Program-made: the position numbers and the translations under genes
In this document: piece after piece, positions 1 to 64,000 of the stretch
Numbering within the stretch: the first letter of the stretch is position 1
How the letters are laid out: every line of letters begins with the position of its first letter
Assembly (NCBI GenBank): GCA_003665825.1
Contig: QPFY01000006.1
Location: forward strand, 1,178,001 to 1,242,000
Source of the DNA: Microbotryum silenes-acaulis
Taxonomy: Eukaryota; Basidiomycota; Microbotryomycetes; Microbotryales; Microbotryaceae
Direction: 5' to 3'
Length of the DNA stretch: 64,000 nucleotides
Notes under the pieces: generated by a model
Databases searched by the model: none
The model's input: only the letters and a program-made list of their open reading frames with translations
Told to the model about the DNA's origin: nothing

Positions 1-551
1 GGGGTCACCGGGAGAGTCGAAGGCGATTGGGCCAGGCGACGTTGAGCAAGTTTTGAAGCGGGAGCTTGAGCGGGCTGAGCGTTGAAGTGGGGCACACTCC
101 AACGATAACCTTGCGTGCAGCACAGGAGCTGTCTACGATCACAGACAGCCGGGACGAGCTCGGACAGCAGCGGCAGCAGTGGGTGAGTCCGAAAGCCGCG
201 ACTCGGCCGAGTCGGGTTCCGCCTTCTCCGTCGGCCGGCGCCAACTGCAGTGGGCATCATTAGCCCGGCGCCGAGGTTCTGGCGTAGCAGCGGAGTAAGC
301 GGGGACAAGTCCGGGCGAGGCCTGATGCCTGATGACAGCCTCGGGTACTCTCTGCTACCAGGTATATAGGGGCTCCCAGGTTTCATCCTCCGCCCTTCCA
401 GCTTTTCATGGGCCGACGGCCGGGCGTGAACTCTGGGAGACTCTGGCCTTCGTGGTCCTCGGCACCTGGCGGCCTTCCACCGATCCGCTAATTGTACACG
501 AGTCGGAGCTTGGAAATCGGGGCCGCCATCCATGTCCAGGGAGTTGCCGGC

Positions 552-659
552 GAAGCGGAAAAAGAAAAAAAAGAAGGAAAGGAAGGAGAAAAGAGAAGAA
601 AAGAGAAAAAAAAAGGGGGAAAGGAAATAAGGAAAAGGTAAGGAAAGAAGGGAAGACGA
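552..659. repeat. Purine-only tract
   Basis: About 105 bases of almost uninterrupted A and G on the plus strand (mixed GAAA/GGAA), with a matching pyrimidine tract on the other strand. The ORFs seen through it are only Lys/Arg-rich or Phe/Leu-rich translations of the tract and are not genes. Confidence 0.8.
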
Positions 660-754
660 ACACATGACGTACATGGTGTTGAGTTGACACGTGAGGAGTA
701 CACTCTGTAGGCTACATGAGCGCGAGCGCGCGCGGGCTTTCTCTTAGCTTCCTT

Positions 755-868
755 CTGATTCGAGCGTTCTAACGTATTGAACCACCTCGAATCAGGTCAG
801 TAGTATTCACGGTATCATATTGCAATAGTTAACTGAGCGTTCTAACGTATTGAACCACCTCGAATCAG
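755..868. repeat. 34-bp direct repeat doublet, first copy inside a hairpin
   Basis: The 34 bases at 762-795 recur exactly at 835-868, 73 bp apart. The first copy is bounded by a perfect 10-bp inverted repeat, CTGATTCGAG at 755-764 and CTCGAATCAG at 786-795, so it can fold into a stem with a 21-nt loop. The second copy lacks the left arm. This looks like a partly duplicated miniature inverted-repeat unit. Confidence 0.75.
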
Positions 869-2731
869 ACGCCGAGATTCAAGACATGGTCATAGTACTC
901 TCTTGTTGCATAACTTGCCCGAAGTCGGTAGTTTTGCACCAACACCAGGTACACGTAAAGATGGTATGCCTAAGCTTTAGAAACACGCTTACAGTCCCGC
1001 TCGCAGCCGCCTCACTTCAAAGCCTTCTCAAGGCTCGGACAGCAGTGTAAAGAGCAATGAAAAAAGCAGGCTTTGAACACGTGGATTACAAGATATATCC
1101 TTTGCTTTACCAGAAATCTTCCACAGAAATTGTGCGACCATCTCACCGTGTTTGGAGTTTCAGTGGCTAGAGTAAGGCACCGGTCAATTGAGATCGCGGG
1201 TTCGGCGAGGCCAATCCGAGCTACCAACGAGTCTCGAGTCACCGTTCTTGAGGACCGTTTTGTTGCGCTCGTATCCGTCGGAGCACATCCTGAATGGTGG
1301 ATTAAGTCGTAAATTGAAGATCGACGAAACATCAAGATACCGAGGATGTCCATGTAAGAAGCGCAGGGAAGGATGCCGATCGATACCGATGCCGATAATG
1401 ATCAAGCCGAGGTCATAAGATCTTGTCATATGGTCCGCCGAGCATGAACTCACGCCAGTCCTTCTTCTTGCGAGCTTCGATACAAATGCCGTTGGTAGCG
1501 CGAAGTTATGGTACGCTGGATGGCAGGTCGTGGAGCCAATCTGCGTCCTCCTTGTGTTCCGATCTTAGTGGTCGCATCGGTCACGATTTCGTCCCGCCGC
1601 AGTTCCAAAAGCACATCTCGTCCTCGATCGCCGAGGGAGCACAAGACCCGACACTTTTGCCGTCTGATGCTTGTAAAGTGTTTTCGATTCTTCTTAGTAG
1701 TAACTGAATTTGTTGATTGCTCTGCCTACTTGAGAGATGGCGTCTATTCGGATCTTCGACTATACGGACCGGGTGGGCTCGGTAGAACTAAAGTCGAAGC
1801 GAAGTGTAGCTCAAAGTGACCGATAGATACGTTGAACGAGTCGGACTGGGTATCGGAACATGAGTGAAAGTCTTTCTGTTCACTTCTCTGGGAACGGGGA
1901 ACACATAAACGCCGACTTCAGTACACGAGATGGAGCGGCACGGGGAACGGGCTAATGGTCGGGCGACGACTCACGGTACCTTTTCTCGAACGGCTCTATT
2001 TCATGGCAGATGTTGTGACGATGGATGTCAGCCTAGCAACGGATATCACAGAGACGATCCTTAGTATTCGAGCTGTTACCATTGACCTGCACTCCTTGCG
2101 TAGTCCAATGATCGTGGTCGACCAACGTTGGCTCCGACCTGATCTTTATCGGCGACTCCTGAACTTGCCTTCTTTGAAGGTATCGCTCAGCGGGTATTCC
2201 AAGTTTTGCTACTTGCTTCTTTATCGGTCTGATCGTCTTCAAGAATGCTTTGGGACGTTGTAGGCGGTTGACGACGATGGAAGGCGGTTCACGGCGGACC
2301 TCGGGAGCAGGCTGACGTCGGTGCGCTCGTGATGCTAGATTGATGGCTGTCTTGCTCGATCGATGGCTTATGTAGGTTGATGAGCGTTGGATTACAGCCC
2401 AACTGCGTGTCTTCGTCAACCTAAAGCGTAAGATGTGCTAGTTCAGCTCGCCCAGGCGTGCTGTTCGCGCAAAATCGTTTCGATCGGCTTTGCTGAACGG
2501 CATCGGATGGGATCAACAATTGATAGCGAGTCTTGCGGTGACGTGGCAAAACATGTTGTGTTGGCTCGAAGGCCGAAGAAGTGCGGACGTTGGGCATAGA
2601 TCAGGACAGGTAGAGGGCTGAGAAAGAGCTCGATGCGATTGTTGCGCCGCGGGCAACACGTGACTTCTGCTAACTTCCCGTGGGCCAATGACAACTTCCC
2701 CCACCTTTCTGCCAAGTTCCCCCACGCCTCT

Positions 2732-2814
2732 GCCAACTTCGCCAACTTCATTGCCTAAGCGGGCCGCCAGCGGGCCTCAAGCGCATGCGCGCGCCTGAAG
2801 TTGGCGAAGTTGGC
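2732..2814. repeat. Perfect 19-bp inverted repeat
   Basis: GCCAACTTCGCCAACTTCA at 2732-2750 is the exact reverse complement of 2796-2814, with 45 bp between the arms. To the left (about 2660-2735) are imperfect tandem repeats of the same word (AACTTCCCC / CCAAGTTCC / CCAACTTC). The left arm and these repeats make the minus-strand translation look like a repeating Lys-Leu-Ala peptide. I see no gene. Confidence 0.75.
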
Positions 2815-3412
2815 ACTCACTCCCTGGACACCGCCAGCGCCCCGGAAATCGGAGAAAGATGTTGAATTTCATTCTACTACAAGCCTTCGAACACTTCAAC
2901 CTCGGGCCCCCATCTGCCAGGTCCGCCCAACCTCTCACCTCGGGCGCCTTTGCCTTCGCAGCCAAGCCGCCCCCTTGTCGTCGCCGCCAGGCCGCCCCCT
3001 TGTCCCCGCGCCCGCCTGTTCAACTCACGCTCGCGCGCCGCTCCCTCCACGGGACTTAGTCATATCCGCGCCTCTCCAACGTTGCTGAGCCAATGCCTCC
3101 ACCTCGCCACAGCCAGTTGCCGCCTCCGACCTCATGAACCACCGGCCATACAGAACATCGCCCCTTCATGAAGTACGTCGCCTACCACCTGGAACTCACC
3201 GTAACGGATCGCCACCTCCAACAACACCAGACCTTGTGGATAAGTCCTCCCCCGTGTTCATCGTCCAACACGACACCTCTCAGCCTCGATGGCCCACTTG
3301 GAGTTCCGCCTTATGCGCTTCGCACCGTGCCTGTCTAATTTGCCATAATTCACCCGCGCGCCTGCTTGCTAGAACCGTGTCCAACCCGTGCTCCCCTGTG
3401 CCTTTATTCCTC

Positions 3413-3528
3413 TTCTCTACCGCTTCCCATCATTAGCCAGACTGCTAATCTTCGGTAGAGAATAGGTTAGTTGCAATCCCATCTACCGCTTCCCATCATT
3501 AGCCAGACTGCTAATCTTCGGTAGAGAA
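3413..3528. repeat. 47-bp direct repeat doublet with terminal inverted repeats
   Basis: Positions 3416-3462 are repeated exactly at 3482-3528. The first copy, extended to 3413, starts TTCTCTACCG and ends CGGTAGAGAA, a perfect 10-bp inverted repeat. The second copy keeps the right arm but has only part of the left. A 19-bp spacer separates the copies. The architecture matches the doublet at 755-868, although the sequence is different. Confidence 0.8.
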
Positions 3529-5967
3529 CAGATCGTCCAGCCGCACCGCGCCCTTCTCGTCAGACCGCGCCTGTGCCGCCTCACGACTTCTCCCCCTGGC
3601 CCGTCCGTCGCAACCGTAGCCACGTCGACGCTCCACCGGTAGCCCCAGCGGTCGCTACTCCCAAGTCCGAAACCTCTTCGGCATCCACTCAACAAAAGAG
3701 ACTTGCATGCCCGCCTTATCTGCGCCGAGAAGACACGGTTCGTTGTTCTTTATAGCTACTTCCAGGACAATGGAGTACCTGTTTCTAGAACTGCTGCGAG
3801 GATATAGTAGGCAAGGATCGTTGTTCGATGGCCATAGCTACACTGGAGTTTCGAAGAGCCCTGAGATGGGACTCCACGGCTGTAGCCCGAACGAACAGGC
3901 CGGTGCGAAAGTACTACTTTTGGGGTGTGGGAGGTGCTGCAGCAGGAAACGCCTATGGTGGGCATTGTCTGGGCGTTGAGACGATCCCGATTCTTGATCA
4001 GCCGATGGCAAGGGCCAAAGGGCCGACGCAGGAAACTACTTCTTCAGAGACAGGACTCCGAGGCGCCGGCATTTCTTGACGTTGGAGCTTTGTTGCGAGG
4101 CAGCTGGCAAATCTCGATGACGCCCCTAAGCCTCGTGCAAAAAGGTTCGGAACATCCGTCTCGACACAATAGACGAGCTTGTAGGACTGAAAGTCAGGAA
4201 ACAATACTCGAAGGCTTGGCTTTTGTAAAAAGGTCTTCCTGCAGCTGTGTCAGATCCGCTTTACAATCAAGTCGATCTTGATCACCGACGACGCCCACGA
4301 TCGAAATCGCGATGGACAGAGTCCGAGCGGTTCGTAGGCTTGAGGCTCGCGCGTATGAAGATCTTTATAGACTACTCTGCCGAACCGGTGGCAGCGGTCT
4401 GCCCGGTGCTTTTGAGCTTTTCGGGCACCGCTCAGCTCCGACGATTGTGAATGCAGAAATCAATTTATTTGCGTGCCATGTCTCGCAAAAATTTGTAGGG
4501 TTCGCGAGCAGCCGCAGCGCGCCCGTGTTAAGAAGACTCGGGACGGTTTGACGAAAAGCGTACTGGTAGGTTGGGAACTTGAGAGGTAGGTACCTAGTGA
4601 ATCTGTCTTTCTGCCACTACACGATTACCTTACCTACCTATCTAACCACCTACCCCGAGTTACTTGACTCCGCTAGGTGTGCATGAATCTTATAGATTGG
4701 CAGCTGATTGCGCCCGAGACCTGCAGTGCATGGTTGACCGTCCTTAGTAGCTGCCCCTGCGCTTCTCGTGGAAACTTCTCATTAATGAGGGTCAGCGGGA
4801 CCTCTTCATGACCTGACAGCTTTATCGCAGGCAAATCACATGCCAGCTGCCCGTTTGTGTCGCCCGTTAGTACTAAGTACTCGAAAACCAAGTGTCGGTA
4901 CCGTCCTCGACGACCTTTCCTACGCTGCCTCTCTAGACCTCGAAATTTGAGTGACGTGCCTCGGGCGGTGTGTCCCTGGGACTGACTACCCCTGTGTGAG
5001 ACCTGCCAATTCCCGCCCCACACCCCGCTGCGACTGAAGGAGTGCACCAGACTGAAAAGTAATCCCTGGGTACCTGTTCTTGGTTACCTGTGATAAATCA
5101 AAACCTTTTGCACCTGGTTCTTTCTGGCGCTATCTTTGTTAGAAATTGTCAGAAATGATTCCTCTGGCGAGGCTGTCGGAGTTCAGGCTCGCGGAGCTCT
5201 CCGTGATTGGTGGACGTTAGGCGTCCGATAGATCCCGGAAGTCCCTGCCATCTAGCGGGTAATTGACAGTACCTTCGCTGCTTAAGATTCGAGGTAGAGC
5301 CTACCCAGCTGACCCATCGTCCAGCCAAGTTGGACAGGACAGGCAGGACACTGCAGTGGTAAATTCTTTCGCCGGTACTGCCGAGCCAGGAAGAATTGTG
5401 CCGGTGCGCGTGCTATTGCGGATGATAGATGCTCGGTCGAGCGGTCCGGACCCAGTCTGAAACACCAGTACCCACCATTGCTCCTGTCTCGCGGAAAACG
5501 ACATAGTTTGCGGGAATTGGGCATAGCAAATTCGATGCTGTGGTAGGCTGTGGTCGGCTTGAAACATGGCTCGCTCCGAGGCTCCAGCAGGCAGGCTCCA
5601 GCTACTCTTCACTCGGCACGTCACGCGGTCAGCCCGTCGCCGCCATCGCGCGTCTCTCGTATTGGAACACAACGTGATTCGTGGCTCCCGAACCACAGCA
5701 ATATCGTCGGAGCACCTCGCACTCGCTACGCAAGGGCGTTGCAGTATAACGGGCCGAAAGGAAGGGAGGACTGGAAGCGATTGACGCTTTGTGCTGATAC
5801 TCTGTACGTCCCGAGCTGTCACCTACGCAGCTGTAGGCTCCACGTCGGCGTAATCATCGTTGAGCTGAACGACCACGCTCCGTGCCCCACCTCTCATCCA
5901 ATCCTTTGATCGCACACCCAGAATCAACTCGGCACAAGAAAGCTTCCTAGAGCCAGATCACGACGCG

Positions 5968-8961
5968 ATGTCAGGCGATGTAGCACCTGCGGTTCCCCTG
6001 GCGTCGTCGAGCAGTCTACCAGCACTCGACTTGTGTCGCCTCGCCGACCTCGACGATGCTCCTACCGAAGCTGAGTGGCTCAACCACCTTCTCAAGGCAA
6101 CCATGAGTCACGACAGGGCATCTCAAAGCTCGTCACAAGCCAACCTGGGCTCCCTGGAGGCGTCGCTGGGCAAGGCACTAGCCGCACTCGAGGTCGCGAC
6201 GCACGATACGTCCGCGCTCGTGGACCGCACCATCGACGACATCTCTCGCTCGGTACCTCGACTTGCGTTCGATCTACAGCTCATGCGCGAGAACGCACTA
6301 CTCCTACGCTTTACGCTCGATGGGATCCGGAAACGCGCCGGGACGGGCTCAGGCTTTGGCGAGAACCCCGAGGTCTCATGTGTGATGGAGAAGCTTCGGG
6401 TCTTGGATCTGGCCAAAGCTCGTATGGAGGCTGCCCGGGATGTCTTGCGAGAAGCCGAGAGCTGGAGTACGCTCGAAAGCGAAGTTGCAGGGCTGCTCGG
6501 TGAGCAAGCCTTCGCTAAGGCGGCGGAACGACTCGAAGAGGCCGCGAGGAGCATGGTCGTCTTCCAGAACACGATCGAGTACGAGGCCCGACGCGCTCTG
6601 ATGGTCTCGCTACAGAACCAACTCGAAGCCTCGCTGTCTAGCTCGCTGGTCAGTGCCATCAATACTCGAGACGTCAAGACGTGCAAGTCGTACTATGCCA
6701 TCTTTGGTCAGATCCAGCGCGAAGCCGAGTTCACGGCATACTACTTTGGATCGCGGCGCAGCGCGCTCGTCGATGCATGGGTCAATGCCAACCTCATCGA
6801 TATACCTAATGTGATGATTGAACTTGATGCTGCGAGTACTGCGACATCAACTGCCTCGGCCTCGATCATGTCCGCTTCGACCCCTATCAAGCTCACCTCG
6901 TTCCTCATCAAGTTCTATGGTGACTTGCATGCCCTACTCGCCGAGGAACGCACATACGTGCCTGCGATCTTTCCCGATCCTGCACCGACCATCTCCTCCT
7001 TCGTCTCGACAACTCTTGAAGGTCTCTCGCCCTCCTTGCCTCAGCGCCTCAGTGCCATCGCCGACACGTATGGACCGCTCATCTTGCCCGAGCTCATCCA
7101 AGCTTATCGCGCGACCGAAGACTTTGCTCTCAGCGTCGATCAAATCATCTCCAAGCTCGATCCGTCTTCTGCGACCCCTTTGGCTACCCACGGCAGCTCG
7201 GGAAGTGTCTCAGGAGCTCCGTTCGTATCCTCGCCCGGGCTCGAAGGCAGCGCGCCGGCGACCCCCTCGAAGCGCCACCGAAGACTGTCGAAACGCATGT
7301 CGACGTCCCGGAGAATGGGCTCCCGTTCACTGTCCTTCGGCGGTTCGGCTGTTTCCAATACCGATGGCGCAGGTGTGCCCACAACGGCCAATCACGCGGC
7401 TGTGCGAGCATGGGAGACGGCGATGTTCGAGCCCTTCTTAGATTGGCAGGTCGAGTATCCCGAGCTCGAACGGCAGTACCTCGCATACGAAGTCGCACGT
7501 GTCACGGGACCACCAGGAACGGATGTGATGGGCTATCTCATCGAGGAAGGTGCGGGCGCGTCCTCGGGTTCGAGAGATCAGAAGGGTGGAGAGAAGGGGG
7601 CGCGAGCTCTGTGGGATCTGACATCCAGTGTCTTTTCTCTGATGGAGGACGCGATAAGTCGATCTTCGGCGATGACCCACGGCTATGCTGTAGCGGGTAT
7701 CGTCGAAGTCATTGACGGTCAGCTGGTCGATTTCCTCGACCAGAGAAAGAATGAGCTCAACCGCGCCAAATCCATGGCAGGGCATGCGCGTCGAAGACAA
7801 GGGCTTAGGAGCGAGAATGAGGACGAAGCTGCGTTTGAAGGACTCGAGTACTCGATCGAGGACTGGGGCACGTTCCAGCTTGGTCTAAGTTTGCTCGATA
7901 CGTGTCGTTCGATCACCCACCGGCTGACTTCGTTCGAAAACAAGCTGCAGACTCGGCTGATGATTCTGGCGCAGACGATCCGGGAAGCGAGGGAGGATCC
8001 ATTGCATTATACCATTCCCGGGACGACTCGCGGTGCCATCACATTACTGCGACAGTCAGCTCTGAACTCTGTCGAGCTGGCTCAACTGCTCGAACCGCTC
8101 GAACGACTTCAGGACGCATCGACAGGTCCGCCGGCTCCACCCCTCTCGCTCGCGCTCATGCCCAAGGCTCGATTCGCGACCGTCGAGTTCACGCGTGCGA
8201 CGCAACTATTCCTACATGAGACCATCTTGGCCCCTCTCCTCGCTCACCTCAATGACTACGCCGTACTTCCAACCTGGACCACATCGCAGGATCAGCGACC
8301 CGGAGCCAAAGGCGCGTTCGACTTGGCGATCCCCACCTTCTCGCTCTCCCCCACGGAGACAATCTCGCGGGTCGGCGAAGGTCTTTTCAACCTGCCCCGG
8401 CTCTTCGAAGTCTACGCTGGCGATGATGCCCTCGCCTTTTCGATCGAGACGTTGCCGCACGTCGACGCTGAGGCTCTGCGCGCTCTGCAGCCGCCCTCGC
8501 TCGCTTCGCCCATCAGCCCCGCGCATCGTCCGTCGCTGAGCCGTTCACGAATGAGTGAATCCGTGTCGCTTTCTCCCCCTGCGACGTCGGCCTTCTCCCG
8601 CCGTGTCGCGAGCGTCTCCTTGGTCTCGATGCCGAGCTCTCACTCCCATCTGAGCGCCGAGACGGTCATCTCAACGTGGTTGTCGTCCTTGACGCTATCG
8701 ATCCTGCACCACCTCACGTCCGTCGTGCTACCGACGATGCATCGTCTGTCCAAACATGGGGCCCGGCAACTCGTCAGTGATTTGGACTATATCGTCAATG
8801 TTGCAAGAGCGTTGGATGTTGAAGCAAGCGATGAGCTCGAGGCGTGGAGGGATGCTGCGGCTTTGGAGGAGAAGCCGGGTAATGAGGAGGAGTTGGGGAT
8901 GGACAAGCGCGTGTATGAGAGAGTGGCCAAGATGCGAGGATGGAGAAAGACGGGGGCTTGA
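5968..8961 (+). CDS. Conserved oligomeric Golgi complex subunit 7 (Cog7)
   Basis: Uninterrupted 997-residue frame. The first about 130 residues carry the Cog7 N-terminal signature: a helical segment containing VDRTIDDISRSVPRLAFDLQ and then MRENALLLRF, followed by coiled-coil-rich helices. Cog7 is a subunit of the COG tethering complex, which acts on retrograde transport vesicles at the Golgi and keeps glycosylation enzymes in place. A Ser/Pro/Gly-rich insertion (about residues 400-460) and a Ser-rich stretch near residues 845-890 make it longer than animal Cog7 (about 770 residues), as is common in fungi. The start at 5968 is the first Met of the frame and directly precedes the conserved helices. 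No intron is needed. The preceding 5' region has no other gene; the next gene on the same strand starts 1.7 kb downstream. Confidence 0.85.
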   Translation: MSGDVAPAVPLASSSSLPALDLCRLADLDDAPTEAEWLNHLLKATMSHDRASQSSSQANLGSLEASLGKALAALEVATHDTSALVDRTIDDISRSVPRLAFDLQLMRENALLLRFTLDGIRKRAGTGSGFGENPEVSCVMEKLRVLDLAKARMEAARDVLREAESWSTLESEVAGLLGEQAFAKAAERLEEAARSMVVFQNTIEYEARRALMVSLQNQLEASLSSSLVSAINTRDVKTCKSYYAIFGQIQREAEFTAYYFGSRRSALVDAWVNANLIDIPNVMIELDAASTATSTASASIMSASTPIKLTSFLIKFYGDLHALLAEERTYVPAIFPDPAPTISSFVSTTLEGLSPSLPQRLSAIADTYGPLILPELIQAYRATEDFALSVDQIISKLDPSSATPLATHGSSGSVSGAPFVSSPGLEGSAPATPSKRHRRLSKRMSTSRRMGSRSLSFGGSAVSNTDGAGVPTTANHAAVRAWETAMFEPFLDWQVEYPELERQYLAYEVARVTGPPGTDVMGYLIEEGAGASSGSRDQKGGEKGARALWDLTSSVFSLMEDAISRSSAMTHGYAVAGIVEVIDGQLVDFLDQRKNELNRAKSMAGHARRRQGLRSENEDEAAFEGLEYSIEDWGTFQLGLSLLDTCRSITHRLTSFENKLQTRLMILAQTIREAREDPLHYTIPGTTRGAITLLRQSALNSVELAQLLEPLERLQDASTGPPAPPLSLALMPKARFATVEFTRATQLFLHETILAPLLAHLNDYAVLPTWTTSQDQRPGAKGAFDLAIPTFSLSPTETISRVGEGLFNLPRLFEVYAGDDALAFSIETLPHVDAEALRALQPPSLASPISPAHRPSLSRSRMSESVSLSPPATSAFSRRVASVSLVSMPSSHSHLSAETVISTWLSSLTLSILHHLTSVVLPTMHRLSKHGARQLVSDLDYIVNVARALDVEASDELEAWRDAAALEEKPGNEEELGMDKRVYERVAKMRGWRKTGA

Positions 8962-10665
8962 CGAGAGTGAAGGCAGGATCATGTTGTGATGTAGAGAGCG
9001 CTGCACGTGAACTGTCACGAGGATTTCTCTCCACAAAAAGCTTGCACCGATACTTTGAAGAGCGCGTGAGCTCATCCTCAGTGGCGTTGCCTTGGCGCAA
9101 GTCGGGCTGCCAAATAGGTACCCGTGACGCCTCCTCCCCACCTTCAAACGCGCTCAAACCCCCGTTCGGCTCAAACATCCCATCGGTTGCATAGGCATTT
9201 ACCCGGTCTCTCCCAGCGGGCTTACTATACTTTGTAGGTACTTGAATCCTCCGTCCAGCGTCTCGTGAAGTTCTGGCGTCACTCGGCCGAGTCCCGGTCG
9301 CGCCTCGGAGACTGGGCTCAGGGGCAATGATAGATCTGGCAGCTACAGAGTTTTGACAGCTTGGATACGGGTCTTGCTTCCTAGGCACGGACTTCTTGTG
9401 ACAAGACTGCCCAAAAAATTCAGTGGCGTAATTACCTTGAGGCGAGTGCAGGTACAGAAATGACGAATTCCCGGATGAACTTCTTCGTCAGTCGGCAAGG
9501 CGTCGGTCGCGTCGCGGCAGTACCCGTAAAGGCGCGCAGCGCTCGGTCGAGACTGTGACCACAGCCCCGGCCTCGGGATGATCAGGCAGAATACACGATG
9601 TAGGCACGCAATATTGGCAGCTGTTATTAAAGCCTTACGCTATTTAACTACCCTTCTGATTTCAATATGCATCTATTGAAATCGTCAGTCTTTTGGACCG
9701 TGTAACCTAGTCGTGAAGGCCCTGCGGTATCCCACGACGGTACACACCCTTCAGCTCGACACTATCCGGATCCACAAACCAGGTCAACCCAGACGCACCC
9801 AGGCCGGCTGAACTGCGGTCCCCCCAGAGACTGCACCGAGCTTCCGTTCGACCGCCCCGACGGTCGATTTGCACCGGCGCCCGTTCGCGGCCCCCTCTCC
9901 GGAGCGCGCTCCCGGTGGGATTCGGGGCACCACATTGCAGGCGAAGACCAGTTCGCCGCGGTCAGTGCCAACTGAGCTTCCAATAGCGCATGACAGCTCC
10001 AACATCTGCCTCCGATCGGCCTGGACTGGACTGGGAGAGGAGTGTCGATGCCGCGACGTCATTTCCGAACTTCCACGGAGACCGGGACTGCCAGTGAGGT
10101 GAGCCATGCAACCTTGAGAAGGTTTAGTGTTCTCATCTCCCGTCGTGTGACTGATCCTGTACACTATTTTTATTGCCTGTTGACAGGGACCTATTTCAGA
10201 TCACCTTGCGACGTCTGCCCTCGGCTTCATGCCTTACTTTGCCAACAGCTACGGCCTTAGCTCAGTACCCAGGTACCGATAACTCTTGGCCCACCTCACA
10301 ACAATCATTTTGTTCCGAAAACCGGCGATGCCGGGCCTAAAACCGCCCGACAGAACGCTCCGAATGCTTCCTCTTTTTCGTCCTCGTATGCACCGTCTCC
10401 GCTCGGTGCCACTGCTCCATGGTATGAGCACGATTCCCGGTCTTTGCTGGACCAGACATCACAATCAAGTCAACCGCGTGCCTTGGACTGGGCGACTTCG
10501 GTAAATTCTCCTGGGGGGGGAGGAGCAGGATGTTGCACAGATATCACCGCGCTACTGACAACCCCTGAGCGGGAATGACAGACACTCCTACATTCTAGCA
10601 TCCATGCTCAAATACTGACCGCACATTGACTCTCATTTCAAGCTTTCGCAACGGCTGTACCGCTG
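8962..10665. other. Intergenic region
   Basis: About 1.7 kb between Cog7 and the next plus-strand gene. I see no conserved coding frame. It contains an 8-base G run near 10,509 and a 12-bp palindrome ACTCGGCCGAGT near 9281 that also occurs near 203. It probably includes the Cog7 3' end and the promoter of the next gene. Confidence 0.5.
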
Positions 10666-13556
10666 ATGCAAGGCGATGCAAGAAGCTATTCTGCTTCTTC
10701 GGCGTCTCAGCCCTCCACCTTCTCGTCCTCGTCGCCATCGTTGCATCGGCCTCATCACGCCATGTCCAGCCTGAGCTCACTGGAGGAAGCGATCGCGAAT
10801 GCTGGCGATAGTTCATTTCGCGCCGGCTGTGTAGTTCGCGACGATGCGCCTGGTCATTTCCTCGACCAGGTCAACGCTCATTTGACGTACACGCATCCTC
10901 TGCTCGATTCATCGCAACGCTTTCAAGACTCCCAGCCTGGGTCACAGTACTCTTACTACACCAACTATCGGCCATCGTCAGCTTCTGCTTCCTCTTCGAG
11001 CTCTGTGATGCAAGGCTCGCCCTACCCAGATTCTTCCACACAGTCCGCTACCCCTATGGCCCACTATCACGACGACCCCTCGACGTCACTGCAGTCTGTG
11101 CCCGAACACATCTCGGCGGAGCACACCCGGAGAGCATCTTACCCCTTCTTCGGCACCGACATCATTCGCGGCACGTTCTCAAGTCTACCTGCTTCTCCTG
11201 GCTCAATGGCGACTTACACGCCGACTTCGGGATTTACACAAGCGATCTCTGCTCGCGGCATACTGGCTTCGGGAATGCCGATCCCAACGTTCTCTCCCAT
11301 CAACACCAATTCCAATCCTTTGTTGGGTCGCACCCGAAATACGTCGTCCGCGCAGGCCCGAAGTCCGAGAACGAGACAAACTTCGACACCCGGCAGAGGG
11401 GCGAAAGGGGTGTGGCCGAGCCCGAAAACGTCAGCATCTCGCGCTCTCACGGGTGGACTTGCCGGGTCTCCTCATACGCCCACTTCACCGCGGGCACTCC
11501 CCTCCTCCCCGAGTACGCCACTTATTGATTCCTTCTATGACCCAACTTGTCCGACCGTCATCTACGCGAAGGCCAATCGCGTACTCGTGGGAGCTAGTCC
11601 CTCGGCGACCCCTTCGCCGGCGTCGACACCCGCCGGCACACCCCTCGTCGCAAATGTCAAAGATTTGCCCATGATCAAACAAGGGCGAGTACTGGTCGAG
11701 TCCGACGCTTTCTGCTCACACTGCCATCGCATGCTGGCTTCGCTGATATTGCGGGGGAAAGAGGAGCAATTCCAAACACCATACCGTGCCGACTTTATCT
11801 GCTTCACATGTCAACCTCCAATTGACGACAAAGGAGTACCCGTCATACCCCAGGTCGACGAAAAGGACCGGGACGAGATCACATATGAAAACTCGGTCTC
11901 AGCTCTGCTCGATTCGTTGTCCGGCGACGACATCCAAGCGACGGTGGAGAGACCCCCGCAAGGTCGCGGCAAGATCGCTTTCGCTGGGAGCAAGAAACGC
12001 AAGGTCAACGTCGAGCCTCTGACGTGTGACGTCTGTCAGCGAGATCTTGCAGCCGGTGGCCTCAGTTCGCAGCTGACCAATCTGCCCGTCGAGCTCATGA
12101 TTGAGGTCGTCTGCGTGTCGTGTGCAGCTAAGTACCAACGATGCTCGGACTGTGGATGAGGCGGAGGCGGCCGAGTTGGGTGAGCCAAGATCATATTTGG
12201 TTTTGTATACACTGAAAGGCACTGACGCCCTTCCCACAACGCTATGAGTAGCATCGGCAAGTGGCGCTGCAAAGAGCTATTCCGGGACGGCCGGCGGAAC
12301 TGCTCGCTTTCCCACGTCCGACAGGGGCCACACGACATGCAAGCGTACGAGATCTGGTCTACCAGTCAGGTGCCACCCGAGGAACTGGATTTCATGATTG
12401 CCGCGATGCGGGATGTGACGATCAGCGCCATCATGAGCATGGGCGCGATCCCAGACATCTTGGAGGCACCCACGCCGCTGGCGAGAACGTACGACGAGCT
12501 GCAGCGGTATGCGGTCGACACGTGGTCCGTCTTCGAGCCGCTGGCAAGAATGGTGAGTGAAAATCGCTTCTTGTCTCCTCTCGTATACACCGTGTTGAGG
12601 GGATGCCTCGATGTTTTTGTGTTCATGATCGATCAGGACCAATCGGCTGAACCTTACATCCGTCGATATTTCGCGCTCCGCTGGACGACGCCCCACCAAC
12701 GCAAGATAAAGGGAGCCGCGGACCTCAAAGTCGAGCCTGCCTCTGCACGAACTTCTGTTCCCGAGACTGGGCCAGAGCCGTCGGATGGCCGGGTCGTTAT
12801 GCGCGAGAACAAGACGCTAGCCTCGTTCAGCTTTGGCGAGCTCGACCTCCGCCTGGGATCAGCTTTCCCTATGCTCGTTATGCCCAAAGGTACGCGACCT
12901 GGAGACGGTCAGGGTTACGATAAGGTTGCTGACTTCCCTACTCGACCCCCGAGCACGTGCAGGCATCGGAGATGCCTACGACCAAAACACTATCCTGATG
13001 CAAAAGATACTCGATCGCATGACCAAGGACGTTGCCGAGATGAACGCGACGAGGATCAGGAATCGACAAACGCCTTGGCCCAAATTGGACGAGGTGTGGA
13101 CGATGGGTGGGTTGATCTGATCCGAGTGCGTCTCAGCTGCATGCGCGGTAGCTGATTTGTCTCTTCTTCGTTTATTGCATAACAGTCGTCTTCAAGAAAG
13201 AGTCCTCGTTCCTCAACCGCACCGGTGCGCGCCGAGGCTTCATGCCCCTTCAAGAATGTGAGTCATGTTCGCAGGCCCTTCGACACGCCAGATTACATGC
13301 TGACATATTTCGCCACCCAAAAAGATCTCGCCGAACGACCCGACCGCGTCGACCACTTCCCACCGCACCGAGCATGCTACCTCCCTCCCCGGAACTGACT
13401 AAAGGATGGGTCATCACCGCCCGTCCGTGGGATGAGAATGCCGATATGTTGACTCCTGCGGGGAGAAGTCGGCGCAAGGGTGAGAGTGCAGTGTTGAATA
13501 AGGGGAGGGAGTCACTTTATCAGAATCAGCAACAGCAACAGCAGCAAAAGTCGTGA
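10666..13556 (+). CDS. Cysteine-rich fungal protein, multi-exon, with in-frame TGA (function unknown)
   Basis: I do not recognise a named family. The first exon gives a long Ser/Pro-rich region, then two probable zinc-binding clusters: CSHCHRM...CFTC (about residues 350-385) and CDVCQRDL...CVSC...CSDC (about 455-497). Splicing with canonical GT-AG sites gives exons 10666-12179, 12252-12552, 12637-12889, 12963-13106 and one starting at 13186. Frames stay consistent and yield GKWRCKELF..., a helical region and FKKESSFLNRTGARRGFMPLQ. Two oddities: exon 1 has an in-frame TGA at 12157-12159, between CSDCG and GGGGRVG, and the 3' end needs a frame change near 13258 to join two protein-like stretches. 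Either the gene is decaying, the assembly has errors, or the stop is read through. The start could be 10666 or the Met at 10762. Confidence 0.55.
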
Positions 13557-14065
13557 GCGGGCGATGCTCATTATCGACGCGCAGCCTGCAGATCACTCGT
13601 AGTATCCTAGACGCCATCGACGACCCACCACACATACACTACATCCACCCATCACGATATTCTCCTACGACCCGAATCCACAGACACTTCTAATGTTCCG
13701 ACATACATTTGACTGTGACATCTTGATTACCTAGAGCCTCTCTCTTTCTGTTGTTGCATCGATACCATCCATACACTTTTTCGTCCTCCTTTTGATCACG
13801 TCTCACGACTTATTTATTCCTCGTGCGGCGTCTAAAAAGGTGTCTTGGTCATGAAGTACAGTATGAAACGATAAGTCAGAGCAAGTATAAAGTAAGAAGG
13901 GGATTAAATGCTACAAGGCCAGAAGGGAAGTGGTTCGTTTGATCGTTAAGCAGAAAAAGACGGCAAAGGGCTGGGCGAGTGACGCACAAGAACATTGAAG
14001 AAACAGAGTGTCTATGTTCTACTGAGGAAATTTTCCAAAGAAAGAGAAAGGTCGTGGGCGTGCTT
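13557..14065. other. Convergent 3' intergenic region
   Basis: About 500 bp between the plus-strand cysteine-rich gene and the minus-strand CSC1 gene. It is T-rich with no coding signal and presumably holds both 3' untranslated regions. Confidence 0.5.
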
Positions 14066-17000
14066 CTATCGACGATTGAAAGGCTCCTCGTATCCTCGCG
14101 GCGAGCCATTACCCGTTGGTCGAGGACCGAAAGCCGCGAAAGGAGACGAAGAGTTCGCCATCGGCGGATGAGGGATGAAAGGAGGGGGAGTGGCCGCTCC
14201 AATAGGTCGAGGAGGTGCGGCACCCATCGGTAAACCCCTGGGTGAAGGACCGGGTGGGAGACTGCCTTGGCGGATGTGGTGCATCGGGGGTTGTTGACTT
14301 CCGGCATGACGAGAGGGGAGGCTGTTCCCGAATGCGGCTTCGAACGAGGCTCTCGAGTCCCTTGCAGCCCGATAAGCTTGATCAGGTCCGGGTGAGGGTG
14401 TACGAGATCGAGAGACGGCGGAGTAGTTGGCGTGGGGGGAGGAGGGAAGAGGGACGCCAAGGTCCATGGCACTCATTCTCCTCTGTTGTTGTTGCTGTTC
14501 GTGCAGGTACTCTCCTTCATGATCACTCGGCGCGACGGAGGGGTACTTCGCCGTTGATCCTACTGAGGACGTGTGTTGATGTCCGGCGTACCTAGACATA
14601 CTTCCACCCGGTTGAGAGCTGAACGAATTGACCGCGTAAGAGGGAGGGTACTGGATCAGCTGATCGGTCGACGAGTTGGGGCCCATCGTGCCTCTCGTCG
14701 ACATCCTCGACAACTCATTCGGTACGTCCATATCATCGATCGGAGTACCGAGAGGACTTCCATTCTTGCTCGCCCCGTGTTGAAGGTATTGTTCCCTTCG
14801 CGTGTTGAAGTAATCGCCACCATCGACGTATCGGCCCGCCGCACCAGGTCCCATTCCCGGACCGGTGCCAGGACTGGCGTGCAATTGGGTCGCGGAAGAA
14901 ATGGTCATCGCATCCTCGTCGCGCTGATGCAAGTATGCGTTGCGATCGAAAGCTAACTGACTCTCCTCGAGCAAGTCGAACGTGAGACCGCCGATCTTGT
15001 TCTGTTCGACCTTCTTGCCTTCGAGTGTACCGCGGGTTTGATCGATCCGGCCATGATAGATCGTCGGCAGCAGGTGCTGGATCTTTTTGTGCAGCATCGG
15101 GGTGAAGAGCGGGTCGAACATGGACGGGTGACCGAAGCGACGCTCGAGGCGGTTCTTCCTCGCGTCGGCGTGATGAATCCTCAATTCGGCCAACTCGGTC
15201 TGCGAGGGCACATACCAACGGAAACGGTCGCTGAACTGTCGATCGAGGAAGAATTTGAAGACAAAGACGCCGATGAAGGGGGGCGCGATCGAGATCGAGT
15301 GGTACCAGTTCGACGTTAAGCCCATCGTAACGGCCATCAAGGCATGCATGAGGACCACGCACACCAAGACACGATTGATGCAGACGTTCCATAATCGACC
15401 TCCCGTCTCGACGCGGGTCGTGTTGACGTACATCAGCTGATACTTGTAGACCCAGTAAGACACCGCGAAAGCGAAGCATCCGAATAGAGGGACGAGAGGA
15501 GCGATGGGTGCGTAGACGAGCGCGACGGCGACCATGAGCAGGTGGTTTGAGTAATAGACCGGGTAATCAAATTCTGGCGGCTTGGTCCATTCACGGATCT
15601 CGCGAGGCGTGCGACCGAATAGTCGCGTGCGGATCCAAACGTAAAGCAGTGCAATCAATTGCGCAAGATCGAACAGCGCCGACGCTCCTCGAAGTGGGAA
15701 GACGGTAAGCCAATAAGAACTTTGGATGATGTACGTATTTTGACTGGAAGAGAGGAGCTCGTATCAATCATTGGCAATGCCCTTCAGCTTTTTGACCGGT
15801 GCGCAGGCTACTAACAGTGTATCAGGAACCGTCTTGAGGTAATTCCAAATCTCGGAGGCCGACGAGTGGGCGTCAATCTCGACATAAAGTTTCATCGCGA
15901 CTTGAACCACGACACCGAGCAACGTGAAAATGACAAATTGCGAGATGATGACGAACGCTGAGTACCTCGCCGTGACGACTCGATCTGCACGCGAGTGGGT
16001 TATAGCTCCTTGCATCGAAGCGATCGCACGGATGACTACGGGAAGCAATAACTGTAACAAAGCCGTGAGGAGGGAGGGCACCACTCCGACGAATGCGGCG
16101 AACAATGTAGGGTAATTGTTTTGCCAGTCACGGATGAACTTGACGTATGCGATCAGGGAAGCCAAATTGGCCAACAACGAAGCCGCGGCCAAGGGTATGA
16201 GGTAGAAGATGCAAAAGACGACGAGCAAGATGGCACCGAAAAACTTGTTCTTGCGCCGCGAGTTGTCGTGCATCGTCAAATTGTCCCAGATGATGTCTTG
16301 CGGCGAAGGGGCGAGATCCCAGCGTGCATCACGCTTCTTGCCTTCGAGCTTTTTCGCTACGAGGTGTGCGTACGGAACAGTTTCAAACGAGGCGAAACCA
16401 TAATTCTCGGGCTTGGCGCCAGTGATTCCTCGTCGCGTCACCTCGATTCTCTCGTTGAAGCGTTGGATCTTCTGCGTCAAGTAATCTATCGAGTCGACCT
16501 TCTTGCCACCCATGCCCATCCATCCACCGACCCTCATAGTCGGTCGGTTCGTCGCTACTCGATTCGGGTCCTTGAAGTAGCTCGTCAACACGCCTTCGAG
16601 TGCGCGTACGGCATCATTGTGTCGTTGGATCAATTCGGGCAGAGTGCCGACTTTGCGACCGATGTGAACGGCGGTCGTAGGGTATGGGATTTGGAGAGTT
16701 TGCAAGAGGTTGAACAGGCCTTCATCGGACCGATCGCGTTTCTGGATCTGGGTGACCATGATCGATCGCGCGTGGAGGGTGTTCTGGTACTCGTCGGATC
16801 GGAACCATTGCCAACGCATCTTGACCATCTGGTCGTAGTTGACCCAGATGAAGTAGAAGACGACGGCGGTGAGGACGTAGGTCATGGTTACATGGGCCCA
16901 GAGCCACGAGCCGCGCACTTTCGAGATGGTCAGGATGAGCAGGGAGTTGCGGTTCTTAGACGTCACGTTGCGCAAGTTGTAGATGACGTCGAGCGGGATC

Positions 17001-17646
17001 AGGACGGCGCAAGTCAATGCAGCGGTGACGAGGAGACTGCATGAGTGTACCGTGGCAGCACGACATCAACGGCTTTTCTCTCGCGAAGCTCATCTTGAAC
17101 GGAGCACTCACGCATTGCGGCACATTTTCAGAAACCTCAGATATGTTACGGCATCCAAACCAATCGTGGTCAAGAGTTGCTGCTCGTCGGTTCTGAACGT
17201 AGGTCCAACCCTATTAGGTAGCAAGTCACATGAATGAGGTTTCGCCAACCCCGCTGTCGCAGCTCAGCGTAGAAGTGATAAACGTACCAACTTGTAAGAC
17301 CCTTGCCCAACTTGGGAGGTCGCTTTTCATCCTCCGAGTATTTGACTTTGGGTTGGTAGACGACCGAGTTGTTGGGTCGAAGGATCGAAAAGGAGACGAT
17401 GGCGGTGAGCCCGAGCGCGGCCATCAAAGCCAACTGGATGCCCACAGCTTTGGGACTGGAGTGGCAGAAACGTGCAAAAGTATGAATGTGAGATGAGAGG
17501 GAAATTACACTTGGTGTAAGAACGCTGCCGGGTATCCACGACACCCAATGCAAACTCGCCAGGGCGGAGCCAACTTACGCAACCTTGTTGAGCTTCGAGT
17601 TGTATTCATTGGCGATCTGGTTGATCTGTTGGGCTGCAGACGACAT
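14066..17646 (-). CDS. CSC1/OSCA-type calcium-permeable stress-gated cation channel
   Basis: Five exons with GT-AG introns and consistent phase: 17646-17579, 17455-17288, 17210-17112, 17036-15816 and 15743-14066 (about 1077 residues). The start gives MSSAAQQINQIANEYNSKLN, then a first membrane helix (GIQLALMAALGLTAIVSFSI) followed by a fungal-type SEDEKRPPKLGKGLTSW. Then comes the cytosolic N-terminal domain, a conserved KPENYGFASFETVPYAH segment and the multi-helix RSN1_7TM (DUF221) core. The family forms mechanosensitive or osmosensitive cation channels, in fungi at the plasma or internal membranes. The last about 250 residues are a Ser/Pro/Gln-rich cytosolic tail. The last intron uses donor GTTAGT, joining VPDTL to QNTYIIQSSYW. 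Which fungal paralogue (Csc1, Phm7, Rsn1) it matches cannot be told from the sequence alone. Confidence 0.88.
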
Positions 17647-18855
17647 CTTGGCGAATCACCACGAAGATGATTCCGTTTCCGATGTTGTCTTTGGACTTTC
17701 GGAGCTTGACTAGCCGACGTATGAGAGTGGTGACCAAGACTGACTCCGCTAGCTCGTCGTACGCAGTACGTCGTTACCCCGGACAAAGGTTCCAACAAAG
17801 TTCGTTTACTTAGGCGCAAAAGAAGGCTCCGGTGTTGCGCGCACTGCTATTGCCGCACAGGCTAGTTTAGGGACCTGTAGAGTAGAGAGATGGTCAATAC
17901 CTGAACTCGGAAAGCTTTCGAGATGGCTAGTCTTTGTGTTAGGATCGGTTGCGCCTCTGGCCAGGGCTACTCTAGTCACGTCATGCCACGAACGGTCCCG
18001 ACGGGCCGCGTGTGCCTTCGCGGTCGTCACCCACCGGATGGGCGATCAAAGCCCCAACACGCTGCTGTCCCAAGCCCTAGAGCAAGCTGTTCATGTTCCA
18101 GCCCAGCATTGGACCATACTATCCTTCCACTCCCGTCCAGCCCCTTGCACCCACCCAACACCTCCCCCATTCGTCCTGCGAAGGCTCAATTTCGGCCTTC
18201 TGGCCTAAGGCTGGGGTCGCACCGCTTTCGCACACGCCGCTCGCAACGGGCGGTGCCGCAGCCGTGACCCGGCCTACCCTGGTTTCGGACATGCTCGAAC
18301 CATTCAGGGACAACGCACACGATCACTCACCTTGACAGATGCGTTGAATCCCAAGAAACAGAAGGTAGATCCAATGATCCGAAAGAATGACTCGGGGTCG
18401 TAGGACACTGCTCACTTGGCGGGGTAGGGGTGTAGCCGGAGGGGCAAGAGGAGCGTGGACAAGGGACGGTGACGATTCCAACGGCAACAGCGAAGAAAGC
18501 CGAAGAAAGGGGGGATTTCAAGTCGCGTCCTCGTCAAACGGAAGAACGCGTCCTCGCCCGAGAGAGAGATCGACGACGTCAGCGCGCGAGCGAGCAGGCC
18601 GCCGCTTCGTCATCGTTGGGGCCAGGCCAATTATTGCGCGGTCACCGGTTGCTGATCGTGCACGGCGCGCTGGCTTTGGGATCGCCGAGCTCATTTGGGT
18701 ACAGGGAGCCCTTCGGTGACTTGCCAGGGTGGCATTTACGTCAACCTAGCATGTAGATCAGCATGCAGCATGCAGATTCTCGCTATGTTCACTAGCCGTG
18801 CGATCGACCTCAGCCGCCTATCTTCATTTCATGCTCCGAGCTATGATCCTTTCCT
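17647..18855. other. Intergenic region upstream of CSC1
   Basis: About 1.2 kb between two minus-strand genes, with no coding frame I can support. It should contain the CSC1 promoter and the Ubp6 3' end. It has no notable repeat. Confidence 0.5.
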
Positions 18856-21219
18856 CTACTCCAACGACTTTGATCTATAAATGAGGATATATGCACAATG
18901 GTCCTCCCCACCCCCCTCCAACAGCGTGATCTTCTCCCTCTTGACCGTCGTCACCTTCTCATCGTCAAACTTGTACCACTCAACCTTATCCGGGTCCTCG
19001 ACATCCGCCACATCAACCTCCTTCCCTTTCCCCTTGTGGTTAGGATTCTTCGAACGATCCATCGCATCCGCTCGAGTCCAGCCTACGTAATGCCCACCAT
19101 CCGCACTTGCTCCCTTATGCGAAACGATCCCGACCAATTCGTACAGACCCGACACATTGGCTCCCTTATCAACTCTGAGAGAAGGGTCAACGAGCGAGTT
19201 CAACAGTTGGGCTTCTTCATGTCGTTTCGAGGTTTCATCGACTAGTTCGCCGGCCTTGGTTGTGGAAGTGGTAGCGTCGTCGACGGCCATGGCTTCGGGA
19301 GGATCATCGGATGGGTTCGCAGGTGCAGCAACAGCGGCAGTCGTCGTGGAAGGCATCGGAGCTTTGATCGCCTCCTCGACCTTCTTGGCCCTTCGACGAA
19401 CCTTGGCCCGCTCGCGACGATCTTTGTCCACCTCCTTCAACTTGGCATTCACCCCCTTGACTTTACTCTTCAAGTCGTCCGTCAGGAGATCGATCACGTC
19501 CAGATCGTGAGGGAACGAAACGCGCTTCATGATCTTGGTCTTTTTACCGATCTCGCGGCGCCAGTAGAAACGGACAAAATTGATGGTCAGGTAGGAGGGA
19601 AGGCGAGAGATGCGGGACGTTTCGTGGTAGACGGCTTGGCGGAAGAGTGTGGGCGAGGTCTTTTCGATGTCTTGGTTCAACGACTGGTCATTGTGGGGGA
19701 AGGACGAGTGAGTGTTGTGGGAATGCTTGACCACGTCGCAACAAAAGCTTCAACTCGAACTGACATCGTTGATACCCGTCATCATGTATGTTGTTGAAGC
19801 CGAGATGGGACACTTGATCTCGAGAAAGCGTTCCTTCGACACCGTCGGCTCTTCCCCAAGCGCCTCGGGCGACTTGAGCCTGCTCAGACCAAAAGAAGAG
19901 CAGTCATGATCGGTCAACGATCCCACTAGAAACTTTCCCACCCATAACTCACGTCTTTGTCATTTCGCCCATCATGTACTGATCTACAAATCCCGATCCA
20001 CTCGATCCCAAGCTCGTCTTGACAGCTTGCACGATCGAGGCCCACGCCTCCTGAGCGTCCTGCTGCGCGAAAGCTCCTCCGCCCAATCGAGAGGTCTCGG
20101 CGAACTGAGGTGCGAATTGACGTAGCATTTGAAGGAATACGACGGGAGGAAAGTCCTCTTGGGTCGAGGACATGTTCTTGTATAGGTCTCGGAGGGAGGC
20201 GGTGAGGGAAGATTCGGATGCTGCCGAGGACGATGAGCCGGGATGCCTGCACGATTTTTAGAAGGAGCAAAAGTCAGGTGGAGAGGAGGACACGGGAATG
20301 GCCAGATTTGAAATGTGTTTACGCGTCAAGAGCGGTTTGAAGCTCTGGGATAGCTCGGAGGACCTGGACGGTTGAGTTCAGGTAGCAGGTATTGCCTGTG
20401 GAGTCGTGCGAGATGAGTTGCGAGCGATCGGTTTTCTGGCGGGCGACAAATAGAGCACTCACCCAAGTTTTGCAATCCAACAGGAGTGGCGACCTGTAAA
20501 CGATACTGATTACGCGTTAGAAACATTCCTACCGATTAATAAATTTAGAAGCGGAGGGCATGAACGCACTGCTTGCGCCAGTTCAATGTCGGTCATGTCC
20601 TCCATGAAGACGATCTTCTCGGTCGGTGGGGGTGGCAGGGGACCCGCGGCGCCAATGACCTGCGAAAAATGAAGTGATCAGCGAGTATTTCTTTCAACGG
20701 GTGTTGATCCGGTATAGACGTACCATGATGGTCTGGCCCTGTGTTACATTAAGATGGAGGAGGCCTAAATTCAGCGACGGCGCCGTGCGAGTCTGAGCTA
20801 AGCCTCAGTAAGTCAGGCCACTGACCGCTTTAAGCCCGAGCTTCTTCAAATCGGCATCATCCTGTAGTAAGCAAGTTGACGAACAAGGAAGGGTCAGCGC
20901 CTGATTAGGCCATCGCAATCGACAGAGGAGGGCTTCGGTTGAAGAAAGCGAGGGCGACGACGCGTCATCGCCAAAGAGCAGCTCGCAGACGGTGTTATCC
21001 TTTCATTCCAGCGACTAGATCGATCAGGACTCTCTTCCAATCCAGTCGAAAGCGCACCTTGAGCATCCCCCCCTTGACGACGACCTTGACCTTGCTCGGT
21101 TCGACGCCCGTACGCTCAAAGATCTGTTGCTTGAAGTGACTACCCGGTTGGTCGAGGTCCAGAGTGATCGGGTAGCTCTTGCCCGCGTGCTTGATCGTGA
21201 TATCTAGAGGGGAAGGCAT
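18856..21219 (-). CDS. Ubiquitin carboxyl-terminal hydrolase Ubp6/USP14
   Basis: Multi-exon gene. The first exon encodes a ubiquitin-like domain (MPSPLDITIKHAGKSYPITL...). After short introns come a linker (GPLPPPPTEKIVFMEDMTD) and the USP catalytic domain. The Cys box VATPVGLQNLG/NTCYLNS is split by an intron near 20,470, with the catalytic Cys just after it. Next are the QQDAQEAW segment and ISRLPSYLTINFVRFYWRRE, and the His box GGHYVGW lies near the end. This deubiquitinase docks on the proteasome Rpn1 subunit through the Ubl domain and trims ubiquitin chains. A charged, Ala-rich insertion lies between the USP core and the His box. The ATG at 21219 is chosen because it begins the Ubl fold; an upstream in-frame Met at 21303 would add 28 residues. 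The C-terminus is at 18856. Confidence 0.9.
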
Positions 21220-21811
21220 CACTGTTGCTGGTGTGTTGTTGCGACGCCGAAGAAGGAAAGCGACGAAAGGGCGAGTTTGCGTAAGCGCGAGGCAGCACAA
21301 CACGTCATGCCACCGCAGGCAGCCGTATGCCGCAGGGCCCAGGGTTCCTCAAACCCTACCTTTGGATATCTTGGGGTTTTTGTGTGTCTGGTACAGACTC
21401 CTGTTGTGCTGGAACTTGTAGTTTCCACTAAGGAGGTTCGTGCTCCCTAGCGAGGTCATCAAATTTCCAATTGTAATCGGCCGAATCCCCAATGTTTGTG
21501 CCCCATGGCTTGGCCTGGCAACCGCTGACCGCGGGTGAGGCGGCACGGCTTGCCGACGGGCCAATTTGGCACCCCTTCAGACGTTTTTGCTGCCAGAGGG
21601 TGCTTCATCAATTAATCGCACAGAGGATGAGAATTTGAATTCCAGCTAGTCTACAAAGAGACGACCCTTATCTGGCGCTGGACCACATTAACTGGGCTAT
21701 CGCCTCTGACCTGACCTACTAGACTTCCAACCGCTCCCCTTACCCTGTTCAATACTGCAACCTACACTTCTCCTTTGAGATGCACTTTATCCATCCCTTC
21801 TCCGTTGACTC
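21220..21811. other. Ubp6 promoter and LINE 3' flank
   Basis: About 590 bp between the Ubp6 start and the stop codon of the LINE remnant on the same strand. It presumably holds the LINE 3' untranslated region and the Ubp6 promoter. I could not place the LINE 3' terminus or a poly(A) tail. Confidence 0.4.
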
Positions 21812-23990
21812 TCACTGTCTTCTCCTACGGGTTTCCGCCCACGCTTTTTGGCGATCACCCCATATCCTTGCTGTCCCTTTAATCAGTTCATGATGCCATG
21901 TCTGCATTAATTTCGCCCTCAGGCGTTCTGGAATAGCCTCCATGGCTAACGCCGGTGCCGAAGTGAAGCTCACACCATACCACCATCCGTGTTGTAATAC
22001 CAAATCTTGTGCGAATCGGATCAATTTCCCCCGTTCCCCTTCGCCCACGTCGTCGGCTGTAGCCTTGATAAAACCTATGGTTGCGTTTTCCAGGTCTGAT
22101 TGGAGTTGTACTCGGATTCTCACCGATTTTGGGCATCTGAGAAAAACGTGCTCCTCCGTTTCGGTGTCCGATCCCGTTGCGCCGGTACACCGTGGGCAAG
22201 AGCAGTCCGATTTCGCTGCTCTTCTGTTCCGCGCCGCTTTATTCTTGTTGCTAGTGGCAGTGATGAGCTTCGAAGTTGCCATTGCACCAGTGCAGCATAC
22301 GACGATCTCGCCTTTCTGTAGGGTTAGATTGCCGGTTTCATTCCTGTTAACTGTAATAGGCGAATTTTCTTCCATGTTGTGTCGGCTAATTTTCCAAATT
22401 GAACCTGTGTCAGCCTTTTCTCCACTATCTGTCCACTATTGTTTTCGATCCATTCGGTATCGTCCTTCATGACCCAGTTTGAAAGTCCATGTGTTGGTGG
22501 CCTAAGCACAAAATGCATATCCTTGTGGGCACGATTCGCTTCCGCGTCGGCCCTTCGGTTCAGTATTGACGGTTCATCCTGTCCCGTCGTGTGGGCTTTC
22601 ACATGGTGTACAGTAAGCATTGACCACCAACCTTCGTAGCCACGAGTGATACGAGCGACTTGATAGTTTCCTTGATATCTCCCGCTCTGGGTGCGCCTGC
22701 CACTCCTTGATGAGCCGCGCCGTTCCCAGATGGTCCGTCATGATAGTGATCGGTGCCCCGTCTGATGTCATGTACCGTGCAGCAATCACCGCCACAATGA
22801 GCGCGGTAAATTCCGCTTGCTGAATTGTTGCACGATATGGGAGAAGTATCCTAAGGTCCACTGGGCCCACCACTGCTGCTGCCGTGGATGTTAGACAGGT
22901 CCCCCAATTTATGACCGAGCCATCCGTTGCCCATACGTTCTGCCGAATCTTCTGTGTCGGGTCGAGTCCCTGTGCTCTGATCTACGCTTCCACGTTTGCC
23001 ATGATGTTGTTCTCCTGTTGGCTACATCGAGCCTGCCGACTCTGACCGTCGTTCGTTCCCCGGCCGGAAGTCTCCAAGGACAGGAGCTCTTTCCTTGCTG
23101 TCCGTGCGATCAGCTCAAGTTGCGCTCTGATTTGAGGGCTTTCCCCAGCGATCAAGTTCATCCTGCGGCCCAGGTCTGAGAGGGTTCGTGTGTTTGCGGT
23201 TTTGAGTGCTTGTACTGCGGAGTTGATGGCCCGACCTCGATGGCCTCTGGTATGCTTGACTAGTAAGTGTGCCGATGTCGTCGGTGTTCGCTATTTCCAG
23301 TGGGTGGCAGGCGTCCAGAATCGCAAAGGCGTTTGCCCAGTTTGGCGCAATTGTCCTTGTCAAGTATTCCTTTTTATATTTTTCTGCCCCCCAAAGTTTA
23401 AGCAGGCTTCTCCCCTTTGTTTTCTTTCTCGCGTGGTTTCTTGGCCCGGTCGCCAGTGGTATCGATTTGAGTCCTGATTCGCACTTGTTTGGCCCGCAGT
23501 GCAGGTCGCTGAGCGTGATTTGAGCCATTGCTCGCATCGTCGGCAAGTGGTGGTTGAGATCCCGTAGTACTCCTGTTACGATCATCTTTGCATCAAGCCT
23601 CCAGATGCTTGAAAGTCCCATGCCGAATTCTGCTATCGGCATACATAGGAGTTTAGCGCTTGCCGTGAGGGGTAGGTTGAAGTACTGCTGGACTTGATTC
23701 ACGATCAAGTTGTCAAGTTTCTCTGCTTGTTCCATGCTGACTGGGCTAAGACTCAGCTTTCCCCGAATCTTGCTAATCACGGCTTGTTCTAGATATCTCA
23801 GCACCGCCGTCAGTGGCAAACGTTGTGTTGGCATTGATGGAATCCCCGAACAGCTGATAATATCCCTGAAGCTCGTTAGAGCTGAAGGTTTCGTTTCGAA
23901 AAATGGGGGGGTCCCAGCCTCGAAAATGATGCTACATATTCTGAGATTTTATTGGACGAAATGCCGAAATACCCCGCACGCGCGTGGCTG
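21812..23990 (-). pseudogene. 5'-truncated non-LTR retrotransposon (LINE) with RNase H domain
   Basis: Read on the minus strand, three parts follow in order. First, at 23834-23115, is the region that follows the reverse-transcriptase palm in LINEs (MPIAEFGMGLSSIWRLDA...GVLRDLNHHLP). Second, near 22950-22500, is an RNase H domain with its acidic residues visible: ATDGS, then QQAEFTAL, then MTDHLGTARLI, then NRRADAEA. Third, near 22180-22120, is a C-terminal Cys/His zinc motif, CPRC...EEHVFLRCP. The parts lie in different frames and are broken by frameshifts, and the endonuclease and most of the reverse transcriptase are missing upstream. This is a dead, 5'-truncated copy, as LINE insertions usually are. 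An I- or Tad-like clade is suggested by the RNase H but not proven. Confidence 0.75.
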
Positions 23991-24000
23991 TTGAAGCCCC

Positions 24001-24079
24001 AATAGGAGAGCCCGATTTCAGCGCCCATCGGTTCGAACGCAATAGGGGAGCCCGGTTTCAGCGCCGATCGGTTTGAACA
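24001..24079. repeat. Tandem repeat, two about 40-bp units
   Basis: 24001-24040 and 24041-24079 are near-identical units of the form AATAGGnGAGCCCGnTTTCA followed by GCGCCnATCGGTT. A third, degraded version may follow to about 24,120. The repeat lies just upstream of the LINE remnant and could be its 5' junction debris or part of another element. Confidence 0.7.
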
Positions 24080-24377
24080 ATGCTCCCCCGGATAGGAGGA
24101 CCCCGGCTAAGCGCGCCGATCATTAATTCTCAATGGCCGGTGGCCACCAACCCGGTTGCTAACCTGCCGAGTCGGCGCACTCAGCGCACAGTTTGGGCGT
24201 CATCAGCCTCCCCGAGTCCCCGCGCCAGAGCGCACTACTAGCGCAGACAAGCGCGTTGCCACCGCCCGGCCCTCTCCTTTCCGTCTCTGTACTGCCTTGT
24301 TCTAACTTGGACCGAGTTTCCTCGCATCCTTAAGACAGGCTATCACACAGCCGCCGTCATGTCACTGCTTTCTGATC

Positions 24378-25464
24378 TTGTACACCTCCGCACCATCGAG
24401 GTCAGCCCACTGCAGTGCACAACGCTCGAATCTCGGCAACGTGTTAAGCCTCGCGTCCACCACTAGCGACAGCCGATCCTCCCGCCGCACCGATCAAGCA
24501 CAGTATATCTACTCCGGTCCGCTCCTACGCAACAGTCCAGTGTCAGTACTCGATGATGTGGTTGTCAAATGCAGTCTTGGACAGCTTGTGCGCAGCAACA
24601 TCAACTTTAGCATGGATCTCCTGAAGGAGCTTTGTCGGGCGCACCACGTGGAAGGGTATTCCAGGAGGAATCCGCTTGCCAAAGAGCTATTCCTACAAGC
24701 GCTCCTTTGGCAGTGCGATCCGCACTGTAATGCTTGTTCAAATGGGTATGTTTTCAGAAGACAACAAGCGGCGAGTCCCGTGACTCCGCCACGTCGTCAT
24801 TGCTTCTCCGACCACAGAGCATACGCATCAAAACCTGTTGACGTGCTTCGAGCCTGACTGAACGAGGAAGTCCAGAAGAATCGCGAGAACGTCTCAGCGA
24901 CTGACTCTAAACAAACGCTGCACAGACGTCCACCGCTGCTTCCCGAACCCGCACAAGAAGATCCCGGTAAAGTGACATCGCATTTTGCGCCAGCATCCGA
25001 TCAGTTCAAGACCGAGAACCGTTCTGAATGGAATGATTACTTCACCGACGCTCGTTCCCGTCTCTTCTGCTGCCTGGTGTGTTTCGAGAGAGTCTTCGGG
25101 CATAACGTACGATCGGTGCCTGAAGACGACATCAAGCGTGAGGAATCAGGGATTTGGAGGGGATTAACCAACTCTACACTACGGACGGACCTCCGACTTA
25201 CGATTTTTCAGCTTGACGGGGCGCACTCATCCATCCCCGACGTCTCCATCGACCGAGCGATTTAATCGATCAGATCGCGTACTCGCCCACGAACAACACG
25301 CTTCAGTGCTCACTCTGTCCAGACTGCTTCAAACGGCTGTTCCCTACCACAGGGCCACCGACTAAGCCCCCTCGGTCGTTGAGCAACGGATTTATCGCGC
25401 ACTGGATCACGTCCCCGCTGATGTCCGAGATTGCTTCTCCAACGCGGGTCAGCTTGAGCACCTC
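24378..25464 (+). pseudogene. Possible Helitron-like N-terminal remnant
   Basis: Two protein-like fragments lie in different frames. 24378-24857 contains a SAP-like helix pair (MDLLKELCRAHHVEGYSRR, then KELFLQALLWQ) followed by CDPHCNAC. 25301-25440 reads LQCSLCPDCFKRLF and then PRSLSNGFIAHWITSPL. In fungal Helitron replicases an N-terminal region shows this order: a SAP-like segment with a Cys pair, then a Cys pair followed by a sLaNG...P..L motif (DUF6570 type). The match is by eye and weak. No Rep or helicase domain is present, and the fragment ends where the truncated copia element starts. It could instead be part of another unrecognised gene. Confidence 0.3.
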
Positions 25465-25581
25465 GTAATTGGTGTGTTGTGAATGAGGATTAGCAGGAAG
25501 GCGGTTATCGGTTATTTGGTAGCGTCTGTATTGCCGCAAGGCACAGATCCGCACGCAGAAAAGACGCAGCGCATATCCAAG

Positions 25582-25815
25582 ATGGCTACGACCACGGTGG
25601 ATTCCGGGTCCGCCACTCATCGCGGCCTTATGGGCGACCTGTATGGCAATGTCGACGCCACAAATTGGGGAACGGCCAAGGATCGACTCCAACGGGTGTT
25701 GGAGGGCGATGGCCGGTTCAAGCATGTCACGACCGAACTCAGCGTTGGCCCCGAGCTGCAAGGCCTGAGGCCTTTGCCCGAGGTATTATGGAAGGCGATG
25801 GAGCTTTGGACTTAG
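25582..25815 (+). pseudogene. Copia Gag N-terminus, cut off by the inserted solo LTR
   Basis: Starts [19 protein letters not shown] and matches the first residues of the complete copy ([10 protein letters not shown]...). After SVGPE the frame runs into the inserted LTR and stops at 25815. The rest of the protein resumes beyond the insertion at about 26005 and reads on to 27,850. Confidence 0.8.
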
Positions 25816-26000
25816 TTGAATAGCTTGCGCGCGCCTGAAACCTCCCTTGGCTTTCGCCAGCTCACTGACCGGAGGTTCTAGGTGGGTGCCCCTGTTCTCA
25901 TATGTGTAGTATTGCGAGCTCACTGACAGGAGGTTCTAGTGAATTACTATTGTTTGATCCTGTCTATCGTTCTGGAGCACGGCTGCACGCGGTGCTTCCA
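25757..26000. mobile_element. Solo LTR nested in copia copy 1
   Basis: Compared with the uninterrupted copy, copy 1 has 244 extra bases that begin TGCAAGG and end GCTTCCA (TG...CA). They are flanked on both sides by the same 5 bases CGAGC (25752-25756 and 26001-26005), which occur once in the intact copy. This is the signature of an LTR-retrotransposon insertion followed by LTR-LTR recombination. The insert contains a near-perfect internal duplication of GCTCACTGACnGGAGGTTCT. I find no full-length partner in the window. Confidence 0.85.
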
Positions 26001-26004
26001 CGAG

Positions 26005-27850
26005 CCCGAACAGTCCGAGTTCACCCGTACGCTGGGTGGCTCCACAGTGGCCGACGTAGCCACGTTCCGTACACAACATCGGAACTACCGGCATGACGTC
26101 GACGACCTCAATCAAGCCTTGGCGCAGGCCCGCAACATCTTGTTCGTATGCCTGGGGGAGGCCACGTTCGCGCGCATCGCAGACAAGCCAACGCACGAGC
26201 TGTGGGCGGCCCTCGATAAGGATCTCGGCGCCGCATCCCACGACTTCGCGCGGTCGGAGAAACTCGATGCCCTTTTTCTATACCAAGCCTACGTCGACGG
26301 AGACCCTCTCGACCCTTGGTTGTTGCACTTCAACCGGTTGTTTGTCGATCTCAACGCCGCGCACGTTTCCCGCGACAAGGCCTACCAGCGCGCCAAGATC
26401 GACGGGGTCAAGTACACGCAAGCTGAGTTTGACAAGTGGGTTCCGCCACCTGCGTTGTCGGAAGGCATCCGCATGGACCTCTTGAAGGCGAGGATGCCAC
26501 GGCCTATTGTCACGGTTATCGACGCCCTCGGCCCTCTCCCGTCGCTCAGTGATGTGGAGGGCGCGATTCGTCGGGCGGCGATGTCTCGCTCTTCCGGCAC
26601 CAATGTCGCCGAAGCCCTCGCGGCGAAGACTCAGGGTCGTCGCAGGCGCCCCGCTCGTTCGTCAGGCAAACCGAAGTCCAGTTTTCTCTCGGCTTCGAAG
26701 GTACCGGGTCTCGTGGACAAGTGGCCGCATGGGGTTGCACAGAATGGTCGCCTGAGGCTGGGCCGGTCGCAGTGCAGGAAATGCTACGAGCAGGGCCATC
26801 TTGGCGACGAATGTACCGTTCCCTCGACCGAACTGTCCCGTCGTCGGGTTGCCGTCTTAGCCAAGCACAACATCTCCATCGGCGCGGCCGACGCGATGGC
26901 GCTCGTGGCTGAGTACGGTTCCGACCCATCGGTTGAAGACGACTCTTACGAGAACTATTTCGCCGACGTCGCCCTTGACACCGAAGTCTCTGCGCTGTAC
27001 TTGCACGACGGTCCCCGCTACCTCCTCGACTCGGGGGCGACGCGCCACATGACCACTCGTCGGGATCTCTTGGTCGACTTTCAGCCTTTCACGACGGAGC
27101 GTGTGCGCGTAGTCGGCGCATTCAAGTCCAGCGCCATGGCTGTCGGCAAGGGCACCTTCCGGCTTCACGCCAACGGGGCGCCTCTCGAGCTCCGCGACGT
27201 CCTTCTCGTCCCGGGTCTGTCCGCCGAGCTCGTGTCTCTTGCCAGTCTCATGAAGGATGGGTACCAGCTGTCTGGAATTTGCGACGCCGCGGGCGAACAC
27301 TCTGGTCTCACCGTCTCGGGTCCGGCTTCGAGCCTCACCTTCGCTCTCGATCGCAACCACTACGTTCTCCAGGCGAGTCCGGCCTCACCTCCTCTGGCGG
27401 ATCACCAAGCGCTGACAGCCACCTCCTTGCCTATAGATGTAGTGCTTTGGCATCAGCGTTTGGGTCATCTGTCCTGGGGTCGTTTGGTAGAACTTGCTAA
27501 GTCGGGCGACATTTCCCTCGACATCTCTGCTGTAACCCGGGATCAACTTCGTCTCCTTGATCAGTGCAATGCCTGCTGCTCCGGCAAGGCCGTGTCTGCC
27601 CCCAGTCGTGAGGCTGCCCACCACCCCGCCGACGCACCTTTCGCTCGGGTCTTCGCCGACGTGTGGGGGCCTTCCCCTGTTCCTGCTCTCTCCGGCGTCC
27701 GATATCTGTGCGGTATCACGGATGAATACTCGCGTTTCCGCTGGGCTCGCGGCATTCGGTTCAAGAGCGAGGCTTCGTCCGTACTCAAGGGTTTCGTTGC
27801 GATGTCGAAGATCCAGTATGCTGGCCCGGGAGTGGCGACCTTGCGCACGG
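26005..27850 (+). pseudogene. Copia Gag-Pol fragment (Gag to integrase core), truncated
   Basis: Continues the Gag-Pol of copy 1 after the solo LTR: Gag body, zinc knuckle, protease DSGA motif, HHCC and the first Asp of the integrase core (ADVWGPS), ending just after VATLRT. It is nearly identical to the complete copy, with scattered substitutions (for example NACCSGK for DACCSGK), and is open apart from the insertion. It lacks reverse transcriptase, so it cannot be autonomous. Confidence 0.85.
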
Positions 27851-27851
27851 T

Positions 27852-28013
27852 TGTAATACTCCGTAGTTACTCAAGGCCTGACGCGCGTCTGGCCTTAAGC
27901 CTTGTCGGGAAGTAGACTCTCTCTTCCCTTCTGACCAGTTTATTCTTTGGAATACATACTCGTATCCTGTTACTTGCAAGGCCCCACGACTGGGCCTTAC
28001 ATTTTTTTTTAAC
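27852..28013 (+). repeat. Left inverted arm of fold-back element
   Basis: Reverse complement of 28444-28605. The word CGTATCCTGTT within this arm also pairs with AACAGGATACG at about 28,037, giving an alternative internal stem. Confidence 0.85.
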
Positions 28014-28063
28014 ATTTTTTATTTATTTTTATTTTTAACAGGATACGGTCGCGTAAACGGCGA

Positions 28064-28410
28064 ACAACCTCAGCAGTTGTGTGTGACGGCGACGACCAAG
28101 GTTGTGTGGACAATACGGCGAACGTCTTGCGACGTGTGATGTAGGCGGCGAACAGGGACGGCTCTGTATGACAGACGACGGCTGTCGTGCGGTAAGTGCG
28201 GGTGAGCGACGACGGTCGCGTAAACGGCGAACAACCTCAGCAGTTGTGTGACGGCGAACGACCAAGTCGTGTAAGCAATGCGGCGAACGTCTTGCGACGT
28301 GTGATGTAGACGGCGAACAGAGACGGCTCTGTATGACAAACGACGAGTGTCGTGCGGTGTGTGCGGCGAACGACCTGGGTCGTGTGTACGTCGAACCGGT
28401 TTGAAGCGGT
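28064..28410. repeat. Array of about 13 regularly spaced mini-hairpins
   Basis: Two tandem units of about 165 bp. Each is a series of 4-6 bp stems, usually preceded by GGCGA and followed by GTG. Unit 1 stems start at 28064 (ACAAC/GTTGT), 28092 (ACGAC/GTTGT), 28122 (ACGTC/GACGT), 28152 (ACAGGG/CTCTGT), 28175 (ACGAC/GTCGT) and 28206 (GCGAC/GTCGC). Unit 2 stems start at 28231 (ACAAC/GTTGT), 28258 (ACGAC/GTCGT), 28287 (ACGTC/GACGT), 28317 (ACAGAG/CTCTGT), 28340 (ACGAC/GTCGT), 28370 (ACGAC/GTCGT) and a weaker one at 28395 (ACCG/CGGT). Spacing is mostly 23-30 nt. Loops are 3-8 nt and differ between units in some hairpins. Confidence 0.8.
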
Positions 28411-28443
28411 GACGGAGTGTTCTTGGCGAATTCTTGTATCGGT

Positions 28444-28605
28444 GTTAAAAAAAATAATGTAAGGCCCAGTCGTGGGGCCTTGCAAGTAACAGGATACGAG
28501 TATGTATTCCAAAGAATAAACTGGTCAGAAGGGAAGAGAGTCTACTTCCCGACAAGGCTTAAGGCCAGACGCGCGTCAGGCCTTGAGTAACTACGGAGTA
28601 TTACA
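28444..28605 (-). repeat. Right inverted arm of fold-back element
   Basis: Reverse complement of the left arm, ending GAGTAACTACGGAGTATTACA. The flanking DNA to the right does not match the copia element. Confidence 0.85.
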
Positions 28606-28872
28606 CTCTCCACCACCTAAACCAAACCCTCGTCCTCCCCTTCGCTTGAGATCCTCAAATGCCTCGATCACATCATTGCAATCCCCAAGCCAAGGATACG
28701 TCCTCCGCCGTGAATGGTGCCTTGAGTTCGGGCATGTTCAGGCGCGTGGGTCCGCGATCTGACGCCATCCTTGACGAAAGATGCGGTGGGGCGTCCTTGT
28801 CCGTTGTGGATCCCGGATCCGCGTTGCTCCTGGTTTGCGGTGCCAGGTTGTAAGGTCAGCGCGTCGTCGCGG

Positions 28873-28998
28873 CACCTCGGGCAGACATAAAAAGTACGCC
28901 TCAACAGGCGCGCGCGCAGCGCCCTCCCACGCGCCTTCCAAGCCACAACCTCGGCGGGTTGCAACCTTGCTACCCCAGGTAGCAGATTAGGCCCAGGT
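28873..28998 (+). repeat. Left TIR of KDZ transposon
   Basis: About 124 bp. It matches the reverse complement of 34131-34255, including the GC-alternating CGCGCGCGC segment and the words GTTGCAACC and CTACCCCAGGTAG. Confidence 0.85.
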
Positions 28999-29348
28999 TG
29001 CGCCCAACTCTCTGCTTCGAGTCGATTCTGTGTACACACAACACTCTCACAGCTGCTAGATTGATAAGGAAAGTGCGTAGTAGATGCATTCCTTCCTTCG
29101 TCTTTTTCTCGCATCTTTCGGGTGCCGTCAGAGTCACATGTCCGAAGCGGTCGCGCGGGATTTCGGTCCCGAGATCGAAGGGTCCGAGCACACGCGTTGG
29201 CGGCAGTCGGCCACGCGAGGGACCTTCCACTTGACTTGCCGCCTCAGCTCGTTGCTTCCGCTACAGCTCATTGTAGCGTCGCCATCGACTGTACAGGCCC
29301 CACGGCTCGCGTTCGTCCTCTTGCTCATGCACCTGACTCGGCGTCGCC

Positions 29349-31018
29349 ATGCGGCCGAAGAGAAGATACAAGTCCAAACCGTCGGTCTACAAATTGCAGG
29401 TCACCTTCTGTGCCTCCGAGTCGCGGTGTGCTACGGACGTCGAACGCTTGGCCCAACTAGGGTTCATCTCTTCGACCGCTTTAATGCCGATGACCGCCTT
29501 CTCATTTCGACTGGTCGAGCAGGCCCACGCGAGCTGGAAGGTCAGCCCCCGCGCTCTCACCGGCTATGCGGACGGCCTCAAAGAGTATTACCCCCGTTGT
29601 GGGTGGGGTCGGGGTCACTATACGGGACATCCTTGGGTGAGTTTGGACGCCGCCATCGTTTCAGGGGCACATGCTCAAAGCCTGCCTTCCGCGCATGCAG
29701 GACAAAGACCTTCGGAAGCAACGCGATCGACGAGTACCGCGCTCTCGAAACATGCGAGAAGGACAGCGGGGACCTTCTCGTAGGCACCGTCGATTCGTTC
29801 AAACAAGTGACCCGCGTGCTTCGGGCCAACGTGACTTAATCAACCTTGTCACGACGTCACATTGGATTGCGTGCTTGCATACGACGGCAACTTTCAGCAA
29901 ACGCGTGAGAAAAACTCGAAGCACGACGTCCAAGGAATCGTTCCGGACAATATCTTGGCTGAGGAAGAGGTTCAGGCGATGAAGGCCGAGGTGGAAGCTT
30001 CGGTGCGGCCGACCAAAAAGGTGAGTAATGCCGCTGCATTTGCCTTAATGGGATCGCTTACCTCTACACCCACCCACCCTCGTAGGCGTGCACAGAGTCG
30101 TGGAAGGCTGCCGACGACGGAGCTGGCTCAACCTCGTCACGAGTAGTAAATGCGCCTATACTTTCCTATCATTTGTCATCAGAGGCAGCTCCTGCCAAAG
30201 CTTTTCAAGCGACTGGAGTTCGCCACGAGCGTCTTCCATGCATACGCCCATATCTGGTCCTGCCAAGTCGAGTTCAACCCCCGCCTCATTCCAAACTTCG
30301 ATTGCGGAGCGGGCTACGGTCGCTCATTCTGCGAGGAGTAGCAGCTGTGCGCGCCAAGGATCGAGTCGGTGAGGAGAAAGCGCGGATCGGCGCCGAGGGG
30401 CGGCAAGCTTTGGCTTGGATCGAAGATGAAAAGACTCGTATCACTAGTTGCCAAACACTTTGGATTAACGTGTCGGGTAAGTTTTCGATACAGCGTGCTC
30501 CATATCACCTCTTATGTCGCCCTGACATCTTTCAAACCATCCCAACAGATACCCTTCCTGAATCGATCGACCCAGCTGATGCCAAGTTCATATTCGGCAC
30601 TGAAGATGTTGAAGAGATCCGAGACCGCGCGCTCGTTATACTGGATCGCCGGATGGAGCCTCTTCAGCTGCGTGAATGTTCTTGGTCCCAGAACGACCAT
30701 TTCTTCGATGTTTGGCTCGACACTCGCGGGCAGTCAGAGGGCGATTCCGAGCCCATGCCTCTTGCACTGTCAGAATTTCGTGGTTTACATCAACGATTGA
30801 ACGCGACGGGAAGAAGTGTCAAGAAGGCGAAACATCACCAGCTACCTGCACATAATCGATCGGGAACACGCGGTCCTATGGAGACATCTGGCCTCGACGA
30901 CTCGGCGCGGCCTCCACCGTTGGCCCGTGACGTTCAGCAAGTGCGGGTTATTCAGGCGCAGATGGATATGAGCGACGAAACTCAACTCGCAAAGGAGGTG
31001 GGGCCTTTCTCCGCATAA
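29349..31018 (+). pseudogene. KDZ transposase remnant
   Basis: Segments align in order with the second copy. LQVTFCASESR...LAQLGFISSTALMPMTAFSF ends in EYYPRCGWG. Then come AYDGNFQ (first catalytic Asp, near 29,880), KKAC after an intron, LLPKLFKRLEFATSVFHAYA and WSCQVEFNPRLIPNF. Last is the C-terminal helical region (EEKARIGAEGRQALAWIEDE, then WSQNDHFFDVW). Where copy 2 has the catalytic GEGCERLWSS motif, this copy reads GAGYGRSFCEE and stops. The stretch holding YDIAC and the middle of the C-terminal domain is deleted, and frameshifts occur near 29,840 and 30,330. Non-functional. Confidence 0.75.
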
Positions 31019-32569
31019 CTCCTCGAGCAGGACGGTGAGATGGGCAGCTCTTCGGATGAAAGCTACGGCGATGACTTTGCTGGTCAGGAAGACGAATACT
31101 TCTCGGGCGTACAGACCAGCTTCTGATTTAGATGAATTAGTGGTGCAACTTGATGTTGAAACAATGGACATGGTGTTTGCAAACTAAAGTTGTCTCAATT
31201 GCGGTGGGTGAGAGTGATATCACCGTCTCATAGAGAGAAATATTGTCAGACCTAATCCCTGGGCTGCGCCTGCCTTACTCCTGCCGGGTGACTTGCCGGG
31301 TGACTTTTCAATCAAAGCGCATGCAACTGCTCGAGTACGAAGAATGTCTACCACGTGAAAATGGGTGAGTGGGTTTGATCAATATAGAGAATGTATCTCC
31401 TACCCTCGGACAGGGTTGAATAGCAAAGTTGACGTGTGCGTGCAAGCCCTTCTTCCGAACAAGATGGCTCGGCGGCTCTCTCTGAGGATTCCCGCTCGAA
31501 GGATTCGACTTCCTGCCATGGCGCGGCCAAAGACCCTTTGCACCGATCTCGATCCCTGCTACTGAGACTTGCTCCTGTTTTAAGAAGAGCTTGGTGTCAA
31601 GATCTCAAGATCAAGTCTAGTCTATGCTCGACGGGGGCAGAAGTGCTGACAATTCATTTTAGTGCGGCGAATGCAAGAATTCTCTCTGCTTTGAGCACTC
31701 ACCATGTGGCCTGAGGATTGGCGGCCTACCTCATTGGTGAGAGGGAATGTTTATCAAGTAAAAGGTAGGTATGAGCGGCCATCGATCATGTCTCGGAGTC
31801 AATTGAGGTTTTCGCTCCAAGAGCCTGTTACAAGCCTAAGCCTTCCATGTTTTCACCGAACCTACTATCGAGTTCGACCCACCTCTCATCAAGCACGTAC
31901 TTTGTCGCTACTTCGCTACTTACGACTGATTACCTACGTGTTCCGCTCCGCTTGTGCGTTCAGGGGCTCAGATCAGTTCGCCTTCTTCTGGGAGCGCGCG
32001 CCGCTTGAAGTCAGCCGGCCGGGGGTCGTCACCGTGGCCCAGCAGCTCTGATTGGCACTTTGGCGAAGACCGAGCCCGGCCAGATGCAACCCTTGCCCGT
32101 TCACTTTAGTGCTAATAGATAATAAAAAGATGCTAACATACACTGCAATTAGTGGAAGCGCGTTGCGAATTCTGTTCATTCATTCTTTGCTCAAAGAGTC
32201 ACTTCCGGAAAGCAGACGCTCCGGAGCACTCCAATCTCACTGGGCAATTCAACTCTACATAATACTTCGAAGACAACCCAGAACAAGAAGGATAATGTTT
32301 GTGAGCAGGATTACGTCACTGGCACATCCCACGTCAACAAGAAGAGGTCGGCGGTCTCGAGCGGCCCAGGGAGGCACGAAGGGCAACGAACAATCGCCCT
32401 CTCCGCCTCTAGTCACCAAGAGCCGGATGCATATGAAGCATAACTGTGACATAACTATTGTGGTGGCCTGTGTTGTCCAACGAATTCTGGCCCTTCAACA
32501 GCCAAGATCTCCGCACCGCATGCGCGTCGACGAGTCTGGCTGGCGCTGAGAGCTCGGCCATCGTCACCT

Positions 32570-33695
32570 CACTCGCTTTCCTCGTCGGAGCTCGTGTTCC
32601 GAGTCCGCCGGTCAGCATCGCTGTCGCCGCCTTCATCGCCGTCGGCCATTTCCTGGCCTGCACTTGACCCGATTACCTCTTCCTCCAGCCTGAAGCTCAG
32701 CTCGCCTGCACGCAGCAATGGGATCCAACAACTTAAGCTTGCCACTCGGGCTTCGGAAATCCGCTTTGCGAAGGAGCGCGCCGCGCTGAACAATGATTCT
32801 GGCGTTGTCCCTGAGGGCCTTTACGTCATAGACGGTCTTGGGCGATTGGATCTTCTCGCCGTCCAGCACGGAGCGTCGGCGCAGCGCGGACTCTGAAGAC
32901 AGCGAGCCGGGTCAAAATTAGGCACCGTGTATGGAAGAGTAGGCAGGCTGCACTTCTTGTACTCACGGAACAGTTCCTTGAGGATGATGCTGTACCATTG
33001 GCATTTGGTCTCAACGTTCTTGTCGGCCACGGGTGCGTTCCAAGCTGTGCGCAGATATTCGCTGATACATCCCTCCCTCCTGATGCGCGGCCTCCCTCCT
33101 CGTCTTGGGAAACTTGTGCGGCCCGCGACTGTTGGCGATCGCGAGCGGAAGGTGCAGTATTTGGCAAACCTGCCGCGTCAAAGACAATACCCGTGCCGTC
33201 AGGATTGTTCCCTCCTTGTTCGACCATGCTTGCGGGATTGTTGCTTGCTGGCGGAGCTAGATACGGGCCATCGATGCGTCCAGGATCGGGGAACGTGGGA
33301 CGGTAAACTGGTTGGTTGGACGAAGCAGATCCCGGAGACGATTGATAGTTGTACGACGCAGGATTCGAGATGGCCGTTACGCCAGCGGAAGTGGACGCTG
33401 AATCGGGTGCACGACGGTGTAACGTCAGAACAGACCGATGCTGTACGCGATCGACGCGACGGCCACCCACGAACCCGAATAGTCGTTATATGCGGACTGG
33501 TTGGGAGTCCAAGGCGAGGTGCGCGACTCGTACCCAGAGGCAGCATATGAACCTATGTGTCAGATGTGATCGTGAGCCGGTAGTCCAGTCAGTGCACTCG
33601 TGTCGATCGGCGGCAAACATACTGCTGTTCATCGCCGGAGCGCCAAACGTTGGCTGCGATTCGGGAGGTAGTTAAGTTGATTGGATTGACTCATC
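32570..33695 (-). pseudogene. Second reading frame inside KDZ transposon, function unknown
   Basis: On the minus strand, opposite to the transposase, a possible start MSQSNQLNYLPNRSQ lies near 33,695. Protein-like stretches follow: a Pro/Ser/Asn-rich part, then WNAPVADKNVETKCQWYSII, an intron with GTGAGT...TTCAG, then SVLDGEKIQSPKTVYDVKAL and RDNARIIVQRGALLRKADFR. Frames are broken between the segments. Some KDZ transposons carry accessory genes (TET/JBP dioxygenases are the known case), but I do not see an HxD...H dioxygenase motif here. The family is unrecognised. Confidence 0.4.
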
Positions 33696-34130
33696 GAGAT
33701 AGGAGCAGCAGAAGTATGACTGATCCGGTGTTTCGAAGTGGGCGTTCGTTTCAGACTGTCGCAAGGTGACGGATGCTCATTGTATAGTTCGTTACTTCGT
33801 ATACGTAGTAGGGGGCGATTGGGCAAAGCAGAAGAATGGGCGGTATGCGCGAGCGCGACGCGTCGCCGCCATCTCCAGCGTCTCCGGAGTCGTGACGCGT
33901 CGACGTCCGGGCCAGTCCCGGCCCCAATTGTTCCGCGCGACCCGTGCCGAATCACGTGTTCGAGGTAGAGCGCCTGTACAGCTTGCAGAGGACAACAATA
34001 ACTCTCGAAAAATATCCAAAAATCCGAATACACTATTTTTCGCCGACTGCGCCTTTGTTTCCAGGTTTTCCATGGAGTTGTAGTGGGAGTGAACGTCTCG
34101 GCAACTCGACATTGAGGAGGGCATACCTGA

Positions 34131-34255
34131 CCTGGGCCTAATCTGCTACCTGGGGTAGCAAGGTTGCAACCCGCCGAAATTGTGGCTTGGAAGGCGCGTG
34201 GGAAGGCGCTGCGCGCGCGCCTGTTGAGGCGTACTTTTTATGTCTGCCCGAGGTG
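34131..34255 (-). repeat. Right TIR of KDZ transposon
   Basis: Reverse complement of the left TIR, ending GCAGACATAAA...CGAGGTG. It lies 399 bp upstream of the DAHP synthase start codon, so the element may sit in or near that gene's promoter. Confidence 0.85.
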
Positions 34256-34653
34256 GTCAACTGCTACCAATTGGCTACCAAAGGCTACCGCAGGTTCCGA
34301 GAGGCGACATACGCCGGCTAACGCGTTTCCCCTGGGCTACAGAATTATTCTTTCTGGGGGGCAGGAACTTGCGAGATCACGCTGAACGTGTCGCATACCG
34401 CGACGATGCTCAGCACAACGCTCGTAGTCGTGCATACCTCGAGAAATTTCGTCCGATATTTACCTCCGCGGGGTCTCGGCCGATCCGGATCGTGCGGCTG
34501 GGCCCGCTGCTTTCACGAGCGTGGCCCGTCGACTCAAAAAAACGACTGGCCCACGCCTGCGATCGATCCACAACTTTAGTACCGGTCCAACTCGCATTCT
34601 GCCCGTCTCGCACTCCCACTCCACATCATCTTTGCATACGCCCGTCGCCCACC

Positions 34654-37167
<2,514 letters not shown>

Positions 37168-40100
37168 CTACAGCCTACTGGCCATCTCCGAGAAGACCAT
37201 ATCCCTAATCCGATCCCCTTCTCTTCCCCTCCACAACGCTTCCTTCCCAAACGCCGCTTCCAAAGCCTCAAAGATGTTTCGAACAAAGATGAACTCGATG
37301 TCATTCTGGATCTCGAGGGGTAGGTCGTCCTTCACGTCGCGGCGGTTCTTGAAAGGGAGGATGAGGGTTCGGATACCTGCTCGATGGGCACCGAGGACCT
37401 TTTCGCGGATGCCGCCTACTGGGGTTACTGTGGACGTTCACGTAGCCAAAGCAAGTCAATACAAGGCAGTAGAAATGCAGCTGGGAAGACCTACCATTCC
37501 CACGCAAAGTGATCTCTCCCGTCATCGCAATCCCTTTAATCATCCTAATCTCCCTCATCAGCGACACAATCGCCACTACCATCGCCACGCCCGCCGAAGG
37601 GCCATCCTTCTTGATCGAACCCGAAGGGAGATGTAGATGAATATCCAGATTCTTGAACGCGTCCTCAGTTCGACTAGTGGCAATCCCCAATTGGTGGGCA
37701 TGCGATTTGGTCCATGCTAAAGCCAGCCCAGCAGACTCGGTGATGATATCTCCTAGTTGGCCAGTGAGTTTGAAGTTGCCATGACCAGGCATCGAGGTCG
37801 TCTCGATGTGCAAAACGCCACCATTGCCTGAGCCTCGGTATGCCAATCCTGTCGAAACGCCAATCATGTTCTCGCGATCCATCTCTTCGGCGTCATGGCG
37901 ACTATGTCCGAGGATATCACCGATGTCCTCCTTGGTCAAGTCGACGCGGTAGCCATACTTGGTGACATCGGCTCCTAGGCGACCACGAGGATCCTTGGCC
38001 GCCTCGGCCTCATCGCGAGCCTTGGTGTATTCTACGGCCTTGGCACGGCAGACAGCTCCAATTTCGCGTTCGAGCGTCCGTACACCAGCTTCGTGCGTGT
38101 ATGAAGTGATAACGTGGAGAAGGACGTCGTCAGGGATCGAAAGGAGGTCGGCTGGCAGGGAGTTGGCTTTAACCTGTTTGGGGATCAAGTACTTCTTTGC
38201 GATCGCCAGCTTCTCCGAGTGCTGGATGAAGAAGGGACGCTCGATTAGGGCTGCAACCAACCCTGGACATACTTTATGCGATACACTCACCATGTAACCG
38301 GACAGTTCGATCGTTTCCATTCGATCAAATAACGGTTCCGAGATCGTGTCGAGGCTATTGGCCGTGGCGATGAACAAGACGCTCGACAAGTCCAAGCTGT
38401 AGACTCGTCAAAGAAGGTCAGTCATACTGATTCTGAAGCGAGATGAGCATGTGGATTGCTTTTACGGGATTCCCAAGTAATGATCCTCGAACGAATAGTT
38501 CTGCTCCGGGTCCAACACCTCCAACAGCGCCGCTCCAGGATCACCATGAGTGTTCGAAGACCCAAGCTTATCAATCTCGTCCAACAGAATGACAGGGTTA
38601 TTCGTCCCGCACTTGCGCAACGCCTGAGCGATCGCACCCGGTAACGCAGCGACGTAAGTACGACGATGTCCACGGATCTCGGCTTCGTCCCGGACACCAC
38701 CCAGCGAAATGCGTTGGAACTTGCGACCCATCGCCGAAGCGAGCGATTTGGCGATCGAGGTCTTGCCCGTTCCGGGAGGGCCGCAGAGGAGAAGGATCGG
38801 GCCCTTGTCGCGTGGCTTAGCGACGACGTTCTGCCTCGAAGGAGCAGAGACGGACGGGGCGGCTGTAGGTGGAGGTGCACTGTCGTTGGTCGAGGCGACG
38901 ACCTGACCCACCGTCGAGTCCACGGCGTCCTCATTGAAACCTCTCGCGGGCGTGCCATCGGTCAACTGCGCCTGTTCTAGCGAAGCGACGGCAGCCGCAT
39001 TGTCGACCTCCCACTGCTCCTGCTTGAGTCTCAGTACGGCGAGCCATTCCAACAACCGCTTCTTGACCTTCTCCAGTCCATAATGATCATCATCAAGCTT
39101 CTTCCTAGCCTGTTCGATAAAGTCCCTGGACAGCGGCAAAGGCGTCGACTCGTTCCATGGCAAAGCCAATAGCCACTCGACGTAGTTGCGAATGACGCCA
39201 TGCTCGGCACCTTGAGGGGGCGATTTCTTCAACCGCTTGAACTCGCGCATAACGACCTTGCGCGATTCCTCAGTCCAAGCTTTGGCCTTGATCTTCTTCT
39301 CCAATTCGGCCGTCTCGTTCTCCTCGTTCTCCTCGTCGTCGTCATCGTCGTCGATCGGACTCTTCTTCTTGTCTCCTGGACCACCCCGGAGTCGACTCAA
39401 AGGTGAAGACGATGCTCGACCATTCTTGACGTCATTCGCGGCCAACTCTTCCAGTTCTTGTCGAATGGCGATGAGTTGCTGCATCAAGAGGTACTCCCTC
39501 TGTCGTCGGCTCGTGTTCTGGTCGACCTTGTCGCCGATCCTCTTTTTGAGGTTGAGCGATTCATCGACGCGGCCGAGAATTTCGATCGCCTGCGCAACTC
39601 GATTTTCACCTCCCAAGGTGGACAGAATGGCGAGTCGATCGCTGAAGAGCAATCCGGTGGTGGAATTTGTGGGGATCGAGCCAATGAGAGCGTCGACAAG
39701 AGTGGGCGCGGACTCGGGTGTCAGGGATCCGATGAGCGACTTGAGTCGACGATTGAGAAGCAGTGACAGAGGCGCGATAGCCGAGAGTGAAGTCAAGACC
39801 TGATTCGCGATAGCCTGCAACGCTTTGAGAAGAGGCGAGGAGGAAGAAAGGGGGGTCGACTTGAGGACCGTGACCGTCGTTTCGTGGAACGGCAACGTCG
39901 AGGGTCCAAAGTCGTCCATGTGCAGAACGATGCGGGCCAATCCTTCGAGAACGACGATGAAACCGCCCGAAGACAGTCGTTCGAGTCGCACAATACGAGC
40001 CGCCACACCATCTGTAAAAAATGGCAAAGGATCGCATCAGCAAGATCCATAGTGTATGTGATTCTAGGCCGACACCGGCTTGAAAGACTTGCATTCAAAG

Positions 40101-40815
40101 AGGTCGGCGATGGGTGGCTTGCCCTGTGCAGCACTACTCTTGTGCAAGACAACCGCCCTGGATTTGGCCGAATTGGACTTGTTTTGGTTATCCGACTCGT
40201 CATCGGACTGAGGAGGTGTTCGGTAAGGGTCCCGCCGATTGGACGTCGGGTTCGGAGTTGGCCTAGCCGGTGGTCCGGTTGTTGGCGAGGACGTGTCCTT
40301 CAGGGGTACGACACCGATGATGAGGGGCTTGTTGCCCGAGTTCTGTTCGGCTTCCTGTTGAAGAAGGAGGATATGAATGAATCAGAAACAGTTGAGCTAT
40401 TTGGAGACTGGACTTTACGCGTCGATGGTCGAAGAAGCGTCTGTCCGGCGTTCGGTGCGTGACGAGGCCGAGCGGGGCCAAGATCACGAGCCAACGCTGC
40501 TGCCGTGGACGGACGGGGGATGACGACAAACGGACAGGAGCAGTCAACTCACCCTGAGCACACTTTGCAGCAACGCAACTGAATGCTTCGAGACGACTTG
40601 GATCGAAAGGACGAGTGAAGGGTACAAAACCTGCTTCTCCGGCAACCTGTATGATCGTACGAGGCAACGTTAAGCAGCGACGAGCGGTCGATGCTGCCGG
40701 CTGACGCGTCGTCCCCCACACGACCTGGTGCGTGGTGAGGCCGACGGTCGCCGGTGGGGGTGACTCACGGCAAGATGGGGAGATGTGTAGGGATGTTGTA
40801 GGATCGTGACGCCAT
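37168..40815 (-). CDS. Peroxisomal Lon protease homologue 2 (ATP-dependent)
   Basis: Multi-exon. Exon 1 (40815-40769) reads MASRSYNIPTHLPILP and splices to LPEKQVLYPSLVLSIQVVSK, the Lon N-terminal domain. An exon with a charged linker ends DLFE and joins Y-GVAARIVRLERL through a GC-AG intron (40092-40012). The main exon carries Walker A GPPGTGKTS, the sensor region and VILLDEIDKLG. A 69-nt intron joins ELSGYM to HSEKLAIAKKYLIPKQ. The protease domain has KKDGPSAG with the catalytic Ser; the last intron joins TLRGN to VTPVGGIREKVLGAHRAG, which holds the catalytic Lys region. The protein ends MASRL, an SRL-type peroxisomal targeting signal. Role: degradation and quality control of peroxisomal matrix proteins. 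It is divergently transcribed from DIM1. Confidence 0.92.
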
Positions 40816-42407
40816 GATGGTGGATGCGGGTGGGCGCGAGCTCCGTCTCGAGTAGGGACGAGGTCAAGGTAGACCCCGGTGGAATCGGCTCGCCCGATAG
40901 CCGTTGGCTGGGTTAGCACCAGAGTACCAGAGCCTGCACCAGCTGAGTAGCAGTACTGCACCAGCCGGGCTTCGCTCCTCCCCATTTCGCCGAGAGGCCC
41001 GAGATTGCCGAGACGGCCGAGTCTTTTCAACTTGGAAGGCTACAAAAGCACCGGTGACCAGAATCAAAAGACACACGGTCATATGTGCGACATCACTGGG
41101 ACCATAATAACTGCTCTACTACGCACCACTGCAAGACTATGAATTATGCACGCTCCCCGATGAAACTTCATTTTATACGCGCAGTTCGCCCCCGGCCTGC
41201 CAATCCGCCGACGGAGCTCATCCGAATGTAATCACGGCAGAAAATAATTCTACAGTGTGTAGCAAACAGTCAAAATAATAATGTTCGTATTTGAAGCGAA
41301 GCAGCAATTCCTCGGCTTGGGGAAGCCACGATATATCGCTGCCACTTCCTGGCAGGAGAGGTTACGCAAGGCTAGCAGAAATTATGGCTTGAATCTGAAG
41401 CTTTCACATATTATCCCATATGATAATCTTGTCTGTTATATTCCTGAATGGGCGGGTTCGTCTCCCGTCAATTGAGCTGCAGCGCCGTCAGCCTAGAGAG
41501 AGCACTGCACGGCCGAATGGTGTCGAGTGATCCGATCGGCTTGACCCCTGAGGCTGGCGCGAAACTTTGCCCGATCCCGTGAAGTTGCGCAAGTTCCCTT
41601 GGACCGCGGCCCAAAGGCGCGGTTCCATTCGAGTCATTCACCGACTTTTCACCTTAGGACATGTAATGAGCCGTTCATGAAGGTATTGTATGAGACACGA
41701 AGCTCCCCCCAACCCGAATACCCTTGTAGCTTCCCCCCCCCCCCCCACCGTGATGTTCTTGCACGCCGATTCAGAAGTGTATAATCTATATTATGTCATT
41801 CGATATGGGTTGTCCCGTCCTTCATCTGATTATCGTTCCTATTATGGTACTTGGGATTGAGCCTAGCGGCGTGTCATTCACTCCTTAGTCCCTCAATCTC
41901 CCTACTTTACTAGTCTCTAATCTCTCTCCTTATTAGCTTTACGCTTTACTTTCTAGCCTTCCGCGAGTCTGTCACTTAGTCTCTGGCCACTCTGTTCTCG
42001 TCCCTGTTCATTGGACTGAGTCGTGGTCATCATCAGATTCCACTTGAGAACATTTCTGCGACATATTAGTGTTCTAGTGCTCCCCCACCGCTTACCGACA
42101 AGGAAGGAAAAGTGAAGGGGCATACCTTCTTTGCGCGATGGCGGCCCGGTGCCGAGCTGGCTCGGTACATTCTTTGACCTGGTGGCCGCCACCGTCGCCG
42201 AATCGAAAGCCAGCGCGGCGAACAGGTTCGAGCTAAGCTCAACTAAGCCCTCCCTCTGGGGTTCGAGCGCTTCGCAAGTTTGCGGAGCGTAGGTTCCTCC
42301 ACCACCACCTCCTCAGCCATATCCAACACCTCCCATTTAGCCCAACAGGGTTTGGATACTCACATCAGCTTCTTATCGTATCTTCTATTCCGCTACGGCC
42401 CTGCATC
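40816..42407. other. Divergent promoter region of LON2 and DIM1
   Basis: About 1.6 kb with no supported gene. It contains a run of about 16 C at 41,731-41,746 and AT-rich stretches near 41,270-41,450 and 41,780-41,960. It should hold both promoters. Confidence 0.5.
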
Positions 42408-43881
<1,474 letters not shown>

Positions 43882-44051
43882 GAAAGGCGCTGGCCCTCAC
43901 TTGCTCTCTGCTCTCGTCGTTCTTCTTTCTCAGTTCGTCGGAAACCGGCTGTTGTACTGCATTACTTCCTTTTGGTTTTACTACGTTTGCGAAACTTCAA
44001 TAACGAAAACTGTCTTCACTGTGTGTGACCTCTTGACGTGTGGGTGACCCC

Positions 44052-45432
44052 TCAATTCAAGTCAAACTCTAAGACGAGGTTATCGATCAACCTTGTCCTA
44101 CCCAACATGACCGCTCCACTTAGGATCGCTCCATGGCCGCGAGGAACAGCATGGTCATAACCGAGGTGCGTCAATTCGAGAGGATCGTTGAGCTCGACGT
44201 AGATGGGCGAGATGGTCACTCCCGCACCATCGGCCGAGGTAGAAGCTCGTTCCTGGACCTGGGCGAAATGTTTCTTTGCTTCGTTCAAAACGGATCCGAC
44301 GAGGACCCTACCATCGGGGTTCTCGTTTCGTTGTCGAGTCCATTCATGTTCGCAAGCTTTCAAGGCGTCGATGAGGACCGTAGCCCAGGGTCGTTCGGCG
44401 ACGGAGAGGTAGGCATTCCGACTGCTCAACGCGAGATGGGTCGTAGCGTCGCGGTGGGTCGGGAAGATGACGAGGTCGGAAGGGAGGGGATGGGGCACGT
44501 GAAGGTCCAATAGCATACGTCGGAGGAGGAGGCATTGCTGGATGTCCTTTTGGCCGAAGAACGCTCGAGTTGGCTGTCGGGAGGTTGGGAGGTGGGGGAC
44601 AAAGGTGGGGTTCAGGATTCTCAGGTTTCATGTCTTCGAGGATAGTATATGAGGGTGGGGTGTTCTTCGACTCACCTGGACCAAGTTGAACAGTTTGAGT
44701 ACAACCGTTGCTACACCCCTGAAGAAGCCTGGTCTGGACACGCCTTCCATGACCTCTTGTAGCCCCTTAACCTCGATAAACGTACCTCGCTGTTCCGAGA
44801 CTTGAGTTGTGATACCCGAGGGATAGAGCGCCGACACGGGGGGGAGGAACAGGGCCGTAACTTTTCTTGGTGTAGTCCCACTCGAAGGGTGGTACTGGGC
44901 TGCTTTGAGACGTTCGAGATCGGCTTCCAAGGTGCGCGGGTAGGTCGCGAGGTCCTCGGTCGGCGCGAATTGTGCGGGGTTGACAAAGATGGACACGATC
45001 GTCGAATCGGTACGGGAGAGGGATTCGTTGACTGATTATGTGCAAAATATCGAGCAGATGAAAAGGTTCCCAGTGCCGTGACATGATTGCAGGTTGAAGA
45101 AAGCGCCGCCGTGTCAGCTCTTTCTCGGCCCTCGTCTCGAGCCGCCAAGAACTCCCAAGTCCCAAGTGGGGGGGACGGGGTCACGGCTCGGCTTGAGCCA
45201 ACGAGTCGGTCCGAGCTCGCTCCCATCCCCACGACCCTGGCCGACAAGATTCTTCCAAGTCAGAAGAGAACGGACCCAGACTGATATGCCCATCATGGAG
45301 TGCTCCCATGGTCGGAACAAAACCGACGGTGTTGCCCTCCTGCAGCTGTTGAGCGCGCCATTGCCTCAGCTCTGCGACCGAAGTCAGGATCGGAAACGGG
45401 GCCGAGGGGAGTTGCTGTGGTTCGGAAGACAT
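44052..45432 (-). CDS. Pantoate-beta-alanine ligase (pantothenate synthetase)
   Basis: Makes pantothenate (vitamin B5, the coenzyme A precursor) from pantoate, beta-alanine and ATP; cytosolic. Three exons: the first reads MSSEPQQLPSAPFPILTSV and contains GFVPTMGALHDGHISL (the HIGH-like nucleotide motif). The second contains STIVSIFVNPAQFAPTEDL and ends NLVQ. The third begins PTRAFFGQKDIQQCLLLRRM (FGxKDxQQ) and contains HLALSSRNAYLS. The stop is at 44052. The start at 45432 gives the normal N-terminus; an in-frame Met at 45573 would add 47 residues. The second exon carries an extra about 15-residue hydrophilic segment (YHPSSGTTPRKV), as seen in fungal Pan6. It is convergent with DIM1, with only 170 bp between the stops. 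Confidence 0.93.
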
Positions 45433-45925
45433 GATCGTGATGCCGAGTAATAGGAAAACTTTGAAAGGGAAAGAGAGAGCCGAGGTAGGTATGCGTCGCT
45501 TGTCTGTGCACCCCGGGATAGAGCTCAAGAGGCGATCGCGTGTTGTCCGACATGATCGCTTGCGATTTGGCAAAAAGAACGCAGAAGAAAGCTAATCAGA
45601 GCTAATAGCCAGAGCTAACCAGAGCTAACCCGCCGCTACCCGCCGCCTGCGAAACGAAAGCGAGAACGGCATTACGGCCTCATTCGTTTCTGCTCCCAGC
45701 CACACCCTTACGTTGACCCACACCCCAAGGCAGCAGGGATCAACATCATCACTCAAAACAGATCCAATCGAGGTCGTCCAGCTCGACACTTTCGCACATC
45801 CTTCTATTCAGCACCGGCACCGGCTCGCGACTCGATTCGAGCTCAGGTCAGCTCTCTACACTCTTTGACCCGCAACCTCGGTTTTCAAGACAGCCACTCA
45901 CCTCTGCATCCATAAACTCGTAGCA
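45433..45925. other. Divergent promoter region with short tandem repeat
   Basis: Between PAN6 (-) and the small gene at 45926 (+). At about 45,590-45,632 the word AGAGCTAA is repeated imperfectly four times, and CCGCCGCTACCCGCCGCC follows. It is probably a shared promoter. Confidence 0.5.
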
Positions 45926-46282
45926 ATGCGTCCGACCGTACTTCTCTGCGTCCGACCGATCCCGCTGTCGTCGATCCCTCCGCTCCTTCTCCGTCTCCCT
46001 CCTCAATCCTCCCCGACCTCCCACCAAGCCGAACGAAGACGACTCAAGCAAGCGTCACCGACCATGGAAGCCCTGGCCAAGAAGTTGGCGCGACCAGCAG
46101 CGCCGCTGGACAACTTGAGGCTGCACGCCTATGTACCCAAGAGGAAGGAATGGGAGGGAGTCGCTTCGAAACATCGCGTATTGGTCAGTTGGGCCAAGGT
46201 CGTGCACGTGGGACTTGTAGACTCAACTGATCTTAGACTTCTTCCTACAAACCAGCTGCAACGATTGAGGAGGGAAGCCTGA
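45926..46282 (+). CDS. Small basic protein, possibly mitochondrial (function unknown)
   Basis: Two exons (45926-46183 and 46256-46282) with GT-AG sites give 94 residues. The N-terminus (MRPTVLLCVRPIPLSSIPPL) is rich in Arg, Ser and Leu and free of acidic residues, like a mitochondrial presequence. A second Met at 46064 in a strong ACCATGG context begins MEALAKKLARPAAPLDNLRL, the more conserved-looking part. The 72-nt intron is a multiple of three without a stop, so retention would give 118 residues. It ends QRLRREA. It could be a small mitochondrial ribosomal or assembly protein, but I recognise no family. Confidence 0.4.
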   Translation: MRPTVLLCVRPIPLSSIPPLLLRLPPQSSPTSHQAERRRLKQASPTMEALAKKLARPAAPLDNLRLHAYVPKRKEWEGVASKHRVLVSWAKVVHVGLVDSTDLRLLPTNQLQRLRREA

Positions 46283-52707
<6,425 letters not shown>

Positions 52708-52712
52708 GTTAT
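52708..52712. repeat. Target-site duplication (right) of copia copy 2
   Basis: GTTAT, matching 47681-47685. Confidence 0.85.
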
Positions 52713-54497
52713 CTCGAGCAACCGGAAGCAACGTCGTGGCGCTCGGCGCGACACATGAGTGCAAGTGCCATCATTGCTGCTGAGCTGGTCACGTTGATTT
52801 CGGTGACGTGTAAGCTATGGACACTGACCCAGCAGGCGTGAGGAGTGGTCGATGAGAATCTCCGGTGACGGCTGCCCTCAACGTGTCTGTGCTGCACACC
52901 TCGCCCGGTTTGGCTTCCGCGTTCGAACGGCTGGCGAGTGCGATCAGCCCGAACGAAAAGCCTGCGGACAAAGCGTACGCTTCTCAGCATGCCGCAGCGT
53001 CCTGCGTGTCGTCACGTGGATTTCACAGTTCCTGAACTATCACGTACGCTTGCATACGTTTCCACGACCCAAGATGCAACAGGCCCCGGCCAAGCAGCAA
53101 AGTGGCCTGCGTCCGAATACCCGAGGCGTTTAGTGACGACGAGCTGGGTGGATGGGTGAGGTGGATGCAGAGCTGCTAAGTGGACCAAGAGAATGCTCGT
53201 GACATTCTGTTCCACTTTATGTCGTGGCCGGTTCCAGCAAGAGACCGATCGAGGTCGAGTCGTGCATCATCCGGAGGGTTTCAAACACTTAGTCGAACGC
53301 GATCTTTGTCAGAACCCAATCACATCTGATTGCCTCCTAAACATCTTCCTTCTCATACCATCTGCCTTTTAGCCTATCTGTCTTAGTTTGCCTGATCCCA
53401 CGCCTGGTTGAGCCTCGATAGATCGGATGGAGCCGCGCGCCTCACTGGCGCTCGTCTCTCTTCCTGCTCCATCCATCTATTGTCCTCAATCTTGCAATCG
53501 TACTCAACCCCTTGAGTCGGGATCCAGGTCAGTCTCTCTGCAATTGCGATCCATCCATTGTCCTCAATCTTGCGATCGTACTCAACTCCTTGAGTCGGGA
53601 TCCAGACCTCCGCAGGTCTAAAAATCTTCAGGTGCGCCGAAAGACTGCCTGCTTCGAATCGAGTCCAGCAGACTGAGCAGCGGGCTTTTTGAAGCCGAGG
53701 TGCGAGGCGTCGAAGCCAAAAGTGTTCATAGGACCAACAGAGCTCGCTGTAGAAGCAGCTTGGTACTGCAACGTCGCAGCCACACCGGTAAGGAAGTCTG
53801 CTCACTCGAAAAGCTCGCCATGACCTGCGCCACCGCTGTCGCGAGGCTCCTTTTCAAGAAGCGAGACGGGCGAAGGCATCGGCAAGATGCGCGCAGACGT
53901 GTTGATGGACGGAACCGTCACGCGTATTCGGGCGGCCCAAATTGGTGCGGTAGGTGAACATCGCATAGCCAATGGGAAGAGCGAGCGATCGGCGATGCGA
54001 GAGGAAGAGCAGGTTCGAATGTGGCGTCTGACTCGGTGTGAGCTGGTCAAGGGTCCGGTCAGTCCGGTCTCCGCCAATGGTGACGGATTCCCAAAAATTG
54101 CAGCATACGCATGACAGACGCCGATCCTCGTTGAGCCTGACCGCTTTCGAGGCCGGCAGCCACTTGTAATAGGTCCCGAGCCGATCATCGAAGGGGCCCA
54201 AGCTCAAAAGCTGGCGAAGCCCATCATCATCAACGCGCGCGGCTCACGTGCCTCCCTTTTGATCCACGTCTCTCGGTCTGTGTACGTGACGTCTCGGCCG
54301 AATCGACGAGGCGTGCATTCCACAGCATCAAATTGAGCTCACCCTACCTCCCAAATTGGCACTGCTTGGATCATGTCGGCACACTACTCGGCAACTCAGC
54401 GACTCAACTCGGCCACGTACGTACTTGACCCCCTGTCCCTCTGTCACCGCCTCAGTCTTCGCTCTCCACCGGACATATCCGCTCACCACCGAAACTG
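52713..54497. other. Unassigned region right of the copia insertion
   Basis: No gene with a recognised domain. It contains the minus-strand frame at 53383-53805 (separate entry) and a plus-strand frame at 53887-54114 (MRADVLMDGTVTRIRAAQIG...) that looks partly protein-like. The right part should include the SPC3 promoter. Confidence 0.35.
53383..53805 (-). CDS. Hypothetical protein with a 26-codon in-frame duplication
   Basis: 140-residue frame, family not recognised. It has CSVCWTRF...SAHLKIF, which could be half of a zinc finger. Two tandem copies of a 26-residue unit follow (WIPTQGVEYDRKIEDNGW / WIPTQGVEYDCKIEDNRW). The duplication is 78 bp in the DNA (centred on 53,481 and 53,559), so it keeps the frame, and several differences between the copies are synonymous or conservative. 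No start context or neighbouring exon supports it, so it may be a chance frame over a tandem repeat. Confidence 0.25.
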   Translation of the reverse strand: MSRLPYRCGCDVAVPSCFYSELCWSYEHFWLRRLAPRLQKARCSVCWTRFEAGSLSAHLKIFRPAEVWIPTQGVEYDRKIEDNGWIAIAERLTWIPTQGVEYDCKIEDNRWMEQEERRAPVRRAAPSDLSRLNQAWDQAN

Positions 54498-55284
54498 ATG
54501 TATTACTTCAAGCTGAGCAGAGCCCTCGCATCGACTGTACTCGTCGTGCTCCTCTCGCTCGTATCCTTATCCTGTTTGCTCCTCCCGGTGACGGTCACGA
54601 ACGCCTCGTTGCGCCCGAGCCACATCAACGTCGTCCTGGGCCGGAGCGGCTATGAGAGATACCCGAGAGCGAGGGAGTTTGCCTTCGTCAAGTATGATCT
54701 TGTAGCAGGTGAGCACAGCCTCTCTTCTGCATTCTCATCAGGGCTATGCACTGACCTTGCCCCCTACCCTTCCCCCCACACCTCTGATCCATCTCCACGT
54801 CACGTATCAGACTTGTCGCCTTTGTTCAACTGGAACACCAAACAAGTGTTCGTCTACCTCGTAGCCGAGTACGATACCTACAATTACGCAAGTCAAAAGC
54901 AGAACACGGTCGAAGTACAATCAATCCCGTACTGACTCTCCGGGACCCGTCTCATCAGCCGAACAACGCGGTCGTCCTGTGGGATCGCATCGTGCGCAGC
55001 AAGAAGTACGCGACCATCAATCTCAGTAACGGCAAGCAGAAATACGAGTTTAAGGAAATCACCGACACGTTCAGGTAATTTACACATCGAGAAATTCCCT
55101 CATTCGATTGGAATCGTGGGATCCTCGCTGATGTCCGACCCTCGTTCTTCTCAGGAACGTCTCGGCCACATTCTCGCTCAGGTATCAGATCCAACCCCAT
55201 GTCGGAAAACTGATCGATGGCGAGGTGATCAGGACGGAAAAGGCCTTTGATTTCCCGCCTGTGCAAAGACAGGTCACAGGGTGA
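54498..55284 (+). CDS. Signal peptidase complex subunit 3 (Spc3/SPC22-23)
   Basis: Four exons with consistent phase. The first holds an N-terminal membrane anchor (LASTVLVVLLSLVSLSCLLL) and REFAFVKYDLVA. The second begins DLSPLFNWNTKQVFVYLVAE, the family hallmark, and ends NTVE. The third begins PNNAVVLWDRIVRSKKYATI and ends ITDTF. The fourth reads RNVSATFSLRYQIQPHVGKL and ends RQVTG. Spc3 is the lumenal subunit of the ER signal peptidase complex that, with the Sec11 catalytic subunit, removes signal peptides from secretory proteins; it is essential in yeast. Introns start near 54,710, 54,920 and 55,075. Confidence 0.92.
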
Positions 55285-55927
55285 CAGCTTTCGAAGCACA
55301 ACCAGTTTGGCCCACCCTTTTGCAACCCCTTGACTCTCCACATCCTTTCATGGCTATGGCGGTCGAACCGACACCTCGATGCAAAGGTGTATATAACAGA
55401 ACGTAAGAAGAGAGCGAGAGCGAGAGCGAGAGCGATTGGAAGAAAAGGGGTAGTGAGGAAAGGCTGCGATTAATGTTAACGTATAGAAGGAAGGGGCGAA
55501 GGAAAGACGAGCAGGCGACGCCGGCCACCGTACTGCCTACTTGAAAAATATTACGAGCGTCGTAAGCGGGCTGCCACAAAGAAAGAGCCGGCTAAAGAGT
55601 CAGCCAAAGCAAGGTCGAGCCGAAACCCAAAAAGGTTCAAGATCAACTCACCCCCCCCCCCCCCCTCCTTCGCCTCCCGAAGAAAACGAGAACGATTTTG
55701 TTACATTTTGTGACAACCCTTGAGAACAATGAATCAGGAAATCCACACGAACGGGAAAGCAAGCGAATAATGAAAAAATAGCACGCTTTGCACATCGAAA
55801 ATTGACATTCGCCTTGGGGAAAAGGACGACAACGACGACGATCATAATTATGGGAAAGAGAACGACCAACGACCATGATCGAATTGATGTCTCCAAGTCG
55901 AGTGGGACAGCGAGACCATAACTCCCA
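55285..55927. other. Convergent intergenic region with microsatellites
   Basis: Between SPC3 (+) and the membrane protein (-). It contains a GAGAGC repeat (about 55,411-55,435) and a run of about 14-15 C (about 55,651-55,665). No coding signal. Confidence 0.6.
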
Positions 55928-56992
55928 TCAACTTCTGCCTCTCCGAATTGTCGGCAGTCGAGTCGGCGCGGCGTAAGTACCTCTTCTCCGCCTCTCCCCG
56001 CCCAAAGGTGAGATTGTGCCAAGTGTTGTTCCTGCTGTCACGGTTGCTTGTCCAGCAGGTATCGGCTTGTTTGTAACTGTATCGACGAGCTCACTTGAAG
56101 TATACACCGATGACGAGCGCAAGGTATCCGTGATCGTCGTCTCGCTCGGGGCCGAAGACGTATAGCTGCCGCTGGGGATGACGGTACCGGTTGTTCTACT
56201 CTTGGACGTTGTCTTGAATCGCGTCGAGGTATAATTTGCGCCCGTGGCTTCGTACTGCGAGCTGTCGGTGTCATTGATGCGGCGCCGCGACAATCCGACA
56301 CCTAGTCCGATGGCCAGAGCGATGGCGATGACGGTCGCGATGAGCAGAACCAGTACAAGAGGGCGCATGTACCAAGGTCGGCCATACGATCGCTTCCGTC
56401 CGGAACTGCCATCAAGGAGTGACGATCCGGACCCTCCTTGCTCCGCCTTGGTGCCCATCGCCATCGTACCTGGGCCACCAGTTCCTGCTGCAGCACCACT
56501 CGCCTTCGAACCGGCCACACCTGCACCTGCACCTGCACCTGCACTTGCAGAGGCAGCTTCATCAGTCCCAGCACCCACTGCAGCACCATGGCCATATTCA
56601 TCGGCGCCCTTGGTTGTATGTGGCGCGAGGTAAGGTTTCTCCGACGTGAGCTCCCTCAACGACGGGCTGGGACTGAGGCCGGGGCCAAGCGTGCGGTCCG
56701 TTGCAGCACCTGCACCTGCACCGCCTACCGCACCGGCTGCTAGTCGTGGCGACGAGCCGTCAACCGAACTAGGGGCATGGCTGTTGGACCCGCGCGGGCG
56801 GGCGTTGAGCAGTCCGACGTCGTAGCCTTCTTGGCGATCCCGCTCGGTCAAGGGCAGGCCCCGCGATTGGGCCAGGTACGGGTCACGCCCCGATCCACCA
56901 TAGGCGGCACTAGGCGGGTTCAATGGTGGTGATGGTGGTGGTGGTGGTGGTGGTGGTGGTGTCGAGGACGGAGGCGAGGAGGGGCGGGACAT
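55928..56992 (-). CDS. Single-pass membrane protein with Ser/Thr-rich C-terminus
   Basis: 354 residues from the Met at 56992 (MSRPSSPPSST), which starts the frame just before a poly-Pro stretch. The order is: a Pro-rich N-terminus with nine consecutive Pro, a Gly/Ala/Ser-rich region (GAGAGAG repeats), a basic stop-transfer stretch (RKRSYGRPWYMR), one strong membrane helix (PLVLVLLIATVIAIALAIGL), then about 120 Ser/Thr-rich residues with possible N- and O-glycosylation sites. There is no N-terminal signal peptide, so it is probably a type II protein with a glycosylated outer part at the plasma membrane or cell wall. Such low-complexity proteins are common in basidiomycetes. I recognise no family. 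The frame stays open upstream to 57214, but that stretch reads like promoter or leader sequence. Confidence 0.6.
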   Translation of the reverse strand: MSRPSSPPSSTPPPPPPPPPSPPLNPPSAAYGGSGRDPYLAQSRGLPLTERDRQEGYDVGLLNARPRGSNSHAPSSVDGSSPRLAAGAVGGAGAGAATDRTLGPGLSPSPSLRELTSEKPYLAPHTTKGADEYGHGAAVGAGTDEAASASAGAGAGAGVAGSKASGAAAGTGGPGTMAMGTKAEQGGSGSSLLDGSSGRKRSYGRPWYMRPLVLVLLIATVIAIALAIGLGVGLSRRRINDTDSSQYEATGANYTSTRFKTTSKSRTTGTVIPSGSYTSSAPSETTITDTLRSSSVYTSSELVDTVTNKPIPAGQATVTAGTTLGTISPLGGERRRRGTYAAPTRLPTIRRGRS

Positions 56993-57907
56993 GGAGCGGG
57001 ACGTAGGCTGAGCCGGATGTTTGACGTTTCGAGGGTGATCTCGCGCCGCGCCGGGGTTGGGATGTCGATCAAGGAAGGGGAGGGGGAGGGGCGAGGGGGG
57101 GGGCTGTTGTGCACAGAGGCGATGCAATCGAGGACCCCACGGACACACGCGCGGACTAGTTGTTGTACAAGAACCAAGCAGGTGGGCTTTACAGACCGTG
57201 TGGAACAAGAACACAGGAGACGCGTGGTGGTAGTGAGATGGTCGAGTGGCTGGCGTGGTATGGAGAGGATGTGTGATCGCGGTTTGTGGTCAAAGCCAAA
57301 GGCATCCAAAAGATCGGGGGTGGGTGGAGGTCGTTCCCGGTGGACTGAATTAGCAGCACAGGCGCAGGGTGTCGCAGGCCGGGCGCCGGTGGCACTTAGC
57401 AGCACCGCATTGTGCTGCCCGGCCTGCGACACCCTACGCCCACCTCAGGCATACCCAAAGGTACACGCCCGGTAGCGGCGCGAAGCGCGCTTGCCAAACC
57501 TCGCTTCTTAGCGGGTTTCCCGGCGGTTTTGGGTCCAGTACCATAGTTGGGAGCTCCCAGTCTCGAGCATCAAGAGTGACTTCAGTGCGTATTAAGTCCT
57601 GCCACATAACTCCCAGAAAAATGTCTGGAGTTAGTTTGAACAGCCCAAGTCGTCTTGTCATGTGCTGCCCCATCCTTATCACGTCCTCTAATTTCACGTT
57701 GACAGCTAACTCTTGAGCGTCGACTATCGAATCACGCCGACGCGGTCACGTGGGCATGGCCAGTGGAGTGCCGTCGCGCTCGCGTCAGACGTCAGCGCGT
57801 CAGTCACGAGTCGGTCCCGCGCGGCGTTGCAAGCAGTGTTTGTTGCGGACTCACACCCTCTTGACCTCGCCGCCAGCTTTCTGTCCCCTCTACAAACGAA
57901 TACCGAA
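56993..57907. other. Region between membrane protein and KDZ gene
   Basis: No gene supported. It contains a GGGGAGGGG-type purine stretch near 57,075-57,110 and the strong palindrome at 57361-57440. It may include the upstream end of the second KDZ transposon, but I could not find a matching TIR on the right. Confidence 0.4.
57361..57440. repeat. 80-bp near-perfect palindrome (24-bp arms)
   Basis: 57361-57384 (GGCGCAGGGTGTCGCAGGCC then GGGC) is the reverse complement of 57417-57440 with one mismatch. The 32-nt centre contains a smaller stem AGCAC/GTGCT (CCGCATT loop-side), so a branched cruciform or hairpin is possible. It lies about 470 bp upstream of the KDZ transposase start. Confidence 0.8.
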
Positions 57908-60900
57908 ATGTTCGGCCGTCGTCGTCGCCCTGGACAGATCAGGCTGCCCAAGTTGAGGCCCCAAGACATGGAAGATCACCCTAGTGCGCGCCGGGCTCCC
58001 GGCCACGTGAAGATCAAAATCTACGGAGGCGGTCAAGTCGAGATTGGCAAAAACCCACCCCGACGCACAGCAGCAACAGTAGCAGCATCGGCATCAGCAT
58101 CAGCATCAGCATCAGTATCAACTCCGAATCCTCCTCAGCTGGCGGCACCCTTCATCGACTCGGCATTGGCATTCGCTGGCGACGCGTCGGATCCTGGTGA
58201 TGACTTCGGGCTAGGTGAAGAAGACGGAGAAACATATCGATATGAACCAGACGGTGGGGCTATGTCCGAGGATGATGGTGGATTCGAGCAAGATTTTCAT
58301 CATGTCACGTCTCCTTTCCTTGAACCCTGCCCATTCGAGATCTACGAGTCGCAAGACGTCGAGCAGATGACGCTCGACCAGCCCAGAAGCGAACTCGCCC
58401 CTTCCTTCACCCCCGCACACACACGCGAAAGGGTGAAAACGACATATCTCTCTTTTCTTACGCGTGAGGCAAGACTGCGCAAGCTCGAACGCCCTCGACT
58501 CTTCGTACAATATCAGTCATTTGTGATGGGCAGCAAGTGGCGACTCAATCCGCGCATCATCGAGGCCGAGGATGTGGAGAGCGGCAGCCCCGTGTTCACG
58601 ATCGCTGACAGGGTGGACCCGCGGCCGTGTGCGTGTGACCATACCAAAAACCGACACATTCTGGTACATGGTGCCACCAGTCGTGAGTACATCCGAATCT
58701 GCTGCCCCCTTGTATTTCTATGGAATGCTGATAGCTCAATTGATTTATATCGTCATCGCCACCCCTTGTCAAAGGCTTACTCCTCGAGGTATCCTTCTGT
58801 CCGCTATCCGACACCGCCAACCCCTGCATCACATACGCCGAACGACTGGCCAACATAGGCCTCATGGGTGCAACTGCCTCGAATCCATTGTCTGCATTCA
58901 CATTTCAGGTCTTACAGCTTGTCGAATCTGGCTGGGCTGCTGATCCTTCATCAGTTGATGGGATGGCCCAAGGAATGGATGACTACTACGAAAGATGCGG
59001 GTGGGGAGATTCGGGAGCCCTTTCATCTCATCCCTTTGTTAGTCAAAAGCGAAAGCGGACTCCAGCGCGTAACATGATTCCTATCCTCGTGGAGCGGACC
59101 TGCACTCATCTTGCCTGTGTGCAAATATTTCACAGGATCGCGAACCTAGAAAACAATGGCAACGAGCACTCGACGAGTTCCGAGCACTAGCCGCCTACGA
59201 GGCCGATTTCACCGATCGCCTGCTCAACATTAAGGATGCATACGCCTACAAGTGCCCTGCCTGCTTCGGACCAACGCATTTGAACCAGCCGAACCAGGCA
59301 CCCAAGTTCGATCATTTGATCGCAATTGACGGGAACTTTCAGCAATGGCGCAACCAAGCGGCCAAACACGACCCGCAAGCCACCTTACCGGACTTATTCA
59401 TCAACCCGACAGAATTATCCGAGATGAAGGAGGCGGTCGAGAAGACGACAACTCCGGCCAAGAAGGTAAGTCGTCGTTGAGCCTGTGATAGCGCCCCAGT
59501 ATGTGTAGTCCTCATGCTATGATGACCTCCCTCGCAGGCTTGCACAGAATCGTGGAAAGCTGCAGACGACGGCGCAGAGAAGATATGGGCGGGCAAGAGC
59601 GACACCGGCCTTGTGGCTTGCGTGTGTCGGCATGATGTTGTTCTCAAAATGGTCAATCTAGTGAAAAGCGGGGAAAAGTACGTACAACTACCCTGTGCTC
59701 ACGACCTAGATGGCGTTCACAACGTGATTGCGCGTATACTGATCCCATGGCTGGTGACCGCTCCACATTGCAGACTATACTATGCACTGGCTCTGATCAA
59801 GCACGTCGCGGAACGAATGAGGCCCGAAGCCAGAATTGGGGTCTTGTACGACATTGCCTGCAACCTGAAGCATCACATTCAGAAGGTGAGCGGGCCATCA
59901 TCTTGTGGCACGAGATCGACGCGACCGAAGGCATCATTTCTCACCACTTCGCTGCATGTCTCTAGAGGGAATTATTACCTGAATTGGCCCCACGTCTCGA
60001 ATTCGCTACAAGTGTCTTCCACGCTTTTGCGCACCAGTGGTCCTGTCAAATCGAGTTCAATCCTCAGCTCATACCCAACTTCGGCTGCACCGACGGCGAA
60101 GGATGCGAACGTCTCTGGAGCTCTCTCCGCTCCCTTATCCCGATCAACCGTCCATCGACACGCTCTCATCGCTTGGACAATGTGACCCGGAGATAGATCG
60201 AGCTCAATCGCTCCAGCGTGGATGATCTCGGTGAGCGTCGCCGTTTCAGGATACATCGAAGGTGCCTGGAACTCAACACCCGTTGCTTTAGGTTACTGGA
60301 TGCATCGGAAGCACGCGCGCGCCGAAGTGAAGCTGAGTCTAGCTCAAGCACGACTCAATCAGGTGAAAGATAGTGACCCACGATGGACGGAGTCGGCGCT
60401 GCTCCTTGAGTGGAAGGATCAACGTACTGCGCAAGCGGCAAAAACAACCGCAGAACAAGCCCAACAAAATCAAACCTTGCGCTTGGAGATGTATGCTATA
60501 CTCATCGAGCTATACGAGCTGGACTTTTCCATGTGCGTACTTTGGCATCATAGGTGTTCTAAGATACTGATGCGCGACTGCTCGTGCTCATGTGACAGGT
60601 TTGATTCGCGCGAGAATGGTGACCCTGCGATTCAAGCAAGTCAGGAGGCGAAGCGTCTCGCCATCTTGGCAAGATTTGAAGACAGGACCGCGGATCAGGA
60701 CCGAGCCACGGTCTTGGGTGAGCCTGCCTCAGACCTGCATCATTGCTTCTGAAGCTCCAGCTGAGACAGTATGATTTTCACCTCTCAGACTTCAAAAATG
60801 TGTGCTCTTGCTCGATCGCTCTGCGTCATCTTCGATCCGAGGTGATCGCCTTTCAAATGAGCCAAGTCAAACTCAATTCCTTGCGCCGAGGCAGAGGAGG

Positions 60901-61921
60901 GGCGACACTCGGGCAGAGGAACGTCGCCAAGATCAAAGCAATGGGGTCCAAAGGTCAATATCAAGTCGAGAAGGCCATGAAGTTGTACAATGCCGCGGTC
61001 GAGAAGTTTCGAGCTGAGGCCAGTGCCTCTTTTCAGTCCATATCGCAAGGGCTCCAGCTCGCCGATGGTTTCCAATCAATTATGTCAAAGCAGGAGACGG
61101 ATGCGTTCTGGCAGGATGGATTCTTCACTCACTTCAAGGCCGAGTGGGCGATCAACCCACTAGTGAAGGAGGGTATTCAAGCGCTGCAGTCTAAGACCCG
61201 CGCGCAAGAGGAGATGCAGCACCTCGGCACCGAGGTTCGACAAGCCCTGGCCTGGCTTGAGGACGCAGTCAACAACTTAGCGGCAGTCCGAGAAAGGTGG
61301 CTATCCGAGCATGGTGAGTACAAGATCTTTCGCGTATACCTATCTGTTACTTGAACCTGATGATAAGTGACGAATTCTTGCAGCATCCATGGAAGATCAG
61401 GCAGCCATGCAGGCTTTGCCGGGTCAGATTACGCAATGACACGAGTCACGTGTCTCACGAGCACTCTCCGCAAAACCCATAACGTTCGTAGGCTCATCAA
61501 AAAGTGGTCGCGCAATGACTATTTTTCCTACGTGTGGTATCATACTGCTGAGGTGGACGAACGGGTACCCGAAGCCCTTGGCCACGTCGGGGGGTCTTTC
61601 AAGGCGCACGCGAACAAACGATTACCTCGAGCCAGGATTGGCGCCGAAGGCTTCGCCACGGTCGAAGACCGCCATCTAACGAACTATCCCTCGGCCCAGA
61701 CGCCTTCTGCAGGGGTGACAGACCCGGAGGCTCGACAGATCAACAGAGCGCTTGACATGATCGACCAGGCGGAGTTGGACAAGTCACTTCAATCACTTGT
61801 TTTATCACTTGACCAAGCACCCCACTTCGACTTATGTGAAGTAGACCCTATGGATGACGACGACGATCCAATTTTAGATGAATACATAGTAGACCATATC
61901 TGTGTTATGAACATGTCGTAA
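57908..61921 (+). pseudogene. KDZ-type transposase (copy 2), nearly complete, two lesions
   Basis: At least ten exons with good GT-AG sites, beginning MFGRRRRPGQIRLPKLRPQD: 57908-58682, 58775-59037, 59136-59465, 59538-59677, 59774-59885, 59966-60230, 60292 onward. Order: acidic N-terminus with a poly-Ala/Ser run, CACDHTKNRHILVHG, SFCPLSD, EYADFT-type helices with CPACFGPTH, IAIDGNFQQW (first catalytic Asp), a VCRHD motif, GEKLYYALAL, LYDIAC (second Asp), VFHAFAHQWSCQ, DGEGCERLWSSLR (catalytic Glu), HRL, then a long helical C-terminus. This is the KDZ DDE-like transposase plan. Lesions: an in-frame TAG at 60194-60196 just after HRLDNVTRR, with conserved-looking ELNRSSVDDL beyond it, and a frame break before 61437, after which RRLIKKWSRNDYFSYVWY resumes in another frame. 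It is probably inactive unless these are assembly errors. Confidence 0.75.
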
Positions 61922-64000
61922 CCCTTGCTTCACGTACTCGCCGCTTGGGCAATGCGAACCTGAAATGCAATCAAGATGCCGCACTTTGACTTTTTGGACC
62001 AGGAAGAATATGTGGAGTGGTTGAGTATTTCTTCTCACCTCTCCTCAATCCGAGAAATCACTCATATCGCCTGAAATGCTCAAGTGCCGGGGTAACCCGC
62101 CTTGTTCTCGAATTGTGGAGAGGAGAGTACTCCGTGAACAAGTCTCAGTGATGGGTCTCGATACTCCTGAGCAACCCCCGCTTTCGTGAGATTGGTGTGC
62201 CGACTGGCGATGTTCCTAGAATCCCAGGCGGCTCGCTACGGGCAACCTGAGTGCCGCAACCTCGGTGCTTCAGGCGGTTCGAGGGAAATAGTCAGGGGTC
62301 ACAACAACAGAATGACTGGGCCGGGCAACTTTGGTAATGACATTGTTTGGAGAGCTTATATTGAGCTCTTCAGAAAGTTTGGACAGGTAATTATGTTTTC
62401 TTGCCTTCGCACACCCCGCACTCTACCGACCCGAGTACGGGAAAGCCCAGTTCGGCATTGCTCTTCGGCCGTTTCGAGATTGGAAGTCAGGAGGCACGAC
62501 AATACAAACACGGCGTACAAGTAAATTCCGATGAAGTCTCCCAGCGTATGATAATCGGCATACTTGGATGCTACCTTTCCCTGGAAAGGCTTGAGTCCAA
62601 CGGAGTCTGCTGCTAGGCTCAGCTCCTGTCTTCACTGAGATAGAGCTTGTCAATCAATCAGAGAATTGCCCAGGCCATAGATGGGATCGCAAGCACTAGT
62701 ATAACCATCGCCTTGAGGAAGGACCTGGGGTGGGGAGCTACTCTATGGTATAAAAGCGGTCGATCAAAGATGTTATGAAAAGATAAGGGAAAAGATGGGA
62801 CTGAGACCGAAGACGAGGGAGACGCGAGAAACGAGACCGAGTACGAGAACGAAACGCTGAGACTGGAGACTGGAGACGACGCTGAACGAGACTTGAAACA
62901 GGCAGAAAGTGAGAGCCGGGCAAGATTCTGTATTGGATCCTGGAAGTGGTCTAGCTAAGAACAAGAAGCAAACCCCCCTCAAAGGTTCCGACCATTCAAA
63001 CCCCTGCGCTCCTTTTATTCCCCTTCACCCCTTCATCCGCACATTCGGCCCGGTCTTCCATTCAAATCCTGCCACATGATTCGTCGCTGACAGTCAATCC
63101 TTGAGTCATCGAAGTACTGAGCTTGCCCGGGAGCGCTTTATCGCTGAGAAATCTGCCGAAATCGGTGTTTGATCCTGCCGGAACCGGTGTTGACCTTGAC
63201 AATTTGAAACGACTCCGGAACTCGGCCCCGCTACAACCGAAATGACTCCTGAACCCGGCCGGCTACAGCCGCTGCTTCCGACGGGATTCCGAGTACCACA
63301 ACTCCCGAACAAGCATCGGAGCAGTGGCGAGAGTCTCCAACAGGGGCGATTCGATTGGGCACACTTGCGAGTAACGGGCGACTGGGCCGTCGTAAAGGCC
63401 AGATCTCACGACTTGCGAGTCCGGCGAAGCGCGAGTCCGAGAAGCGAGGTTCCAGAAGTCAGACACTAGAAGGCAAGTTCGTCTTGGCCATGTTAGTAGA
63501 TATGGGTGAATTGGACTTCTACCCCTTTTTGTGCATAAAACACTGCGCGATCCCAAATGTGTTTCAAATCGTTGCGCCGATGCCGAATGCTATTTAAATG
63601 CGATGTGGTATTTCAAATTGGGGGCCCGATTATGGGATCATCCCATTTCAGGTTTTTTTTTGTTTGCTATGTACCTCCGGGGCCCCACCCCCGGGCCTCC
63701 AGTGACTGACTCGATGGATGGGATCCGAATCCGGCGATCGAGTCGTTGCGATGGTCACTGTCAGTTATAGCGTTATAGCACAATCATACTGATACCTAAA
63801 AATCTTAGGAAAAGTAGGAGGAATGGTATATGCTTCTATTGATGTGAAAATACCTCGCTTAGTAGCTGGGTTCATTTAGAAAAGCTGTGAATTCCTTCTG
63901 GGATCCGGGCAGCCAGTTTGGGCTCCATTTCAGCGAATGAATTGCAATCTGATTCTCGTTTGACGTACAAGCTCTTAGTCATTTCCGAGCTGTTAGAATT
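61922..64000. other. Right-end region with no supported gene
   Basis: Short frames only. 62321-62620 reads protein-like fragments (GNFGNDIVWRAYIELFRKFG, then a possible intron and ALLFGRFEIGSQEARQYKHG) without a known motif. 62,800-62,900 is a GAGAC-rich low-complexity stretch. No terminal repeat matching the KDZ gene's left side was found, so the right end of that transposon is undefined. Confidence 0.4.

Follow-up and report, generated by a model that had tools for sequence, protein, structure and literature searches.

The leaders of LTR retrotransposons carry packaging, dimerization and priming signals. In alfalfa mosaic virus and the ilarviruses, the coat-protein binding regions are hairpins split by a constant short single-stranded word. 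PMC10886601 describes the TRIMs (Helenus, Cassandra, Ajax) as non-coding elements of less than 1 kb with short LTRs, 5-bp duplications and a polypurine tract, which leave solo LTRs and are presumed to be mobilized in trans; it places Helenus in fungi, animals and plants, and reports tRNA-bearing TRIMs in rusts and the absence of Helenus from Microbotryum.

The window analysed here is a stretch of 64,000 nucleotides of Microbotryum silenes-acaulis DNA on contig C6; a COG7 protein within it (5968-8961) is 98% identical to a M. saponariae protein and 89% identical to one of M. intermedium, which makes the host an anther-smut fungus near M. saponariae. Near its middle lies an array of mini-hairpins (28045-28410), which we hold with good confidence, judging from sequence comparison, to be the untranslated leader of a non-autonomous, TRIM-like miniature LTR retrotransposon with a Ty3-type element as its likely helper. 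No description of a hairpin-array leader, or of such a miniature LTR element in Microbotryum, was found in the open-licence literature searched, and no matching paper on packaging stem-loops or inverted LTRs was found there.

The hairpin array and its setting in the window

In its sense orientation the element lies on the minus strand, where the array reads as about seven distinct, partly doubled mini-hairpins in the frame CACAC-stem-loop-stem-UCGCCG; on the plus strand this is the GGCGA-hairpin-GTG frame as a first-pass annotation of this DNA had it. Hairpins were counted as non-overlapping perfect stems with loops of 3-8, and 500 dinucleotide shuffles of the array served as control. With stems of at least 5, the array holds 10 hairpins (one of the ten, at 28163-28175, is an off-register alternative) against a shuffle mean of 2.4 (sd 1.3, max 7), and none of the 500 shuffles reached 10, so that the row of hairpins is real and the shuffled control named earlier as its refuter never matched it. 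With stems of at least 4 there were 13 hairpins against 6.8 (max 12; 0/500 reach 13), and with stems of at least 6 there was no excess in the array (1 vs 0.7; 267/500 reach 1). Among 348 blocks of 366 nt taken along the window, the two richest (9 hairpins each) both overlapped the array; the next block had 6, and the mean was 1.6. The start-to-start steps between the ten hairpins fall at 23-30 nt in 6 of 9 cases. A 165-bp tandem duplication, which had been overlooked, covers 28045-28366 (TRF, 89% matches; halves aligned), and because of it the approximately 13 hairpins reduce to about seven distinct ones, partly doubled: ACGAC/GTCGT (three times), ACAGAG/CTCTGT, ACGTC/GACGT, ACAAC/GTTGT and GCGAC/GTCGC on the minus strand. 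The design of a constant frame with varying palindromes stands, and these variable stems are an unusual feature of the array. A search of the window against Rfam gave nothing at gathering score.

Reading along the minus strand, a 148-bp LTR (TGTAATAC...CCTTACA; 28458-28605) is followed directly by a T-run leader start, TTATTTTTTTTAACACCGATAC (28436-28457), at the position expected of a primer-binding site, and then by the array. On the other side of this LTR are the polypurine tract GGTTTAGGTGGTGGAGAG (28606-28623, minus strand), identical in the Ty3-type element at C6:591888, and the internal 3' region of the miniature element (28624-28872, minus strand), which is 98-99% identical in the copies on contigs C17 and C2. 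A second, inverted LTR copy of 150 bp (27852-28001, plus strand) lies beyond the other end of the array, with A+T-rich sequence (28002-28044) connecting the two; the two arms enclosing the array are 99-100% complementary. The left copy starts at the break (27850) of a Copia element (25512-27851, plus strand) truncated at the LTR, which over 25998-27850 is 97.6% identical to 48133-49985. On the right, a DNA transposon (28873-34255) with 126-bp terminal inverted repeats (28873-28998 and 34130-34255) cuts the internal part at 28873, with no clear target duplication; the locus is thus a nest of fragments. The array had been taken for a free-standing element, with the inverted LTRs, the tandem duplication and the surrounding mobile elements passed over; it belongs instead to a leader, and the window copy is a rearranged fragment with inverted LTRs, probably dead.

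The DNA transposon is KDZ-like only through translated similarity to 58825-61546, a relative that carries a KDZ domain; two of its own frames were scanned and gave no Pfam match. Its 126-bp inverted-repeat sequence recurs in the genome. The window also contains a Copia element (47686-52707) with identical 215-bp end repeats, GTTAT on both sides and one long frame with gag-pre-integrase, integrase and RT, which is probably a recent insertion.

Copies of the LTR and of the array in the genome

A 754-bp query was searched against the organism's own genome (29.9 Mb, 88 contigs), giving at least 86 match rows, mostly of LTR sequence in both orientations; 40 of the 42 candidates were scored. The LTR family is thus dispersed in the genome. 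Misses included, 36 full-length LTR copies were examined, after 13 repeat loci had been dropped and 5 partial rows set aside. Target duplications of 5 bp flank 21 of the 36, corresponding to about 15 distinct sites by their flanks, several copies being segmental duplicates; 8/36 are preceded by the polypurine tract GGTGGTGGAGAG, and 4/36 are followed by the T-run leader. Because of these duplications, the tract upstream and the T-run leader downstream, the sequence of approximately 150 bp (TGTAA...TTACA) is identified as an LTR; it is short and has TG...CA ends, and the C17 element lies between GTGAG and GTGAG. The solo LTRs at L026, L027 and L031 have near-identical inverted flanks about 1.2-4.3 kb apart and represent inverted segmental duplications. 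A second group of elements (L045, L034, L037 and L038) has the same LTR and polypurine tract and, about 360 bp before the tract, ends in what by eye resembles the C-terminus of a Gag, CCHC zinc knuckle included; this is possibly a gag-bearing non-autonomous relative.

The array is present at four loci (the window and one each on C17, C2 and C26), in each case beside the LTR or the internal part. The C17 copy runs as follows: GTGAG, the LTR (147 bp), T8-AACACCGATAC, the hairpins and about 72 nt, then the internal 3' part, the polypurine tract, the first 33 bp of the LTR and GTGAG. The sequence thus shows an element of 806 bp inside one GTGAG duplication, in which LTR and T-run are followed by the hairpins and the internal part, and these by the polypurine tract ahead of the 3' LTR and by the LTR start; its 3' LTR is cut short after 33 bp, which are fused to their reverse complement. 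The longest ORF that starts and ends inside it is 99 aa, in antisense, so that the element is taken to be without coding capacity, as TRIMs are. In the C2 copy the leader start is followed by hairpins, internal part, tract and an LTR that is truncated; a 5' LTR is not recognizable there, and its array is without two pieces found elsewhere, which we read as repeat-mediated deletions. The C26 copy, like that in the window, is rearranged, and in both the array adjoins an inverted LTR. Two complete direct LTRs were found in no copy. The only Rfam match of the C17 element, to an lncRNA, stayed below threshold (15.6 bits, E 0.27) and is put down to chance; the polypurine-LTR junction gave 0 matches in IMG/VR.

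The likely Ty3-type helper and the primer site

The polypurine tract followed by TGTAA occurs at 12 genome sites, 11 of them exact. One exact site, C6:591888, lies in an element whose open frame passes the Pfam cut-off for integrase H2C2 and for a Tf2-1-like SH3 domain, while its integrase core (rve) falls below it; it is because of the H2C2 and SH3 domains that the element is labelled Ty3-type. The site with one mismatch, C5:1536343, belongs to the same LTR family. Other family members carry another tract ahead of the LTR, L084 and L085 agreeing with it in the final 14 bases alone, TAGGTGGTGGAGAG. On C8, a member with LTRs about 4.8 kb apart and the 5-bp duplication TCAAG has a leader that starts C-T10-CACAACGGTC, of which 18 of 23 aligned bases are identical to the leader start of the miniature element. 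Eight of these 18 identities are the T-run, and 20/500 shuffles were as good; with the T-run removed there was no similarity (362/500 shuffles as good). We take the leader-start match as moderate support, at the level of sequence, for a connection between the two. The T-run junction was present in 6/16 small stretches around helper-type LTRs.

The Ty3-type element resembles the miniature element in the same 18-base tract (exact in one copy and with a single mismatch in another), in the T-run leader start, in LTRs ending TGTAA/TTACA and in a 5-bp duplication; it differs in being coding, in its LTR (TGTAAGGCCC...GTATTACA; 162-225 bp in the six copies measured) and in its 84-nt leader, which has one clear short hairpin and no array. 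It is considered the likely helper because of the shared tract and the 18/23 leader bases, which suggest that this genome's own Ty3-type element may supply the machinery for copying the miniature RNA and integrating it. The helper leader was rejected as the source of the array, there being no similarity past the first 23 aligned bases. At L043 (reverse strand, about 1509-1915), a Ty3-type 3' LTR is succeeded by a short stretch with a T-run and then by an LTR-like sequence in inverted orientation, a layout resembling the LTR, leader and inverted LTR of the window.

Relative to the shared tract, the LTR ends look swapped between the two elements: the start of the miniature LTR resembles the reverse complement of the helper end, and its end that of the helper start. 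Over 30 bases the swapped arrangement scored 16 and 29, and the unswapped one 11 and 4. Two points speak against a swap: the shared stretch is itself nearly palindromic, and free local alignment does about equally well in the same orientation (25; 1/500 shuffles) and reversed (22; 4/500). Copies with inverted LTRs, as in the window and on C17, are a possible route to such a swap.

The TGG that a tRNA primer site should show is absent from the miniature and helper leaders, where the T-run stands instead, an unusual feature; the Copia element at 47686 has TGG after its LTR (TGGTAGCG). When the leader was compared with 31 of the 46 listed tRNA genes, the best match was 11 nt with one mismatch, as against a mean of 10.5 (max 14) for shuffled leaders, and the Copia control was equally unmatched, which marks this set of tRNAs as insufficient. 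Self-priming between leader and LTR was also considered and is not supported (55/1000 shuffles as good). If true, a T-run start in both helper and parasite would represent an unusual start of reverse transcription.

Folding and possible function of the hairpins

As a whole, the array strand folds no better than its shuffles (minus strand z +1.1, 88/100 as good; plus strand z +1.75, 97/100); when pairing was limited to a span of 18 nt the array beat them (z -2.3 in sense, 2/200; z -2.1 in antisense, 3/200), and with a 30-nt span the excess was gone. Covariation was counted on 10 of the 12 units (8 distinct), H3 and H3d being omitted because alignment A1 placed the six-base-pair unit H3 out of register; an earlier version used 8/12, with H4d and H5d omitted too (H5d has a broken pair), and from those 8 units model R1 was built. 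Pairing is present in 39/40 cells and 3/5 pairs change on both sides, a result matched by 1/500 shuffles and abolished when the stem partners were slid out of register, though the test is biased towards structure because the units were found through their pairing. The number of further pair types was not unusual (69/500 shuffles reach it). A RIP-like process that changes TCG to TTG is described for Microbotryum in two papers (PMC5381629, PMC10502011), and the double change in H6 (G-C to A-U) could be two such hits rather than selection. The other two double changes (A-U to U-A and A-U to G-C) are not explicable by RIP.

Comparison between array copies is a mild test. Every stem pair is kept in 25 of the 28 hairpins across five array segments, and the remaining three contain four substitutions, two of RIP type, all of which give A.C in sense and G.U in antisense; this pattern, if anything, favours an antisense RNA. 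Homologues whose stems lose pairing freely had been named as a refuter; the stems are largely intact, and the excess of their conservation over the remaining array is not significant (Fisher p = 0.093, with distinct events entered by hand as 4 stem events in 72 sites and 17 others in 120, after five H5 positions, 191 and 193-196, and three edge positions, 243-245, were set aside as alignment artefacts). The raw changes against C17 were, for stems, loops and linkers respectively, 4/72, 3/31 and 7/89 in the proximal part of the window array, 4/60, 4/27 and 7/67 in its distal part, 2/60, 0/27 and 0/63 in C2, and 4/43, 4/19 and 5/60 in C26. A hairpin-unit model gave 13 matches in the window at E up to 10; ten fell within the array, and the three outside had E values of 0.04, 0.09 and 3.4. 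On nine loci it recovered the arrays in C17, C2 and C26, and at E up to 1 found nothing in the helper leader (L083) or in five other loci. Genome-wide, a pattern for one of the stem types, allowed at most 3 mismatches, occurred at 23 sites (control 2); 8 of them belong to the arrays already described, and the other 15 are scattered without forming a further cluster.

Since leaders carry signals for packaging, dimerization and priming, of which a gene-less parasite would have the greatest need, the hairpins are read here as a repeated recognition signal. Tentatively, and at rather less than even confidence, we suggest a multiplied cis-acting RNA signal, likeliest for recognition by helper Gag (packaging) or for reverse transcription. 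The constant single-stranded words between the hairpins (UCGCCG / CACAC) would be the points of contact, the stems would be spacers free to vary, and the array would lengthen and shorten through slippage between the constant words. It is a more doubtful proposal that the parasite multiplies the signal to compete for helper particles and that both elements prime on the U-run (for instance from a poly(A) end) rather than from tRNA. The first-pass annotation came near the mark in offering a structured RNA or a transposition signal, but had not seen the setting of LTRs and nearby mobile elements.

The main rival to a recognition signal is a leader array without function: in a decaying family, slippage and snap-back of the reverse transcriptase would have left something like a minisatellite, its perfect palindromes having arisen via template switching. 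The 165-bp tandem duplication, the two C2 gaps read as repeat-mediated deletions, the snap-back palindrome at the C17 3' LTR, the inverted LTRs in the window, the existence of only four array loci and the stem conservation (p = 0.09) are all consistent with this; the two double stem changes outside the reach of RIP, with the frame kept, and the 25/28 hairpins intact in five segments argue against it. We regard it as somewhat improbable, and yet a substantial possibility. The first-pass annotation also allowed for protein-binding palindromes; that a protein of the host or of the element binds them as DNA, in an enhancer or silencer, is unlikely: near-regular spacing and a constant flanking word would suit such sites, but the stem sequences change while pairing stays, which is unexpected for sites in double-stranded DNA, and it is the linker that is constant. 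A DNA transposon or MITE bounded by terminal inverted repeats of about 150 bp, as the two complementary window arms might imply, is a highly improbable reading given that the 150-bp unit alone has 5-bp duplications elsewhere (21/36) and a polypurine tract upstream (8/36), and that LTR, leader, internal part and tract lie inside one duplication on C17.

If the hairpins are recognition sites, a fungal retroelement would have a natural RNA packaging signal in several copies, and parasite-helper competition could be put to the test; if neither this nor the unusual start of reverse transcription holds, Microbotryum still has a miniature LTR element whose leader is unusual. The likeness to alfalfa mosaic virus and the ilarviruses, in the regions bound by their coat proteins, is one of layout only, these being unrelated RNA viruses. 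With the TRIMs, the miniature element shares a size below 1 kb, short LTRs, 5-bp duplications, the polypurine tract, the absence of a coding region, solo LTRs and presumed mobilization in trans; it differs in a leader whose hairpins vary in their stems while their frame stays constant, and in which no tRNA-type primer site was seen, and it differs from Helenus, whose LTR is tRNA-like, in that no tRNA was found in the window. The TRIM-like element is of a known kind, and the variable-stem hairpin leader is an unusual part of it.
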